Part shown: positions 1 through 64,000 of the stretch, piece by piece
Layout: every line of letters starts with the position of its first letter
Numbering within the stretch: the stretch's first letter is position 1
NCBI GenBank assembly: GCA_022711755.1
Contig: JAKLEA010000005.1
Coordinates: 124,001 to 188,000 of the forward strand
Reading direction: 5' to 3'
DNA from: Planctomycetota bacterium
Lineage (GTDB): Bacteria; Planctomycetota; Brocadiia; SM23-32; JAKLEA01
Length of the DNA: 64,000 nt
Program-made: the position numbers and the translations under genes
Notes under the pieces: model-generated
Seen by the model: the letters and a program-made list of their open reading frames with translations, nothing else
Databases searched by the model: none
Told to the model about the DNA's origin: nothing

Positions 1-962
1 CTGACCGCCTTGCAGATCTTCTCCGCCGTCGGTATCACCTCGTCTTCCAGCGTGGGCGACATCGGTATCGGCGTGTCCGCTCCACAGACGCGCTGCATCG
101 GGGCGTCCAGGTAGTCGAAAGCGTGCTCGTTTATGCGCATGGCGACTTCGCACATGATGTTGGCGTTCCGGTACGCCTCGGACACCAGCACGACCTTGCC
201 GGTTTTACGAACGCTGTCAAGCACGCAGTCAATGTCCAGCGGCTGCAGGCAGCGCAGGTCAATGACCTCGCAATCAATCCCGTCCTTTTCGGCCATCTTC
301 TTTGCGGCCTCAAGCGATCGGTTGGCCATGCGCGAATAGGACACGATTGTGCATTGCGTCCCTTTGCGTGTGACGTTGGCCACGCCCAGCGGAATGGTGA
401 ACTCGCCGTCTGGGACCTCGCCCTTCTCGCCGTAGAGCATCTTGTGCTCCAGGAAAAGGATCGGGTTCTCGTCCCTGATGCAGGTTTTGAGCAGACCTTT
501 GGCGTCCGCCGGAGTGGCGGGGGCGACCACGAAGCAACCCGGCGCGTGGCAGAACCACGTTTCCAGGCTCTGGCTGTGTTGCGCGGCGATGCAGCGCCCG
601 GCGCCGCCCTCGGAGCGCAGCACCATCGGGACGGTCGTCTTGCCGCCGAACATGTAGCGGTTCTTGGCCGCCTGGTTGGCAAACTGGTCCATCGCGATAG
701 TCATGAAGTCAACGTACATGATTTCCGCGACGGGGCGCATGCCCGCCATCGCGGCGCCGACGGCCGCGCCGGTGATCGCCGCCTCGGAGATGGCGGTGTC
801 GCGCACCCGTTCCGGGCCGAATTCCTCAAAAAGGCCTCTCGTGGCCCCGTAAGCTCCGCCGTAGACGCCTATGTCTTCCCCGAGCAGGAAAACGCGCGGA
901 TCGCGCAGCATCTCCTCCCGGAGGGCTTCCTTGACTGCTTCCCAGTAGAATTTCTGTGCCAT
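1..962 (-). CDS. pdhB: 2-oxoacid (pyruvate-type) dehydrogenase E1 beta subunit, 3' end cut by window
   Basis: This is the beta half of the thiamine-diphosphate E1 component, which decarboxylates a 2-oxoacid and hands the acyl group to lipoyl-E2. The reading frame runs from ATG at 960-962 to the left window edge without a stop, so about 320 residues are visible and the C-terminus is missing. It opens with MAQKFYWEAVKEALREEM. Family landmarks follow in order: GEDIGVYGGAYG, an RVRDTAISEAAITGAAVGAA stretch, MYVDFMTIAMDQ, the RSEGGAG and QHSQSLETWF segments of the cofactor half-site, and VIDLRCLQPLD in the C-terminal domain. The E1 alpha gene lies 48 bp upstream on the same strand, as in the usual operon. 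E2 and E3 genes would be expected to the left of the window. Pyruvate is the likeliest substrate, but acetoin or branched-chain oxoacids cannot be excluded. Confidence 0.9.
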   Translation of the reverse strand, partial: MAQKFYWEAVKEALREEMLRDPRVFLLGEDIGVYGGAYGATRGLFEEFGPERVRDTAISEAAITGAAVGAAMAGMRPVAEIMYVDFMTIAMDQFANQAAKNRYMFGGKTTVPMVLRSEGGAGRCIAAQHSQSLETWFCHAPGCFVVAPATPADAKGLLKTCIRDENPILFLEHKMLYGEKGEVPDGEFTIPLGVANVTRKGTQCTIVSYSRMANRSLEAAKKMAEKDGIDCEVIDLRCLQPLDIDCVLDSVRKTGKVVLVSEAYRNANIMCEVAMRINEHAFDYLDAPMQRVCGADTPIPMSPTLEDEVIPTAEKICKAV

Positions 963-1010
963 TTTCTTTCGTCCGGTATCTGGTTTGCCGTTCGCAGCGC
1001 GGCGAATGGC

Positions 1011-2033
1011 CTAGTTTTCGGGAATCCTGACAAGGCCTCTCTCGCCCTGTATCCACCCCTTGTAGACGTCCTCGTAAAGCTCCTTCGGATCGGGGTAGGG
1101 GCTTTGATTGAGGGCGAAGTCTTCGGCCTCGGCCATTTCCTTGGTCACGTCGTCGTGGACTTCCTTGATCTCGGCCTCCGACATCAGCTCTTCCTTCAAC
1201 AGATTCGCCTCGAAGAGCGTGATGGGATCGCGATCATGCCAGTATTGTTCCTCTTCCTTCGTGCGGTATTTGCGCGGGTCGCTGCGGGAGTGGCCGCGAT
1301 ACCGGTAGGTCTTCAACTCCAGGAGCGTCGGACCGTCCCCGGCCCTTGCCCGCCCGACGGCCTTCTCCACGGCTTCCTTGACCTCCAGGACGTTCTGCCC
1401 GTCAACCGGAACGCCGGGCATGTCGTAGGAGGAGGAGCGCATGTAAAGGTCCTGCACGGCGCAGGCGACGTCCACGCTCACGGACATGCCGTAAAGGTTG
1501 TTCTCCAGGCAGTAGACTATGGGGAGACCCCACCTGCCAGCCATGTTAAGCGATTCATGGAATACGCCGTTGTTGCATGCTCCGTCGCCGAAGAAGCAGA
1601 GCGTGACCTGGCCCTCGCCCCTGAGCTTGCAGGCCAGCGCGGCGCCGGTTCCGACGGGGATGTTGCCCCCGACGATGCCGGTCGCGCCCAGGTTGCCCGC
1701 GCGCACGTCGGCGATGTGCATCGAGCCGCCGCGCCCGCGGCAGTATCCCGTCGCCTTGCCGCAAAGCTCGGCCAGCATGAACTTCAGCTTGCCGCCGCGC
1801 GCTATGCAGTGGCCGTGCCCGCGATGCGTGCTCGTGATGTAATCCTTCTCGCCGATTGCGGCGCAGGCGCCGACGGCGACGGCCTCCTGCCCGGCGTAGA
1901 CATGCGAGGCGCCCTTGATGACGTCCCTCGCAAGCAGCTCGAAGACCTTGTCCTCGAACTGTCTGATGCTGATCATCAGCCTCAGATACTTCCTGAGCCC
2001 GTCCTTGGTGTGTTTCGTCTTGTTCTTTGCCAC
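1011..2033 (-). CDS. pdhA: 2-oxoacid (pyruvate-type) dehydrogenase E1 alpha subunit
   Basis: A 340-residue E1 alpha subunit that binds thiamine diphosphate and pairs with the E1 beta encoded just downstream. The cofactor motif is clear: GDG at about 149-151 followed by NN at about 178-179 (FFGDGACNNG ... LENNLYG). Other family segments are THRGHGHCIARG, GRGGSMHIAD near 102-109 and TYRYRGHSRSDP with the conserved phosphorylation-loop region. Length is normal for the short bacterial form. The start is GTG with GGGAAG about 7 nt upstream. A TTGAAT-N17-TATAAT promoter on this strand lies about 55 bp before the start. Substrate (pyruvate, acetoin or branched-chain oxoacid) is not settled by sequence alone. 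Confidence 0.92.
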   Translation of the reverse strand: MAKNKTKHTKDGLRKYLRLMISIRQFEDKVFELLARDVIKGASHVYAGQEAVAVGACAAIGEKDYITSTHRGHGHCIARGGKLKFMLAELCGKATGYCRGRGGSMHIADVRAGNLGATGIVGGNIPVGTGAALACKLRGEGQVTLCFFGDGACNNGVFHESLNMAGRWGLPIVYCLENNLYGMSVSVDVACAVQDLYMRSSSYDMPGVPVDGQNVLEVKEAVEKAVGRARAGDGPTLLELKTYRYRGHSRSDPRKYRTKEEEQYWHDRDPITLFEANLLKEELMSEAEIKEVHDDVTKEMAEAEDFALNQSPYPDPKELYEDVYKGWIQGERGLVRIPEN

Positions 2034-2085
2034 TTTTGTCTTCCCGTTCAGTTCGGACGCATGAAAGCAAAATTACGGACTCGCG

Positions 2086-2114
2086 ATTATAGTGTCCCGG
2101 TCGGGGCGATTCAA
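2086..2114 (-). promoter_or_regulatory. Candidate sigma70 promoter for the E1 alpha/beta operon
   Basis: On the minus strand TTGAAT (2114-2109) is followed after exactly 17 bp by TATAAT (2091-2086), a perfect -10 box. It lies about 55 bp before the GTG start of E1 alpha. Found by eye; no transcription data. Confidence 0.55.
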
Positions 2115-2198
2115 CGAGCGTTCCGGGAAAAACGCGAACCGATCCTGATGCCTGCCTCCGCACACATTTCCATGGAAAAAAAAGATGAAAACGACATG

Positions 2199-2228
2199 TT
2201 GACCCGGACATGCCCCCTGTTGTAGAAT
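2199..2228 (+). promoter_or_regulatory. Candidate sigma70 promoter for the MltA-like gene
   Basis: TTGACC (2199-2204) is followed after 18 bp by TAGAAT (2223-2228); each hexamer is five of six to consensus. It points toward the lipoprotein gene starting at 2328, giving a leader of roughly 90 nt. The -10 box continues as TAGAATCAC, a context that recurs before other genes in the window. Confidence 0.55.
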
Positions 2229-2327
2229 CACGTTTGGTGGCGGCGATTCGCCCGCGAACATGGAGGGGCGGGGCCGCCCGGCGAGGGGAATAAAGTCCGC
2301 ACATCCGGTTTGATCCAGGAGGACGTT

Positions 2328-3533
2328 ATGATACGTCGAATTGCAGCGTCTATCTGCGTAGCGGCAGTGATTTTCTGCGTCGGCTGCCGGAAGGAAACAC
2401 GCAAGGATTACGCGCGGCAACTGCCCGAGGGTCAGGTCGCGCTGCGCAAGATCACCGATCCGCTGAAAATTCCGGATTTCAGCCCGGCATGGGACAATCG
2501 GGACGGCCTGCTCCAGTCCATTGATTACAGCCTGGACTATCTTGCCCACCCGTCAAGCAAGGAATTCTTCCCCTACCTGGACGTTGACCACGACCGGGCG
2601 CAGCAGAGCCTGACGATCATCAAGGACATCCTTCTATCCAGCACGTCCGGCAAGGACATGAACACCAAGATCAGGGCCAAGTTCGAGGTGTACGAGTCTG
2701 TCGGCTGCGACGACCAGGGGACCGTCCTCTTCACCGGCTACTGCCAGCCGATCTATGAGGCCAGCCTGGAGCGCACGGACGTCTTCCGCTACCCGCTCTA
2801 CAAGCTCCCCAACGACCTTGTAAAGGACGAATACGGAACTCCCAAGGGCCGTAAAACCGCCGACGGCAACATCGTCCCTTACTACTCCAGGAAAGAAATC
2901 GAGACACAGGGCTTGATGGACGGGACGGAGCTGATATGGCTCAAGGACAGGTTCAGCGCGTTCGTCGTCCACGTCCAGGGTTCGGCAAAGTTCCGCCTCC
3001 CGGACGGCAGCTTCTATGACGTCGGGTACGCCGGCAAGACCGACCACGAATACGTCAGCGTCGGCCAGTTGCTGGTCAAGGACGGCAAGATTCCCGCCGA
3101 CGAACTATCCCTTCGCAAAATACGCGAATACTTCGAGGCCAATCCCCAGGACCTGGACGCCTATCTCTGGCAGAACGAATGCTACGTCTTCTTCCGGCAC
3201 GTCGAGGGCGGGCCTTACGGCTGTCTGGGCGTGCCCGTGACGCCTTACAGGTCTCTGGCGACGGACAAGGATGTTTATCCCCGCGCGTGCCTGTCCTTCA
3301 TCCAGACGAAGGTCCCGCGCTACGACGGCGGCACGATCGTCACGTCGGACTTCCAGAGCTTCCTGCTTGACCAGGACCGCGGCGGCGCGATCCGCTCCGC
3401 CGGCCGCGCGGACATCTTTATGGGCACGGGAGACACGGCTGAAGAACTCGCCGGCAGAACCAGGCAGGAAGGGCGGGTCTATTACCTCTTCCTGAAACCC
3501 GAATTCGTCATGCCGAAGGTAAGCATGAGATAA
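2328..3533 (+). CDS. mltA: MltA-like lytic murein transglycosylase lipoprotein
   Basis: A 401-residue envelope enzyme predicted to cleave the MurNAc-GlcNAc bond of peptidoglycan to give 1,6-anhydro-muropeptides. The ATG at 2328 is chosen because AGGAGGA sits 5 nt upstream; an earlier in-frame TTG at 2310 would swallow that site. The N-terminus is a lipoprotein signal (hydrophobic run ending VIFCVGC, then RKE). The central part has the MltA barrel signatures FTGYCQPIYEAS, YYSRKEIE, HVQGSAKFRLPDG and VGYAGKTDHEY. The C-terminus carries the 3D domain with DQDRGGAI, GRADIFMGTG and AEELAG, the region that holds the catalytic Asp in E. coli MltA. It stands alone with its own promoter candidate, divergent from the E1 operon. 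Confidence 0.9.
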   Translation: MIRRIAASICVAAVIFCVGCRKETRKDYARQLPEGQVALRKITDPLKIPDFSPAWDNRDGLLQSIDYSLDYLAHPSSKEFFPYLDVDHDRAQQSLTIIKDILLSSTSGKDMNTKIRAKFEVYESVGCDDQGTVLFTGYCQPIYEASLERTDVFRYPLYKLPNDLVKDEYGTPKGRKTADGNIVPYYSRKEIETQGLMDGTELIWLKDRFSAFVVHVQGSAKFRLPDGSFYDVGYAGKTDHEYVSVGQLLVKDGKIPADELSLRKIREYFEANPQDLDAYLWQNECYVFFRHVEGGPYGCLGVPVTPYRSLATDKDVYPRACLSFIQTKVPRYDGGTIVTSDFQSFLLDQDRGGAIRSAGRADIFMGTGDTAEELAGRTRQEGRVYYLFLKPEFVMPKVSMR

Positions 3534-3580
3534 AGACCGAGTTCCTTGAATTCGGGCGCAAAAAGATTTAGCCGGTTATG

Positions 3581-4456
3581 TCAGGACTGCTGATAATCTT
3601 TTACGGCGGCTTGTAGGAATTCTCCGATAAGGTTTCGGTTCTGTTCGAATTCATCGGGGGTAACCGTGATTCGCACGGTTCTCTGCCATTTTGTCAATGT
3701 TGCTGACATACCAACGTCTTGTAAGCGTTTAACCCAGTTTTCTTTCTCAGAAGTGTCTACATACAAGTGAATAAAGGATTTCTTTGGAGTGAATGATACG
3801 AAATTTCGCGAACGGTTACCGTCAAACAAACCTATATAGTGTTTATTGTAATTCAAACTCAAGCGCGGATTAGCCAATTCGTTGATTATCGGCAAACACT
3901 TGTCTGCAACTTCCAGTGTCTTTACCGACGCCCGGGATATCCAATAGTTACGATCTGTTGAAGCCGGTGGAGGTTCGATCTCCTCGCTTCTCAGCTCGAA
4001 TCTATCCATTACCTTGACGAAATCTAATATCACATGGGTTCCAACTTGAAGAGCATTCAACTGGATTGCGATCATTGGTATATGGCCGTTGAACAGGCCG
4101 AGAACATTAAGAAAGCGGCTTGTTATGTCCTCCGCCACAAGAACCGCACAATGGTCATATAATGGGTAACGCCGTTTCTCAATGTCCCAATATTCAATGC
4201 AACGGATGATGTGGCTCTCGTCGGTCCTCCCGAGCATGATCTCAACTTCATAACGTTGTTCTTGGTCGAAATCAGCCAGCAACAAATCTAGCCGTCCCGC
4301 GTTCGACTGCTGACGCTCGCGCCCTATCAATTCAAGGTCTCCGAGACCAAGAATACTTGGGTCCTCGGCAATCCTGTCCTGAAGCCACTTCTCATTGAAA
4401 TCAGGATGATTCTTAAGCGTAAGCTTTTCTGCCTTTGCGTAGTTCAGGTTCGCCAT
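3581..4456 (-). CDS. PD-(D/E)XK nuclease-like protein (NucS/DUF91-like N-terminal region), function unknown
   Basis: A 291-residue protein. Residues about 15-110 look like a PD-(D/E)XK fold related to NucS-type or restriction endonuclease-like domains: a helix with PDFNEKWLQDRIAEDPSILG, then GRLDLLLADFD and RYEVEIMLGRTDESHIIR. In that core the Asp and the E-x-E strand stand where D...ExK is expected, so the usual Lys is replaced. The rest contains no domain I recognise. The ATG has GAGAGG about 8 nt upstream. Base composition is clearly more AT-rich than the neighbours, which suggests recent acquisition. It is a single gene with no methylase or helicase partner beside it. Role in DNA repair or defence is only a guess. 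Confidence 0.6.
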   Translation of the reverse strand: MANLNYAKAEKLTLKNHPDFNEKWLQDRIAEDPSILGLGDLELIGRERQQSNAGRLDLLLADFDQEQRYEVEIMLGRTDESHIIRCIEYWDIEKRRYPLYDHCAVLVAEDITSRFLNVLGLFNGHIPMIAIQLNALQVGTHVILDFVKVMDRFELRSEEIEPPPASTDRNYWISRASVKTLEVADKCLPIINELANPRLSLNYNKHYIGLFDGNRSRNFVSFTPKKSFIHLYVDTSEKENWVKRLQDVGMSATLTKWQRTVRITVTPDEFEQNRNLIGEFLQAAVKDYQQS

Positions 4457-4550
4457 TATTTTTCCTCTCTATCCCAAGCAATGATAATCCCTATGCTGTG
4501 AAACTCCTCCTGACATGTCAAGAGACATTTGCTTCATGCATATTGCCTCC

Positions 4551-4603
4551 GCATCTCAAATCTGAAATCTCAAATCCCGGAATCGCCTGAGCGAGTCCCG
4601 GGA
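4551..4603 (-). terminator. Candidate terminator after the first DUF362 gene
   Basis: Directly after the stop of the minus-strand DUF362 gene lies a nested hairpin at 4575-4603: outer arms TCCCGG and CCGGGA, inner arms TCGC and GCGA around a CTGA loop. Read on the minus strand it is followed by a T-rich run (ATTTGAGATTTCAGATTT). The T tract is interrupted, so termination strength is uncertain. Confidence 0.45.
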
Positions 4604-4604
4604 A

Positions 4605-5588
4605 TCATATCTCGGTTTCCAGCCGTCTTATCCCCGCCAGATCCGCGCAACCCAGTCCCAGTTCCGCCGCTCGGGTGATGTGGATGATGGAGTTGTTCCG
4701 CGGCGTCAGCTTCTCCTCAAGCCGCCTGGCCCGAATGATGTCCTCCATCACGGTATCCAGCGCGACGGGATCGGCGGAAGCCAGTATGCCGTGATAATCC
4801 CATCGGGATTTCGCGTTGAAGTCCGGCCCGCCGTCGAAAAGACCGTATATGGCGTCCAGAATGCATATCCGGGTCTTGTCCTTAACCTGCGGCAACGCAT
4901 TGATATCCGCAATGTACGCGCAGTCCTCCACGTGGAACGCGGCTGCATTCGGGACGGTTCCGAGGTGATTCTTCAGCGCTCCTGAAACGCCGGCCTGCAC
5001 GTGGCTCTTCATGAATGGAACATTCACCAGCACGTCGGCCTCCTCAAGGATTCGTGACAACTGCGTTTCGATCGGGCCGGTCTTGCATGCCGCGCCGTAG
5101 CTGCCGTCGGTTCCATATATGCGCGGTTCCATGCCCTCGCGGTTCTCCTTCAGGCGCACGGTCGCGACATCCTTGGTCTGTCGGTCAAAAATGATGACGT
5201 TGGCCGGATCAACGCCGGCCTGCAGGATGCCGTCGGCGACGGCAAGAATCACCTCCGGATGGGTCGTGGCGTTGGGGCAAAGCCCGTTGAACTTGATCGC
5301 CACCTTGTCCTTTTTTGATACGAACCTGCCCCATGCCGCCGCGACGTTGTCCTTTTCCGCAAGGTTCATGACGGCGCGATCAACCAGTTTCTTCACGATC
5401 ACCGCGTCCGGCTTCATGCCTTCGATGGACTTGCGCGAGGCGTCCCGGACGATGACTACCGCCGGGCCGGACGGGGGCGCTGGTTCGGCGGCAATAAGCG
5501 CTCCGCCGGCCAGGACGGCGGCGCCTGCGGCAGCGGCTTGCGCCATAAAGCGGCGTCTCGATATGGAATTGTCCATGTTCGCGCTCAT
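4605..5588 (-). CDS. Tat-exported DUF362 protein
   Basis: A 327-residue protein with a twin-arginine signal (ISRRRFMAQAAAAGAAVLAGGALIAA) at about 9-34. The rest is a DUF362 domain: VAIKFNGLCPN, THPEVILAVADGIL, ADVLVNVPFMKSHVQAGVSGALKNHLGTV, ILDAIYGLFDGGP and ILASADPVALDTV. DUF362 proteins often carry a ferredoxin part. None is visible here, and few Cys residues are present. The biochemical role of the family is not established. The start is supported by AGGAG about 6-7 nt upstream. A TATAAT box occurs on this strand at 5648-5643 but without a convincing -35. A second, divergent DUF362 paralogue lies at 22027-23031. Confidence 0.85.
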   Translation of the reverse strand: MSANMDNSISRRRFMAQAAAAGAAVLAGGALIAAEPAPPSGPAVVIVRDASRKSIEGMKPDAVIVKKLVDRAVMNLAEKDNVAAAWGRFVSKKDKVAIKFNGLCPNATTHPEVILAVADGILQAGVDPANVIIFDRQTKDVATVRLKENREGMEPRIYGTDGSYGAACKTGPIETQLSRILEEADVLVNVPFMKSHVQAGVSGALKNHLGTVPNAAAFHVEDCAYIADINALPQVKDKTRICILDAIYGLFDGGPDFNAKSRWDYHGILASADPVALDTVMEDIIRARRLEEKLTPRNNSIIHITRAAELGLGCADLAGIRRLETEI

Positions 5589-5842
5589 CAGAATCTCCTG
5601 TCAGTGGAGAAAAGCCGGCGGGATTGTAAGCCTTAGTTGATAATTATACGGGACCTGAGATGTAAATGAACAGCGCTACTGCGTTATTCCGTTCCTTGTG
5701 GAACTCGCGCGCATCAGAAAATACAATTGCCGCCTCTGACGTTCATCCCCGCGAGAAAGGCGAGACGAACGGCGCATTCTTCAAGGAAGTGATTTCACAA
5801 TCAATCCGCATGGTCAGGTCGAAAGATGAAGGCGGAGGAATA

Positions 5843-6949
5843 ATGACCCAACGCGAGGAATTCCTGAAATACGTCCGCGAGGGCGGCGAACGCCCCGCTG
5901 TCTCCCTACAGATCGGCGCAGGGGCGGGTTTCGATTCGAAACTTGCCGGGAAGGACTGGATCGGTCAGACGACGCTGGAGGATACGATCCGCGCATACGA
6001 AACAGTAGGCGGCATGCCCTTCTACAACATCGGCCTCCCAGGTTTCGATTCAGTCGTTCCGGAAATTGCCTGGAAACATGAATCAGGCATGAAGGAAAGC
6101 GCGCGCGTGACGATTTCGCGTCTGGAAACGCCATACGGCGTCCTGACCCGCGAATTCCATGAGCAGCGCCTCATGGGTTGCTCGCCTACGCGATATCCTC
6201 TCTCGTTCGGGGATTCGCTGGACGTCGTGAAGTGGTACGGCGAGCAATTCGTGAAAGGCGCGCCATACGTTGCCGACCTTTTGTCGCCGACGATTCAGAA
6301 GCTCCGGCTCCACGGTCCGGTCTCGGTCCAGTGGAATCTACAGCCGTTTGAGATATTCGGTCTGGCAAACGCCGTGGAGCAGGTGATGATGCTCACAGAT
6401 GACACGAAGACGTATCGCATGGTCTGCGATGATGTCCTGCATGTGAACCTCGTAATGTTGAAGGCTGCGATCAGGGCCGGCGCGGACTTCGTCTTCGTCG
6501 GCGGTCCGGGTCGGGAGGTAGCATCGCCGCTGGTCTATGAGGAATTCCTCATCCCCGACTCCAGGCGCGTCAGCGACGCCGTCCACGCCTGCGGCGGATT
6601 GGTCTACAGCCACATCTGCTCCCCGATAGAGCCGTTCCTCACCTTCGGCTATTACAACCGCATGGGATTGGATTTATTCGAAACCCTGTCCCCTCCGCCA
6701 GTCGGCAATGTCCCCGATCTGGCCTTGGCGCGACGCATGTTGCCGCGGGAAATGTGCACGCGGGGCAACATCGGCCTGGACCTGCTGCTGAATGGGACGG
6801 TCGAAGAGGTCGAGCGCGAAACCCTCCGGATTATAGAGGCGACGCGGGGATTCAAACACTTTGTGGCGGCGTCTGATTACCTTTTCCATGACATCCCCCT
6901 TGAGAATGCGCGGGCTGTAGTCCGAACCGTCGAGCGTTGCGGGGGATAA
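5843..6949 (+). CDS. UROD/MtaA-superfamily protein (paralogue 1)
   Basis: A 368-residue TIM-barrel protein of the uroporphyrinogen decarboxylase superfamily. The ATG at 5843 is preceded by GGAGG at 5834-5838, so the long in-frame 5' extension is rejected. Features include GPVSVQWNLQPFEIFGLANAVEQVMMLTDD (central barrel), FVGGPGREVASP, and CGGLVYSHICSPIEPF. The last holds a His-x-Cys, like part of the zinc site in MtaA/CmuA corrinoid:CoM methyltransferases. The canonical HemE N-terminal active-site motif is not evident, so a heme role is unlikely. It may demethylate or otherwise process a methylated substrate, but no corrinoid protein is encoded nearby. It is divergent from the DUF362 gene and stands alone. 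Confidence 0.75.
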   Translation: MTQREEFLKYVREGGERPAVSLQIGAGAGFDSKLAGKDWIGQTTLEDTIRAYETVGGMPFYNIGLPGFDSVVPEIAWKHESGMKESARVTISRLETPYGVLTREFHEQRLMGCSPTRYPLSFGDSLDVVKWYGEQFVKGAPYVADLLSPTIQKLRLHGPVSVQWNLQPFEIFGLANAVEQVMMLTDDTKTYRMVCDDVLHVNLVMLKAAIRAGADFVFVGGPGREVASPLVYEEFLIPDSRRVSDAVHACGGLVYSHICSPIEPFLTFGYYNRMGLDLFETLSPPPVGNVPDLALARRMLPREMCTRGNIGLDLLLNGTVEEVERETLRIIEATRGFKHFVAASDYLFHDIPLENARAVVRTVERCGG

Positions 6950-7067
6950 ACGCCGTGATGGGAATTGCGCTGCGAATTGATTATCCGTCTTTACATCAGG
7001 CGGCGGTTACCGAGACGGAAAAGACGCGCATTTGCGGCAATACAGGATGTCTCAACACGCGGCAAGT

Positions 7068-7143
7068 GTGCGTTCGAACGAAGTGAGAACGCGCAGGTAG
7101 ATGTAGCGAAACCGAAAGACCGAAGGTCTTAGGTTTTACGCGC
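7068..7143 (+). repeat. 76-bp direct repeat, left copy (palindromic core plus tail)
   Basis: This copy matches 10255-10330 at 72 of 76 positions, in the same orientation. It starts with a palindrome (GTGCGTTC ... GAACGCGC, 7068-7094) and continues with GGTAGATGTAGCGAAACCG and an AAACC ... GGTTT inverted pair. It ends 3 bp beyond the stop codon of the restriction-modification gene. Confidence 0.9.
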
Positions 7144-7146
7144 ACA

Positions 7147-10100
7147 TTATGCGCTCAGTTCAAGGTTCAGGGCGAGCAGGCGCTCCAGAATTTCCTCGTC
7201 GCTCATGCCGACGGGCCAGCCGTAGGCGGCGCAGACGGCCTCGTCAAGCCGGGCGTGGAGGATGTCCAGCCACTGCGGGCGGGCGTTATACAGGTTCGTG
7301 AGGGTGCGTTCGGCAAGCCTCGCCTCGCAATCGGCATCCTTCGGGACAGTGCGCGGATAGCGGACGGTTCCGATGCCGTTTGAGTCGGGATTGACAACGT
7401 ATCGCGCCCAGGGGCCGGAGACCGAACCGGGGAATTCGAGGACCTCTTCGCGGGTCCACTCCGGCGGGTTGAGCCAGCGGTTGCGCTTCGCGTCAAGCTC
7501 CTTCGCTACGACGGCAATAGCCTCCTGTTGTTCGGGCGTCGGCTTCGGAAGGGGGAAGGTCTCGAAACAGGTCGTCGGGGTGTAACGGAAGCCGCTTTCG
7601 CGTTCGCGCAGTTGCGTTCCCTGCGCCCGCGCCCAAACCTCGTGAAGGCGGGAATGCAGAAGGCCGAAGAAATAGTCGTCGGAGCGGGCGACAACAATAA
7701 GTTGATGGTCAGGCGAGACAGGAGCGCTCAGCCAAAGGAACAAGCGATGTTTTGAAACCGTAGGTGTTGCAACAAACCGATCCAAAGGCGCAAGCGCCTT
7801 CCGCATCCCATGTCTCGGCGCATAGAGTTGCCACCATTCCCCCCGGTACCAATCGCGGGGTTTCTTCTCCCGGAACGGCTTTGCGTTATCCTGCGCGTGC
7901 TTGAATGGAAGTTCGTAAAGGCAGGCCTGCGCCTCCGTCATTCCAAAGAAGTCAATGATCCACATATTGCGGGAACGAGATGCGACGTCCTTCGCGTTCA
8001 TCCACGGCGTGAGCACGTCGGAATTCGGCCTGCCGTGGGCATTGGGCGATTCGAGCCATTTCCGCGCCGTCGCGTCTGTTACGTCGAACGGCCCCTGCTT
8101 GGTGGTTCCCATGAAACCGAGCTTTCCGTTCCAGCGGATCCGCTTCGCCGTCCCGACGTCGGTCCCGGATGAAAGATTGGCGTTGATCTGAGCGACAGAG
8201 TTGCCGTCAAGCGTTCTGGACTTCTCGAAACCGCCGTCGAAGGCGATCAGCGACACATGAACGTTCGCGCCGTCAAGAATCCATTCCCTGTCGCTGACGG
8301 CGAGGTATATGTCCCCGTCGCTCTTGATGTTCTCAAGAACCGCCCGGTTGGCCCCGCCGCGAATTCCCTGAGTGGCCAGCAGGCCGACTCGCTTGCAGCG
8401 TCCGGATGCGATGTGGCTTCTGCCCTGCTCGAACCAATAGCAGCAGAGATCAACCTCGCTTGGCAGTTTGTCCGCGTAGAGCGCGTGGAGCTTGTTCACG
8501 TAATCGTCGCCAAGTTCGCGCCGCAGGAACTTCCCGCCCAGGAACGGCGGGTTTCCGATGACGCAATCCACTACGGGCCATTGGGGTTCCTTCGGATTCT
8601 CCGGATCGCTCAGGTCAAGGATGGCATCCATGCAGCGGAAGTTATCCATCTTGCTCAGGACGGGGTTGTCCGGCCAGGCGAAGCCGTTGGCGGCCTGCCA
8701 CTGGAGGTATCCGATCCAGATCGTGACCTGCGATAGCCAGTAGGCGTAAGGGCTTACCTCGATGCCGTAAAGCTGGCGGGGCGTCACCTGCGGCCATAAC
8801 GATCCGTTGAGCGAATTCTTCTCGGCGTATTGGATGATCTCCTTCTCGAAGTCCAGAAGCTTCTGGAGGGCGACGTAGAGGAAGTTGCCGGAGCCGCAGG
8901 CGGGATCGAGAATTTTCATGCCGGCGACGCGGACCATGAAGTCGTGCAGCATCGTCGCGCATTCGCCCTTGGCCTTGGCCAGGGCGCCGGCGGTCATTTT
9001 TTTCGGCTTGCGCGGGGCCTTGCCGGATGTTTCGCCGTCGTCAAGGTGCGTTCTCGCTTCGCTCGGACGCACACTACATTCTTCCCCCGCGATTTCTTCC
9101 TGGTTGAGGTGCGTTCTCGCTTCGCTCGGACGCACCCTACATTCTTCCCCCGCGATTTCTTCCTGGTTGAGGTGCGTTCTCGCTTCGCTCGGACGCACCC
9201 TACATTTTTGGCCGGTGGTCAGAAGGTTGTTCATCACGCCGCGAAGCGCGTCCCATTCGCGTCTGAGGGGCTGCATGACGACGGGTTCAACGAGGGTTTC
9301 GATGTCGGCGCGTCCGGTGAAGTGAGCGCCAAGTTGGGAGCGCTTGGCCGGGTCCATCCCGCGCTCAAACAGCGTCCCGAAAATCGAGGGGTCAATAACG
9401 CTCCAGTCAAGCACGGCGGCCTTATAAATACAGTTCAGCTCGTCAGGCTCAAGGGGGATGACCTCGGCGTCGCTGAACAGGTTCCCGTTGAAATAGCGGA
9501 TTGCGTCAAGTCCGAAATAATCGCCTTGAGCCATGGCTTCAAAGAGGCGGGAAGTTAGCTTCACGAAAATGTCAGGATTCAGTTTGGCCTTGAAGAGCAG
9601 TTCGGTAAAGAGGGCTTCCGGCAGGAGGCCCATGTCCTCGGCGAAGAGGCAGAAGACGACGCGGTCCAGGAAGCGGGCGACCTGGAAGGGGTCCAGCCCG
9701 CGATCGCGCAGGCGGATGGCAAGTTCCGCCACGCGGCGGGCGGCCTCATCCGTGATCTCCGGGATGGTCATGCTGGGCTTGAGCATTTCCGGCTTGGTAA
9801 AGACCCAGCGGAGTATTTCCAGGCTGCGGGGGCGTCCGACGGCGTCCAGCGCGATCTCGTGTTTCTCGGTCGGGGTGTTGGTGAAGTTGGTGCGGATGAC
9901 GATATTGTCAATATCGCATACGATGAGGAGCGGAGGGTTTTCGAGGGATTCGCGGTATTTCAGGAGTTGGCGATAAGCGTGGTCGAGGTTGGCGTGTTTG
10001 CCCTTGTATTCCCAGCCGAAGAATCCCTTTTTCCATACGTCGGCCCAGCCCTGCCCGCCGCCGGACATTTCCGCGCCCTTTTCAAACGTGAAGGTTTCCC

Positions 10101-10230
10101 CCTGCGGGTCGGCTTCGGCGGGGGTTGGGTGTTCGATCAGACGGCAGAGGTCAATGAAATGCTCCTGGGCTGAGGAGCGCTCCTTCAACTCCGAGTCGGA
10201 CCATTTCTGTATGAATTGCCTTGCGTCCAT
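7147..10230 (-). CDS. MmeI-like type IIG/IIL restriction-modification enzyme
   Basis: A single polypeptide of about 1027 residues that should both cut and methylate DNA. The N-terminal nuclease has D64-x9-E74-x-K76 in GWADVWKKGFFGWEYKGKH, the same spacing as the MmeI active site. A helical region follows (FLDRVVFCLFAEDMGLLP). The adenine methyltransferase core has motif I DPACGSGNFLYVAL near 440 and motif IV NPPF near 560. A C-terminal target-recognition and spacer region completes it. I prefer the ATG at 10228-10230 (MDARQFIQKW); an upstream TTG at 10248 is possible, and neither has a strong ribosome site. Residues about 344-406, between nuclease and methylase parts, are three 21-residue tandem repeats (VRPSEARTH ...) encoded by an inserted palindromic element. 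The gene is bracketed by 76-bp direct repeats and has no separate methylase or specificity partner. Confidence 0.88.
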   Translation of the reverse strand: MDARQFIQKWSDSELKERSSAQEHFIDLCRLIEHPTPAEADPQGETFTFEKGAEMSGGGQGWADVWKKGFFGWEYKGKHANLDHAYRQLLKYRESLENPPLLIVCDIDNIVIRTNFTNTPTEKHEIALDAVGRPRSLEILRWVFTKPEMLKPSMTIPEITDEAARRVAELAIRLRDRGLDPFQVARFLDRVVFCLFAEDMGLLPEALFTELLFKAKLNPDIFVKLTSRLFEAMAQGDYFGLDAIRYFNGNLFSDAEVIPLEPDELNCIYKAAVLDWSVIDPSIFGTLFERGMDPAKRSQLGAHFTGRADIETLVEPVVMQPLRREWDALRGVMNNLLTTGQKCRVRPSEARTHLNQEEIAGEECRVRPSEARTHLNQEEIAGEECSVRPSEARTHLDDGETSGKAPRKPKKMTAGALAKAKGECATMLHDFMVRVAGMKILDPACGSGNFLYVALQKLLDFEKEIIQYAEKNSLNGSLWPQVTPRQLYGIEVSPYAYWLSQVTIWIGYLQWQAANGFAWPDNPVLSKMDNFRCMDAILDLSDPENPKEPQWPVVDCVIGNPPFLGGKFLRRELGDDYVNKLHALYADKLPSEVDLCCYWFEQGRSHIASGRCKRVGLLATQGIRGGANRAVLENIKSDGDIYLAVSDREWILDGANVHVSLIAFDGGFEKSRTLDGNSVAQINANLSSGTDVGTAKRIRWNGKLGFMGTTKQGPFDVTDATARKWLESPNAHGRPNSDVLTPWMNAKDVASRSRNMWIIDFFGMTEAQACLYELPFKHAQDNAKPFREKKPRDWYRGEWWQLYAPRHGMRKALAPLDRFVATPTVSKHRLFLWLSAPVSPDHQLIVVARSDDYFFGLLHSRLHEVWARAQGTQLRERESGFRYTPTTCFETFPLPKPTPEQQEAIAVVAKELDAKRNRWLNPPEWTREEVLEFPGSVSGPWARYVVNPDSNGIGTVRYPRTVPKDADCEARLAERTLTNLYNARPQWLDILHARLDEAVCAAYGWPVGMSDEEILERLLALNLELSA
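9044..9206 (-). repeat. Three 63-bp tandem repeats carrying palindromes, in frame inside the RM gene
   Basis: The palindrome with arms GTGCGTTC and GGACGCAC occurs at 9046-9072, 9109-9135 and 9172-9198, exactly 63 bp (21 codons) apart; the last unit is partial. On the coding strand each reads through as VRPSEARTH, followed by LNQEEIAGEEC in the complete units. The reverse complement of the 27-bp core matches the core of the flanking repeats at 7068 and 10255 at 23 of 27 positions, all differences being transitions. Confidence 0.92.
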
Positions 10231-10254
10231 TGTCTCAATGCGCAGCAATGTCGG

Positions 10255-10330
10255 GTGCGTTCGAACGAAGTGAGAACGCGCCGGTAGATGTAGCGAAACC
10301 GAAAGACCGAAGGGCTAAGGTTTTTCGCGC
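10255..10330 (+). repeat. 76-bp direct repeat, right copy
   Basis: Partner of 7068-7143 with four mismatches. It lies 24 bp upstream of the preferred ATG of the RM gene, so any promoter of that gene must overlap or cross it. About 50 bp further right, 10381-10393 holds CCCACCCTACATT. Its reverse complement (TGTAGGGTGGG) resembles the edge of the internal repeats (TGTAGGGTGCG) and a motif at 41957. Confidence 0.9.
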
Positions 10331-10411
10331 GCGGAATCGGGCGAAACCCCATTTCCCGCGTGTGCAAGACATGCGTCCTGCCCACCCTACATTTACATCC
10401 TTGTCAACATC

Positions 10412-11539
10412 TTACACCCATCCCGTCATTTCCGCCAGCAGCCGGGAATAGCGGATGAAGTCCGGCCAGGAGATGTCCGGCGGGACGCCGTGGTCGCAGC
10501 TCGGGATGAAGCCTCCGTCCTTCAGGAGCGGCGGGACGACGCGCTTGAGTTCGTCCTCGATGACCTTTCCGCCCCTGGCGATGGCCCGCTTGTCAATCCC
10601 GCCGCGGTAGGCCATCCTGCGCCCGAACATCCGGCGAAATTCAACGATATCGTTCTCGGCGGCCACCTCGATGGGATCGCAGACGTTGATGCCGGACTCA
10701 ATCCAGATTGGGATCAACTCGCCGATGAAGCCGTCCGAATCCATGTCAATGACCGGGCAGCCGCTGTCCCGGATTTCCTTGACCCAGCGGCGATAGGCGG
10801 GAGCCAGGAATTCGCGCGTCATGGCCGGGGAGATCATGCTGTGGACCTTGTATGCCATGTCCTCCGAGAGGCCGACGCAGTCCAGTTGCGCGTTTTGCAG
10901 CAGCGGTTTCATGGTCTCGGAGACGAAGTCCGTCCAAAAGGCGACCATCTCATGCACGAAGTCGGGATCGTCAATCATCATCATGCAGAGGCCTTCGAAG
11001 CCGCACCACTCGCGCAGTTGCCAGAAGGGACCGTTGAAGTGGATGCCGACGGTGTTGTCGCGGTACTTGATCTTCGCGCAGCGTTCGATCAGGTCGGCGG
11101 GGCGGCGTTCGGGGGTGTTGGGATCGAAGCGCCACTTCATCTCCTCCCAGTCGTCGCGGTTCTCGACGGGGAACTTGTGCCACTTTCGCGTGACGAAGTC
11201 TTTGGCGGCGCGGATGTATGTGTAGTCGAATTCGTCCGAGATTTCCGTGATCGCGCCCATCCAATCCTGGACGATATAGTGCCCGTCCTTGTGCTCGATG
11301 ACCTTTTCCTCGAAGGTCGGGATCATGCGGAAGGAGACGTTGACGCCGACCTGGGGCTGGGTCTTCTCCGGCTCGATGCCGAGGGTTTCAAGGAGGACCT
11401 GGTGCCAGTTGCGGTCTTCGGGCAGTCCCTGAGTCCGCCACTTGCGAACGGTTGATTCGCGGGGTCCGCCGGGCTGGAAGGGGACTTTATCCGGGTTGCC
11501 GAAGGTCAGGGTTTCGATGAAACGCTGTCTGGGGTTCAT
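10412..11539 (-). CDS. UROD-superfamily protein (paralogue 2)
   Basis: A 375-residue UROD-like TIM barrel opening with MNPRQRFIETLTFGNPDKVPF, the typical start of the non-HemE branch. The distal active-site segment reads GCPVIDMDSDGFIGELIPIWIESGINVCDPIEV, so the usual His of the H-x-D-G motif is replaced by Asp-Met-Asp-Ser-Asp-Gly. Near the C-terminus is SCDHGVPPDISW, a motif shared in form with paralogue 4. GGAAGGA lies about 7 nt before the ATG. It is the last gene of an apparent three-gene operon, 27 bp after the phosphatase gene. The family includes decarboxylases and methyl transferases; substrate unknown. Confidence 0.78.
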   Translation of the reverse strand: MNPRQRFIETLTFGNPDKVPFQPGGPRESTVRKWRTQGLPEDRNWHQVLLETLGIEPEKTQPQVGVNVSFRMIPTFEEKVIEHKDGHYIVQDWMGAITEISDEFDYTYIRAAKDFVTRKWHKFPVENRDDWEEMKWRFDPNTPERRPADLIERCAKIKYRDNTVGIHFNGPFWQLREWCGFEGLCMMMIDDPDFVHEMVAFWTDFVSETMKPLLQNAQLDCVGLSEDMAYKVHSMISPAMTREFLAPAYRRWVKEIRDSGCPVIDMDSDGFIGELIPIWIESGINVCDPIEVAAENDIVEFRRMFGRRMAYRGGIDKRAIARGGKVIEDELKRVVPPLLKDGGFIPSCDHGVPPDISWPDFIRYSRLLAEMTGWV

Positions 11540-11566
11540 GGCGTGTCCTTCCGGTTGACGGGACGG

Positions 11567-13300
11567 CTATTTCTGCGAGTCGCGGGTGATTTCCTCTTCC
11601 GTGGCGGATTTCGGCTCGTCGTCGGCGTCGGATGAAGGTGGGGCGTCGGGATTCCGACCGAAGCAGACGAAGGTCATATCATCGCGCAGCGGGGTTCCGG
11701 CGATGAAGGTGTTTAGGTCGTCCAGCAGACCGCGCGAGATGCCGATCGGCCCCGGCTCGCTGATCGCCGTGGTTCGCCGCAGGCGTTCCTGTCCGTACGG
11801 CTCGCTGCGCGCATTCGTCGCATCAAAGACGCCGTCCGTGTAAAGCAGCAGCGAGTCCCCCGGCTGGAGCGTGAGGACTTGCTGCTTGTATGCGGTTTCC
11901 GGCAGGATGCCAAGTGGGATGCCGACGCCGGATTCCAGCTCGGAAACCTCTCCGCCGGACCGTTTCAGTATTGCCGGGGGATGCCCGGCGTTGACCATGG
12001 AAAGCTGGCCGGTTCGCGGGTTGATCGCGGCGGCGATGAGCGTGACGAACATCGGCTCCATGCTGGAGCGGGACAGCGAGGCGTTGAGCGCCAGCAGTCC
12101 GTCCGACAGCTTCTGGTTGGTAAGGATGCAGAATCGGGCCTCGCTGGAGAGTTTGGCCATCATAAGCCCGGCGGAGATGCCCTTGCCGCAGACGTCCGCG
12201 ACCAGGACGACCAGCCCGCCGTCCGGCGTGGGGATGAAGTCGAAGAAGTCGCCGCTGATTTCCTGCGGGGGGTTGTAGTGTGTGACAAATGTGTATCCGG
12301 GCAGGTTTGGCAGGTCGCGGGGGAGGAATTGCTCCTGGACGAGGGTCGCGATCTCCAGGTCGCGCTTGATGATCTGCATGCGGAGAGCTTGCTCGTGAAC
12401 GCGGGCATTCTGGATGGCGATTGTAGCCTCCGGGACGAGGCTTGCGATCAGGCGCAGGTCTTCGCGGGTGTAGGAGCGTTCGGCGTCCCACGTTTCCATG
12501 TATATCAGACCGAGCAACTGGTCGTGGTGCAGCAGCGGGACCGCCATGACGCAGCACATCTCGCGGGGAGACTGGCCGGGATTGCCACTCAAGGGGTGAG
12601 GTTTCAGGTTGTGCGTCAGCGCTGCCATACGCTGATTGAGAACTTTCTGGTAGACGCCGCGGCTGATTGTGACTTCATCCTTGTCATCGGGGTAGCGTTT
12701 CTTGACGCACCTGACTTGAAGACCCTCGGAGTCAACGCCCTGGACCATGATGAGGCCGCGGTCGGTTTGTGGGAATGCCTCGAAGAGTCTGCCCAACATG
12801 GCCGGCAGCAGATCGTCCAGTTGCAGATAGGAGGCGACTGCGTGGCTCATCTCGTAAAGCAGGGCGAGGGGCTTGCTGGCGCGGCTGACTTCCTCGACGC
12901 CGAGCATTTCCATCGCGTTGATGTTTTCGACGAAGGATTGCTGGGTGTCGTATGAGCCGCCGCGTGTGACAGATGCGCCAGCTCCGACTGAAGCGTGGGT
13001 TGTGGAACCGTCGCGCAGATCGTCCTGAAAGAGGAACTTGCATTCGCCTATCTGGATGACGTAGCCGTCCTTAAGCGGACGGGAACGTATCGGCTCGCCC
13101 TGGACGATTGTGCCGTTGTGGCTGCCGAGGTCTTCGATTACGTAGCCGTCCTCGGTCTTTCGAATGCGGGCATGGCGGCGGGATGCGGCCAGATCGCGCA
13201 CGACGATATCCGCGGCGCTGTGGCGGCCCATAACGGCTTCATCGCCCAGGATATAGAGCGTTCCGGAATCGGAGCCGCTTGTGACGACAAGTTGCGCCAT
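11567..13300 (-). CDS. FHA-GAF-PP2C (SpoIIE/RsbU-type) serine phosphatase
   Basis: A 577-residue cytoplasmic signalling protein. Residues about 1-95 are an FHA phosphothreonine-binding domain (MGRHSAADIVV, SRRHARI, LGSHNGT). A GAF domain spans about 150-300, and a SpoIIE-type PP2C phosphatase about 320-560. The latter has GDFFDFIPTPDGG, VADVCGKGISAGLMMAKL, VNAGHPPAIL, LLYTDGVFDATN and DDMTF, which hold the metal-binding Asp residues. The ATG at 13298-13300 starts at MAQLVVTSG, matching the usual FHA start; an in-frame ATG 30 nt upstream is less likely. Such proteins usually dephosphorylate anti-sigma antagonists or counter Ser/Thr kinases. The FHA domain points to a link with a kinase such as the one at 59336. 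It lies between GH42-like and UROD-like genes. Confidence 0.9.
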   Translation of the reverse strand: MAQLVVTSGSDSGTLYILGDEAVMGRHSAADIVVRDLAASRRHARIRKTEDGYVIEDLGSHNGTIVQGEPIRSRPLKDGYVIQIGECKFLFQDDLRDGSTTHASVGAGASVTRGGSYDTQQSFVENINAMEMLGVEEVSRASKPLALLYEMSHAVASYLQLDDLLPAMLGRLFEAFPQTDRGLIMVQGVDSEGLQVRCVKKRYPDDKDEVTISRGVYQKVLNQRMAALTHNLKPHPLSGNPGQSPREMCCVMAVPLLHHDQLLGLIYMETWDAERSYTREDLRLIASLVPEATIAIQNARVHEQALRMQIIKRDLEIATLVQEQFLPRDLPNLPGYTFVTHYNPPQEISGDFFDFIPTPDGGLVVLVADVCGKGISAGLMMAKLSSEARFCILTNQKLSDGLLALNASLSRSSMEPMFVTLIAAAINPRTGQLSMVNAGHPPAILKRSGGEVSELESGVGIPLGILPETAYKQQVLTLQPGDSLLLYTDGVFDATNARSEPYGQERLRRTTAISEPGPIGISRGLLDDLNTFIAGTPLRDDMTFVCFGRNPDAPPSSDADDEPKSATEEEITRDSQK

Positions 13301-13359
13301 GGTTCTCTCTATCAGGGAAGCCGGCGACAATGAGCCGGGATTTCAACGCGGGAGCGGCA

Positions 13360-15348
13360 TTACGCCTGTTCGATGCGCCCCTCCAGGAAGCGCATCGAGC
13401 CTGGCGCCACCTTTGCGCCGCCGGCAGTTTCACCGCCGGCGGGATCGCTGTAATTGCCGGGGGCGTTCAATTCCGCGTCTTCTGTTCCGTGATTGAGCGC
13501 GAACACCCATGGTCCCCGTTCTCCGGAACCGCAGACCACTTCCAGATCGCGTCCCGTCCACCGGACGTCCGGGACAGACATTTCAGAAAGCGCGCCGGCC
13601 AGGAAGTCCGCGTAGAATTTCTGTTCGCAATGCGCTGCCAGATAATAGCAGACGCCCTTGTCCGCGACGTGCCGGGTCAGGGCGGGAGAGCCATCCAGCG
13701 CGCCGCCGCGGAAGACCGCCACGGCGGTTGCGCCCTCGCAGCGGAGGCGTTCGGCCCACGCGCCGCAACGAAAATCCCCATCTGGTCCGGCGGTGAAGGT
13801 TACGCGGCCCGGATATTCGACGGGCGCGGGTCCTGACCGCAGGATTGACACGCCGGCAAGCTCTCTCAATTCCGGTTGCTCAAGGGGTTGCGTCGCCCCG
13901 TTGTATGAATCCCTTGCGCCGTGCAGGAACGTGATCAGCAGCCTTCCCCCGGTTCGGGCGAAGGCGCGGAGGTCCTGCAAGAACGCGTCGCGATGAATGA
14001 TCGCCGCCGGAACCACGGCAAGGCCGTATCCCCCCAGCCCGACGCCCGGCGGAACAATGTCAACATCGCATCCGGCGGACCTTAGCGAGTCATGGATGGC
14101 GCGCGCGTGCGCGGAATAATCGTATCCCGCGCCGATACACGGATGCTCATGCGCCCATTCATTTTCAGAGGAGCGGACCAGCGCCGCCTTGCGCCTGCGC
14201 CCGCCCATGCTCTGCCAGCAGTCGCCGTTGTCGCGGACCTGATCGCTGAATTCGCATAGCGCCTTATGGATGAGTGTCGGAAGGCCGTCCGAGCCGAGGC
14301 AGCCGTCCAGCCCGGCGTTCAGCCCGGCCTGCATCGGCCGCCAGCGATTGAGGATTATCCCGTCAACGCCGTGGGCGACCGCCTGAAGAAGTTGCAACTT
14401 GAGCCGCTCCGGATCCGGCAGCGCTGAGAAGCCATCCCTCCATTCGCATCCCGAGCGCATTCCGGTGAGCCAGAAGTTGCCCCTGCCGGCGGACCTTGCG
14501 GTCGCTATTGCAAGGCTCAGACGCCGCCAGTCCTCCTCGGCGCGGGGCGGCGTCATCGCTGCTACTGCGTCCATGCCCTCGCCGAGGCGGGCAACGTCAA
14601 TATGGGGACACTCCGTGTCCGCTTCAACAATCATTCTGGAGCGCGGATGCCATTGCCGGAGCGTTGCTGTCTGCTCCTGAACGAACGCCTCCCAGGAGGC
14701 GGAACAGAACCGGCTGTAATCAAGATGCAGCGCCGGAAGGTGGGAACCCGACGTGTCCCTCGGGCCGGGGATCTGAAGCCATTCCTCGAAGCGATACCCA
14801 AAGGCCAGGCCGCCCCAGATCTGATTGAGGCGTCCGATGCTTCCGTATCTCGCTCTGAGCCATTCCCGGAAGGCCTGGACGCAACTGTCACAGTGGCATC
14901 GCCCGGTTCCGAAACCGCCGATCTCCGCGTCAATCTGCCACGCGGCGATGCCCGAACAGCGCCGGAACTCGACCGCCATCTGGCGCAGGATGTAGCGAAC
15001 ATATTTGCGATAAGGCTCGTTGTTGACGCACGCGAAGTGAACTCCGCCGACGGATCGCAAAGCGCCGTTGGCGTTCTGGCCCAGCAGGCTGGGATGTCGT
15101 TTGACAAGCCAGATCGGCGGGACGGCGGTGGGAGTGCAGAGGACAGCGTCAATCCCGCGCGAATGGAAATAATTTATCGCCTGCTGAAGCCAGTCGAGTT
15201 GATAGTCTTGTCGCTTCGGCTCAACGACGGACCATGCGAACCGCCCGATGCGGATAAGCCTGATGCCTGCCTGAAGCATCAGGTCGGCGTCCTTTTCCCA
15301 ATAGGACTCGCCCCATAATTCAGGGTAATAGTCAACGCCGAGGATCAT
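13360..15348 (-). CDS. GH42-like (beta-galactosidase family) protein with altered active site
   Basis: A protein of about 662 residues with GH42 order: barrel start MILGVDYYPELWGESYWEKDADLM, TPTAVPPIWL, the acid/base region AWQIDAEIGGFG, a Cys cluster C151-x-C153-x2-C156 with the FREWLRARYG helix, then trimerisation-like and C-terminal beta parts. The acid/base Glu (E142) is kept, but the preceding Asn of the usual N-E pair is Ala. At the expected nucleophile position (FWLTGMRSG, near 292-300, aligned by eye to the usual LMEQ-type strand) Gly296 replaces Glu. It may be inactive or use another residue. There is no signal peptide. The start is uncertain: ATG 15348 fits the family, ATG 15414 adds 22 residues. 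It is first in an operon with the FHA phosphatase and UROD paralogue 2. Confidence 0.8.
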   Translation of the reverse strand: MILGVDYYPELWGESYWEKDADLMLQAGIRLIRIGRFAWSVVEPKRQDYQLDWLQQAINYFHSRGIDAVLCTPTAVPPIWLVKRHPSLLGQNANGALRSVGGVHFACVNNEPYRKYVRYILRQMAVEFRRCSGIAAWQIDAEIGGFGTGRCHCDSCVQAFREWLRARYGSIGRLNQIWGGLAFGYRFEEWLQIPGPRDTSGSHLPALHLDYSRFCSASWEAFVQEQTATLRQWHPRSRMIVEADTECPHIDVARLGEGMDAVAAMTPPRAEEDWRRLSLAIATARSAGRGNFWLTGMRSGCEWRDGFSALPDPERLKLQLLQAVAHGVDGIILNRWRPMQAGLNAGLDGCLGSDGLPTLIHKALCEFSDQVRDNGDCWQSMGGRRRKAALVRSSENEWAHEHPCIGAGYDYSAHARAIHDSLRSAGCDVDIVPPGVGLGGYGLAVVPAAIIHRDAFLQDLRAFARTGGRLLITFLHGARDSYNGATQPLEQPELRELAGVSILRSGPAPVEYPGRVTFTAGPDGDFRCGAWAERLRCEGATAVAVFRGGALDGSPALTRHVADKGVCYYLAAHCEQKFYADFLAGALSEMSVPDVRWTGRDLEVVCGSGERGPWVFALNHGTEDAELNAPGNYSDPAGGETAGGAKVAPGSMRFLEGRIEQA

Positions 15349-15830
15349 TCGGCATGCATTCCAGTCATGAAGGTCCTCACGTCCGCCGAGCGGAACGCGC
15401 GCGGGTGGACTCATGGGGACAGTATCGCGGCTTCGGGAGGGCTTTCAAGGGGTTTCCGCGCGGCGGCATGCGCGGTCCTCGTCCCCTCCGGTCATCCGCG
15501 TAAAAATCCGGCGGGCCGTCCGTGGCTGCCCGTTTCGCAAAGCGTAGCCGCTTCCCCATACGCCGTTGTATCAGTCCAATCGGCGCAGGGCCGCCTTTTG
15601 AATTAATGGTAGATTCGATACCGGGTGAAATCAAGCGAATTAAGCGCGTGTAAGGGCTGGTTGCTATGGCAGGATTGGACGATGCGGTCACATCAGCAGG
15701 TTATCTTCCCGCCGGGAAGAGGTTCCGACCGCGCTTTTGTCTGTTGCGAAACCCGCCGGCCTGTGACAGAATCATTGGCAGACGGATGACATTTTGTTTC
15801 CGAACGGCAATCGGTTCCGGAGATACCGCG
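15349..15830 (+). other. Divergent intergenic region between GH42-like and Tat oxidoreductase genes
   Basis: About 480 bp with no credible gene. The only signal I can point to is a promoter candidate near its right end (15744-15772). The left part may belong to the GH42-like gene if the ATG at 15414 is used. Confidence 0.5.
15744..15772 (+). promoter_or_regulatory. Candidate promoter for the Tat oxidoreductase gene
   Basis: TTGCGA (15744-15749) and CAGAAT (15767-15772) are separated by 17 bp, each four of six to sigma70 consensus. The -10 box continues as CAGAATCAT, close to the TAGAATCA context seen before other genes. Confidence 0.4.
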
Positions 15831-17183
15831 ATGCTGAAAGAGAAGACAACTCGAAGAGCATTTCTGGGCGCCGCGGCTTCAGGCGCTCTTTTCACGATTG
15901 TTCCCCGGCACGTTCTCGGCGGCGAGGGCAACACCCCCCCCAGCGAGAAGCTCAACATCGCCGGCATCGGCATCGGCGGAATGGGTCAGCACAACCTCGG
16001 CGCAGTGGCCGGATCAGAAAATATCGTAGCGCTGTGCGACGTTGACCACGCCTACGCGGCCGGCGTCTTTCAGAAATACCCCGACGCGGCGGTCTTCAGC
16101 GATTACCGGGAGATGCTGGACAAGCGCAAAGACATTGACGCCGTCATCATCGCCACGCCCGACCACACGCACGCGGTCATCGCCCAAGCAGCGATGAAAA
16201 CAGGCAGGCACGTCTATTGCCAGAAGCCGCTCACACACGACATCTACGAATCCAGGGTTCTTGCCAGAACGGCGGTTGACACAGGCGTGACCACGCAGAT
16301 GGGCATTCAGGGGCATTCCGGCGAGGGAACCAGACTCGTGCGCGAGTGGATTCAGGCAGGAGCGGTCGGCGAGGTTACCGAGGTTGACGCGTGGTGTCTG
16401 ATCGGCTACTACCCGTGGGGACACGCCTATTACAGCTCGAAGTGGGGCGGCTCCCGCCCGACCGACACGCCGCCCGTGCCGGCCACGATGGACTGGGACC
16501 TCTGGATCGGCCCTGCTCTGATGCGCCCATATCATCCGGCATATCACCCCGTTGTCTGGCGCTGCTGGCAGGACTTCGGCTCCAGCATGATGTGCGACCG
16601 GGGGACTCACACGTTCGATCCGATCATCTGGGCGCTGGAACTTGGCCCGCCGACAAGCGTCGAGGCCAGCGCGCTGGGCGAGAACGACGAGACGCACTGC
16701 CTGGCGGCCGTGGTCACTTACCGTTTCCCGGCGCGGAAGAACCGTCCGCCGGTGAAGCTGACGTGGTACGAGGGGCTGCGCGCGCCGCGGCCCGCGGAGC
16801 TTGAATACGGGCGCGTGATGGGCGAGACGGAGGGCGGCGCGGTGTTTCACGGCGCCAAGGGGAAGATGATGTGCGGCATTTACGGCAACAGCCCGCGCCT
16901 TATTCCGGAAAGCAAGATGGACGATTTCCAGCGTCCGGAGAAGACGATCCCGCGCATCCCTGACTCGCACGAGATGGACTGGGTGCGCGCCTGCAAGGAA
17001 GGCCGGCAGGCCGGCGCTCCGTTCGATTACGGCGCAATGGTCACGGAAATCTGCTTCCTGGGCAACATCGCCAAGCGCGCAAAAGGCCCGATCGAGTGGG
17101 ATTCCGCAAACATGAAGGTCACGAACGACCCGGAGGCAGACAAGCTGGTGCGCAGGCCCTACCGGGAGGGATGGACGCTGTAA
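15831..17183 (+). CDS. Tat-exported Gfo/Idh/MocA oxidoreductase
   Basis: A 450-residue NAD(P)-dependent sugar or cyclitol oxidoreductase. The ATG at 15831 has GGAGAT about 8 nt before it and begins a Tat signal (TRRAFLGAAASGALF); the upstream in-frame extension is dropped. The Rossmann part has IAGIGIGGMGQHNLGAV, LCDVDHAYA, DAVIIATPDHTHAVIAQAAMKTGRHVYCQKPLTHD, where the QKP corresponds to the EKP motif. The C-terminal substrate domain includes WCLIGYYPWG, GSSMMCDRGTHTFDPIIWAL and EMDWVRACKEG, typical of the long exported forms common in Planctomycetota and Lentisphaerota. Export in folded form with bound cofactor is expected. Substrate unknown. Confidence 0.88.
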   Translation: MLKEKTTRRAFLGAAASGALFTIVPRHVLGGEGNTPPSEKLNIAGIGIGGMGQHNLGAVAGSENIVALCDVDHAYAAGVFQKYPDAAVFSDYREMLDKRKDIDAVIIATPDHTHAVIAQAAMKTGRHVYCQKPLTHDIYESRVLARTAVDTGVTTQMGIQGHSGEGTRLVREWIQAGAVGEVTEVDAWCLIGYYPWGHAYYSSKWGGSRPTDTPPVPATMDWDLWIGPALMRPYHPAYHPVVWRCWQDFGSSMMCDRGTHTFDPIIWALELGPPTSVEASALGENDETHCLAAVVTYRFPARKNRPPVKLTWYEGLRAPRPAELEYGRVMGETEGGAVFHGAKGKMMCGIYGNSPRLIPESKMDDFQRPEKTIPRIPDSHEMDWVRACKEGRQAGAPFDYGAMVTEICFLGNIAKRAKGPIEWDSANMKVTNDPEADKLVRRPYREGWTL

Positions 17184-17225
17184 GCCCCATCCCTGTTTTA
17201 CGCCCTCTCACATGTTGAGGTGGAG

Positions 17226-17293
17226 ACTCGGCGGTACGCTACCGCCGAGTTATGAATAGATCCGGCGCGGCGGCTCATCATTAGCCGCCGCGC
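17226..17293. other. Pair of strong 11-bp hairpins
   Basis: The first perfect stem is ACTCGGCGGTA with TACCGCCGAGT around a 3-nt loop (17226-17250). The second is GCGCGGCGGCT with AGCCGCCGCGC around a 7-nt loop (17265-17293). They fill the gap between the oxidoreductase and the toxin-antitoxin pair and end about 20 bp before the antitoxin ATG. No T tract follows, so they are not classical terminators; an mRNA barrier or a regulatory site for the antitoxin is possible. Confidence 0.75.
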
Positions 17294-17303
17294 ATGACCT
17301 TGA

Positions 17304-17920
<617 letters not shown>

Positions 17921-17922
17921 TC

Positions 17923-19056
17923 ATGGTTACAGGGATGAAGATCATTACAGAAGGCGTCGTCTTCTCCAGTCCCCCCGGGGATGCCTTCTCCAGCAACGCC
18001 TTTCCGCTTCCGTGCGTCAGCGATTCCGGCCGATGGCTTTGCGCGTTAAGGTCCGCACCGACCAAGGCCGGAACGCGGGGGCAAAGGACGCTCATGACAT
18101 GGTCGGACGACTGCGGGCGCTCATGGAGCGGGCCGATTGAGCCGTTCAAGCCGGTCACGGTTGAGGGGAAACCGGGGCTGATCCGCGGCGCGGGGTTGAC
18201 GGCGCTTGGGGGGAAGCGTCTGCTTGCGGCGCTCTGCTGGGTTGACCACTCCGCCCCCGACCTGCCGTTCTTCAACGAGGAGACGGAGGGACTGCTCGAC
18301 ACGCGGATTCTGCTGTCGCGCTCGGATGACGACGGGCTGACGTGGTCAGAGCCGAGGCTGATGGACACGTCGCCCTTCAACATGCCGACGCCCCTGACCG
18401 GGCCGATCCTGAGGCTGCCGGGCGGAGAGCTTGCCTGTCAGTTCGAGTTGAACAAGCATTATTACGATGTCAGACCCTGGCGGCACGCCTCGGTAATGAT
18501 GTTCTCGCGCGACGGCGGGGAGACGTGGCCGAATCACACAATCGCCGCGCAGGACCCGGAGATGCGCGTCTTCTACTGGGACCAGCGTCCGAGCGTTCTG
18601 ACCGGGGGGCGTCTGCTTAATCTGTTCTGGACATTTGACAGGCGGGACGCAGCGTATCTCAACATCCACACGCGGGAGTCGTCCGACAACGGCAGGAAGT
18701 GGTCGCCGCTCTGGGACACTGGCGTTCCGGGGCAGCCGGGGCCGGTATTCCCGCTCTCCGACGGAGCGATTGCGATGCCGTACGTTGATCGCGCCGGCGC
18801 TCCGAAAATCAGGCTCCGGCGCAGCGACGACGGGGGACGGTCATGGCCGGACGGCGGCGAGTTGACCGTGTATGATTCGGCGGGGCCTTCGCAGACCGAG
18901 CGGAAGTCGTCAATGCAGGACGCATGGTCGGAGATGGCGAAGTTCTCCGTCGGATTGCCCAACACGGCGGCGTTGCCGGGGAGCGGCGCTCTTCTTGTGT
19001 ATTACGCTGGGCGCGCCACGGATAATACGGACGTTCGATGGGCGGTCATTTCATAA
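17923..19056 (+). CDS. Sialidase-like (BNR/Asp-box) six-bladed propeller protein
   Basis: A protein of about 377 residues with five Asp-boxes: SDDCGRSW (61-68), SDDDGLTW (134-141), SRDGGETW (195-202), SSDNGRKW (253-260) and SDDGGRSW (301-308), regularly spaced as in exo-alpha-sialidase propellers. There is no signal peptide. The start at ATG 17923 lies 2 bp after the toxin stop; ATG 17935 is an alternative. Whether it is a true sialidase is uncertain, since the catalytic arginine triad and Tyr/Glu pair cannot be assigned by eye. Related proteins act on other sugars or are uncharacterised. Its position next to the Tat oxidoreductase suggests shared carbohydrate use. Confidence 0.8.
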   Translation: MVTGMKIITEGVVFSSPPGDAFSSNAFPLPCVSDSGRWLCALRSAPTKAGTRGQRTLMTWSDDCGRSWSGPIEPFKPVTVEGKPGLIRGAGLTALGGKRLLAALCWVDHSAPDLPFFNEETEGLLDTRILLSRSDDDGLTWSEPRLMDTSPFNMPTPLTGPILRLPGGELACQFELNKHYYDVRPWRHASVMMFSRDGGETWPNHTIAAQDPEMRVFYWDQRPSVLTGGRLLNLFWTFDRRDAAYLNIHTRESSDNGRKWSPLWDTGVPGQPGPVFPLSDGAIAMPYVDRAGAPKIRLRRSDDGGRSWPDGGELTVYDSAGPSQTERKSSMQDAWSEMAKFSVGLPNTAALPGSGALLVYYAGRATDNTDVRWAVIS

Positions 19057-19319
19057 TTGCAGTCCGGTCCGCAAGAATTTGATATGGATTCTCACAAGCA
19101 GATAACGCGTATCGCCATTTTGCAGTGATTTGTCATATGTCTTTATTAGACAAGGGATAACAAGCGGATTATGTCTGTGAAACGATCGCAGATATGGCAA
19201 TGGAAGACCATATATAATGTCCTCGGAATTCCGAACAACACCGGGTTTCAGCGCTTCCCACTGCTTGGGAGTTCCCCATTAACACCCCCACCAAGCCGCT
19301 TTTTCTGCATGAAACGCGA

Positions 19320-21626
19320 TTATTCCTTCTCTGCCACCGCCCAGAACCTGTCCACCCATATCTCCGGGACGTTGCCCGTGTTTGCCGCCGGGGCGGCCCA
19401 GAGGTAGACGTTCTCATTGGGCGCAAAGATGTCAAGAAGGTAGGTCTGGTAGCCGTCCTTGAGTTCCGCGGACTTCACGGCGTTGTTCTTCCCGGTTCTG
19501 GCCTCGGAGTCCCACCACCCGAAGGTGAATGCGTCGCCGTCGTTTCCGGTCTTCCGGGCGCGGATTGAAACATAGACGCGCCACTTTTTCCCGTGCAACT
19601 GCGGCAGGCCGGCAAGTCTGCACTGCACGGCCCATTCCTTATGATCGCACGGCATTCTGACTGCGACGCCGTCGGATGCAGCATCATCCGCGACGCGGCT
19701 TCCCCAGATGCCGTCTTGTGCGATGGAGAACATGTCGTCCTGAATCTCAACCCACTGCTCCGGCTTCAGTCCGGCGCACTCCGCCGGCGGCGGAGCATCG
19801 CGCCGGGGCATGGGCTTGAGCGCCGCGACGCAAGCGTCGAAGTCCCCGCCCTCGCGCAGATGCGTGACGCCCGCTTCCTTCGCCGTCTTCACGAAATACT
19901 CGTAAAGCGCAACGCCGGAAAGCGACGGCTCCCACTGCCCCGGCAGGGGCCTTAATCCCTTGCCCCGGCAGAGCATGACGTAGTAGACCGGGAGCCGCGC
20001 GGTCTTCACGCGCAGCAACAGATCGGAATCAGCCGCGACGGACTGCTCGGCCTTGTCGAAAAACTCCTCAGCCTTTGCGATTGTTTCCGAGGTTAGGTAG
20101 GGCGCGTTCGGATCGGCCCAGATCGGCGTGTTGCAGTTCAACTCCCCGACCTTGTCGTGAAGCATGTCAATGTAGTCGCGGATGTGCGGCGCGGCCGCTC
20201 CGTAGTAGCCCTTGAGAAACTCGTTCAAAAGCGCGTCGTCATCCTGATAAGGATTCCAGAGCAGTTTGGCAAGCATCCACGCCTTCAATTCCTCGAATTC
20301 GCCGCCGGTCGAGTGATAGTTTCCCTGCTCGAAGACGCCTTTGACGCCGTTCTCGACGAAGAAGACGAGGTTCGGCTTCAGGACGCGAAGGTTCGGGAAT
20401 GGAAGTATGTAGTGGCTAAAAGTGGTCGTGTAGTCCCAGACGTAAAGGCGGTCGCATATTTTCGACCATCCGCGTATGTCGTCGCCGAATTTGGCGTTCT
20501 TTTCCCCTTCCAGAGGCTGGGCGAATGAGCATTCAATGCTGCACAGCCTGACTATGACGTTCTTGCGGGGTTTGACGTTCAGCGGCGGCTTGCGGGTATA
20601 CTGGTATGCCAGCGTATCAATAGCCAGATCGGGGAATTCAGGCTCAAGCCTTTCCGCCACCTTGTTGACAAAATGGAGAAGCGGACCGGAAGGGCTGCCC
20701 TCCGCCTGCTCCAGCGCCTTGCACTTCGCGCACTCGCAGCGGCCGTGGCAGTCGTTCTGCGAAACGGAGATGATTGTCGCATCCGGGGTTTCCTTCATCC
20801 ATTTGCGGACGCGCTCGACGACCAGATTGAGAACCTCTTCGCTGGTCAGGCAGAGCTGGTTGTTGCCCCACACGCGCTTGCCGCCGATCTCGGAGTAGTA
20901 TTCCGGATGCGTCGCAGCAAATTCCGCCGGGGGGACAAGGTTGTAGAAGGTGTGGACGAACCCCTTGTAGACGGTCTTGCCGCCATGTCGGTCGGTCAGC
21001 AGGGGACGGTGGCCGTTGGTGCGGTTGCGCGCGGCCCAGTCCCCATCGAAGCCGGTGAACCAGAAGGACTCGCGATACTCCAGCTTCGGCTTGACCTGCT
21101 CGTCAAGGAAGGGGAGTTCAAGGGTTTTCCGATGCGGGATTCTGTCAACCCCCGGGGCGAACCAGCGGCAGCCCATGTGATCTTCAAGAAGACCGTAGAC
21201 CGCGTAAAGCGTTCCCCGGGGGCGGCCTCCCGCGAGGATAAGATCCCGGTCCTTCGTCCGGATGACGTATTCCTCACCGCCTAACGACGCAGTATTAAGC
21301 CCCGGCTCGATCTCCTTGAGCTTCACGCTTGGGCCGACCAGTATGAACGGCCCGGCGGAGGAGATAGGTTCGGTGACGACGGGGAACTTCGCCCCCGTCA
21401 TCCGGGACAGGAAGTAAGCCAACTCGTCTGCGGCATGTTTTTCCGCCTCTGTGGCATCCGCGCCGAGCAGGATCGTGTAGACGGTTTTCCCGTCGGACGC
21501 CATCGGCGGAGTCATCCGCACCTCAATCTCGCCTCCGGAGTGGATTTCCGATTCGACTTCTCCGGCGTTTCGAGCGCATCCGACAACCGCCAGCATGCAG
21601 GTTGCCGCAAGGACGATGTTTCTCAT
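19320..21626 (-). CDS. DUF4838 lipoprotein with GH67-N-like domain
   Basis: A 768-residue surface lipoprotein. The ATG at 21626 follows GGGGAG by about 8 nt and begins MRNIVLAATCMLAVVGC with a lipobox Cys at 17; ATG 21632 is a close alternative. Residues about 40-140 resemble the alpha-glucuronidase N-terminal domain (TILLGADATEAEKHAADELAYFLSRMTG, ILAGGRPRGTLYAVYGLLEDHMGCRWF). The central DUF4838 region has FVHTFYNLVPP, SQNDCHGRCECAKC, LAYQYTRKPP and YVWDYTTTFSHYILPFPN. The tail after about 600 looks like a beta-sandwich. DUF4838 proteins are presumed glycan hydrolases, but none of this type is assigned to a reaction that I can name. It is convergent with the sialidase-like gene. Confidence 0.85.
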   Translation of the reverse strand: MRNIVLAATCMLAVVGCARNAGEVESEIHSGGEIEVRMTPPMASDGKTVYTILLGADATEAEKHAADELAYFLSRMTGAKFPVVTEPISSAGPFILVGPSVKLKEIEPGLNTASLGGEEYVIRTKDRDLILAGGRPRGTLYAVYGLLEDHMGCRWFAPGVDRIPHRKTLELPFLDEQVKPKLEYRESFWFTGFDGDWAARNRTNGHRPLLTDRHGGKTVYKGFVHTFYNLVPPAEFAATHPEYYSEIGGKRVWGNNQLCLTSEEVLNLVVERVRKWMKETPDATIISVSQNDCHGRCECAKCKALEQAEGSPSGPLLHFVNKVAERLEPEFPDLAIDTLAYQYTRKPPLNVKPRKNVIVRLCSIECSFAQPLEGEKNAKFGDDIRGWSKICDRLYVWDYTTTFSHYILPFPNLRVLKPNLVFFVENGVKGVFEQGNYHSTGGEFEELKAWMLAKLLWNPYQDDDALLNEFLKGYYGAAAPHIRDYIDMLHDKVGELNCNTPIWADPNAPYLTSETIAKAEEFFDKAEQSVAADSDLLLRVKTARLPVYYVMLCRGKGLRPLPGQWEPSLSGVALYEYFVKTAKEAGVTHLREGGDFDACVAALKPMPRRDAPPPAECAGLKPEQWVEIQDDMFSIAQDGIWGSRVADDAASDGVAVRMPCDHKEWAVQCRLAGLPQLHGKKWRVYVSIRARKTGNDGDAFTFGWWDSEARTGKNNAVKSAELKDGYQTYLLDIFAPNENVYLWAAPAANTGNVPEIWVDRFWAVAEKE

Positions 21627-21740
21627 GTTCATTTCTCCCCTTTTCATGCCGGACGCATTGCGCCCGGAAGCCGCCCTGATTTTACCTTGACGGACATGCC
21701 GGAATCCATGATAGACTGAATGTGGCAGTAATGCGCTAAT

Positions 21741-21882
21741 TACGGGCGTGCGGCCGTAATCTGGATTGCGGCAGTCTTGCTGCCGCCTTGTTGTTTCCCC
21801 CGGCTTGCCGGGGTTGGAAATTGCCGGATCCGGCATCGCACAAGCAAGCTTGTGCTGGAGCAAGGCGCAGGCAAGCCTGCGC
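21741..21882. repeat. Array of six consecutive hairpins (REP/BIME-like)
   Basis: Within the 400-bp divergent gap lie inverted repeats one after another: TACGG/CCGTA (21741-21758), GCGGCAG/CTGCCGC (21768-21786), CCCCGGC/GCCGGGG (21798-21813), TGCCGGATCCGGCA (21822-21835), GCACAAGC/GCTTGTGC (21838-21855) and GCGCAGGC/GCCTGCGC (21865-21882). The last two share an AA loop inside GCAAGC. The array from 21764 to 21887 is bounded by GGATTGCG at the left and its inverse CGCAATCC at the right. The rest of the gap to 22026 shows only a TATAAT box at 21941-21946 upstream of the DUF362 gene. Confidence 0.8.
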
Positions 21883-22026
21883 AATCCAAGAAGACGCGCC
21901 CGTGACTGACCCAGTACGTGTGGCAATTTCGCAGGCGGGATATAATTCTCATGTCTGTCGGCGTTGCCAGTCGCGGCGACACGGACGAAAATGCCGCCGT
22001 CATTCCCCATGCTTTGAGAGGATGAG

Positions 22027-23031
22027 ATGAGAAAAGCTCTGAGCAGACGCGATTTCCTGAAAAACGCAGGCCGGGTTGGAGCAGGCGCGGCGTCCGTCCT
22101 GAGCGCAGGTTCGGTTCTCGATGTCCCTCTGATCGGGACGCGCATATTCGCCCAGACCAAAGAGGAAACCCCCGCGCCGGCGTCGCCCCGCGTCGTCAGA
22201 GTGATCTCCGAGAAGTGGCAGACCGAAGACAAGAAGGTGAACGACGCCGTTGTGAAGCGGATGATCCATGAATCGGTCAGGCAACTCACCGGAAAGACGG
22301 ACGTGTCGGCGGCGTGGAAAAGCCTCTTCTCATCCGGAGAAAAGGTGGGCGTGAAGTTCAACAACGTCAGCCGCGATTACTGCCGAACGAACATGCCCGT
22401 CATGCAGGCGGTACTCGAGGGACTTAAGGAAGCCGGCGTGCCGCGCGAGCAGATCACCTTCCTAGAGCAGGGAGCCGTCCCCTTCACGGGCGGGCTTCAA
22501 CCGGACCTGACGCCCAAGACGGAGGTTGAATTCGGACACGGAAAAACGCGCCTTACCCCGTTCCTGACCGATCAGGTTGACTGCCTTATCTGCGTACCGG
22601 ACCTGAAGCACCATCATCGCACCGGCGTGACGGGCGCGTTGAAGAATTTCTCCCATAGCAAATCCTTCATGGACAACCCCAGCGAGTTCCACAGCAACAA
22701 CTGCGATCCATACGTCGCGGAACTCTGCGCCCTGCCGCACTTCAGGAAGAAGCGGCGCCTCAACATCTGCTGCGGATTCAAGGTGATCTTCGAGGACGGT
22801 CCTGTCCCGCGTCCGCGCCATATCGAAGACTATCACGGCGTCCTGGCCAGCATTGACCCCGTCGCCATGGACCAGATCTGCTACGAGGTCGTCAAGGACA
22901 TCCGCAAGAAGAAAGGTCTGTCCAACCGCGTTTTCGACACGATGGTCAGGCATATTGCGACGGCGGAAAAGATGGAACTGGGCATTGCGGATTCATCCAA
23001 GATTGATCTTGTGGAAGTCCCGCTTGCCTGA
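22027..23031 (+). CDS. Tat-exported DUF362 protein (second paralogue)
   Basis: A 334-residue protein with a Tat signal (LSRRDFLKNAGRVGAGAASVL) at about 5-30 and GAGAGGA about 5 nt before the ATG. The DUF362 core shows VGVKFNNVSRDYCRTNMPVMQAVLEGLKEAG, CLICVPDLKHHHRTGVTGALKNFSHSK, FKVIFEDGPVPRPRHIEDYHGVLASIDPVAMDQI. The HHH and several Cys residues (for example in NICCGFK) could bind metal, but no 4Fe-4S ferredoxin repeat is present. It is clearly diverged from the DUF362 protein at 4605-5588. It is transcribed divergently from the DUF4838 lipoprotein gene across the hairpin array. The role of exported DUF362 proteins is unknown. Confidence 0.85.
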   Translation: MRKALSRRDFLKNAGRVGAGAASVLSAGSVLDVPLIGTRIFAQTKEETPAPASPRVVRVISEKWQTEDKKVNDAVVKRMIHESVRQLTGKTDVSAAWKSLFSSGEKVGVKFNNVSRDYCRTNMPVMQAVLEGLKEAGVPREQITFLEQGAVPFTGGLQPDLTPKTEVEFGHGKTRLTPFLTDQVDCLICVPDLKHHHRTGVTGALKNFSHSKSFMDNPSEFHSNNCDPYVAELCALPHFRKKRRLNICCGFKVIFEDGPVPRPRHIEDYHGVLASIDPVAMDQICYEVVKDIRKKKGLSNRVFDTMVRHIATAEKMELGIADSSKIDLVEVPLA

Positions 23032-23059
23032 CAGCCTGCCTTTCCCTCCGGATGACCCT

Positions 23060-25006
23060 TTATTTCCCCGGAAGGCTGTTCAGGTATTCCTTCAGCGCCA
23101 TGAGCGCGGACGAATGGGAAGCCAGAAACACGTTGTTGTTGACGACGCTGTTTCTGAACCCGCCTTTTGTCAATTCAGGATTCCGGCAGGCATGTAGTCC
23201 ATCCCCGCCGAATCGAAGTCTCATCAGGAATCTGACGGCGTCCTCCTCGTTTTCAGCCACCCCATTTTTATCTTTGTACAGAGATCGAGCAATTGAAAGC
23301 GCCCGCAGCGCCTCGGACGTCATGATGGTATCGGGGGGATGTAGTCCGATGAAGCGCGCGCTTGTCACAAACCCGCCCTCGAAATCGCGGAACATGTAAT
23401 TGCCTTGAACGTATTGGAGCGCCGCCAGCTCTTCCAATATCCGGGCGGCCGCCGTCACATCCGGCGCGTCCATGCAATCCCGCCCCGCGCGCAACGCTTC
23501 AGGCAGATGGATGAAAGGCATTCGGTCCGATTCCCCATTCGTCTCGTTCATGGCCTTTATCTGCGCTCTTGCGGCGGTGACTGCCGCCTCCTTCCACGCC
23601 GGATGCCGCGTCTCGCGGTATAGCTCGAAAAGGGACCACGCGGCAAGCGATTCGACCCGCTCGGCGAATGGCTCCAGCTCAATGGGCGTCGCCCTTTCGT
23701 GCGTCTCCACGTTCATGCGCAATCGGAATCGCCCGTCGCTGTCCTGAAGGAAAGTGATGAACCGGCCCAGGCGATCCATCAGGTCGTTCAGCCCGCTGTC
23801 GGGTATAAGGCGGTTGCAGGCGCAGAATGTCAGCAGTCCGGCGGAACACGCCGCCAGGTCGGCTTCCGCGTCGGGTAATCCGGTCTCGGCAAGATAGCCT
23901 TGTCTGGCGTCCCAGGTCGGGATTCTTGCCCTGTTCCAGAGGAAGGCGATCCCGCGCTTTATGGCCAGAATAACAGCCTCCCGTCGTTCTCCGGGCGGCA
24001 TGTCCCGCGCAGCTTCGCAGAGCGCCAGGACTGCGAATGACTGGGCGGCGGAACCGGTTTCGGTCTCAGCAGGTTCGCCCCCCATTGGCGCGTAGATCGG
24101 CGTAAAACTCCCGTCCTTCGCCTGCTCGCGCAGTAGAAATTCAACGGCTTCCCCGACAGCCCCCTTGACCGCTTCCCTCCCGGCGTCCACATTCCAGGGC
24201 CTGCCGCGAAACAGCGTCACGCATCCCTGCCCGGGCGATGTCTCGCCGAAACTTATTGTCTCAATTACAGAAACATTCACACGCGGTTCCGCCCAGTCGC
24301 CGGACTTCAATCCGGCGGCAAGCGAGGCGGCCTGCATGACCGGACCGGCGGCAAGACCGTTCGTCAGGTATGACGCCTCCTGCGGGAGCACTACTCCTTC
24401 CCTGCCTCCCTCGGAGACCACAATGCCTATCGGCGCAAGCAAGGGGGTGGCCGCGAAGCCCACCCGCTGATTGGGCGGAATCTGGTCGGCGCAGGCCGAT
24501 ACGTCCACCCGAAGGCTGAAGTCCGCCGGATTGCGCCTTTCATAAATATCCCCGGCGAGCGATATCGCCGCCGCCCTTACGGATGCCGCAAGACTGCCCC
24601 TGGCAGCGGACTTGCGGAAGGATGCCCCGTCGCCGGAACGGGCGGTGAGGAACACGCGCCGCTTGAACCCGGCGCATAGCAACAATTGAAGATTATCGGG
24701 AAGCTCCGTCACGTCCTTGCCGGCGGCAGCCGAGTCGAACGCCGCGCGGGCTATCGGCAGAAGGGCGGTTTTCTCAGCCCGTCCCAAGGCATACGAACCG
24801 GACTGTGGCTGAGCGATTTCGGCGTCAATAAGCAGCGCATCGTCCGGGATGCCCTCCACCGGCTTCGCGGATTGCACAGAAACACGCTCCGTGCGCATGA
24901 TCAGCGCCCGGACGACTGCGCCCAGGGCAATCGCGACAAGAATCCCGATAATTACGCGCTTTCCTGAAATCATGTCATGTATTACGGCGGGAGGCGGCTG
25001 GATCAC
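23060..25006 (-). CDS. Membrane-anchored protein with AMMECR1-like and alpha/alpha-toroid domains
   Basis: A protein of about 648 residues (GTG 25006; 637 from ATG 24973). A single N-terminal membrane segment (VIIGILVAIALGAVVRALIM) anchors it. Residues about 90-240 resemble AMMECR1: a helix with AASVRAAAISLAGDIY, then LRVDVSACADQI, PIGIVVSEGGREGVVLPQEASYLTNG. From about 280 on, repeated helical pairs with short Gly-rich loops (FLLREQAKDGSFTP, ALLTFCA-type helices, FLQDSDGRFRLRMN, SSALMALKEYL) look like a terpenoid-cyclase-like toroid. I do not recognise a catalytic site. It starts 49 bp after the MoxR gene and is probably co-transcribed with it. The AMMECR1 assignment is by motif resemblance only. 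Confidence 0.6.
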   Translation of the reverse strand: MIQPPPAVIHDMISGKRVIIGILVAIALGAVVRALIMRTERVSVQSAKPVEGIPDDALLIDAEIAQPQSGSYALGRAEKTALLPIARAAFDSAAAGKDVTELPDNLQLLLCAGFKRRVFLTARSGDGASFRKSAARGSLAASVRAAAISLAGDIYERRNPADFSLRVDVSACADQIPPNQRVGFAATPLLAPIGIVVSEGGREGVVLPQEASYLTNGLAAGPVMQAASLAAGLKSGDWAEPRVNVSVIETISFGETSPGQGCVTLFRGRPWNVDAGREAVKGAVGEAVEFLLREQAKDGSFTPIYAPMGGEPAETETGSAAQSFAVLALCEAARDMPPGERREAVILAIKRGIAFLWNRARIPTWDARQGYLAETGLPDAEADLAACSAGLLTFCACNRLIPDSGLNDLMDRLGRFITFLQDSDGRFRLRMNVETHERATPIELEPFAERVESLAAWSLFELYRETRHPAWKEAAVTAARAQIKAMNETNGESDRMPFIHLPEALRAGRDCMDAPDVTAAARILEELAALQYVQGNYMFRDFEGGFVTSARFIGLHPPDTIMTSEALRALSIARSLYKDKNGVAENEEDAVRFLMRLRFGGDGLHACRNPELTKGGFRNSVVNNNVFLASHSSALMALKEYLNSLPGK

Positions 25007-25054
25007 GAAATGCCATGATCCTGATATGCATCCGGCCGGGAGCGTCCACTTTCG

Positions 25055-26026
25055 TCAATCCGTTATCAACTTCCTGATTATGTCATCCGCGCTGACACCG
25101 TCCGCCTCCGCCTCAAAATTCAGAATGATGCGATGGCGCAGGCTTGGCAGCGCCACGGCCTTGACGTCCTCAATCGAGGCCGCCGATCTGCCGGCGCCGA
25201 GGGCCATGACCTTCGCCGTCAACGCGAGGGCTTGCGCTCCGCGGGGGCTGACGCCGAACCTGACGAAACGGTTAACCTCCTCCGTGGCGAACTCGCTGCC
25301 CGGATGCGTCGCCAGCGCCAGTTTCGCGCAATAGTTCCGAACGTCATCCGGCAGGGCGGCGGCGCGGACCTCCTGCTGCATCCGGATTATGTCCTGCCCG
25401 TCCGCCACGACTTTCACATCGGGCTGCTTCTCGCCGGTCGTCCTGTCCAGAATCTCAACAAGCTCGCTCAGTGACGAGGCAGGAACATTTATCTTAAACA
25501 TGAAACGGTCAAGCTGAGCCTCAGGGAGGGGATATGTTCCCTCCATCTCAATCGGGTTCTGTGTCGCCAGGACGAAGAATGGCGGCGGCAGCGCGTGAGT
25601 TACGCGGCTGACGGTGACGTTGCGCTCCTCCATCGCCTGAAGGAGGGCTGATTGCGTCTTTGGCGTCGCCCGGTTGATCTCGTCGGCAAGGATCGCGTTG
25701 CCGAAGATCGGCCCCTCCTGGAACTCGAAGCGCTTGCCCTTCGTCTCGTCGTCAACGACGATGTTGGTTCCCAGTATGTCCGCCGGCATCAGGTCGGGCG
25801 TGAACTGGATGCGCGAGAACCGCACGTTCAGAGCCTGCGCCAGGGAGCGGATAAGCAGCGTCTTGCCCAGCCCCGGCACTCCTTCAAGTATCGCGTGGCC
25901 CTTCGCCATCAGAGCCGTAAGAACCTGGCGCAAAGCCTCGTCGTGGCCGACAATGACCTTCGAAACTTCCGTCTGAATGGCATCGAAACGATCTCTGAAA
26001 GACACGGAACCGGTGTTATCCGCCAT
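25055..26026 (-). CDS. MoxR-family AAA+ ATPase
   Basis: A 323-residue MoxR ATPase. Walker A is GVPGLGKT (49-56), Walker B is ILADEINRA with Asp115-Glu116. The MoxR insert ALLQAMEERNVTVSR, sensor ATQNPIEMEGTYPLPEAQLDRF and the C-terminal lid SPRGAQALALTAKVMAL are all present. MoxR proteins act as chaperones that mature or insert cofactors into partner proteins, often with DUF58/VWA genes downstream. Here the downstream partner is instead the AMMECR1-like/toroid membrane protein, which is unusual. A weak TTGAAA-N18-TACTCT element lies about 120 bp upstream on the same strand (26177-26148). Confidence 0.93.
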   Translation of the reverse strand: MADNTGSVSFRDRFDAIQTEVSKVIVGHDEALRQVLTALMAKGHAILEGVPGLGKTLLIRSLAQALNVRFSRIQFTPDLMPADILGTNIVVDDETKGKRFEFQEGPIFGNAILADEINRATPKTQSALLQAMEERNVTVSRVTHALPPPFFVLATQNPIEMEGTYPLPEAQLDRFMFKINVPASSLSELVEILDRTTGEKQPDVKVVADGQDIIRMQQEVRAAALPDDVRNYCAKLALATHPGSEFATEEVNRFVRFGVSPRGAQALALTAKVMALGAGRSAASIEDVKAVALPSLRHRIILNFEAEADGVSADDIIRKLITD

Positions 26027-26275
26027 CAGTCGCCCCTTTCATCCGAAGAGAGCGCGCCGCGCCAACGGTTGCGAAGAGGACGCGCCCGCGGCCGGCCCAT
26101 TGCGGGAATTCACAAGAAGACGCTTTGGGCGGCCGCCTGCATGGACTAGAGTATCCGGCGTCTTGTAGGTCTTTCAATAGTGTTCATCGCGCCTTGCGCT
26201 CCATTCCGAAAGAATGTAGGATTTTGTTCCGGTTGAGGTCTTCAAAAACATTATCCCTTTTGAGGAATTCGGGTC

Positions 26276-27331
26276 ATGGCAAAGCTCAAGACGGCGGTAA
26301 TCGGATGCGGCGGCAGGGGAAGGAATCATACTGAGGCATACGCGCAATCGAAGGACACGGAACTCGCGGCCTTCGTGGATATCGTCCCGGAACGGGCGAA
26401 ACAACTGTCTGAGAAATATCCCGGCGCCGCGGCCTATACCGACTACCGCAAGATGCTGCGCGAGGTGAAGCCGGACGTGGTCGCCATGTGCACCTGGCCG
26501 GAAAGCCACAAACGGATAGTAGTCGCCGCCGCGCGCGCCGGCGCGAAGATCATCAACGCCGAGAAGCCGATGGCCCCGACCTACGGTGAGGCTCTGGCCA
26601 TGCACAGGGAATGCGAGAAAGCCGGCGCCGTCTGCACCTACTCTCACCAGCGCCGCTTCTCCAGCGACTTCGTGAAAGCGAAACAACTCCTGAAAGATGG
26701 CGCGATCGGCGAACTCCGAAGACTGGAAGGCTCATGCCCGAACATGTTCGACTGGGGGACGCACTGGTTCGACATGATGTTCTTCTTCAACGATCAGGTC
26801 CCGGCGTCGTGGGTAATGGCGCAGATTGACGTCTCGCGCGACTCGAAAGTCTTCGGCGCAACGCTGGAAACATCCGGAGTATCGTTTGTTAAATTCCAGA
26901 ACGAGGTCAACGGTTTGATGATTACCACCAGCGAGGGCGGCGAACCGCCGGCCAATGCGCTGATGGATCGAGGCGGCTTCCTTGTGGTCGGCACAGAAGG
27001 AACCATGCTTGTACATGCGCATGAATGTCCACTGGAGTTGCGCCGCATAGGCGGCAAGAAACCGGAAAGGCCCGACCTGTCGAAGGTCGAGGTCCTTCAT
27101 CCTGATCCGACGATAGCGGGCATCCTCGACTCGATTGACGCATGGAAGAAGGGCAGGGAGCCGGAACTCGCAAGCCGCAAGGCGCTAATGGCGACGGAAC
27201 TGATCTTCGCCACTTACGAGTCCAGCCGCTCGCGCGGGAGGATCGCGTTGCCTCTGAAGACGAAGGACTCGGCTCTGCTGGCAATGCTTGCCGACGGGCA
27301 AATCGGCTACGCGAAATCAGGCAGGAAATAG
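26276..27331 (+). CDS. Gfo/Idh/MocA oxidoreductase (cytoplasmic)
   Basis: A 351-residue NAD(P)-dependent oxidoreductase without signal peptide. The Rossmann fingerprint is AVIGCGGRGRNHTEAY, followed by FVDIVPERAKQL and VVAMCTWPESHKRIVVAAARAGAKIINAEKPMAPTYGEAL with the EKP active-site Lys. The substrate domain includes YSHQRRFSSDFVKAKQLL and FDWGTHWFDMMFFF with the conserved His. It leads a plus-strand run with an amidohydrolase 27 bp downstream and a UROD-like gene after that. The run suggests oxidation followed by hydrolysis or decarboxylation of a sugar- or cyclitol-type compound. Confidence 0.9.
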   Translation: MAKLKTAVIGCGGRGRNHTEAYAQSKDTELAAFVDIVPERAKQLSEKYPGAAAYTDYRKMLREVKPDVVAMCTWPESHKRIVVAAARAGAKIINAEKPMAPTYGEALAMHRECEKAGAVCTYSHQRRFSSDFVKAKQLLKDGAIGELRRLEGSCPNMFDWGTHWFDMMFFFNDQVPASWVMAQIDVSRDSKVFGATLETSGVSFVKFQNEVNGLMITTSEGGEPPANALMDRGGFLVVGTEGTMLVHAHECPLELRRIGGKKPERPDLSKVEVLHPDPTIAGILDSIDAWKKGREPELASRKALMATELIFATYESSRSRGRIALPLKTKDSALLAMLADGQIGYAKSGRK

Positions 27332-27358
27332 CTGCGCGCGACGCGATAAAGATGTGGC

Positions 27359-28255
27359 ATGGAAAAGAAGCTGATTGACATCCACGTCCATACCTGCCCC
27401 AGGCCGACGACCACAAGACCGAACGGGCAGACCTACGCCACGCCGGAGCAATTAATCGAACGCTACGACGCTATCGGCGTCGCCATGGCCGTCATTCTGC
27501 CGCAGGCCAATCCCGAGTGCGCTCACCGCAGGCTCTCGGATGACGAATGCCTGGCTATCTGCAACGAGTATCCATGCCGGTTCATCCCGTTCTGCAACGT
27601 TGATCCCCGGTATCTCACAAACTCTCCGGAAGCCGACTTCTCCCCGCTCCTGAATTATTACAAGGAACGCGGATGCAAGGGCGTTGGGGAATGCGCGGCG
27701 AACCTGCCGTTCGACGACCCGCTCGTTCTGAATCTTTTCAAGCACTGCGAGGCTTGCGGCATGCCGCTGACGTTCCATGTCGCGACACAGCGGGGCGGCA
27801 TGTACGGCCTCATTGACGAACTCGGCCTCCCCCGGCTTGAGCGGGCGCTGGCCATGTTCCCCGGCCTGATCTTCCTGGGCCATTCACAGGCTTTCTGGTC
27901 GGAGATAAGCGGCGACGTCACTGCGCAGAATCGCGGCGGATATCCGAAAGGCCCCATTGCGACGGGCGGGCGCGTTGTGGAACTCATGCGGCGATACCCC
28001 AATCTCCACGGCGATCTCTCAGCGGGAAGCGGCCACAACGCCGTCAGCCGCGATCCCGAATTCGGATGTCGGTTCATGAACGAGTTCCAGGACAGGCTTT
28101 ATTTCGGGACGGACATATGCGCCCCGGACACCCCGACCCCGCTGGTCGGATTCCTCAAGGAAATGCTCGATTCCGGCGGAATCTCCCGGGAGGTCTACGA
28201 GAGGATCGGCTGGCGCAACGCGGAGATTCTGCTGGGCCTTGATCCGCAGGACTGA
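27359..28255 (+). CDS. Amidohydrolase-2 family TIM-barrel hydrolase/decarboxylase
   Basis: A 298-residue metal-dependent barrel of the amidohydrolase-2 (ACMSD-like) group. The N-terminal metal site is DIHVHTCP. The later ligands lie in PLTFHVATQRGG, LGHSQAFW and YFGTDICAPDTP, and the C-terminus has ISREVYERIGWRNAEILLG, the usual last helix. Members hydrolyse lactones or decarboxylate ring acids. The neighbours on both sides (oxidoreductase upstream, UROD-like downstream) suggest it opens a lactone made by the oxidoreductase or decarboxylates its product. That is an inference from order only. Confidence 0.87.
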   Translation: MEKKLIDIHVHTCPRPTTTRPNGQTYATPEQLIERYDAIGVAMAVILPQANPECAHRRLSDDECLAICNEYPCRFIPFCNVDPRYLTNSPEADFSPLLNYYKERGCKGVGECAANLPFDDPLVLNLFKHCEACGMPLTFHVATQRGGMYGLIDELGLPRLERALAMFPGLIFLGHSQAFWSEISGDVTAQNRGGYPKGPIATGGRVVELMRRYPNLHGDLSAGSGHNAVSRDPEFGCRFMNEFQDRLYFGTDICAPDTPTPLVGFLKEMLDSGGISREVYERIGWRNAEILLGLDPQD

Positions 28256-28289
28256 CATCACCACACATAAGCAGCAGGCGGGCAGAATA

Positions 28290-29345
28290 ATGAGCTGGAA
28301 CACAGGCCTCGATCCGAAGGTCGAAGAACGCATAATGCTCTCCCTCAACCACCGGGAAGGCGACCGCGTCCCGATATGGGACTTCATTGACAACCACAAG
28401 GTCGTCCGCCATTTCGCCGGCGCGGAAAGCGATCTCCTGAAGGCGATGGTGAAGGTTTATCACGGTCTGGAGATTGATCTATGCCGCGGATTCGGCCACG
28501 CCTTCTCTCCCGAGGACGAGGGGGTTCGCCCGGACGGCGCGGTGGTCTCCGGCCTGACCCACTGGCATCGCCCGCATATCGCCACGATCGAGCAACTGCG
28601 CGCCTTCAAGACGCCACTTCCGACGCGGGAGGAACTGGACTCCTTCATTGCCGGATTCATTGCCTGCCGCCAGGCCTTCGCCCCGCTGACCATGTACGTC
28701 CCGTGCATAGGAATGGGTTTCCACGCGGCCTATGGACTGATGGGCATCGAGCGGTTCTCATACTTCATGGCCGACGCGGAGGATGAAATCCTGCGCGTAA
28801 TGTGGGAACTCAACGCCCGATACGTTGAATACGCGCGCATCGCCGCCGAGAAAAAAATCTGCCCAATATTTTTCGTCGGCGACGACATCGCCTACAAGCG
28901 CGCATTGATATTCTCCCCGGACTTTCTGCGCCGCACCTGCATCCCGATGCTGGCGAAGATATGTGACGTCTGCGCCGGGGCCGGTATGAAGCTTATATTC
29001 CACAGCGACGGCGATCTGACAAAAATCATGGATGACCTTGTGGATGCCGGCATTGAGGGCATCAACCCGATCGAACCCATCGCTGGCATGGACATCGGGT
29101 TGATGAAGAGGCGCTACGGGGACCGTCTCGTCCTGGTCGGCAACGTTGACTGTTCACAGGTATTGCCGCTTGGGACGAAGGAGGACGTGATAAAGGCGAC
29201 CATAGAATGCCTGCGCGCGGCGGCGCCGGGGGGAGGGCATTTCATCGGGTCATCCAGCGAGATCACGCCGGCCACGCCTCTGGAGAACGTCCTGACCTTC
29301 TACGATGCGTGCAGGCAATACGGCAAGTATCCGATCAATTTGTAA
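28290..29345 (+). CDS. UROD-superfamily protein (paralogue 3)
   Basis: A 351-residue UROD-like barrel starting MSWNTGLDPKVEERIMLSLNHREGDRVP; the ATG at 28290 is the first within the family's usual start. The distal motif is GMKLIFHSDGDLTKIMDDLVDAGIEGINPIEP, an H-x-D-G site as in corrinoid-linked and UROD-like enzymes. It is followed by LVGNVDCSQVLPLGT and GGGHFIGSSSEITPATPLENV. It is 34 bp after the amidohydrolase, completing a three-gene operon. It converges with the AAA+ gene, whose stop is only 11 bp away. No corrinoid protein, reductive activase or HemE pathway gene is near. Confidence 0.8.
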   Translation: MSWNTGLDPKVEERIMLSLNHREGDRVPIWDFIDNHKVVRHFAGAESDLLKAMVKVYHGLEIDLCRGFGHAFSPEDEGVRPDGAVVSGLTHWHRPHIATIEQLRAFKTPLPTREELDSFIAGFIACRQAFAPLTMYVPCIGMGFHAAYGLMGIERFSYFMADAEDEILRVMWELNARYVEYARIAAEKKICPIFFVGDDIAYKRALIFSPDFLRRTCIPMLAKICDVCAGAGMKLIFHSDGDLTKIMDDLVDAGIEGINPIEPIAGMDIGLMKRRYGDRLVLVGNVDCSQVLPLGTKEDVIKATIECLRAAAPGGGHFIGSSSEITPATPLENVLTFYDACRQYGKYPINL

Positions 29346-29356
29346 TACGAGACAGG

Positions 29357-30811
29357 TCACATCTCGACGAAGTAACCTTCCCAAGCCATGTCGAGGAATT
29401 CCTTGGTCAAGGCGGGCTTTTTACGCTGGTAACCCGCGATGTCCATTATCTGATCGAGGAGATCGCGCGGGTGGCAGCTTCTGAGGCTGAAACCTTTTTT
29501 CTTGTAGTATTCATTGAAAAGGTATTGCACGGCCGCCGGGTCGTATTCGATGTTCCGGTGTTTGCACATAAGCTCAAAGATATTCGCGTATTGTTCCAGG
29601 GTCGGGCTGTCTACGAGGATCTTGTATCGGATGCGCCGCAGGAATGCCTCATCCACCAGGTCCTTCGGGTCAAGATTGGTGGCGAATATGATCAGCTCAT
29701 CGAATGGGACGTCGAATTTCCGCCCGGTGTGCAGCGTAAGGTAGTCAATATTCTTTTCAAGCGGGACGATCCAGCGGTTCAGCAGGTCCTGCGGGCGGAT
29801 CAGTTGCCGGCCCAAGTCGTCAATGACAAAAACGCCACAGTTCGCTTTAAGCTGATACGGGGCCTCGTAAAACCTGTTTACGGGGTTGTATTGAAGGTCC
29901 AGCCCTGTCATCGTCAACTCGCCGCCGACGATCACAACAGGCCTCTTGCACAACACCCATCTCAGGTCCTGCCCCATTGTTGCGCGACGCACCCGGACGG
30001 ATCCAGTGCCCTCCCTTGACTGCTGGGAGTAGTGCATGTCGAGGACTTCTTGCTCAACGGAGCTATGCACCGTCTCGTCGAAGACCCTTATGATTTCATT
30101 TCCCAGGTTCAAGGCGTATGGGACGAAGATGGGGCTTCCCAGCAGCTTCGCTATCGTTTCAGCGATGGTCGTTTTGCCGTTTCCTGGGGGGCCGTAAAGA
30201 AAAATGCTTTTTCCGGAGTTGATAGCCGGTCCCAGGCGTTCAACGAGTCTGGGGTCGAGCACCAGTCGCGAGAAGGCCTCCTGAACCTGATTTTCATAGA
30301 CACTGACGTTTTTGATGGTTTGCAATTCGACCATTGTCGAATAATCATTTAATGGGACAGGCGCCGGGCCGGTGTACTGGGAAACTTTGAGCGCCTCCTC
30401 CGCCCTGTGACGGCCAAGGTCGGAAAGCTCATACTGATAAGTCGCTTCGCCGGAAACTGCGTCCCGTCCCAGAACCTCTACCAGCCTTTGCTGCCGCCAG
30501 TAGGAGAAAATGTGCTCCATCACACCTTCGTAGGGAAGGGCCACTTCGTTGGTGATTTCATAACCCGTCATCACGCCCCCGAAATAGAGAATCCGGAGGG
30601 CAAGGTCGGACAGGAACTGAAGATTCAGTCCGGTGTCCTCGATGCTCATAGGCTGGGGCGGCGGCTCAAAACGCATCTCAGTCTGTTCCTGAGAGCCGTC
30701 GGGGGCGGTCGCCACGGCGTTGCATCCGGGGCACTTTACGCGCTTGCCCGCAAATTCGTCCTTAACCTGCAGAGACATCCCGCAACTGGGGCAGTTCATG
30801 CGAATAGTCAT
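29357..30811 (-). CDS. Zinc-ribbon AAA+ ATPase associated with Tad-like pilus genes
   Basis: A 484-residue protein. Residues 1-35 form a zinc ribbon (C7-x2-C10 ... C27-x2-C30). Residues about 60-140 look like a winged-helix region (LALRILYFGGVMTGYEI ... YELSDLGRHRAEEAL). The AAA+ core has Walker A GPPGNGKTT (207-215), Walker B GVFVIDDLGRQ, sensor LIIFATNLDP and an arginine-finger-like EAFLRRIRYKI, then an alpha-helical lid ending RSCHPRDLLDQIMDIAGY. It is third in a minus-strand operon after CpaB-like and TadZ-like genes, with a 46-bp gap. Its role with the pilus or secretion genes is inferred from position; it is not a TadA-type secretion ATPase. Confidence 0.8.
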   Translation of the reverse strand: MTIRMNCPSCGMSLQVKDEFAGKRVKCPGCNAVATAPDGSQEQTEMRFEPPPQPMSIEDTGLNLQFLSDLALRILYFGGVMTGYEITNEVALPYEGVMEHIFSYWRQQRLVEVLGRDAVSGEATYQYELSDLGRHRAEEALKVSQYTGPAPVPLNDYSTMVELQTIKNVSVYENQVQEAFSRLVLDPRLVERLGPAINSGKSIFLYGPPGNGKTTIAETIAKLLGSPIFVPYALNLGNEIIRVFDETVHSSVEQEVLDMHYSQQSREGTGSVRVRRATMGQDLRWVLCKRPVVIVGGELTMTGLDLQYNPVNRFYEAPYQLKANCGVFVIDDLGRQLIRPQDLLNRWIVPLEKNIDYLTLHTGRKFDVPFDELIIFATNLDPKDLVDEAFLRRIRYKILVDSPTLEQYANIFELMCKHRNIEYDPAAVQYLFNEYYKKKGFSLRSCHPRDLLDQIMDIAGYQRKKPALTKEFLDMAWEGYFVEM

Positions 30812-30857
30812 GTCGGGGTCCTCTGTCTCAGATCATCAACTCCGGATGTGCGCGCCA

Positions 30858-32048
30858 TCACCCGCCAAAGAGGCTGAACTTCTTTTTTGACTGCGATTCG
30901 CGTATCGGCAATCCGCCGAGGTGCTGCGACAGGGTGAGTATTGAATTTGTCAGTCCGCTTCCCTCATTCACGACGGTCAGCGCCGTTCCGCCGTCAATCG
31001 CCTTCACCGCCGTCTGCGTGTCGTAGGGGATGACCCAATACACCGGCATATTCAGAACTTTAGAGATTTCTTTCAGTCCGACAGTGTCGCTCTTGTAGAA
31101 GCGGTTGATTACGACCTTCATTTTATCGGCCTTGTATTCAAGCCGCCGGAAAAGCTCCAGCGCCTGCTGCGTGTTGCGAATGGTCGGAACCAGCATGTCG
31201 CAGAGTATGAGTATTGAATCTGATACGTCCAGCGCCACAACCGTACGGTCGTCAATAATGTGCGCAACGTCGGCGACAGTGAAAGCGAATGTTTCCCGGC
31301 ACTTCCGGAAAACCACACCCAGCGCGTCGGGCGTGATGACTTCGATGTCTTCAGGTTCCCTGGGCGCAATTAGCACCTGGCAGCCGCTTTTATGCGCGGC
31401 TGTGTAGCCCATCAGCATCGTGCTGTCCAGCCGCTCAGCGTCGCGCGCGGCGTCGGCCAGCGTCCCCGGCGCTCGGGTCGTGTCGGTGAAGACCGCCGCG
31501 TCGCCGAAGTAAGGATTCAGGTCAATCAGCAGTGAGAAGTTGGGCTGCTGGGATTCCGCCGCGAGGTTCATTGCAAGGTTCGTTGCCAGCAGTGTCGTGC
31601 CGGTGCCGCCCTTGGCTGAGAAGACGCTGATAATCTGTCCGGCCCGCTTGGTCCGGAAGCCCTTCTTGCGCAGGACGCGCTCCAGCGCTGCGCCGAGTGC
31701 CTTTGTGTCAATCGGGAAGTTTATAAACTCTTCCGCGCCGGCCCTCATGCATTGCAGCAGGAGCTCCTGCGATGCGTCCTTGCTCACAACGATTATGCCT
31801 GTTTTACCGGTCGTTGCGCGGGACACATGCTCGACAAGCCGGAACTGGGGGTCGTTCACCGTGTCCACCAGCACGACCATGATGTGCGCGCCCTGCTCGA
31901 CGATTTCGTTCTGCGCCCGGCGCAGATCGGATTCGGTTATGACCGCGATGTCGGGGTCGTTCAATTCATTGAACGACTTGGCAATCTGGCCGCACATGTC
32001 CTGGTTCGGGTGAACCACGTAGACTTCAATTTCGCGCTCCTTGCCCAT
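30858..32048 (-). CDS. cpaE: TadZ/CpaE-like pilus localisation ATPase
   Basis: A 396-residue protein with a receiver-like N-terminal domain (about 5-125, with VYVVHPNQ, VVLVDT, GIIVVSKDAS and AGAEEFINFPID). A MinD/ParA-type ATPase follows. The deviant Walker A is SAKGGTGTT at 144-152 with the extra Lys typical of the family; LLIDLNPYFGD and FAFTVADVAHIIDD hold the later motifs. This matches CpaE/TadZ, which positions Tad/Flp pilus machinery at the membrane or pole. AAGGAG lies 8 nt before the ATG. It follows the CpaB-like gene by 11 bp. Confidence 0.88.
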   Translation of the reverse strand: MGKEREIEVYVVHPNQDMCGQIAKSFNELNDPDIAVITESDLRRAQNEIVEQGAHIMVVLVDTVNDPQFRLVEHVSRATTGKTGIIVVSKDASQELLLQCMRAGAEEFINFPIDTKALGAALERVLRKKGFRTKRAGQIISVFSAKGGTGTTLLATNLAMNLAAESQQPNFSLLIDLNPYFGDAAVFTDTTRAPGTLADAARDAERLDSTMLMGYTAAHKSGCQVLIAPREPEDIEVITPDALGVVFRKCRETFAFTVADVAHIIDDRTVVALDVSDSILILCDMLVPTIRNTQQALELFRRLEYKADKMKVVINRFYKSDTVGLKEISKVLNMPVYWVIPYDTQTAVKAIDGGTALTVVNEGSGLTNSILTLSQHLGGLPIRESQSKKKFSLFGG

Positions 32049-32059
32049 CCGGCGGCTCC

Positions 32060-33457
32060 TTACTGCGGTTTCAGCACTTCGGCGTTGTCGGTTTTCACGC
32101 CCAGCAGTTCGCAGCCCTGCCTGTATTGCGAGGACATGGGGCCTTCCTTCTTAAGGCGCTGCAACTGTTCCATGGCGGCCTCGGTCCGCTTGGCCTTTTG
32201 ATGGTCCTGAAGGAATTTCAGTGTCGTATCCAGCTTCTTGGCCTTGTCTTTGATGGCGGCGTCCAGATTCGTTATGGTCCTGTCCGCCGTATCCTTTTCA
32301 ACGACGGTCTTCTTACGAAGGTCAACATCGTTGAAATCCTCGTCGAACTGGGTCCATACGTCACGGGCGCCAATCAGATCCCCCGTCTCGATCATCCCGT
32401 TTATTGAGTCAATGTGTTTTTTCATCATTCGGTCGGGGGCTTTATTCACGATCTCCAGGCGTAGGGCCTTGAGCAGATCCTTGACGGTCGTCTTGCCGCC
32501 CAGCGCTTGCGCGTCAGGTCCGGTCAATGCGGTTTCAGCCTCATCCAGTTTCCCATCGTTTATCAGTTGTCTGGTCTTTACAGCAAACTCATCCTCAGGA
32601 TCCTTGGTCTTTTCAATGATGACTGTCTTGGGGGTTGCTTCTTCAATCTTCGCCATCAACTCGCGCACGAGAAGCCATTCGCTTGAGCCTTCCTCAACCA
32701 GCTTCATTGCCTCTTCAGCCGCATCGCGGGCCTTTTGATATTCCTTGCCCTTCAGGAAGTTCTCCGCCTTTTCCATCAGAGCCTCAATCCTGGCCTTCTT
32801 ATCATCGGTGTCAACCTGCGCCTTCGGCCTGCTGATGCTTGCCACTCGGTACGCCGCGGTTTCAGGGACCTTCTGAACGATCTGTTGATACTTCCCTGAC
32901 GCCACCCGTTCATACTCTTCGCCCACTTTCTGCGGGACGGCCCCGTAAATCTCCGGCTTGTCCTTCGAATCCTTCTTCGGAGGATCCTGCAGGAGCCGCA
33001 CGTCGCGGATGGACATTTCCTCGACGCCGCTCTTCATCATGAGGATGTTCACAACATCCCCGGCCTGGACGCCGGCGCTCTTGACTGCATCAGGGTCAGG
33101 CTTTATCCGCCGCATGTTGGGCGGGAGCATCTGCTCACTCTTGGCGTAAAGCTTTGCTTCGGTGATGATCTCCCCGGCTACGAAAGGATACTTCACCCGG
33201 CGTCCCTCAACAGCTTCCTTCCACTTGGAGGATTCAACGGCTGTTTCCGGCTTGAATTCCTCCGGGTAGTTGGCCACCTTAAGGTTTTCCTGGGACATTT
33301 CCTCGCCGAACGGGATGTCGCGCGCAGCGATCAGGATGCCGACCGTCTTGACTTGAGCGGCCTGGGCCTGCGGCTTCTGCATCAGGAGAATAATGATGAT
33401 CCCGATGCCGCAGATCACGGCGACTACCAGAAATATGATCGCCCGACGTATGTTCAT
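32060..33457 (-). CDS. cpaB: CpaB/RcpC-like SAF-domain protein with long helical C-terminus
   Basis: A 465-residue envelope protein. An N-terminal membrane segment (AIIFLVVAVICGIGIIIILLM) leads into a SAF domain at about 40-105 (GILIAARDIPFGEEMSQENLKV, VAGEIITEAKLY) and an RcpC-like part (AGVQAGDVVNILMM). In place of the short tail of typical CpaB, residues about 215-460 are charged, helix-rich and TPR-like (KARIEALMEKAENFLKGKEYQKARDAAEEAM, then further helical pairs), about 200 residues longer than usual. It is first in the pilus-type operon, with AGGTGA 5 nt before the ATG and a near-perfect promoter about 85 bp upstream. Confidence 0.82.
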   Translation of the reverse strand: MNIRRAIIFLVVAVICGIGIIIILLMQKPQAQAAQVKTVGILIAARDIPFGEEMSQENLKVANYPEEFKPETAVESSKWKEAVEGRRVKYPFVAGEIITEAKLYAKSEQMLPPNMRRIKPDPDAVKSAGVQAGDVVNILMMKSGVEEMSIRDVRLLQDPPKKDSKDKPEIYGAVPQKVGEEYERVASGKYQQIVQKVPETAAYRVASISRPKAQVDTDDKKARIEALMEKAENFLKGKEYQKARDAAEEAMKLVEEGSSEWLLVRELMAKIEEATPKTVIIEKTKDPEDEFAVKTRQLINDGKLDEAETALTGPDAQALGGKTTVKDLLKALRLEIVNKAPDRMMKKHIDSINGMIETGDLIGARDVWTQFDEDFNDVDLRKKTVVEKDTADRTITNLDAAIKDKAKKLDTTLKFLQDHQKAKRTEAAMEQLQRLKKEGPMSSQYRQGCELLGVKTDNAEVLKPQ

Positions 33458-33541
33458 CGCTCACCTGTCTCCCAATTATGAAACCTTAACCTCTCCGAAG
33501 CGCCCGGAATAACGCTCCGGCGACAAGTTTGCACAATCGTG

Positions 33542-33570
33542 AGTGTATCAATCGCCCCCCGCGCTGTCAA
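33542..33570 (-). promoter_or_regulatory. Near-consensus sigma70 promoter for the Tad-like operon
   Basis: On the minus strand a perfect TTGACA (33570-33565) is separated by 17 bp from TACACT (33547-33542), about 85 bp before the CpaB-like ATG. The rest of the 350-bp divergent gap (33458-33807) holds no gene and no convincing promoter for the rightward gene. Confidence 0.6.
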
Positions 33571-33807
33571 ACACGTTACGCCACTGACTTTTCAAGATCG
33601 TTTCGGGAGAAATCCCGCTTCGTTGAGGCAAGCATTCCGACGCCCGGCATCCTATAAACCGCCACAAGCTTGGCAGCGTCGTTAGTATGCCCCTATCTGA
33701 TCCCGACAGGATGGCTGACACAGGATTTGAATGCAGCCATCCCATGTAGTAACGTATTCACTGTCATCATTTCAGTCCTTGAATCGTTCCTGATCGGGAG
33801 CAGGCAC

Positions 33808-36456
33808 ATGGTTCGAATTCTTCAATCATCGGCCCTGATAAGCGCGTTTATGGGTTTTACCTCAGTCCTCGCGGCGGCGGAGGGCGTCCAATCGGCTGAC
33901 CGTTTTGAAGGGCGGTTCATTTCCGGCGCTGGGGACGCGGAATATCTCCGCCTGCTGGACGCGTCCTGCCGCGTATTCCAGCCCGATCCGGAGCTTCAGA
34001 GCATAACCATGCTATACACCCCGGCTTGGAACGGTTTTGTGGAAGGCCCGACGTGGGGCGCGTGGTGGATTCAGAACAGCTACGGCCCCTCCTTCTGCGC
34101 CATGCCGTTCCTGACGGAGCCGTGCGTCACGTTCCTCCAGAACGCCCAGGACCTCTGGTTCAGTCAGATGGGGGACGGCAAGCGCAAGGGCTACAAGGAT
34201 TGGGTGGCCCCCGACGGCTGCCTTTGCGACGCGGCCGCTCCGGGATGGATCGTCTACAAGCAGGGCGACGGGCGCATAGACATACACGACTGGGGCATGG
34301 AATTCACGGCTGCCGGTGTCGTAATGCAGTCCGAACTGTTGCTCATCGGGCGGGACTCCGATGCGATCAAACGCTACCTGCCGATGCTCGAGCGATGCGC
34401 CAACTTCATCGAAACGCGCCGCGACCCCTCCAACAACCTTTTCCTGGCCGGAGCGGCGGGGAACCTTCTCGCCCCAAGCTTCGCGGGATACAAGAAGCCC
34501 GACGGGACTTATGACAAAGCCTATCTGACCGGACTTTCAATCACCCACATCGCCGCGCTGGACAGGCTTATCGAACTTGAGAAACTTGCCGGAAATCCCG
34601 ATATGGCAGCGCATTATGCCGGATTGCGCGATTCGGCCCGGAAAGGACTGGCGCTTCTGACCACCGATGAAGGTTATTTCATCAAATACCTTGATCCTGA
34701 CGGAACGAGGCACGGAGTCTTCGGCGCGAAGAAATTCGGCTACTTCGAAGCGGTATGCAATCACGACGCCGTAGCGTTCCGCGTGGCCGATGACGCGCAG
34801 GCGGCTAAAATCTGCGGCAAAATCGCCTCAATTCCCGGTCTTCGCCCGAACGACGTCATCATCACCAACCATCCTTCGCTTGACGACATGTATGAAGCGC
34901 CGAACGGTCTCTGGTCGTTCGGGCGATGGGTGAACGGCGGGCACTGGACGACCTGCGAGGCGCGCATGATCATGGCCTATTATCGCGTCGGAAGGTTCGA
35001 GGAAGCCCGCCGCGCGATGAAGCAGATCATGAAATTCTACGAGACGTTCCGGACGGACAATCCGCTGGTTGATTTCGGCGACAATCCGTATCAGCCCAAC
35101 CTGCCGATCAACTGCGTATATGACACGTGGGGGGCGCCGGCAGGCTTCGTGCGCGGACTATTCGAGTATCTTTACAAGGCAGACGGTCTTACCCTCATGC
35201 CGCATATCCCGTCCGCAATAACGAGGCTGGAACAGAAATTTCCGATACGTTTCGGAACTAAACGCCTCTACATCTCGACCGCTGGAAGCGGCGAAATCAC
35301 ATCTGTCGAAGTCAACGGAACGTCATGGAAAACCTTCGACAAGACGTCGGTATTCCTCTCCTATGACGAGACCCCGGATGTTGCCAGCGTCACAATCTGC
35401 ATGGGTGGGGTATCTTTCGCAGAATCTCAAAAGTCCGCGAAAATCAGCGTGAAAGAAACTCCGGCGTTGGGTAATGCCTTCTGGGACATAAGCGATTTCG
35501 CGGCTCAGTCCGCCGGCAATACGCACCCGTTGCGCATCGGCGCCGACAGCAACGGGGAGACGCGCTTCGTCGGGGACATACGCCGCGCGAGAATCTTCAA
35601 CCGCGCACTGAGCGTGGAAGAAATCGCCGCGCTGGCCGCATCTCCCACAGCATCTTTGAAGGGCAATGCCGGACCTGTCGCAGATTACATCCTTGATAAA
35701 GCTGACGGAGGCGCGATTGCAAACGCCGCAGGAGGCGGTCTGACTGCAAAAATAACCGGCAAAGCCGATTTCGCAGACTCTCCGTCGGGCAAAGCCCTTC
35801 GACTCGCCGGGGAGAGTTTCGTCGAGGTCGCTCATGACCCTCGCCTGAGCATGAGAGACGCCTATACGCTCGACGCCTGGATTCGCCCGGAAAAGATGTC
35901 CGAAAGGGGCGGGCGCATAATAAACAAGGTTACATCCGGCGTTGATGACGGCTTCCTGTTGGACACGTATCCCGGAAACTCGCTGCGGCTCATCACAGAA
36001 CAGGGACACGCCGAATTCGACGCGAAGCTGACGCCCGGCGAGTGGGTTCACGTCGCCGGAACATTGGACAGGAACGGCGAGATGCGCCTGTTCATAAACG
36101 GCAAGGTCGTGGCGTCGGGCAAGGGGCAGCCGGCCCCCGCCGCCCAGCCCTGGCGCAGAGTCGGCGAGTTCCATCACCGTCTCTGCAAGGCCGGAATGGG
36201 GGATTCGTACGAAGCCGCGCACGCAGGACTGGTGATTGATTACGTTGCCGCGATACATGAACGCCTAGACCTGAGGGCGCAGGGCAAACTCAAGCTGTTG
36301 CCCGATGCGTCCCAGCTTGCCGCCGACAGGAGCTACGTTGACACCGTCAACAAGCTCGTCGAAGGTTTGGGCAAGACGATCCAGGGATACGAGAAGACGG
36401 ACGACCCGCGCAAAAAGCGGATTCTGGCGATCTGGCGCGAATGCGCGCCTGAATGA
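33808..36456 (+). CDS. Secreted six-hairpin glycosidase-like protein with LamG domain
   Basis: An 882-residue exported protein. The ATG at 33808 has GGGAG about 7 nt upstream and starts a Sec signal (LQSSALISAFMGFTSVLAAAEG); the upstream in-frame stretch is rejected. Residues about 60-500 form an (alpha/alpha)6 barrel of the type in GH15, GH63 and GH78: GAWWIQNSYGPSFCAMPF, DIHDWGMEFTAAGVV, LFLAGAAGNLLAPSF, GYFEAVCNHDAVAFRV, WVNGGHWTTCEARM, VYDTWGAPAGFVRG. The Asp/Glu residues in these segments are candidate catalytic residues. A LamG-type lectin domain follows at about 660-800 (LRLAGESFVEVAHDPRLSMRDAYTLDAWIRPE). It is directly upstream of a sugar ABC transporter, so import of its product is likely. 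The GH family is not assigned. Confidence 0.78.
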   Translation: MVRILQSSALISAFMGFTSVLAAAEGVQSADRFEGRFISGAGDAEYLRLLDASCRVFQPDPELQSITMLYTPAWNGFVEGPTWGAWWIQNSYGPSFCAMPFLTEPCVTFLQNAQDLWFSQMGDGKRKGYKDWVAPDGCLCDAAAPGWIVYKQGDGRIDIHDWGMEFTAAGVVMQSELLLIGRDSDAIKRYLPMLERCANFIETRRDPSNNLFLAGAAGNLLAPSFAGYKKPDGTYDKAYLTGLSITHIAALDRLIELEKLAGNPDMAAHYAGLRDSARKGLALLTTDEGYFIKYLDPDGTRHGVFGAKKFGYFEAVCNHDAVAFRVADDAQAAKICGKIASIPGLRPNDVIITNHPSLDDMYEAPNGLWSFGRWVNGGHWTTCEARMIMAYYRVGRFEEARRAMKQIMKFYETFRTDNPLVDFGDNPYQPNLPINCVYDTWGAPAGFVRGLFEYLYKADGLTLMPHIPSAITRLEQKFPIRFGTKRLYISTAGSGEITSVEVNGTSWKTFDKTSVFLSYDETPDVASVTICMGGVSFAESQKSAKISVKETPALGNAFWDISDFAAQSAGNTHPLRIGADSNGETRFVGDIRRARIFNRALSVEEIAALAASPTASLKGNAGPVADYILDKADGGAIANAAGGGLTAKITGKADFADSPSGKALRLAGESFVEVAHDPRLSMRDAYTLDAWIRPEKMSERGGRIINKVTSGVDDGFLLDTYPGNSLRLITEQGHAEFDAKLTPGEWVHVAGTLDRNGEMRLFINGKVVASGKGQPAPAAQPWRRVGEFHHRLCKAGMGDSYEAAHAGLVIDYVAAIHERLDLRAQGKLKLLPDASQLAADRSYVDTVNKLVEGLGKTIQGYEKTDDPRKKRILAIWRECAPE

Positions 36457-36561
36457 GGCACGAATACGCCATCAGGCAGGACGCGCTTTCGCAGCGCAAT
36501 AACGCATTGCGCGCATGGACGCAGAGAGACGAAATAGAAGGGTCAGGGAGGGCGAGAATCC

Positions 36562-38070
36562 GTGTCGGAAGTCGGCGTGGCTCTGGAACTGCGCGGCGTG
36601 TCGAAACGCTATCCCGGCACACTCGCCGTGGACGGCGTGGACCTGACCGTCCTCGCGGGGGAGGTGCACGCCATCGTCGGCGAGAACGGCGCAGGCAAGA
36701 GCACGCTGATGAAGACCATCGCCGGCTCATTCAACGACTATTCCGGCGAAATTCTTGTCAATACGAAGGAGGTCGCCCTTCATTCCCCGGCAATCGCGCG
36801 GTCCGTCGGCATCGGGATGATTCACCAGGAGTTGAGCCTTGCCCCGCCTTTGAGCGTCGCCGAGAACCTTCTTGCCGGCCGCCTGCCGAAACGGTTTGGC
36901 CTGCTCGACCGCCGCCGGACGATCTCGGAATCGCGGCGTCTGCTGGAACAAATCGGTCTGAACCTCGATCCGAACGTCCGCGTGGAGGAAATCTCTCAGC
37001 ATGAGGCACAACTCGTCGAAATCGCTAAAACTCTCGGCAACCGCCCCTGTATCCTCGTGATGGACGAGCCGACAAGCTCGTTGAGCCGCGATGAGGTCGG
37101 CCGCCTGTTTGAAATAATTCGCCGCCTTCGCAACCAGGGGCTGGCAATCATCTACATCTCCCACCACCTGTCCGAAGTTTTCGAGATCGCCGACCGCGTA
37201 ACGGTCATGCGGGATGGGCGGAAGGTGGCGATGAAGGAAATCGCCGAGGCCACGCCGGCGCAGATTGTCGAGATGATGATCGGCGGCATGGTCTCGGACC
37301 TCTACGCCGAACGGGCCGCCGCTCCAGGCGAGTACCGATTCCGCGTAACCGGGTTGACACGATGGGGCTTCTTCCACGAGGTTTCCTTCAGCGTCCGGAA
37401 AGGTGAAATCTTCGGCATCGGAGGTCTGAGCGGCTCCGGGCGCAGCGAACTGGCAAGATCGCTCTGCGGCATTGACCCGGTTGACGCGGGAACCATCGAA
37501 CTGGACGGGCGGAGATTAAAACCATCCTGCTACAGAGAGGCAATCGAGGCCGGCATCGCCTACCTGACCGAGGATCGCAAGCAGGCCGGGCTTGCCCTGC
37601 GCATGACAATGGCGGAGAACGCGCTGTCCGCCGTCATCCCGCGCCTGTGCCGGTTGGGAGTCTACCTCCCCGGCAGGTGGCGCGACCGGCTGACGGAACT
37701 GATCTCATCGCTTCGCGTATCCCCCCCCGATCCCGGCGCGGAGACAGGCAGTCTCTCAGGCGGTAATCAACAGAAGGTCCTCCTTGCCAAATGGCTGGCA
37801 GCCGGGCCGGAGGTCCTTATCCTGGACGAGCCGACGCGCGGGGTTGACGTCGGCGCGAAGGGAATCATCCACCGCGCGATAGCGAAGCTTGCCGACGACG
37901 GCAAAAGCGTCATCCTGATCTCATCCGACCTGCCGGAACTTGTCGGACTGAGCGACCGGATTGCGATCATGCGAAAGGGACGGCTGATAGGCGAAATGGC
38001 TGGAACTGACTGCGCGGAGGAAGCGGTACTGCTGGCCGCCAACGGCGAGGTGGAGATGCTGAAGACATGA
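36562..38070 (+). CDS. Ribose-type sugar ABC transporter, double ATPase (RbsA/MglA-like)
   Basis: A 502-residue double-ABC ATPase. The first half has Walker A GENGAGKST, a degenerate signature (ISQHEAQLVEIAK) and Walker B ILVMDEPTSSL. The second half has the degenerate P-loop GLSGSGRSELARSL typical of RbsA, signature LSGGNQQKVLLAKWLA and Walker B VLILDEPTRGVDVG. GTG start with GGAGGG about 9 nt upstream. It overlaps the first permease by 4 bp. It drives uptake of a monosaccharide of the ribose, xylose, galactose or related class; specificity lies in the binding protein. Confidence 0.93.
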   Translation: MSEVGVALELRGVSKRYPGTLAVDGVDLTVLAGEVHAIVGENGAGKSTLMKTIAGSFNDYSGEILVNTKEVALHSPAIARSVGIGMIHQELSLAPPLSVAENLLAGRLPKRFGLLDRRRTISESRRLLEQIGLNLDPNVRVEEISQHEAQLVEIAKTLGNRPCILVMDEPTSSLSRDEVGRLFEIIRRLRNQGLAIIYISHHLSEVFEIADRVTVMRDGRKVAMKEIAEATPAQIVEMMIGGMVSDLYAERAAAPGEYRFRVTGLTRWGFFHEVSFSVRKGEIFGIGGLSGSGRSELARSLCGIDPVDAGTIELDGRRLKPSCYREAIEAGIAYLTEDRKQAGLALRMTMAENALSAVIPRLCRLGVYLPGRWRDRLTELISSLRVSPPDPGAETGSLSGGNQQKVLLAKWLAAGPEVLILDEPTRGVDVGAKGIIHRAIAKLADDGKSVILISSDLPELVGLSDRIAIMRKGRLIGEMAGTDCAEEAVLLAANGEVEMLKT

Positions 38071-39074
38071 CTCCCGGCGCCGGAAACCCGGACATGAGCG
38101 CAACGGCTAAAAACCGGCTTGCCGCCTTCATCGGCCGAAGCGGAGTCTTCGCGGCGCTCGGTCTCTTGTTGTTGCTGGGCGGGGCGGTGTCGGGGGATTT
38201 CTACACGCGCGTCAACCTTATGAACGCGCTGAAGACGGTGACGCTGCTTGGCATTGTCGCGGTCGGCGTGTCCTTTGTCGCCTACAGCGGCAACTTCGTT
38301 GATCTTTCCCTGCCATTGATAATGGCGTTGTCCGGGATCGTTTCCGTCACAATGCTGCGTTATGGAATCGCCGTCAGCCTTGCCTGCGGCATCGCCGCCG
38401 GGATGTGCGTCGGCGCGGTGAACGGGCTTGTTGTCGGCTATCTTCGACTGAACCCGATCATCTGGACGCTGGCGATGAACTCCGTGGCGGACGGGTTCAT
38501 ACGCTGGGTCTACGGCGGGCAGCAGGTCTACGCCGATGAAAAGACGGATGCCGGGCGTCTTTTCACAGGTCTGTACCACGCAGAGATTTTTGGAACGGTT
38601 CCCCTCATAACCGTGATTCTTATCCTGCTTGCGATCGCGGGGCAGGCGATTATGAAGCGAACGGGCTACGGCGCGGGGCTGAAGCTGGCAGGCTCGGCTC
38701 CGGAGGTTGCGCGTCTCACCGGCGTTCCGGTCAGCCGTTATGTGTTTTTCGCCTTCCTGATCTCAGCTTTCGCGTCATCGGTCGGCGGATTGCTGCTGAC
38801 AAGTTTCAACAAGGTAGGCGCGGCCTACATTGGTGAGGGCTACGGCTTCTCGGCAATCACGGCGGTCGTCATAGGCGGCGTGACCCTCGCCGGCGGTCGC
38901 GGGAGCGTCATCGGCGCGATGGGCGGCGTTCTGGTCATGGGATTGCTGGCCAACATCATGTCGCTGGCCGGAATCGGCATGTTCAAACAGTCCGTCATCC
39001 AGGGAGCCGTATTCATACTCGTGGTCGGCCTCCAGTCCTACGCTCGCAGAAGAACGGGGGTGGAAGATGCCTGA
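38067..39074 (+). CDS. Ribose-type sugar ABC transporter permease 1
   Basis: A 335-residue RbsC-like inner-membrane permease with about ten hydrophobic segments. Family landmarks are VNLMNALKTVTLLGIVAVGVSFV, VDLSLPLIMALSGIV, the EAA-like region AGSAPEVARLTGVPVSRYVF, and YGFSAITAVVIGGVTLAGGRGSVIGAMGG. ATG overlaps the ATPase stop (ATGA), and its own end overlaps permease 2 by 8 bp, so the three genes are tightly coupled. Two different permeases suggest a heterodimeric channel rather than the RbsC homodimer. Confidence 0.92.
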   Translation: MTPGAGNPDMSATAKNRLAAFIGRSGVFAALGLLLLLGGAVSGDFYTRVNLMNALKTVTLLGIVAVGVSFVAYSGNFVDLSLPLIMALSGIVSVTMLRYGIAVSLACGIAAGMCVGAVNGLVVGYLRLNPIIWTLAMNSVADGFIRWVYGGQQVYADEKTDAGRLFTGLYHAEIFGTVPLITVILILLAIAGQAIMKRTGYGAGLKLAGSAPEVARLTGVPVSRYVFFAFLISAFASSVGGLLLTSFNKVGAAYIGEGYGFSAITAVVIGGVTLAGGRGSVIGAMGGVLVMGLLANIMSLAGIGMFKQSVIQGAVFILVVGLQSYARRRTGVEDA

Positions 39075-40122
39075 CGCGACAAACGAGCGCGGCATGAAGA
39101 CCCCGGCGCTGCAGGCTTCCCATTCCGGTCGGCGGATCGGGGGGTGGATTGACCGCAACAGGATATTCCTCCTCGGCGCAGTCGTGATCGGCGTCATGGC
39201 GGTCATGGCTCCGGGTTTCCTGACGGCGCAGAACATGTCCAGCATTCTGAAGACGACGAGCGTCAACATCTTCGCCGCCGTCGGCCTGACGATTGTCATG
39301 ATCTGCGGTCATCTCGACCTTTCGTTCGGCTCCACGGCGACGCTCGGCGGGATGCTCGTGATCGGGCTTCAGCCGGAGCTGGGATGGGCCGGCGGGACGT
39401 TCGCCGCGCTCATCGCCGGAGCGCTTGTTGGAATCGTTAACGGCCTGCTCGTTTCGCGCGCAAAGATCGGCTCCTTCATCGTAACGCTGGGCACAATGAT
39501 AATTGTCCAGGGCCTTGTGAACATGTATTGCGGCGGGGGGACGCTCAACGTGTCGGACTTCCGCCTCGCGGATTTCTTAGACCGGGACATATGGGTCTTG
39601 TCGCCGCGCGTCATTCTGGCGATTGCAGCCGTCGGCGCGTTCGCAGTAATGCTCTCAAGTACCGTCATAGGGAGGAACTTCCATCTGATCGGAGGCAACC
39701 CCCAGACCGCCTGGTACGCCGGGCTTTCCTCGGAAAGATACCTGGTCGGAGCATTTACCGCATGCGGCGCGCTGTCCGCCTTCGGCGGGGCCGTCAACTC
39801 GATGGCAACCAGTTCAGCGAACCCGACGTCCGGATCAAAGTCGCTCATGCTCGTCATCGCGGCGGTCATCATCGGCGGAACGTCAATGAAGGGCGGCAAG
39901 GGCAGCGTCGTCCACAGCACGGTTGCCGTATTCACGCTGACGGCCCTCATCAACGGACTCGGTCTGCTGGGGGCGGGATTCGAAATACAACTTGTCGCCA
40001 GCGGCATTGTCCTGGCGACGATAATCCTCTACGATGCAGTCTCGTTGCGGCGTCAGGAGAGGAAGCGCGGCATCCGCCCGGACCTTTTGGCGGAGATGCG
40101 CGCCAAAAGGCCGGGGAGATAG
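39067..40122 (+). CDS. Ribose-type sugar ABC transporter permease 2
   Basis: A 351-residue RbsC-like permease: AQNMSSILKTTSVNIFAAVGLTIVMICGHLDLSFGSTATLGGML, GIVNGLLVSRAKIGSFIVTLGTMIIVQGL, IGGNPQTAWYAGLSSERYLVGAF and the C-terminal KSLMLVIAAVIIGGTSMKGGKGSV segment. It follows and overlaps permease 1 and precedes the binding-protein gene by 35 bp. Its sequence is clearly different from permease 1, consistent with two distinct subunits. Confidence 0.92.
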   Translation: MPDATNERGMKTPALQASHSGRRIGGWIDRNRIFLLGAVVIGVMAVMAPGFLTAQNMSSILKTTSVNIFAAVGLTIVMICGHLDLSFGSTATLGGMLVIGLQPELGWAGGTFAALIAGALVGIVNGLLVSRAKIGSFIVTLGTMIIVQGLVNMYCGGGTLNVSDFRLADFLDRDIWVLSPRVILAIAAVGAFAVMLSSTVIGRNFHLIGGNPQTAWYAGLSSERYLVGAFTACGALSAFGGAVNSMATSSANPTSGSKSLMLVIAAVIIGGTSMKGGKGSVVHSTVAVFTLTALINGLGLLGAGFEIQLVASGIVLATIILYDAVSLRRQERKRGIRPDLLAEMRAKRPGR

Positions 40123-40157
40123 CCCTGCCGCCCAACGCAAGCTCAAGGAGATCAGCG

Positions 40158-41351
40158 ATGAATTTGCGGAAATCAATGTCCGTAGCAATTGCCGTAACGG
40201 TTCTTTTCGCGATCGGGTGTCGGCGCGCGGAAAAGGCCGCAAAGACCGAAGACGCGAAGCAGCGCGGGCGGGAGGAGTCCCTGGCCGTTGACATCTCCGG
40301 CCTGAAGTCCGAGGACGGCCAACCGCTCATCGTGGCGGACGACTCCCCTCTGACTCCCCCCCAGCGCCCCGCCGACCCCGAGGCGCTCCCGCTGGAGGAC
40401 CCCCTCCATTGGTACGACATCGAATACGCGGGATGGAAATGCGAGAAGGCGAAACAGCCGGAATCCCCCAACGACGGGTGCAAGGGCAAGAAAGTCGTCT
40501 TCCTCAAGTTCGTGGACCATCCCTACCACAACGCCTACTTCAACGGCATGAAGAAGGTCGCCGACGCCTACGGCATCCAGGTCAAGACGATGGTCGCCAA
40601 TACGGACATCAACATTCAGGCCCAGCAGGTTGATCAGGCGATCAACGAGCGCCCGGACATGGTCATCATCCAACCGGTTGACGCCAAGGCGGTCGTCCCC
40701 CTGCTCCGGAAGCTCAATCAGGCGGGCGTCCCTGTCATCGCCAGCAACCTGATTCCGACAGACCAGGGGATGCCCTACATACTGACGTGGACGGGGCCGG
40801 ACGACTGGGGGCAGTTCCGAATGCTGGCGCATGAATTCGCAAGGCTGATGAACAACGAGGGCGGCTACTGCATCGTGCGGCATCTGGAGGGAACGTCGCC
40901 CTACTACTCCCGCACTTTCGCGATGATGACGGAGCTGAAGAAGATCGCCCCGAACATGAAGATGCTGGACATGCAGCCGTGCGGGCTGAAGGCGGAGGCC
41001 GCCTCAACGCTCGTGAGCGGGTGGATCAGCCGCTTCAAGGGCGAGTTGAAGGGAATCGTCAGCGCGGACGATTCGGGCGCGCAGATCGGCATCAACGACG
41101 CGATCAAGGCGCACAACCGGGAGGACATAATCCGCGTCGCCGCCGGCAACAGCAAGGTGGGGATGGACTTCGTGAAGGCCGGGACGCTCCACGCGATAAC
41201 GTATCAGTCCGCCGAGTCTGACGGGGCGCTTCCGATGAAACTCGCCGCCGACTGGTTCATGGGCAAGCCGATAACGAAATCGGTCCACTACCTGCGCAAG
41301 CACATTATCACGAAGAAGGACGTTGACCAGTTCATGCCGGCGCAGTGGTAG
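40158..41351 (+). CDS. Sugar-binding lipoprotein of the ribose-type ABC transporter
   Basis: A 397-residue periplasmic-binding-protein-like lipoprotein. The ATG at 40158 has CAAGGAG 7 nt before it; a long in-frame stretch overlapping permease 2 is not coding in this frame. The signal VAIAVTVLFAIGC gives the lipid-anchored Cys. Residues about 20-100 are an unusual charged Pro-rich spacer with two Cys (WKCEKAK, DGCKGK). The Type I binding domain follows: KKVVFLKFVDHPYHNAYFNGMKKVADAYG, QAINERPDMVIIQPVDAKAVVPLL, GVPVIASNLIP, KGIVSADDSGAQIGINDAIKAHNR and AITYQSAESDGALPMKLAADWFMG. It is last in the four-gene operon and is followed by a terminator-like hairpin. Confidence 0.9.
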   Translation: MNLRKSMSVAIAVTVLFAIGCRRAEKAAKTEDAKQRGREESLAVDISGLKSEDGQPLIVADDSPLTPPQRPADPEALPLEDPLHWYDIEYAGWKCEKAKQPESPNDGCKGKKVVFLKFVDHPYHNAYFNGMKKVADAYGIQVKTMVANTDINIQAQQVDQAINERPDMVIIQPVDAKAVVPLLRKLNQAGVPVIASNLIPTDQGMPYILTWTGPDDWGQFRMLAHEFARLMNNEGGYCIVRHLEGTSPYYSRTFAMMTELKKIAPNMKMLDMQPCGLKAEAASTLVSGWISRFKGELKGIVSADDSGAQIGINDAIKAHNREDIIRVAAGNSKVGMDFVKAGTLHAITYQSAESDGALPMKLAADWFMGKPITKSVHYLRKHIITKKDVDQFMPAQW

Positions 41352-41365
41352 CAGAAAACGAAACG

Positions 41366-41404
41366 GGCGTAGATGCAATTGCGTCTCCGCCAGTATGTTT
41401 TAAA
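41366..41404 (+). terminator. Candidate intrinsic terminator of the sugar ABC operon
   Basis: Imperfect hairpin at 41366-41391: GGCG and CGCC outer pairs, AGA/TCT, then GC/GC around an AATT loop, with one mismatch and one wobble. It is followed by AGTATGTTTTAAAT. It lies 15 bp after the binding-protein stop. Confidence 0.5.
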
Positions 41405-41500
41405 TAAAACAATAGCATATTATACCGTTCTCTACCACTTTTTCGCTAACTAATGCGGAGAGCGAACGTCGTGTCGCCTCATGGCCTTGTTGGACGATTC

Positions 41501-41938
41501 TCACTTCTCAAACAGCTCCCAGTTGTCCTCGAATTCTTTTAAAGGACCGTAGTTAACAGCAGGCATTGTACTGGGTGTCTCTCCAGCGTAGGACGATCCA
41601 AAGAACCGATTGATATCACGGCGAATTGACTCACCAGGGACGATGAAGAACTGCTCGTCCTGATCGTCTTGGTTCAACAAGACAAACACATACACATGTC
41701 CCGGCTTGATGCTTTCGCGTCGCATCAGGAAACAGTTTTTCGACCGGAGGGTCTTGACTTGAACGTTGAACGTCCGGTCGGTTCTGGGATTATGTACGAA
41801 GAGATCGATTGCTTTCGCGTTTCCCATCGTGACTGATACCTGCATACGGCGCTTGAACAGCTTTCCAGCGACGAGAAACTCACCGGCCATGCCAGTGAGT
41901 TGCCCGTCAATGTGCGGTCGTCTGACATTGTCTGTCAT
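41501..41938 (-). CDS. Small PD-(D/E)XK nuclease-like protein (DUF4365/PF11645-like)
   Basis: A 145-residue protein with a compact nuclease-type core: GMAGEFLVAGKLFKRRM (Glu in the first helix), AIDLFVHNPRTDRTFNVQVKTLRSK, which gives the D ... Q-x-K pattern of PD-(D/E)XK enzymes. A C-terminal part contains YVFVLLNQDDQDEQFFIVPG. It is more AT-rich than its neighbours and has no strong ribosome site (GAG about 7 nt before ATG). It sits alone between the ABC operon and an oxidoreductase gene, with GTAGGGTGGGC-type and palindromic DNA just upstream of its start. The substrate and role are unknown. Confidence 0.65.
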   Translation of the reverse strand: MTDNVRRPHIDGQLTGMAGEFLVAGKLFKRRMQVSVTMGNAKAIDLFVHNPRTDRTFNVQVKTLRSKNCFLMRRESIKPGHVYVFVLLNQDDQDEQFFIVPGESIRRDINRFFGSSYAGETPSTMPAVNYGPLKEFEDNWELFEK

Positions 41939-41956
41939 TTGTCGTCTCGGCCAGTT

Positions 41957-42077
41957 GTAGGGTGGGCGAAACCGCAGGTTTTACACAGGCGGCAGAAGCA
42001 TCACCAACCGCGTGCGCGCAACTCGCAGTCTCGTTTCGCGACGGTGTCTCGCTCAGAGACTGCGAGTCGCACACCCA
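41957..42077. repeat. Complex palindromic element related in motif to the RM-flanking repeats
   Basis: TGTAGGGTGGGCGAAACCG (41957-41975), with GGTTTTACAC shortly after, resembles the GAAACC ... GGTTTTACGC tail at 7108-7143. Further on, a perfect 12-bp inverted repeat ACTCGCAGTCTC (42021-42032) and GAGACTGCGAGT (42056-42067) is enclosed by GTGCG and CGCAC. It fills the gap between the nuclease-like gene and the oxidoreductase stop. The relation to the RM repeats is by shared short motifs only. Confidence 0.55.
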
Positions 42078-42085
42078 ACTACCAA

Positions 42086-43150
42086 CTACTTCGCCTTCTG
42101 CGACGCCCGTAGCGCCTTGACGTACTGCACGGCGACTTCAAGGTCCTTCACTGCGTCTTCCGAGGGCGAGATCAGCGGCTGCTCGCCCCGGACCTCGGCG
42201 ACGAACATGCGCGCCTGCTCGAACATCGCCCATTCCGTGTTGACGTAAATCCGCGATTCGGACGACTTGTATTTCTCTGCCCCCCGGAAGCAGGCTAGCG
42301 ATCCGGAGTACTGCTGAAGCGGCGCGGGAAGATCAACCTGTATCCAGCCCTTCTCGAAGCACGCCTTGTATGTTTCCTCCCAGTGATCCGGACACTGGTA
42401 CGGGGCCATCTCAAGGACGATCACGACGCCGCTGTCCGACATGGCCGTGAAGGTGACGCCCTTCGGGTCGGCGTACGTTACCTTGTAATCCTCGCCCAGC
42501 AGGTAGCGGATGAGGTTGATCTGGTGGATGTAGTAGTTAATGAAGGCGTTGTAAAGCTGGGCGTCGGCCTCCGGCATGTCGTCCGGAAGACCCTCCCATT
42601 TCTGACCGTCGTAGCCGGGGAACGGCTCGCCGGATGAAAGGCATTTCGCGGTGAGATTCCAGGGGCCGGGGGGCATCGTGACGCGCAGGTAGCGCAGCGG
42701 GCCGCATTCGCCCGATTTCTTCCATTCGGCGATCATCGCCTTGCCGCGCACGGACGCCGGGTCGCAGCGCTTCATGTATCCGACGTGGTAGATGACGCCG
42801 TTCTTTTTCGCCAGCTTCGATATCTTCTTCGCGTTGGCGACGCGGCAGCAGATCGGCTTCTCCGTTATGACGTGCTTGCCGGCCTTGAGCAGGTCGGGGA
42901 TGATCGCGTCATGCAGGGAATAGGGCAGAATGGCTACAACGGCCTCGACGTCGGCCTCCTTCAGCATCGTCTTATGGTCCGGGTAGACCTTCGCCACGCC
43001 GTAGCGGGTCGCGACCAGTTCCGCCAGCTTCGGCCTGCCCTCGGCAAGGGCGACCAGTTCGCAATCCGGCAGTTGCGCGTAGTTGGCCAGGTGGGCTAGT
43101 TGGCCCATGTATCCCGCGCCCACGAATCCGAGTTTCACCTTTGCGGCCAT
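42086..43150 (-). CDS. Gfo/Idh/MocA oxidoreductase (cytoplasmic)
   Basis: A 354-residue NAD(P)-dependent oxidoreductase. The ATG at 43148-43150 is preceded by GGAGA about 8 nt away, so the longer open frame is not used. The Rossmann fingerprint is LGFVGAGYMGQLAHLANYAQ, then EAVVAILPYSLHDAIIPDLLKAGKHVITEKPICC with the EKP motif, and a substrate domain with YNAFINYYIHQINLIRYLLGEDY. It is last in a minus-strand run, 19 bp after the isomerase-like gene. The pair probably handles a keto-sugar or inositol-type substrate. Confidence 0.9.
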   Translation of the reverse strand: MAAKVKLGFVGAGYMGQLAHLANYAQLPDCELVALAEGRPKLAELVATRYGVAKVYPDHKTMLKEADVEAVVAILPYSLHDAIIPDLLKAGKHVITEKPICCRVANAKKISKLAKKNGVIYHVGYMKRCDPASVRGKAMIAEWKKSGECGPLRYLRVTMPPGPWNLTAKCLSSGEPFPGYDGQKWEGLPDDMPEADAQLYNAFINYYIHQINLIRYLLGEDYKVTYADPKGVTFTAMSDSGVVIVLEMAPYQCPDHWEETYKACFEKGWIQVDLPAPLQQYSGSLACFRGAEKYKSSESRIYVNTEWAMFEQARMFVAEVRGEQPLISPSEDAVKDLEVAVQYVKALRASQKAK

Positions 43151-43169
43151 CTTTATCGTCTCCTTCAAA

Positions 43170-43925
43170 TCACACCGTGAGAATGAAAGCAATCTTGTCT
43201 CTGAGTTCCGCCAACGTCTCCTCAATCGGCTCCTCCCAGCCCCCTGGATTAGGCGTCCTGAGAGTCACGGGGCCATCATATCGCAAAGACTCAAGGGCGC
43301 ACAAATAGTCCCTGTCGAAGAGGGCGGCGGCGAGGTGGACGCCGAAGAGCTTTTCGCGAGGAAAGGAGCGGACCGCGTCCGGCCAGCATTGCGCCAGAAC
43401 GAGCTGGATGGTATCCGCGTCCAACCCCACGTTCTCCCGGCCAGTGCGTCGGATGACCTCCAGCGTCTCCACCGGATGGGACATGAAAAGATGCCCCTTG
43501 CGGGATTCGAGGGCGACCCGGAGGCCGAACTCCGCCGCCATGCGCCCGTAGTCCCGCGCCGTCTCCATGGAAATCCTCATGCAGTCGTCCAGCGTGCCGC
43601 CGGGGGGAGGGCCTTCGGCAATCGGGCACGAGAGCGTCCGACCACCGAGGGATGCGCACATTTCCGCCGTCTCAGCAAATTCCGCCCGCCTTCGCTCGTC
43701 GAATGAGAACGGGAGAAACGGAAATCCGGAGACGCCGGCTGCGCGGACGCGGTTGCGCTTCAAGGCGAATGCCAGCGGCGTCAGTCCCCTGCGCTGAAGG
43801 TGGGATTCGAGGGAGAGCGCGTGAAACTCGATCAGGCGGAAACCGTATTTCGGAAGCAGACCTATCAGGGCGATAAGGTCCGCGTCCGGCCCCGCCGTAA
43901 TCGTATTGAAGCAGAATGCCGCCAT
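43170..43925 (-). CDS. Sugar phosphate isomerase/epimerase-like TIM barrel
   Basis: A 251-residue protein of the xylose-isomerase-like/AP-endonuclease-2 barrel type: MAAFCFNTITAG, FRLIEFHALSLESHLQRRGL, GVSGFPFLPFS, EFGLRVALESRKGHLFMSHPVETLEVIRRTGRENVGLDADTIQL, and KLFGVHLAAALFDRDY. The Glu in ALES and the Asp and His in later strands are candidate metal ligands. It is slightly short for the family (usually 270-300). It lies 34 bp downstream of nnrD and upstream of a Gfo/Idh oxidoreductase, a common pairing in sugar catabolism. Confidence 0.78.
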   Translation of the reverse strand: MAAFCFNTITAGPDADLIALIGLLPKYGFRLIEFHALSLESHLQRRGLTPLAFALKRNRVRAAGVSGFPFLPFSFDERRRAEFAETAEMCASLGGRTLSCPIAEGPPPGGTLDDCMRISMETARDYGRMAAEFGLRVALESRKGHLFMSHPVETLEVIRRTGRENVGLDADTIQLVLAQCWPDAVRSFPREKLFGVHLAAALFDRDYLCALESLRYDGPVTLRTPNPGGWEEPIEETLAELRDKIAFILTV

Positions 43926-43959
43926 TTACATCCCCAGAACGACCGGTCTCAGCCGGAAG

Positions 43960-44862
43960 CTATACATCCGCCGGATTGATGGCGCCGCGTCCGCCGCAAG
44001 CGTCGCGGTAACGCTTGAACGCCCCCGGGAGGCGGTCCAGAAGGTCTGTTGCGATCAGCGAATCCTCGCCAAGCTCATCCGCCGCCAGGTCGCCGGCCAA
44101 CCCGTGAAGGAAAACGCCCAGCCGGGCCGCGTCGAAAGGCTCCATCCCCTGCCCCGCGAGCGCCGCGATGCAGCCGGCAAGAACGTCGCCCGTCCCGCCC
44201 GTGGCCATTCCGGGATTGCCTGTCGGGTTTGTGAAAAACTGTTGTCCGTCGGAGACGATGGTTCCCTGCCCTTTGAGAACGAGAACGCCGGGATGCCGCC
44301 GCAGAAACTCCGCCGCCGCGCCGCGCCTGTCCTTCTGAATCTCGCCCGGGCCGCTCTGACCCAGCAATCGCGCCATCTCTCCCGGATGTGGCGTCAGGAT
44401 TCGCGGCCCTGCGGCGTTGTCAATCGCCGCGACGTCGCCGGCCAGCGCGTTCAGCCCGTCCGCGTCAATAACCATCGGCGCGGCGACCGAGCGCGCAAGC
44501 TCGCGCACGATCATCGTCGTCTCATCATGCCTTCCGAGGCCTGGCCCGATTGCGACGGCGTCCGAGGCCCTGCAAAGCCCGGACAATTCGCGCAATGCCG
44601 CGCTCCCGACTGTTCCCTTGTCCGTCGCCGTAACCGGGCGGACCATCACGCAGGCGTGCTTTGCGGCCAGGATAGGATAAACAGTCTCCGGGCAGGCCAG
44701 CGTCACAAGCCCCGCGCCGGAACGGAGCGCCGCCTTTGCGCAGAGGTACGCGGCCCCGGTGAATCCGACCGAGCCGGCAATCACCAGAACGCGCCCGAAG
44801 TCGCCCTTGTGGGCGTCGGGACTCCTGTCTGGAAGGCGGGGGAGTTCAACAATTTCCCGCAT
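43960..44862 (-). CDS. nnrD: ADP/ATP-dependent NAD(P)H-hydrate dehydratase
   Basis: A 300-residue metabolite-repair enzyme of the YjeF C-terminal/ribokinase-like fold that restores damaged NAD(P)HX to NAD(P)H. Clear motifs are GDFGRVLVIAGSVGFTGAAYLCAKAALRSGAG, AIGPGLGRHDET, IDADGLNALAG, LTPHPGEMARLLG and GNPGMATGGTGDVLAG, the last holding the catalytic Asp. The YjeF N-terminal epimerase half is absent here. The ATG at 44862 follows GGAG by 7 nt and nearly overlaps the larB stop, so they are coupled. Confidence 0.93.
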   Translation of the reverse strand: MREIVELPRLPDRSPDAHKGDFGRVLVIAGSVGFTGAAYLCAKAALRSGAGLVTLACPETVYPILAAKHACVMVRPVTATDKGTVGSAALRELSGLCRASDAVAIGPGLGRHDETTMIVRELARSVAAPMVIDADGLNALAGDVAAIDNAAGPRILTPHPGEMARLLGQSGPGEIQKDRRGAAAEFLRRHPGVLVLKGQGTIVSDGQQFFTNPTGNPGMATGGTGDVLAGCIAALAGQGMEPFDAARLGVFLHGLAGDLAADELGEDSLIATDLLDRLPGAFKRYRDACGGRGAINPADV

Positions 44863-44866
44863 GTTC

Positions 44867-45646
44867 TCACTCCGCGCTCGCGGCTTCCGAGCGCGCACAG
44901 CCGGTCTGATTGATGAGCGAGGCCATGTGCGCCGCGCCGAAACCGTTGTCAATGTTCACGACGGCCACACCCGCCGCGCAACTGTTCAACATGCTCAGGA
45001 GGGGGGCCAAGCCCTGGAAGTGCGCCCCGTAGCCGACGCTTGTCGGCACGGCGATTACGGGGCGGGCGACCAGCCCGCCGACGACGCTCGCCAGCGCGCC
45101 CTCCATGCCTGCGACGACGATGAGGACGTTCGCGCGAGAAAGGTTATCGTAATGCCGCAGCAGACGATGAATCCCCGCCACGCCGCAGTCGTAGACGCAT
45201 TCGACATTGTTGCCGAGGAACTGCGCCGTCACGCGCGCCTCCTCGGCGACGGGGATGTCGGACGTGCCGGCGGTAATGATCAGGATCAGTCCGCCGCGGA
45301 CTTCCTTCTTCAACCTCTGAAGAACAAGCGTCCGAGCCGCCGCGTTGTGCTCCACATCTGGAAAAGCAATCTTCATCGCGGCGGCGACTGCATCGTTGGC
45401 GCGCGTGGCCAGAACGTCCCGCCCGGCGCCGAATATTGTTCCGGCTATGCTTACGACCTGTTCCGGCGTCTTGCCCTGGCAGAATATGACTTCGGGCGCG
45501 CCGCAGCGCAGGGCGCGATGATGGTCAATCTTCGCGAAGTCCAGGTCCTCGAACGGCATCTTCCTTAAGACGTCGAGCGCGTCGCTGACGGCGATCTCGC
45601 CGTCCTTCACCTGTTCCAGTAGCCTGCGGATGATTTCGTCGGGCAT
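44867..45646 (-). CDS. larB: Pyridinium-3,5-biscarboxylic acid mononucleotide synthase LarB
   Basis: A 259-residue LarB, the enzyme that carboxylates and hydrolyses nicotinic acid adenine dinucleotide in nickel-pincer cofactor synthesis. The N-terminal part has DHHRALRCGAPEVIFCQGKTPEQVVSI. The PurE-like part has TAGTSDIPVAEEARVTAQFLG, DCGVAGIHRLLRH, VLIVVAGMEGALASVVGGLV, PVIAVPTSVGYGAHFQGLAPLLSMLNSCAAGVAVVNIDNGFGAA, all characteristic. larC, larE and a LarA-type racemase are not in this window, so cofactor synthesis depends on genes elsewhere. It lies 18 bp after the AsmA-like gene and is coupled to nnrD. Confidence 0.93.
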   Translation of the reverse strand: MPDEIIRRLLEQVKDGEIAVSDALDVLRKMPFEDLDFAKIDHHRALRCGAPEVIFCQGKTPEQVVSIAGTIFGAGRDVLATRANDAVAAAMKIAFPDVEHNAAARTLVLQRLKKEVRGGLILIITAGTSDIPVAEEARVTAQFLGNNVECVYDCGVAGIHRLLRHYDNLSRANVLIVVAGMEGALASVVGGLVARPVIAVPTSVGYGAHFQGLAPLLSMLNSCAAGVAVVNIDNGFGAAHMASLINQTGCARSEAASAE

Positions 45647-45664
45647 TTGTTTTCCGATGGGGGG

Positions 45665-48600
45665 CTATTGAAGTCCTATCGGCCTGTCCGGCAGGACGAC
45701 GAGCGTCTGCGCGTTCGCGTTTGCCAGCGCGGTCTGAAGCAGTTCGAGCCGCTTGAGCATCGTCTGGAACCTGCCCAGGCCTAGTATGCGCGACAGCGGA
45801 ATCTCAGGCTCCGGAAGGCTCACGAATCCCAGCGGCCCTTGTAGCGTCATCTTCCCCTTGGCGTTCCCGTTGGCGATGATGAAGGTGACTGTGCTGGGCT
45901 GGCCGAGGGACAATCCCTTGCGCCCGGCCATGATCTTCGGGTTCTCCTCGTTCGGATCAAGGAAGAGCAGAATGCGGTCCAGCGCCTTGCCGCCTATGTG
46001 CGTGACGTTGAATTGCAGCCGCAGGTCCTCGATCAGGCTTGCGGATGAGCGCGTCTTCTCGACCGGCACGAAGAGCCTCATCGAGGCGAAGCCGGATATC
46101 TCCGCCTCCTCGTCCGGGATCGTGGTGAACGTCCCCGGCAGCAGCTTCTTGAAATTCAAGCCGACGAACTCGGACTCAAGCCCCATGACGTAGCTCTCGC
46201 GATATGGCTGCACGAACATGCGCCCGACGATTCCCCCGCCCAGGAGGCGTAGTTGAAACTTATCCACGTTGAAGCGCCCCTCTTCGAGATGGACGTCCAC
46301 GCCCACCTTGTCAATCACCAGCGGATCGCGCTCGACGCCGCCGATGGCCGGGGGCTTGACCTCGATTGCCTTGATGGAGAATGTGTTTCTATTAGCGCTG
46401 TAGGGGCGCAACGAGTCTCGCATCGTCTCCGCCTCCATCCCGATGTCAACCTCGCCTGGCGTCAGGGGCGGGAAGGCGTAGACCTTGCGGGAAAGGAAGC
46501 CGAGATCGTCGCCCCGGGCAACGACGGCGGGAGTCACGAGTTTCAACGTCTTGCGGAACGGAACGTCGCCGTTGATCTCCAGCACGTGGCGATGCTGCGG
46601 GAGCTTGACGGTCATGTCCTCGAACTTCCCGGACGCGGAGATGATGAGTCTGTCGGCGGGTATCAGCTTGATCCCGAACGTCCCGCCCGCGACGCCCTCG
46701 ACGCTCATGCCCTTCATGACGAAGGCTTCCTTGCCGGGGGCGAATGCGGCTTCTGCGGAGAAGTCAACGTCAAGCTTCTCAAGGTAGTCCCAGACTGCCG
46801 GCTTTTTCGTCGGCTCGTCGGAGGCGGGGGGGGGCATTGTGAACATGTCCAGCCCGCCGACCGTGCCCTTCGCGGCCATGCGGATCGTATTGTGGCGCAT
46901 GTTCAGAGAGGCTTCGCGCACGTTCAGCCTGCTCATTTGCTCGAAGCTCATGGAGAACTTCGATCCGAGGTCGAGGACCTCCGTCTCCGGCAGCTTGCCG
47001 GGCAGGTCAATGCGCCCGATGACGAGGTTGTTGTCAATCCGTATCACGTCCGGACGCATGGAAAACGTGAAGGCGTCGTTGAACCCGCTGACAATCGCCA
47101 TGACGTTTTTCTGCGTCTCGCCTGTGACAACGTCTTTAACCTCCGATTCGACGCTCAGCCCCAGGTTGACCAGCCCCGCGCTGAAATCAACCTCAACCGG
47201 GAACTGCCGCTTGCGGATCTGCTCCGAGGTCGGCTTCTCGCCCTTTACGCGCAGGGCGAACGTGATTTCTCCGGATTGGAGCATGGCGAGTTTCCGCGCA
47301 AGGGCAGGCGGCAGGCGCGGGGCTATGCCCATCGGCTCGAATTTGCCTTCCAGATTTCCGACCGCGAACGACTGGCCGTTGTTGACAACGGCGATGTCCT
47401 TCACCTTCATTCCGAACAGGCCGGGAACGTCAACCGCCATATTCTTTATGTCGTAGTTCTTCGCCGCGGAATTGGCCGTCATATCCATCACGAAGGAAGC
47501 GTCGGTTCCCTTGATCTGGTAATTCGTCGTCTCGCCCGGTTTGGCCTTGCCGTATGTGACGTTCAGGTATTCCACCATGTCCGGCATCGGGCGGAAATTC
47601 GCCATACCGGTGTCCATGCCGATGCGACAGTCCGTCATCGGGTCCTTCGGCGCGTCAACCTTCGTCCGGAACCACGACTTATCCATCATGATACCGATGG
47701 GCATGTCGTTGCCGGGCATATTGACGAGCGTCGCAAGAGAGCCGAGTTCGACCCCCATCTTGACGGCAAGCTCAGTGATCTGAGTTCCGGGTTTCCCTGC
47801 CGCTGCTTCACTCTCATCCGGCTTCGTTTCGGCGGGGTTCGTGACGTTCCCGCCTGCAGTATTGGCAGCGGCATTGGAAGAATCATCTCCGTCTCCGTCG
47901 CCCTCGGTTTCATCGGGGGGGGGGACGGCTGGCTTTGGCGGCATGTGGACTGCTGTAGAGACCGATAGATTGAAATCAAGCTTCTCCTGTTCAAGCTGAA
48001 CCTTCATGCCCGGCACGGACTTGACGAACGTCACCGCCAGCGTGTCGTAGCCAGCCGAGAACTCCATGCCGCTGCGAAGGTCAACGTCCAGCGCCTCGCC
48101 CTTTTTGACGTCCGGCTCAGTCTCCAACTTTGCACGGATGCCGGAAACAGACGCGATTGCGGACGGATCCTGCGGTGTGGAACTCATCCCGGCCTCAAGC
48201 GAAGCGATTCCAGCCTCAAACGACACGGCGGGGCGAACCGACATGCTCTTGTCCGTGACGGTCATCAGGACCGGGCAGTTGACGTGAACCTTCGATGCCA
48301 ACTCGCTGATTGTCAGGCTGATTCGGCGTTTTTTCGGTTCGGAAGGCGTCTCCGCTGCGGCAGGCGCTGGGGCATCGCCGGCAGCTTGGGCCGATGGAGT
48401 AGCTTCCTTTGCAACCGGTGGTAGCGGCGCAACCGTTGTTTGCGAGGTGGAAGACTGTGTTTCAACCACAGGCGTCTTTGCTTCCGCCGATGCGTCTGTG
48501 GCTGGAGCGTCAGCGCTGACAGGCGACGGGGGGATAACCTGAACCATCGCAACATTGATTGCGCCTATGCCCAGTTCGCCCTGCGTATCGCTCTTGACGT

Positions 48601-51184
48601 CAGTGTTTTCTTCCGATTTCGCCACATCGGCAGCGATTTTGAACGACGCCTCGATCTTCTCAATCCCGACGTCGGCAATGCCGCCCTCAAGGGCGATCTT
48701 CGGCATGTTCGCCCCGCCTTCAACGCTCGCTTTGACAAGCATAGGCTTGCTCTTGTCGGGGGGGGGCATGGTCACGTCCGCCGCGATCTTCAGCCCGGCG
48801 TTGCCCGCAATGCTGATTTTCCCGGCCTTCTCCAGGAGCTTTGGATTCACTCCCGCAAGGAGGCCTTCAAGGAAGGCGAAGTCCGCCTTCGCTTCTATGT
48901 TGGTCTTTACGGTTGAAATCCCCGGCCCGACCTCGGTTCCGAGGTCAAACAGCACCTTCCCGTCCCAAACTTTCGCGTTCAGGGCCACCTTCGGAACCGC
49001 GCGCTTCTGCGCGTCCAGGCTATCGCGGACTTCCACTCCCAGCGCCCCCTCAACCGGGATGGTGAACTTGCCCGTGCTATCAATAGAGGCGCTGATGGTC
49101 GTGGCCAACCGCGTGTCGGTTACGCTTACGGAGGTTGCCTTCTGGTCGCTGACGGCAACCGCGAGATTCCAGCTAGTCTTGTCCAATCCGGCGGCGATTT
49201 TCGGCCCGACGGTTGCGTTGACGGAGGCGAGCGCCCCGCGCGGGGTGGAAAGCCTGATGTTGTTCGCGCCATTCTCCTTGCTGTAAGCGACAGCGAAGGC
49301 AAGGTCGGCGTCCAATCCCTTCAGGGCCACAACAATCGGCTGGGGCGGCGGCGCTTCCCCCTGCGCCGGGGGAGTTGCGTCCGGAACCGGCGATTCTTCC
49401 GGTTTTGCGGGCTTTTCCTCCTCGGCAGTCTCTGTCTTGGCAACTTCTGCCGCCTGTTCTGCGCTACCGACCTTTTCAGCTCCCGCGTCCTTCGTTTCCT
49501 GCGCGGCGTCTTCCGCTGCCTTAGGCTTCGGCGTATATGTCAGATCGAGGCTGTCAATCTTCGCGTATGCCTCCCCGCTCACGTCAAAGGCCATTTTCTT
49601 TTCGGTCGCCGGATCGTCAAGATTGCCCTTTATCTTCAAATCGCGGATACCCGCTTCCCCGGTGAGTTTGAACGGCGGAGTTTTCTCGGCAAGTTTCGGG
49701 GTGATAAGCGTTTCAATCTTCGACAGGTCCAACCGCGCCTGAATGTCCATCGCGATCGCATTCTTACCCCCCCCCAGAACATCCCCGTTCACATCGAGGA
49801 AGGCCATGTTCGCCGCCGCAACCTTCAGGCTCAACGGCGCGACGTCCAGAGTCGCAGGATGGACATTGACCGCGACCGCCACGTCCACCGGCAGGTTCTC
49901 TAGCCTGCCAACCGCCGGCCCAAAAACGGTGAACTTGTTGGCGATGTCAGTCTTGACGGCAATGGCCGCATCCTTGTCATCCTTGTCCTTCGGAAGCCGG
50001 CCTTCGACCGTCATGTCCCAGACCGTGCGGCCATCCACGCCATAACCCTTCGTTTTGGCCCGGATTTCCGGCGAAAGCAGGCCCATCAGCGCCCCGTAAT
50101 CAACCGTGACGTTGTGGACTATGCGCAGGCTTTCCTTGCCGGAACCGGCGACCTCGCCCTCAAGCGATTCCGTGATGATCGGGGTCTTGTCGTCGCCAAA
50201 GGTGAACTTGTTGCTCAACTCCTTCGCGGAATAACTTTGAAGCAGCGGCTCGACCTTGAACGCAAGGGCGATCCGGGGCAGCGTTATCACGCCCATGTCC
50301 GTCATCGAAATGCTTATCGGGTCTACGCCGAGATCGGCGGCAATGTTGTTGCCCTTGTCTTCGCGGGTGAGGATGACGCCCAGCGCGAAATCCAGCGCGG
50401 GCATTGAGACGGCGGTTTCCTTGCCGTCTTTAGCCATCGTGAAATCAAGGCCGAAATCGTCAACCTTGAATTCCTTGAGCGTAAAGTCAACGGGGAGCTT
50501 TAGGCCGGGGGCCTTGGGGGCGGTTTCCGCAGGCTTGGGTTCAGGCGCTAGCGGCGCGGCGGGGGGAGCCTGCCCGTCAGGCGCGGCGGCGGGTTTCGGC
50601 TTCAACTTCATCACGTTCATCGAGCCGTCCTTCATCTCGACGAACACGCGCGGCTCCTTCACCAGAATCCGGTCAATCTGGACCTTCCTGCTGAAAAGAA
50701 GCTTCGGTTGCCACTCGAAGAGTATCTGCCCGACGCTGACCACCCGCTTGCCGTCCGTCCGCTCCGGATCGCTGATGGTCAGATCGTCAACCTGCACAAG
50801 CCGCCTGCTCAACGGGGCCACGCGAAGCCGCGCGATCTTCAGGTCGTGCCCGTTCATCTTTTTTACGGTATCTGCGATCTTGCCCTTTACAAAGCCGCTG
50901 TCCGTTATTGCCGGAAGGAAAAGCAGAAGCAGGAAGACGGCGGCGATCAGGCCGAAGGCTGCGATGACGGCCCACTTGAACAGCCGGAAGATGAGGCGGC
51001 GTTTCTTCTTCGGTTTCCCGGCTTTCGCAGCTGCCGCGTCTGTTTGAGTCGGGGCTGCGACGTCAAGCTGCGCCGCTTCAGTCGGTTGGCCGCCTTCCGC
51101 TCCGGTCTGTTCCGACGGCGTCTGCCTTACGGCGTCGCCTTTTTCCGGCTCGGTTGGATTCGTCTTTTCGTCGTGGTCGCTCAT
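45665..51184 (-). CDS. Giant AsmA-like envelope protein
   Basis: An 1839-residue protein with a cytoplasmic acidic/Ala-rich head (1-60), a basic stop (KPKKKRR), one membrane segment (about 70-92) and an AsmA-type start ([32 protein letters not shown]). The long periplasmic part is beta-rich and repetitive, as in AsmA, YhdP and TamB-type lipid-transfer proteins. Four Pro/Ala/Glu-rich low-complexity linkers at about 195-227, 555-615, 885-950 and 1080-1131 divide it into modules. The C-terminus has an AsmA-like [25 protein letters not shown] ... [21 protein letters not shown] segment. It is probably anchored in the inner membrane and reaches toward the outer membrane. It heads the larB-nnrD run. 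Confidence 0.78.
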
Positions 51185-51225
51185 GGGCTTCTCGAAAAAC
51201 GGTTACATATTGTCCCGGGCCAGTG

Positions 51226-51253
51226 ATTCTATCTTATCAACTCTGCCGGGCAA
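51226..51253 (-). promoter_or_regulatory. Candidate promoter for the AsmA-like gene
   Basis: On the minus strand TTGCCC (51253-51248) and TAGAAT (51231-51226) are 16 bp apart, about 40 bp before the ATG. The -10 context is GATAGAATCAC. Confidence 0.4.
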
Positions 51254-51336
51254 TGGAAAATAAGCCCAAACCTCAAATGGCAACGCGTATCATTGATCTA
51301 TATGCTCAACATCCCTGGAACGTCCCCGGAAGGGGG

Positions 51337-51364
51337 TTTCCCGGCCGCCCGTTTGTGATAGAAT
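51337..51364 (+). promoter_or_regulatory. Candidate promoter for the UXS gene
   Basis: TTTCCC (51337-51342) and TAGAAT (51359-51364), spacing 16 bp. The -10 context GATAGAATCAA matches the divergent AsmA promoter candidate. It lies about 35 bp before the ATG at 51400. Confidence 0.4.
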
Positions 51365-51399
51365 CAATGTCGGATTCTGACAAATCGGAGGACAGGTCA

Positions 51400-52374
51400 A
51401 TGACAAGAAGCTACCACTGTAGCGAACGGGTTCTGGTCACGGGCGGGGCCGGTTTCCTCGGCTCACATATCTGCGAACGCCTGCTTGAAGAAGGCGCGGA
51501 CGTGCTTTGCGCGGATAATTTCTATACCGGCACGAAGGACAACATCCGCCACCTGCTGGCCAACCCCCGCTTTGAACTGATGCGGCATGACATCACTTTC
51601 CCACTCTACGTTGAGGTTGACCGCATCTACAACATGGCCTGCCCCGCATCGCCGGTGCATTACCAGTACAACCCAGTTCAGACGACCAAGACCAGCGTCC
51701 ACGGCGCGATCAACATGCTCGGCCTTGCCAAGCGCGTGAAGGCAAGAATCCTTCAGGCCTCCACCAGCGAGGTCTACGGCGACCCGCACGTCCACCCCCA
51801 GACCGAGGATTACTGGGGCCACGTCAACCCCATCGGCCTGCGTTCATGCTATGACGAGGGCAAGCGCTGTGCCGAGACGCTCTTCTTCGATTACCATCGC
51901 CAATACGGACAGTCCATCAAGGTCGCCCGGATTTTCAACACCTACGGCCCCCGGATGCACCCGAAGGACGGGCGCGTGATATCGAATTTCATCATGCAGG
52001 CCCTCGCCGGGGAGCCGATCACGATCTACGGCGATGGGGAACAGACGCGCTCATTCTGCTACGTCAGCGACCTGATCGAGGGACTGCGCCGCCTGATGGA
52101 CTCCCCGCCGGAGTTCACGGGGCCGGTGAACCTGGGCAATCCTAACGAGGTGACAATCGCGGAACTGGCGGAGAGCGTTATAGATATGACAAATTCCAAG
52201 TCGGAGCTTGTCCGCAAGCCGCTGCCCAGCGACGACCCCCGCCAGCGCCAGCCGGACATTACGCTTGCCAGGAAGGTCCTCGGCTGGGAGCCGAAAGTCC
52301 CGCTGGCCGAGGGACTTGCCAACACAATACGCTATTTTGACAAGCTGCTGACGGAAGGGAAGATAGGGGAATAG
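51400..52374 (+). CDS. UDP-glucuronate decarboxylase (UXS-type NAD-dependent epimerase/dehydratase)
   Basis: A 324-residue extended SDR enzyme that converts UDP-glucuronate to UDP-xylose. The start at 51400 has GGAGG 8-9 nt upstream. Motifs are [13 protein letters not shown] (NAD site), [61 protein letters not shown], the STSEVYGDP strand, catalytic YDEGKR and [22 protein letters not shown], all typical of UXS. The [13 protein letters not shown] and [13 protein letters not shown] segments close the substrate domain. It provides a nucleotide sugar for surface glycans, fitting the glycosyltransferase cluster further right. Confidence 0.92.
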
Positions 52375-52400
52375 GTTCAGCCTTATCCCAACCTCGTGTC

Positions 52401-53342
52401 TTAGTAATGCACCTTCCCGATCTTCAGGGACAACTCGCGCCGCACGTTAACCAGCAGCACCGCGCATGCCATTGAGAGCGCCTTCGACTCCGCCGAATCC
52501 GCCCGGCTGGTCAGAACGACCGGCGCCTTCGTCCCCATAAGGATGCCCGCAGCCCTTCGCCCGCCCATGAATACCATTGACTTCACGAGCATGTTGCCGG
52601 ACTCGACGTCCGGCGTTATCAGGATGTCCGCGTTGCCGGCGACCGGCCCCTCGATCTTTTTGTGCCGCGCCGCCTCCTCCGATATCGCGTTGTCGAACGC
52701 GAAAGGCCCGTCAATGACGCACTTCGGCGAGAACTGACGCCGCTTGCACATCGCAGCGAGCACGGCCGCATCAACCGTCGCCGGCATGGCCGGGTTGACC
52801 ACCTCCACCGCAGCAAGAATCGCCACGCGCGGATTCGGCACGCCGAAACATTCCGCCAGATGAACGACGTTCAGCACAATTTCCGCCTTCTGCTGGAGGT
52901 CCGGCGCGATGTTCATGGCCGCGTCGGAAACGAAGATAAGCTTGTCCTTCTGCCGGTCCTCTACGATGAAGACGTGGCTCATCGTGACGCCGATGCGAAG
53001 GCCTTTCTCCTTGTTGAGCACGGCGCGCAGGAAGTCGTCCGTGTGGATCATGCCCTTCATGGCGATGTGCGCCTGGCCGTTGGCAGCGAGTTCCACGGCC
53101 TGCTGTGCGGCGGCAAGCTCGTCTTTACAGTCTACGATCTCCGCGTCCGGAAGCGTCAACCCCTCGGCGGCGGCGATTTCGCGAATCTTCTGCTCGTTGC
53201 CGACCAGAAGGCACTTCGCGATGTTGCGCTTCCGCGCCGCCTCGACGGCCTGCAGCACGGACGCGTCCTCCGCCGGCCCGACGGCGATTGTGCGTATGGG
53301 ATGATCGTCAACGACGTCAAGAATTTCGTCGAAGTTCTTCAT
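52401..53342 (-). CDS. Phosphate butyryltransferase/acetyltransferase-like (PTA_PTB family)
   Basis: A 313-residue acyl-CoA:phosphate acyltransferase-like protein, starting MKNFDEILDVVDDHPIRTIAVGPAED; GGAG lies about 9 nt before this ATG, and ATG 53363 is an alternative. Family segments are ARKRNIAKCLLVGNEQKIREIA, AHIAMKGMIHTDDFLRAVLNKEKGLR, SHVFIVEDR, FVSDAAMNIAPDLQQKAEIV, VAILAAVEVVNPAMPATVDAAVLA, DGPFAFDNAISEEAARHKKI, GNADILITPDVESGNMLVKS and TSRADSAESKALSMACAV. These match Ptb more than Pta. A butyrate kinase gene is not next to it, so whether it makes ATP or balances CoA pools is open. Confidence 0.85.
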   Translation of the reverse strand: MKNFDEILDVVDDHPIRTIAVGPAEDASVLQAVEAARKRNIAKCLLVGNEQKIREIAAAEGLTLPDAEIVDCKDELAAAQQAVELAANGQAHIAMKGMIHTDDFLRAVLNKEKGLRIGVTMSHVFIVEDRQKDKLIFVSDAAMNIAPDLQQKAEIVLNVVHLAECFGVPNPRVAILAAVEVVNPAMPATVDAAVLAAMCKRRQFSPKCVIDGPFAFDNAISEEAARHKKIEGPVAGNADILITPDVESGNMLVKSMVFMGGRRAAGILMGTKAPVVLTSRADSAESKALSMACAVLLVNVRRELSLKIGKVHY

Positions 53343-53447
53343 TTTCGTGTTCTCCAGCGTCATGATTCGTCCTACATCCATTACTCTGGTGTCAACTGTC
53401 ATGGAAATCAAGTGTGAAGAGTTATTATCATCCCGGTTGAATTACCT

Positions 53448-53860
53448 TTAATCATAGCCGGCGATCACTGCGATTAATGCCAGCCAGACAAGGATGACTA
53501 TGATCAATCCCGAGAACGCATGTGCATGCCGACATCGGTTGACTCATCTGCCCTCGCCCTGCATTCCGCCAGAACGTTGTCCGGCAGGAGTCTGACGGCG
53601 ATCCAGATGCCGAGCGGAAGAAGAATAAGGTCATCGAGATAGCCGAGAACAGGGATGAAGTCCGGGATCAGATCAATATTACACGGGTTGCGTTCCGGTT
53701 CAAGGGACAAACCGGGCGCGGGACGGAGGCCCAGTGACGCTATGGTATATGCGTAGTATATTGGACGGGTGGCATCAGTCAACCTACAGGAGTGCCAACA
53801 CAGCCCGCCAATGAGCCAGCCTGCGCCAGCATTCGGATGTTCCCGAGAAGAAGGCACCAT
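53448..53860 (-). pseudogene. Decayed YkvA/DUF1232 gene
   Basis: The middle of a DUF1232 (YkvA) domain is clear in one frame: [45 protein letters not shown]. Upstream in this frame the expected N-terminal half is absent and replaced by unrelated sequence. Downstream the frame ends at 53504, but the usual C-terminal membrane helix ([22 protein letters not shown]) continues in another frame to a stop at 53448, pointing to a frameshift near 53510-53540. YkvA is a small membrane protein of unknown function. A sequencing error cannot be ruled out for the 3' shift, but would not explain the missing 5' half. Confidence 0.6.
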
Positions 53861-54487
53861 ATGACCAAGGCAAGAGGCGATACTACGCCACGGAAGTTGG
53901 CATTGGGATGTCTTGCCCTATTTGCTGTCTTTACGCTGTCGCTTCTGGCCCTGCAATGGCTGGGCCGCGAACACCACCCGCCCGATTACGAAGGCGCATG
54001 CAGGTCGAACCTTAGAACGCTTGCTACGGCTCTTGCCATCTATGCTGATGATTTTGACGGCAAGCTTCCTTCGGCAAAGAACATTGAAGAACTGAAATCC
54101 GTTCTTATGGAAGACTATATCACTTCGGAGCTGGTATTCGAGTGTCCTTATCATGACTTCTGGGCAAATAGGACGATCAGGCCATATGAATTTAATGCCG
54201 CGCTGTCCGGCGCATCTCTTCTGGAGATATCGGGCGGCAAGGATTGGATCCGAGGTTACTGCCGCACGAGCGAACTTCGAGATGAGGCCTGGCGGCAGCG
54301 GAAGAGCAACGAGGCCACAAACAAACAATTTGAGAGAATCCCATGGGTTGTGCGCTGCCGGGAAGCCAGACACCATGAGCGATACCGGTTCTACTTGTTT
54401 GCCGACGGTTCTATACGCTCATCTTCCCCAACATACAGAGAGGGACCAGAACTCGCCGTGAAGTACGACACCGGCGATCCTCCGTAA
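53861..54487 (+). CDS. Membrane-anchored pseudopilin-like protein
   Basis: A 208-residue protein with one N-terminal membrane helix ([19 protein letters not shown]). It then has [34 protein letters not shown] and a C-terminal FADGSIR. This order matches the exported part of DUF1559/H-X9-DG pseudopilin-like proteins abundant in Planctomycetota, Lentisphaerota and relatives. The canonical prepilin cleavage motif (G-F-T-L-I-E) is not present, so processing as a pilin is doubtful. The start at ATG 53861 lies directly after CACCAT; a ribosome site is weak (AAGG about 8 nt away). No partner gene is nearby. Confidence 0.6.
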
Positions 54488-54558
54488 CCCAAGTAGTAAT
54501 CGTGAATTGCACGACAGCGTTTCCCGTATCTGCATCGGACCGGGCCGCCCGCTTCAGT

Positions 54559-55620
54559 TCAGTAATCCGCAACCCGCCTGGCCGTCTTCTGCCAGAACCT
54601 GTAATTATCCCAGCTCACCGTGGGCGGGACGGAGTGGTCGCTGTGGTGGATGTAGCCGCCGCCCGTCTTTGCGGCCTCGATCTTTGAGACGACCTCCGTC
54701 TCGATCTCTTTCCGGTCTCCCTTTGCCACGATGTCCATGTTGATATTGCCGAAGAATGCGATGTCCCGTCCGTAACGGCGTTTGTAGACGCGGACGTCGT
54801 TGCCGCATCGGGCTTCAAGGGGCTGGATGCAGTCAATCCCGGCCTCGATGAGCAGCGGGATGAATTCGGAAACATTGCCGTCGCAATGATAGATGATCGG
54901 AAGTCCGCGTCCGGCGCACCATTCCTTGATGCGGCGATGACATTTCAGGAAATGCCGCCTGTGCAAGGCGGGGGAGTATAGCATCCCGTTCTTGTAGCAG
55001 AGGTCGGACCAGAGCCAGAGCGCGTCGAACCGCCCCCCCGCGTCAAGCAATCGCGCGGCGCGCCGAAGTCCGAAGTCCGTTATGCGCTCGACTATGTCCT
55101 CGATGAACTCAGGCTCATCAGCCATCCTCTCCAGACAGTTGTCGTGCCCGAGCAGGCGGAGCGAGAACCAGATCGGTTCATCAATGGTCAGGAAGTGGAA
55201 ATCGCCAGATTCACGGGCCTTGACGGAATTTTCGATGACGTTCTTCTCAAGAGGGAAGCGCTCCAGGTCGAGCATTTCCGCGCGTTTCTTCCAATCCGCG
55301 AGGGTCTTTATCGCGAAGTCCATCTGGAGCGGGGTGGCGTATTGGTCCTTCCAGACTTTCGTTGTCACGCCGTTGGCGTCAATCTCGATCCTGTAATGCT
55401 CGTTCTCTTCAAGGGTCTTCGTCTCAAAACCCAGATTCGCGCATACCCACGCGCCTCCGCAGCGGTCAAGCCCCAGGGCGTCGGCGGGCGATTGTCCCTC
55501 CGGCAATCCCTCCTTGCGCCAGCGTTCTTCAGCCTGCGGCCAGGGGAATCCGTCGAATAATGGAATCCGGTCCGAAACCTCGCGCCTGAGCGCCTTTATC
55601 ATCCTTTCGCGGGGCTGCAT
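54559..55620 (-). CDS. UROD-superfamily protein (paralogue 4)
   Basis: A 353-residue UROD-like barrel, start MQPRERMIKALRREVSDRIPLFDGFPW with AGAGGA about 7 nt upstream. The distal motif is GLPIIYHCDGNVSEFIPLLIEAGIDCIQPLEA (H-x-D-G with an extra Cys), followed by AFFGNINMDIVAKGD and GGGYIHHSDHSVPPTVSWDNY near the C-terminus. It is 13 bp after the carbamoyltransferase gene and surely co-transcribed. The C-terminal His-rich motif resembles the SCDHGVPPD of paralogue 2. Function unknown; a heme role is unlikely in this setting. Confidence 0.8.
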   Translation of the reverse strand: MQPRERMIKALRREVSDRIPLFDGFPWPQAEERWRKEGLPEGQSPADALGLDRCGGAWVCANLGFETKTLEENEHYRIEIDANGVTTKVWKDQYATPLQMDFAIKTLADWKKRAEMLDLERFPLEKNVIENSVKARESGDFHFLTIDEPIWFSLRLLGHDNCLERMADEPEFIEDIVERITDFGLRRAARLLDAGGRFDALWLWSDLCYKNGMLYSPALHRRHFLKCHRRIKEWCAGRGLPIIYHCDGNVSEFIPLLIEAGIDCIQPLEARCGNDVRVYKRRYGRDIAFFGNINMDIVAKGDRKEIETEVVSKIEAAKTGGGYIHHSDHSVPPTVSWDNYRFWQKTARRVADY

Positions 55621-55633
55621 ACTGTTCCTCTCG

Positions 55634-57466
55634 TCAATCGTTCAAGAAACTGCGTTTGTATTCCTCAGCGCCCTTCATGGGCGGTTGTTCTTCCTTGAGC
55701 AGGAGCACGTCTTCGAGGACGAGCGCGTCCATGTCCGTGAACATGAAGCAGCGATAAGCATCCTGCGGGGAGCAGACGATCGGCTCGCCCCGGATGTTGA
55801 AGCTCGTGTTCACGAGGACGGGGCAACCGGTTTTTTCACGGAATGTCCGCATCAGGCGGCAGAGCAGGCCGTGCCGCGTCTCGTCCACGGTCTGGATTCT
55901 TGCGCTGAAATCCACGTGCGTGACCGCAGGGACGACGCTGCGCTTGACCTTGAGCTTTTCCGTGCCCTGCAGCCGCGCCATTTCGTTGGCGACGGGCAGG
56001 CGCTTGTCCGCCAACACCGGCGCAACAAGGAGCATGTAGGGGCTTGGGCGATCAAGCTCGAAGTAGTCCGAGACGTTCTCCTCCAGCACAACCGGCGCGA
56101 AGGGGCGGAATGACTCGCGGAATTTGATCTTGAGGTTCAACATGCTCTGCATGCTCTCGCTTCGGGCGTCGCCCAGGATAGAGCGGCATCCCAGCGCGCG
56201 CGGGCCGAACTCCATTCGCCCGGCGCAAAGCCCGACCGCCTTCCCGGCGATCAGCAGTTCCGCGACCTTTTCGCATAATTCGTCTGATTGTTCGAACCTG
56301 TGGAACGGGGCGGCAATTCCGCGCAGATGATCCGCTATCTCATCGCTGCCGAAAGCCGGACCAAGCAGGCTGCCCTTCTGAGTGTCGCTCCTGCCGTTGG
56401 CGTTGCGATCATTACCGAGGAACTGATGCCAGGCGAAGAGCGCCGCGCCGAGCGCGCCTCCGGCGTCGCCCGCCGCCGGCTGGATGAAGATGTCATCGAA
56501 CGGCCCCTCGCGCAGCATCCGTCCGTTGGCCACGCAGTTCAGTGAGCATCCTCCGGCAAGGCAAAGATGCTTCATCCCGCTTTTGCCGTGAACGTGGCGC
56601 GCCAGCCTGAGCATGACCTCTTCGGTCACCTGCTGAATGCTGGCGGCGATGTCCATCTGCGTCTGATTGATCCATTCATCCGGTTTGCGCGGGGGCATCC
56701 CGAAAAGATTGTGAAACCGCGCATTGGTCATCGTCAGGCCGTCGCAATAGCCGAAGTAGCGCATGTTGAGCCGGAACGAGCCGTCTTCGCGCAGGTCAAT
56801 CAGTTCCTTCAGGATAAGGTCCGCGAAACGCGGTTCGCCGTATGGCGCGAGGCCCATGACCTTGTATTCGCCGCTGTTGACGCGGAAACCGAGGTAATAC
56901 GTAAAGGCCGAATAGAGCATCCCGAGCGAGTGCGGGAATGAAATCTGCTCGCGTATCTCGACGCGGTTGCCGCGTCCAACGCCCCACGTCGTCGTGGCCC
57001 ATTCGCCGACGCCGTCAACGGTGAGGATGGCGGCCTCCGGGAATTGCGACGGGAAGAAAGCGGCAGCGGCGTGAGACTCGTGATGCTCGGTGAATATGTA
57101 ATCCCCGTTGAACTGTTTTCCGAGAGCCTTCTCGATCTTTCGCGGGATGTGGAGCTTGGTTTCCATCCATTCCGGCATGGCTTCCCAGAACGAGCGCAAC
57201 CCGCGCGGGGCATAGGCCAGATAAGTTTCCAGCAACCGCTCGAATTTCAGGATTGGCTTGTCGTAGAAGGCGACGACGTCAAGCTTGTCCGGACCGATAC
57301 CAGCCTCGCGCAGGCAATACTCGACGGCGCGGGCGGGGAAACCGGGGTCGTGCTTTTTCCGGGTGAATCGCTCTTCCTGCGCGGCAGCCACAATGTCTCC
57401 GTCGCGCACGAGCGCAGCGGCGCTGTCGTGATAGAAGGCGCTTATGCCCAGAATGTGCTTGCTCAT
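55634..57466 (-). CDS. NodU/CmcH-family carbamoyltransferase
   Basis: A 610-residue O-carbamoyltransferase that transfers carbamoyl from carbamoyl phosphate, via an adenylate, to a sugar or antibiotic hydroxyl. The Kae1-like N-terminal part has MSKHILGISAFYHDSAAALV, AAQEERFTRKKHDPGFP, HHESHAAAAFFPSQF, ILTVDGVGEWATTTWG and LCLAGGCSLNCVANGRML. The C-terminal part has RMEFGPRALGCRSILGDARS and VNTSFNIRGEPIVCSPQDAYRCF. All are diagnostic. The ATG at 57466 is preferred over a TTG 9 nt upstream. It lies 41 bp after a GT-C membrane protein gene, so decoration of a surface glycan is plausible. Confidence 0.93.
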   Translation of the reverse strand: MSKHILGISAFYHDSAAALVRDGDIVAAAQEERFTRKKHDPGFPARAVEYCLREAGIGPDKLDVVAFYDKPILKFERLLETYLAYAPRGLRSFWEAMPEWMETKLHIPRKIEKALGKQFNGDYIFTEHHESHAAAAFFPSQFPEAAILTVDGVGEWATTTWGVGRGNRVEIREQISFPHSLGMLYSAFTYYLGFRVNSGEYKVMGLAPYGEPRFADLILKELIDLREDGSFRLNMRYFGYCDGLTMTNARFHNLFGMPPRKPDEWINQTQMDIAASIQQVTEEVMLRLARHVHGKSGMKHLCLAGGCSLNCVANGRMLREGPFDDIFIQPAAGDAGGALGAALFAWHQFLGNDRNANGRSDTQKGSLLGPAFGSDEIADHLRGIAAPFHRFEQSDELCEKVAELLIAGKAVGLCAGRMEFGPRALGCRSILGDARSESMQSMLNLKIKFRESFRPFAPVVLEENVSDYFELDRPSPYMLLVAPVLADKRLPVANEMARLQGTEKLKVKRSVVPAVTHVDFSARIQTVDETRHGLLCRLMRTFREKTGCPVLVNTSFNIRGEPIVCSPQDAYRCFMFTDMDALVLEDVLLLKEEQPPMKGAEEYKRSFLND

Positions 57467-57507
57467 AAGGGGCAATCTTAACAGATCGAACCGGAGGCTG
57501 ACAGGTC

Positions 57508-59226
57508 CTACGGTCTGCGCAGAACCTCGACGGCCACTTCGTGACTTGGAACGCCCATCGGATTGGGGACCAGGCGGATCAGACGCAATTCTGTCTCAAT
57601 CGGGGCGGGCGGGGGCTTGCGTTCTTTCCACTGCCCCCATTGCCAGGTCGTGTAGCGTCCAACTGTGCGGCTCAAGAGTCGGGGCGTCACGCTCCGGTCG
57701 GTCCTCTGAAACTCCAGACTGGAATTCGGCAGGATGAACATCGGGACAGCATCGTTCTCAAGGCTCAGGACGAACCCCTGGTTGCCTTCTTCAAGGTTGA
57801 ACCACATGCAGTCGCCCCGGCGGACGAATTCGCGCAGTGAACGGCCCGCCTCGACAACGGTGAAGGTTGGGCGCATGATGTAACGTCCCGTCGTCAGACA
57901 TGACCATGAGGCGAACAGGACAATCGCCGCGCCGGTCACGCCCCGCCTGACATTTTTTCTGCCGCGTCCGAACGACAAGAGCAGGCATAACGCCGGTAAT
58001 ATCGCCCAGAAGGGGGAAATCGCAATGCCGCCCTTGAACTCGGTTTTTGATACCCATGCGCGGGAGAGCATGAAGTAATCCGCATAACACCGGAAGCTCC
58101 ATATCGCCAACAGGCCGGAGTAGACCGCCATGCACGCCACAACCGACCAGCCTAATCTGCCGGGCGACGACTCGTCCCCTTCACGCTCGAAACATCGCGG
58201 GAACAGCAGACACATGGGGACGAGCAGGAAGACCATGCGCCGGATGACATTCTCCGGGTTGAGCAGGCACATTACGACAACACCGGCGGATTCAAGCAGC
58301 ATGGCAAAGGTAAGCAACTCGGATCGTTCGTCGCATTGCCCTTTCCATATCGCGGGAAGTCGTCGCACAAGCCAGTCCGGCAGCCAGAGGCAAGTCAGCG
58401 CGAACGGTATCCAGAAACCCGGATCGCGGAGAAGATGGCAGTTCACGATGACCCGTATGAAGCGCTCTCCCAGGGAAAGGGCGGTGCGCTTCGAGATCAG
58501 ACGCTGGAGTTGGAAGTTGATTTCCCAATCCCCGCGCTTGACGCTCCACGCGAGCATGGCAACGCCGGCCCCGAGAGCAAGCGGCGCGGCAATCGCAATC
58601 GCCTCACGAACGCCGATCCGACGGCGCATCAAGCCCCACAGGACGAAGATCCCCGCCCCGGCGATGCCGTAGACGCCGGAAAGTTTCATGCCGATAGCCA
58701 GACAGAATAATAATCCGGCAAGCGCGTAATTTGCGATCCCCCGGCCGGACAGGAACCAGTATCCGGACAGGAGGCATAAAACGACTCCTGTCTCCGCGCC
58801 GAAGTTTCTGTAAAGTGCCAGGAATACGGAATTTGCGGCCATCAACGCTACGGCCCAGATCGCTCCGCGGGAGCCGAAACAACGCCGCGCGATCAGCGCG
58901 AAGGCCGCCAGCAACACGGTCGCCAGCCCCGACGCAACAATCCTGAGGCTCAGATAATCCGCCTTCCCGACAAGGCGGGCGACGAACAGCAACGCGCCCT
59001 GATAAAGAGGACACGCCCAGACATTATCAAGCCAGTTGACGCTCCATTTGCCGAGTTTGACGCAGGACTGCACGTTGCCCGTGTAGTTCGCCTCGTCTGT
59101 AAATTCACCTAGGACGTTGTTCCAGGGCGGGTCGGCTCTCAGGTGGAGCCAGAAGCTCATGCATCCCGCAGCGACGAGGAGGAGCAGCGCCTTGTCCAGG
59201 CTGTGGTCGGACGCCGAAGAATGCAT
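57508..59226 (-). CDS. Polytopic GT-C (GT39-like) glycosyltransferase
   Basis: A protein of about 572 residues (579 if GTG 59247 is used) with some ten or more hydrophobic segments, starting near LLLLVAAGCMSFWLHL. The first external loop DPPWNNVLGEFTDEANYTGN has the acidic residues expected at the GT39/PMT active site (EFTDEANY, compared with the DE-type motifs of ArnT and PMT). Further loops contain YRNFGAETGVV and RTALSLGERF. The C-terminal 150 residues are soluble. It probably transfers a sugar from polyprenyl phosphate on the outer face of the inner membrane. It is upstream of the carbamoyltransferase in the same direction. Confidence 0.72.
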   Translation of the reverse strand: MHSSASDHSLDKALLLLVAAGCMSFWLHLRADPPWNNVLGEFTDEANYTGNVQSCVKLGKWSVNWLDNVWACPLYQGALLFVARLVGKADYLSLRIVASGLATVLLAAFALIARRCFGSRGAIWAVALMAANSVFLALYRNFGAETGVVLCLLSGYWFLSGRGIANYALAGLLFCLAIGMKLSGVYGIAGAGIFVLWGLMRRRIGVREAIAIAAPLALGAGVAMLAWSVKRGDWEINFQLQRLISKRTALSLGERFIRVIVNCHLLRDPGFWIPFALTCLWLPDWLVRRLPAIWKGQCDERSELLTFAMLLESAGVVVMCLLNPENVIRRMVFLLVPMCLLFPRCFEREGDESSPGRLGWSVVACMAVYSGLLAIWSFRCYADYFMLSRAWVSKTEFKGGIAISPFWAILPALCLLLSFGRGRKNVRRGVTGAAIVLFASWSCLTTGRYIMRPTFTVVEAGRSLREFVRRGDCMWFNLEEGNQGFVLSLENDAVPMFILPNSSLEFQRTDRSVTPRLLSRTVGRYTTWQWGQWKERKPPPAPIETELRLIRLVPNPMGVPSHEVAVEVLRRP

Positions 59227-59335
59227 GGCGATGGGTGTGGAGTTCACTGGACGGTTTGGGCTACGTTGTTATCGCAGGAGCGCGGTTTGAAAGCGAACCT
59301 GCTGGAGCGCATCACAAACAAACTAAGACATTATG

Positions 59336-61660
59336 TTATTGACCGGCGTCCCGAGCGACACGAAATCCAAGCCTGTTGCTGCGCGTTCCCGGATCGTAGG
59401 ACATTCTTGCCGCGCTGCGGCATTGCGGGGCTTTGTTGTTCCAGGATCCTCCCCGGGCGGATTTCTTGGAACCGGAGGCTGGGCCTGCGGGATCGGCTTC
59501 AGGGGATGATCTGTAGTATGCGGCGTCATACCAGTCCGAGCACCATTCCCAGACATTCCCGTAGACGTCTGCCAGTCCCCATCCGTTCGGGGTTTTCTCG
59601 CCGACCGGGCGGGTTCTGTTCAGCGCGTTCTTTTCATACCAGGCATAATCGGAGAGTTTGAAGGCGTTGGAGCCGTAATAGAATTCCTGTATGCTCCCGG
59701 CGCGGGAAGCGTATTCCCATTCAGCCTCCGTGGGCAGTCTGAACATTCCGCCCTCCTTCTGTGACAGCAGGCGGCAGAACTCCTGCGCCTCCTCCCAGGT
59801 CACGTTCTCGACCGGATTCGCCTGGCCTTTGAATTCGCTTGGATTCTTTCCCATGAGAGCTTCGTATTGCGCCTGCGTAACCTCAGTCTCGGCGATGTAG
59901 AACGGTCTTGAGATTTTTACGAGATGTCTGGGGCGTTCTTCGACTCCCACATTCTGAAAAGCGCCGCCCATTGCAAATGCGCCGGGCGGAATCAGGCGTA
60001 ATTTGATTCCAAGTGGGATATTTATCTCCGCCTCAAGCGCGAGATTCCCGGCCTGTTCGGATTGAAAGGATGACGCCGCAGCCGCGTCCATGTGCGCGGG
60101 CTGACCCGACAGAAGCTCAATTTCATCTGTCGGTTTCTTAACTGGTTTTCCCGCGTTTGGATCAATCGGCTCAGTTGGCGCGGGTTCAATCATGGCCGGT
60201 TGTTCGACAATCGGGGGGCTATCCTCCCCGCCCATGATCGTCATTACAACAGCCCCCGCGATTGCCAGGAAGGCGGCGACACCCAGCGCGCCGAAAACCT
60301 TCCCCCAGGGAATGCCCAGCCCCCGGCCGGGTTTGGGGAATGAGGCGCCCACTGCAGGACGGGAGCCTGAGCGTTGCGAAACATCCGCCCGTTGTGAGGA
60401 AGAATCGCCGACCGTCATCAACCGGTTTGAAGACTGGAGTTCCAGATTGTTTTCCGCTTCCTCCTCTTCGGATATCCCTTCACTGACGACGACCACCTCC
60501 TCTTCAACCTCCGACTCCACGGCGGCTGAAACCGGAGTCGCCATCATTGTGTCTTCGACTCCTGCTTGTGTGAATCCCTGTTGAGGCTGGGTTGAGGTGA
60601 TTTTCAGAGCGCTTTCAATAGCCTCAGCCATTTCTGTAGGACGTTGATAACGCTTATCCCGCGTCTTGGCCATTGCCTTGACGCAGATTTCGGATGATTT
60701 CCAGTTAATCGCCGGGTTGCGGTCCCGAGGGTTGGGCACGGACGCGTTGAGATGCTGCGCCAGAACCGCTCCGCTGGATGTTCCCGTGTATGGAGGGGAC
60801 CCGGTCAGCATGTGGAAGAGAGTGGCTCCGAGGGAGTAGATGTCCGCCCGTATGTCCACATCAGCCTCTCCCGCAGCCTGTTCTGGAGAGATGTAGAGGG
60901 GAGTTCCGACCGTCGCGCCGCTCTGGGTCAACCCGGGATCGTCGCCAATCTGCTTGGCCAGCCCCAGATCGGAGAGCTTGGCAAGGCCGCAGATGCCGCC
61001 CAGTTGCGGCTTCTCCTCGGCGGGAATGTAAAGAATGTTGTCGGGCTTTATGTCCCGGTGGACAATGTTGTTTTCCGCCGCGTGCTCAAGCGCCCGGGCC
61101 ACCTGGAGGGCGATGCCCAGCGCCTCCTTCTCCGGCAGCTTGCCTTCACGCTTGAGTTTGTTCCTGATGTTTTCCCCCTGAACAAGCTCCATCGCCATGA
61201 AATAGTAGCCGCGCGCCTGGCCGACCTCGTAGCAATGTACCACGTTGGGGTGGTTCAGCCTTGCGGCGGACTTGGCTTCCTGGAGGAAGCGGGCGACATA
61301 TTCCTTGTCCTTTGCCAGACGCGTAGGCAGGATTTTCAGGGCAACTATTCGGTCAAGGCTGATCTGCCGGGCTTTGTAGACCTTGCCCATGGCGCCCCGG
61401 CCAATGAGGTCGAGAATCTCGAATCCGGCCAACAGCTTGGCCTTGCCGCGGGTGGCCATTGCGCGGCGGATTTCCTCAGCCTGGATGCTTGTCAGAAACC
61501 CCTTATCTTGAATAACTTGCAGCAGATCACCCTCATCGCCTTGCCCCCAGAGCATCTCCTGCGCTTTTATGCAATCATTGATCTGGCTTTCGGTGACGTA
61601 GCCGCGCTTGAGCAGTAGCTGCGCGGATATTTCATCATCAGGCGATACATATTCCGGCAT
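59336..61660 (-). CDS. Ser/Thr protein kinase fused to an FGE/SUMF1-like domain
   Basis: A 774-residue membrane protein. Residues 5-70 resemble the N-terminal helical domain of GspE/MshE ATPases (LLLKRGYVTESQINDCIKAQ ... VIQDKGFLTSIQAEEI). The kinase has IGRGAMGKVYKA, VALK109, HRD(201-203)IKPDN, DLG at 231-233 in place of DFG, and GTPLYISPEQAA. A membrane segment (FGALGVAAFLAIAGAVVMTIMGG) at about 455-478 separates it from an extracytoplasmic formylglycine-generating-like domain from about 545 (IPPGAFAMGG, EVTQAQYEALMG, RLPTEAEWEYASRAG, YGNVWEWCSDWYD, SARGGSWNN). The ATG at 61660 has AGGG about 8 nt upstream. The FGE-like part is more likely a ligand or binding module than an oxidase. Confidence 0.9.
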   Translation of the reverse strand: MPEYVSPDDEISAQLLLKRGYVTESQINDCIKAQEMLWGQGDEGDLLQVIQDKGFLTSIQAEEIRRAMATRGKAKLLAGFEILDLIGRGAMGKVYKARQISLDRIVALKILPTRLAKDKEYVARFLQEAKSAARLNHPNVVHCYEVGQARGYYFMAMELVQGENIRNKLKREGKLPEKEALGIALQVARALEHAAENNIVHRDIKPDNILYIPAEEKPQLGGICGLAKLSDLGLAKQIGDDPGLTQSGATVGTPLYISPEQAAGEADVDIRADIYSLGATLFHMLTGSPPYTGTSSGAVLAQHLNASVPNPRDRNPAINWKSSEICVKAMAKTRDKRYQRPTEMAEAIESALKITSTQPQQGFTQAGVEDTMMATPVSAAVESEVEEEVVVVSEGISEEEEAENNLELQSSNRLMTVGDSSSQRADVSQRSGSRPAVGASFPKPGRGLGIPWGKVFGALGVAAFLAIAGAVVMTIMGGEDSPPIVEQPAMIEPAPTEPIDPNAGKPVKKPTDEIELLSGQPAHMDAAAASSFQSEQAGNLALEAEINIPLGIKLRLIPPGAFAMGGAFQNVGVEERPRHLVKISRPFYIAETEVTQAQYEALMGKNPSEFKGQANPVENVTWEEAQEFCRLLSQKEGGMFRLPTEAEWEYASRAGSIQEFYYGSNAFKLSDYAWYEKNALNRTRPVGEKTPNGWGLADVYGNVWEWCSDWYDAAYYRSSPEADPAGPASGSKKSARGGSWNNKAPQCRSAARMSYDPGTRSNRLGFRVARDAGQ

Positions 61661-61802
61661 AGATTTTCCCTGTGCCAGCAGCCGCCTCAGGGGCGACATG
61701 TCGGTTGTTCTATCTGTTCGGCATCAACAGATGACACTGCATTACCGTCCGTGTATAGTATCTTATCTGGTCTTGTCGCGCAAGCCGTGTTACAACAGAC
61801 TG

Positions 61803-64000
61803 TTATTCCGGCGTTGAATCGGGGGGATTCTGGAGGATCAGATTCTGAGCCTGTGCGCCCCCGCCCATGCGCAGAATCAGTGCGTCAAGTTCCGGCCATG
61901 CTGGCGTCCATTTGTCGGCCTTGATCAGCGATGCTTCTGATGCGCCGTCGTCGAATTGCAGGGGACGCATTTCCTTCTCCCCGGCGGTCAGATCGCGGAC
62001 ATACAGACGGGCTTTGCCGGATCCCCCGTTCACGACCATGCGCACGCGATGCCAATGCCCGGGGACAAGCTTTCCCGTTGTCAATAATCTTGCCCCTGCG
62101 GAATCCTTCCGCCCGCCGACGGCGTCCTTCCTGTCATCCTCGCAACCCATTACAAGCCCCGGACCGAAGGCTCCGTCCGCGTGAATCTGTCCTTTGTTCA
62201 GGTAGACTTCAACTGAACTGTTCTGTTCCGATTGTTCGGGAAGGCGCACGTCAATCTGTATGAGAAGGTCCTTGGCTGGATCAAGCGCGATTCCGTGCCA
62301 TATGACTGCCCATGTGTCCAGGCCGGCGGCTGCCGCAACGAGATTCTTTTCCTCGCCCGCGGACCGGGTTCCCTGTGTAACTGCCACGTTTCCACCGGGT
62401 CCGAAAACGTCCCATCCCGACTGTCCCGGCAGGTCGCCTTCCTGGAGGGCGCTGAAGTCCACGACGAAGGCGCGCGCGGCGGTTCTGGGGGCGATGGCGG
62501 GTGAGTGATTGCACGTCGAGGGACACCACCACGGCCCCGCCCCGGCCTCCGCCAGACGGAGCGCGGATGCGAAGGCGGCGCGAAGTTCAGGCGTGGTCTG
62601 GCCGGGCGCACAAAGGATGTTATCGCGCAGAACGGGCGTCCCGCCGCTCCCGCCGAAAGGCGCGGTTGAATCCACAACCAGGTTGCCCTCTACCAGCACG
62701 TTGTCGAACTCATTGTCCAGGTAGATCGCAAGGCATCGGGCGCGGCTGACGAAGTTGCCCCGGAACACGTTGCCAAGCCCCTGCCCGAAGCCGTAAAGCG
62801 CGCCGCCGTCGGCGGGCAGGCGCGTGAGCGTCTCGTAGACCACGTTGGCCTCCACGATGTTATTGCGCCCATGCAGGAAAGGTTTCACGCTCATAGCGGA
62901 GAGGGGGTTGTCGTCGGGGATTTCGTCCCAGCGGAAGTTGTATTTTGCGCGCCCGAAGCCCTCCCCGCGCTCGCGGTATTGCTTGAAGTAACCGGTATGC
63001 GCGCCGCTGATGGCGACGCCGGTGTAGGGCATGTGGTGAATCACGTTGAACGCGATCAGGTTGTTCCCGCTCTGGCGAAGGTCAATCGCCCCGGCGTGCC
63101 AGCATTCGGTGGAGCTGTGATGAATATGGTTGTTCGTAACTATGTTTTCCTTGTTCACATCCTTTGTTCCGGGGCCGTATCCGCCCATCTGGAGTCCGCC
63201 GCAGCCCGCGCCGGAAACCTCGTTGTGGACGAAACGGTTGCCTCGGGCCGCAAGGTTGAAGCGAGCCGCAAAGCCTGCGACGTCAATGAAGCGGCAATGC
63301 TCGATTCCGCAATGCTCAGTCCCCTCGAAGAGAACGGCGCTTTCCAGGAGGTGCAGATTCGCCTCATCCGCGGTCGGTATCTCATTCCAGCGCCGCCTGT
63401 CGCAGTGGGTGAAGATCAAGTCCCGCAGGATGATGTCACGGACGAATTGCCCGCCGCCCTCATTGCCCTGAAAGCGGATAAGCTGATGGAGCGCCGGCGC
63501 AATCGTCTCGGCGGTTGCCATGTCCTCGCCCGGTTCCGGCATGTAATAGACGACGCCTGAGGTGGAGTCCACGCGCCATTCGCCGGGGCGATCAAGGGCA
63601 TCAGGCGAGTTTTCGATGCGGAAGGGATCGCCCGGCTGGAAGTTGTAATAAGCCAGCGAGGCGAGCGTAACGGTAGAATTCGCTTCATCCACCGATGCGA
63701 TAGGAGAGATGAAATTCGCGTATCTGTAGGAGGGAAGACAGTTGATCTCCACGTCGCCGGAATTGTCCCAGTTTCGGATGCTGCCGGGGGGATATTTGAA
63801 GATTTTACTGCCCATGCCTTCCGGAGCGTCGGCCTCCGGGGGGCCGCCTGCGGCGACTTTCAACCACGCGCCCCAATTGTCCGTATCGGGCATCCGGGCG
63901 CGGGTCTTGAGGCGTCCGTTCACGAACATGCGCGTGAAGCACCATCCCTTCGGGACATCAGCCGCCCACAGGTTGTCCCGGTCCTTGCGCCAGCCGGTGA
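61803..64000 (-). CDS. Right-handed beta-helix protein, 5' end cut by window
   Basis: At least 732 residues; the frame is open to the right edge (...TGWRKDRDNLWAADVPKGWCFTRMFVNGR), so the true N-terminus lies outside. After a capping region (FVNGRLKTRARMPDTD, FRIENSPDALDRPGEWRVDSTSGVVYYMPEPGE) come parallel beta-helix turns rich in N-x-I-x-x-N and H-x-H patterns (ENIVTNNHIHHSSTECWHAG, NNLIAFNVIHHMPYTGVAI, NNIVEANVVYETLT). A beta-sandwich C-terminal domain from about 490 is LamG or DUF1080-like (FVVDFSALQEGDLPGQSG ... LLIQIDVRLPEQSEQNS). Such proteins are usually secreted polysaccharide lyases or hydrolases; the substrate is unknown. Confidence 0.8.
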   Translation of the reverse strand, partial: TGWRKDRDNLWAADVPKGWCFTRMFVNGRLKTRARMPDTDNWGAWLKVAAGGPPEADAPEGMGSKIFKYPPGSIRNWDNSGDVEINCLPSYRYANFISPIASVDEANSTVTLASLAYYNFQPGDPFRIENSPDALDRPGEWRVDSTSGVVYYMPEPGEDMATAETIAPALHQLIRFQGNEGGGQFVRDIILRDLIFTHCDRRRWNEIPTADEANLHLLESAVLFEGTEHCGIEHCRFIDVAGFAARFNLAARGNRFVHNEVSGAGCGGLQMGGYGPGTKDVNKENIVTNNHIHHSSTECWHAGAIDLRQSGNNLIAFNVIHHMPYTGVAISGAHTGYFKQYRERGEGFGRAKYNFRWDEIPDDNPLSAMSVKPFLHGRNNIVEANVVYETLTRLPADGGALYGFGQGLGNVFRGNFVSRARCLAIYLDNEFDNVLVEGNLVVDSTAPFGGSGGTPVLRDNILCAPGQTTPELRAAFASALRLAEAGAGPWWCPSTCNHSPAIAPRTAARAFVVDFSALQEGDLPGQSGWDVFGPGGNVAVTQGTRSAGEEKNLVAAAAGLDTWAVIWHGIALDPAKDLLIQIDVRLPEQSEQNSSVEVYLNKGQIHADGAFGPGLVMGCEDDRKDAVGGRKDSAGARLLTTGKLVPGHWHRVRMVVNGGSGKARLYVRDLTAGEKEMRPLQFDDGASEASLIKADKWTPAWPELDALILRMGGGAQAQNLILQNPPDSTPE

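What the first reader, a model, noticed from the sequence alone, without database searches (positions are those of the whole stretch)
9044..9206. Palindromic repeat has invaded a restriction-modification gene in frame and been tandemly copied
Three 63-bp units, each with a 27-bp palindrome, lie inside the MmeI-like gene between nuclease and methylase domains. They add 21 residues per unit (VRPSEARTH...) without a stop or frameshift. The reverse complement of the core matches intergenic copies on both sides of the gene (23 of 27, all transitions). This resembles Rickettsia palindromic elements, which insert into open reading frames, and would be a new family in an unrelated bacterium.
Basis: partly seen in the sequence, partly recalled or inferred. 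Interest (0 to 1): 0.72.

Follow-up and report, generated by a model that had tools for sequence, protein, structure and literature searches.

The report
Mobile palindromes nested inside bacterial genes
A short palindrome sits three times in frame inside a bacterial restriction-modification gene, starting at the same nucleotide where different palindromes start in other bacteria's versions of the gene; it was likely put there by a transposase whose relatives are themselves found in frame inside essential genes.

Summary
In detail: 9044-9206 is 2.6 copies of a 63-bp unit (three palindromes) in frame in an MmeI-type restriction-modification gene. It is an insertion: over 120 aligned homologues the stretch has a median of 41 residues, here 101. 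AlphaFold predicts it disordered. The palindrome has a 5' GTAG foot, the mark of REP elements, not the CGTC end of Rickettsia elements. In-frame REPs are already in print (PMC3733652), so the array alone is a known kind.

The setting I did not find in print. A GTRG foot starts at the same nucleotide in four other MmeI genes, three with different palindromes, one with the foot only; a tree needs separate gains or losses. One homologue carries a whole RAYT transposase in that linker. In Verrucomicrobiota 44 of 150 listed RAYT matches lie in frame inside host genes such as LeuRS, ValRS, PriA and MetH, mostly between shared repeats.

Likely mechanism: RAYT-driven insertion at a favoured site, then tandem amplification. 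Against it: few copies here, and no cognate RAYT found.

The parts
7147..10248 (-). MmeI-type (type IIL-like) fused restriction-modification gene, 1033 codons counted from the TTG, uninterrupted
   Evidence: MmeI_N, MmeI_hel, MmeI_Mtase, MmeI_TRD above Pfam cut-offs
9044..9206 (-). in-frame array, 2.6 copies of a 63-bp unit; adds about 60 residues (349-411) to the interdomain linker
9171..9203 (-). REP-like copy 1 (first in gene order), GTAG foot + imperfect palindrome, 33 bp
9108..9140 (-). REP-like copy 2, identical to copy 1
9045..9077 (-). REP-like copy 3, one change just after the foot (GTAGT)
9475..9684 (-). MmeI helicase-spacer domain, upstream of the array in the gene
   Evidence: residues 189-258
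8236..8964 (-). MmeI DNA-methyltransferase domain, downstream of the array in the gene
   Evidence: residues 429-671
7068..7143 (+). intergenic composite: diverged copy of the palindrome (7068-7094) joined to a second palindromic repeat
10255..10330 (+). intergenic composite on the other side of the gene, 95% identical to 7068-7143

Best explanation
Three GTAG-footed, REP-like palindromes lie in frame in the linker between the helicase-spacer and methyltransferase domains of an MmeI-type gene, where they were likely put by a RAYT-type (HUH, single-tyrosine) transposase that joined one element at a favoured site, and were then likely copied as a 63-bp tandem module. Shown: the array, the foot, the open frame, the absence of the peptide from 119 aligned homologues, and other copies in the genome. 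Shown: a GTRG foot starts at the same nucleotide (second base of the codon after TG[K/Q]K) in four other MmeI genes, three of them with a different palindrome. Shown: RAYT transposases, most of them between repeats shared by both flanks, occur in frame inside many host genes in two phyla. Inferred: that a RAYT moved this family; that the site is favoured by sequence and not only by tolerance; that the 33-bp length (3n, open in 5 of 6 frames) and the predicted disordered linker are why the gene survived; that the enzyme still works.
For: Array, frame and insertion. GTAG foot on 3 of 3 in-gene copies and on 4 of 6 copies elsewhere (C79:234668, C46:139009, C79:20923, C79:247345; the two flanking copies have GTCG and CAAG). 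Insert 351-413 has pLDDT under 50, between two helices; the MmeI crystal chain 5HR4 aligns without an extra segment there. Same-nucleotide foot in L191 (pair GTAG...CTAC), L198 (pair GTGG...CCAC), L203 (GTGG hairpin) and L196 (foot only); six labelled tips need 6 changes, at least 5 forced by well-supported branches. P0106: a whole RAYT plus three AGVPPAES repeats in the same linker, seen as protein only. In-frame RAYTs: 44 of 150 listed matches in the phylum of G295, Verrucomicrobiota, and 10 of 100 in the window's phylum. 40 of 44 share an exact repeat of 14 bp or more, inverted or direct, between left and right flank; permuted control 29 of 865.
Against: Only six copies outside the array plus partial ones, few for a REP family. 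None of the 8 Y1_Tnp loci of this genome has this palindrome in the flanks read, and the P0106-type RAYT has no match in G000 at 1e-15. All four other same-nucleotide genes come from one phylum sample. Two of their four palindromes were looked for in 5% and 12% of their genomes and gave one near copy each; footed hairpins of any kind were 39 against 4 in a shuffle in one genome, 18 against 11 in the other. A bases at -3 and -2 before the left foot (17 and 15 of the 22 found) may reflect codon choice in loops; the right side is weaker (12 and 10 of 23), and none of the four footed copies elsewhere in this genome has both A's.
Confidence: 0.7

Rival explanations
1. The shared nucleotide is tolerance only: REPs land anywhere, and this disordered linker tip is one of the few places where the enzyme survives, so surviving insertions pile up there.
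For: The insert is predicted disordered; 20 of 120 homologues have more than 50 residues here, and several of these, judged by eye, hold other repeat-like peptides such as PLPRGEGRGEG or GFQPVIDHGQDGRATDG; PMC6006769 says REP insertions in linkers or loops may be harmless (passage read).
Against: Tolerance alone does not predict the same nucleotide in five genes within a linker of some 20-40 codons, nor A at -3 and -2 in 17 and 15 of 22 in-frame units.
Confidence: 0.4
2. One ancestral insertion in this MmeI lineage, kept and rewritten from local REP families, explains the shared position.
For: Four of the five genes sit in one well-supported part of the tree; the palindromes differ between genomes as local rewriting would predict. 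For the radical-SAM hosts L228, L229, L247 RAYT identity (71-77%) is close to host identity (72-84%), as inheritance would give.
Against: Uninserted genes are interspersed: 6 tips need 6 changes. In other hosts RAYT and host are decoupled: LeuRS L251/L252 hosts 89% identical, RAYTs 51%; PriA L267/L276 hosts 89%, RAYTs 51%.
Confidence: 0.15
3. A coding tandem repeat that grew by slippage from host sequence, palindromic by chance, with no mobile element.
For: A 63-bp unit in frame with 99% matches is typical of tandem duplication; the spacer LNQEEIAGEE may be host linker.
Against: 31 of 33 bases of the footed palindrome recur at C79:234668, far from the gene, and the core again in both flanks; hairpin z -2.6.
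Confidence: 0.07
4. A Rickettsia-type palindromic element family in a new host.
For: In frame, palindromic, 3n length, open in 5 of 6 frames.
Against: GTAG foot instead of the CGTC end reported for R. conorii elements (PMC3733652); copies inside only one gene were found in this genome.
Confidence: 0.03

Closest known systems
Intragenic GTAG REPs (PMC3733652; section 15 and passages read)
   Same: GTAG foot, palindrome, in frame inside genes, dimers and clusters, also in the PVC superphylum; two Xanthomonas recB genes hit at about the same site
   Different: Here a direct tandem of a 63-bp module in an MmeI gene; the same nucleotide is used in genes of different lineages with different palindromes; whole RAYTs in frame inside host genes were not described in the parts read
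REPtrons / RAYT (TnpAREP) units (PMC8266576, PMC2817692; passages read)
   Same: RAYT bounded by footed REPs in opposite orientation, HUH motif kept
   Different: In the related loci the unit lies inside another open frame and is read through; in the passages read the units are separate genes
TnpAREP genes that carry in-frame REPs, subclass 2.4 (PMC6006769; passages read)
   Same: REP in frame, frame kept, placed in a peripheral region
   Different: There the REP is inside the transposase; [quoted passage not shown]
Rickettsia palindromic elements (recalled, and passages of PMC3733652)
   Same: In-frame coding palindromes in unrelated genes
   Different: CGTC end in R. conorii; many genes per genome (recalled)

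Membership tests
GTAG-type REP | GTAG (or GTGG) directly 5' of the hairpin | tested here: met
   3 of 3 in-gene copies, 4 of 6 copies elsewhere
GTAG-type REP | palindrome that folds as a single-strand hairpin | tested here: met
   perfect 7-bp outer stem, imperfect interior; z -2.6
GTAG-type REP | high copy number (usually over 100 per genome; abstract of PMC2817692 as seen) | tested here: not met
   six copies outside the array plus partial ones; so it is called REP-like and not filed as a full REP family
GTAG-type REP | association with a RAYT gene in the same genome | tested here: not met
   8 Y1_Tnp loci, none with this palindrome in the flanks held (about 1.5 kb); the assembly is 94% complete, so one could be missing
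Rickettsia palindromic element | CGTC at one end (R. conorii, PMC3733652) | tested here: not met
   GTAG foot
Rickettsia palindromic element | in-frame copies in many genes of one genome (recalled) | tested here: not met
   interior copies found in one gene
MmeI-type restriction-modification enzyme | MmeI N-terminal, helicase-spacer, methyltransferase and target-recognition domains in one chain | tested here: met
   four domains above Pfam cut-off, C-terminal domain PF20467 not matched; DPACGSG and NPPF present
MmeI-type restriction-modification enzyme | active cutting and methylation | not testable with these tools
   needs an assay
REPtron (for the related in-frame units, not the window) | RAYT with HUH and tyrosine motifs | tested here: met
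   HUH in 42 of 44, tyrosine motif by a crude pattern in 37, both in 35
REPtron (for the related in-frame units, not the window) | bounded on both sides by footed REPs | tested here: inconclusive
   flank repeats shared in 40 of 44, but a GTRG-footed hairpin was found on both sides in only 18 of 44, on at least one side in 27

The most novel reading that the evidence does not exclude
A lineage of RAYT transposons in Planctomycetota and Verrucomicrobiota lives inside coding sequences: stop-less REP-RAYT-REP units enter exposed loops of essential and restriction-modification genes in frame, at preferred sites (AAN before GTRG), are translated through as extra protein domains like unspliced inteins, and leave or scatter short in-frame REPs such as the array in this window.
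Probability: 0.47. Interest if true: 0.86.

Novelty: new variant of a known kind. Interest (0 to 1): 0.68.

Why it matters
REPs are usually described as intergenic. Here the same linker nucleotide in one enzyme family holds different REPs in several lineages, and whole REP transposases sit in frame inside genes such as LeuRS, ValRS and PriA. If the reading is right, coding loops are a habitat for a transposon family, the insertions are a natural record of where proteins tolerate extra sequence, and the question how RAYTs choose their sites becomes testable with defined targets. It also warns annotators: such proteins have been set aside as fusions or errors (PMC6006769).

Tried and rejected
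Rickettsia-type kinship was rejected on the end motif. A chance-palindromic coding repeat was rejected because of copies elsewhere. The cognate RAYT was looked for in the flanks of the 8 Y1_Tnp loci of the genome and not found; other GTAG hairpins occur near three of them (L018, L019, L020). A structure of a ValRS with an embedded RAYT (P0227, alignment A2) gave mean pLDDT 59 and is not used. In a search with a RAYT-bearing ValRS in the window's phylum I saw no match over the RAYT part in the rows listed; two long frames there (G220, 1284 aa; G229, 1476 aa) were not followed up. The scan of named genomes gave 79 loci; the first linker extraction failed for 10 of them. A later profile run used 87 frames and, of the insertions of 18 residues or more that it printed, I judged one by eye a clear GTAG REP, L133, in another linker; its strict pattern occurs twice in its genome. 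The Acidobacteriota search gave 13 loci, of which 6 could not be read by my pattern and none of the other 7 had an expanded linker. One search printed no insertions because its output was cut off; it was repeated. One search stopped with an error and was repeated, in which 2 of 41 planned rows (P0020, P0025) were dropped for lack of an anchor motif; the rows were my choice, not a random sample, and the tree is a quick one (15 of 36 inner branches well supported). The 55 fetched RAYT loci (58 RAYT-bearing frames) are not a random sample either: 17 are the rows that cover the RAYT, 38 were picked because their frame was 590 aa or longer. The fraction 44 of 150 rests on the rows listed, which says that more were not listed; frames of 400-589 aa (6 rows) were not all checked. 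In the window's phylum 14 of 100 rows had frames of 590 aa or more; all 14 were fetched and 10 were nested. Y1_Tnp itself was matched at 1e-5 in 25 of the 34 nested frames scanned; in the other 9 the RAYT is recognised only by similarity to that of P0106.

Full report
What is there. Window 7147-10248 (minus strand) is one open frame of 1033 codons with four MmeI domains above their Pfam cut-offs; the C-terminal MmeI domain was not matched. Inside it, 9044-9206 holds 2.6 copies of a 63-bp unit with 99% matches. On the gene strand each unit reads AATGTAGG-palindrome-spacer; the three 33-bp elements lie at 9171-9203, 9108-9140 and 9045-9077, the third with one change. The 33-bp element is a multiple of three and open in 5 of its 6 reading frames; the sixth meets the TAG of the foot. 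The outer stem GGTGCGT/ACGCACC is perfect, the interior is not; as single-stranded DNA only 3 of 200 shuffles fold at least as well.

It is an insertion. In an alignment of 120 homologues the stretch that corresponds to residues 325-425 has a median of 41 residues and 101 here; none of the other 119 holds the peptide. The solved MmeI structure 5HR4 aligns without an extra segment at this point. In the AlphaFold model residues 351-413 have pLDDT under 50 and sit between two long helices (313-345 and 420-442), so the insert is predicted to hang out as a disordered loop.

It is REP-like, not Rickettsia-like. GTAG precedes the palindrome in 3 of 3 in-gene copies and in 4 of 6 copies elsewhere in the 5.94-Mb assembly. 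The two copies that flank the gene match the core at 23 of 27 bases, all differences transitions, but lack an intact foot and are joined to a second palindromic repeat. One copy (C79:234668) differs at 2 of 33 bases and forms the last residues and stop codon of a 496-codon frame. GTAG is the foot of one large class of REP elements, and R. conorii elements end in CGTC (PMC3733652, passages and section 15 read). The family is small here, and none of the 8 Y1 transposase loci of the genome has a copy in the flanks read, so I call it REP-like and leave the responsible transposase open.

In-frame REPs are known. PMC3733652 reports REPs inside genes of several species, more than half as dimers or groups, with regions of 20 to 30 and up to 43 to 82 residues, and says that different REPs in two Xanthomonas recB genes lie at about the same site. 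Taken alone, this array is a new case of that kind.

The same nucleotide in other lineages. DNA of MmeI genes in genomes of the Verrucomicrobiota (phylum of L094, a Limisphaerales record) shows GTRG feet that start at the second base of the codon after the conserved TG[K/Q]K, exactly as in the window: L191 (GTAG hairpin ... hairpin CTAC), L198 (GTGG hairpin ... hairpin CCAC), L203 (GTGG hairpin) and L196 (foot GTAGGG without a clear hairpin). The palindromes differ from each other and from the window. In the 5% and 12% of two of these genomes that I read, the L191 and L203 palindromes had one near copy each; footed hairpins of any kind were 39 against 4 in a shuffle in the first and 18 against 11 in the second, so high copy number is not shown. 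On a quick tree of 39 MmeI proteins built without the linker, the six labelled tips (these four, the window and P0106) need 6 changes, at least 5 of them forced by well-supported branches; the tree cannot tell gain from loss. P0106, a metagenome protein of 1243 residues, carries a whole RAYT (Y1_Tnp) and three AGVPPAES repeats in the same linker, seen at protein level only.

RAYTs nested in genes. A search with that RAYT among long proteins matched 1064; the 120 listed are P0106 and 119 others, with host domains of ValRS, AlaRS, IspG, MetH, DnaE, isochorismate synthase and several restriction-modification families; eight of the 119 hold two RAYTs. In 387 genomes of the phylum of G295, 111 have a match; of the 150 matches listed 49 lie in open frames of 590 codons or more, and in 44 of these 49 the host continues on both sides (at least 122 residues before, 67 after). 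Pfam on 34 of the 44 found a host domain in 33: LeuRS, ValRS, PriA, MetH, IspG, carbamoyl-phosphate synthase, exonuclease VII, HypF, adenosine deaminase, type I restriction subunits, Eco57I-type methylases, one MmeI and others. In the window's own phylum 10 of 100 listed matches are nested, two of them in genomes of the window's class; Pfam on nine of the ten names AlaRS (three), Eco57I-type or related methylases (four), PurH and a flavin oxidoreductase. That phylum is Planctomycetota by inference: the linker of G266 is identical to that of L082, a named Planctomycetota record.

These units look like REPtrons. Left and right flanks share an exact repeat of 14 bp or more, inverted or direct, in 40 of 44 cases against 29 of 865 permuted pairs. 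A GTRG-footed hairpin was found on both sides in 18 of 44 and on at least one side in 27; clear cases run GTAG-hairpin ... RAYT ... hairpin-CTAC, as in exonuclease VII (L253), PriA (L276, L279, L283) and MetH (L246). The HUH motif is present in 42 of 44, the tyrosine motif by a crude pattern in 37. In some host groups RAYT and host histories are decoupled: two LeuRS hosts are 89% identical with RAYTs 51% identical at the same site, two PriA hosts likewise, while RAYTs in more distant PriA hosts are 70% identical. In the radical-SAM group L228, L229, L247 the two run together (RAYT 71-77%, host 72-84%), as inheritance would give. So repeated insertion at the same places is likely for some hosts and not shown for all. 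Bases -3 and -2 before the left foot are A in 17 and 15 of the 22 cases found, weaker on the right (12 and 10 of 23); the window array has AAAAAT or GAAT before its feet, but none of the four footed copies elsewhere in this genome has both A's. Five Eco57I-type hosts (L226, L231, L272, L274, L345) take the RAYT between the YTPREIV motif and the DPA(C/V)GSG motif or its like, which I take to correspond to the MmeI linker.

How it likely works. A TnpAREP cuts and joins single-stranded REP DNA in vitro (PMC8266576, passages read). One GTAG-footed element was likely joined into the linker of this gene; because it is 33 bp long and free of stops in the frame used, the protein gained a short, predicted disordered loop and the gene stayed whole. 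The REP plus about 30 bp of adjacent sequence was then likely duplicated twice, and not long ago, since the units are nearly identical. Whether the site is chosen by sequence or only tolerated is not settled; the shared nucleotide speaks for choice.

What is new and what is not. In-frame REPs, and in-frame REPs inside TnpAREP itself, are in print. I found no report of whole RAYT units in frame inside host genes in searches of an open-access library, judged from listings and from passages of four papers; one census says it discarded unexpectedly long TnpAY1 proteins as fusions or annotation errors (PMC6006769, passage read). Some public annotations already name such proteins doubly, for instance 'alanyl-tRNA synthetase/REP element-mobilizing transposase RayT'. 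Most subscription papers are not in the library.

Limits. The window comes from an assembly of 121 contigs; a 163-bp repeat array can be miscounted. The function of a decorated enzyme was not tested.

Noticed in passing
window 7085-7143 and 10270-10330; own genome: A second palindromic repeat (about GAAACCGAAAGACCGAAGG[T/G]CTTAGGTTTTTC) flanks the gene on both sides; BLAST with 10240-10405 listed 40 places in the genome, many of them to this part.
   Followed up: partly
G000:C79:20923 and C79:247345 (L010, L012): A longer variant of the palindrome with a further palindromic stretch in its loop.
   Followed up: no
L133, MmeI second linker, residue about 881: A Geobacteraceae MmeI gene holds GTAGGGGCGAATGGTATTCGCCC in frame in a later linker.
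   Followed up: partly
P0121, P0122, P0123, P0124, P0125, P0126, P0127, P0170: Single host proteins (AlaRS, IspG, MetH, DUF1156 and a methylase) that carry two separate RAYT domains in frame.
   Followed up: no
L347, L349, L357: AlaRS genes of three Planctomycetota genomes carry a RAYT at the same place, between VRVL(T/S)MG and ELCGGTHV.
   Followed up: partly
L251, L252, L255, L263: Four LeuRS genes carry a RAYT at the same editing-domain loop although the RAYTs are only 47-58% identical.
   Followed up: partly
L259:4080-8735: An MmeI-type gene with a RAYT inside the methyltransferase part rather than in the linker before it.
   Followed up: no
P0106 towards the C-terminus: Three SPRDAGATTAHE-like repeats in a second linker of the same MmeI protein that holds the RAYT.
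   Followed up: no
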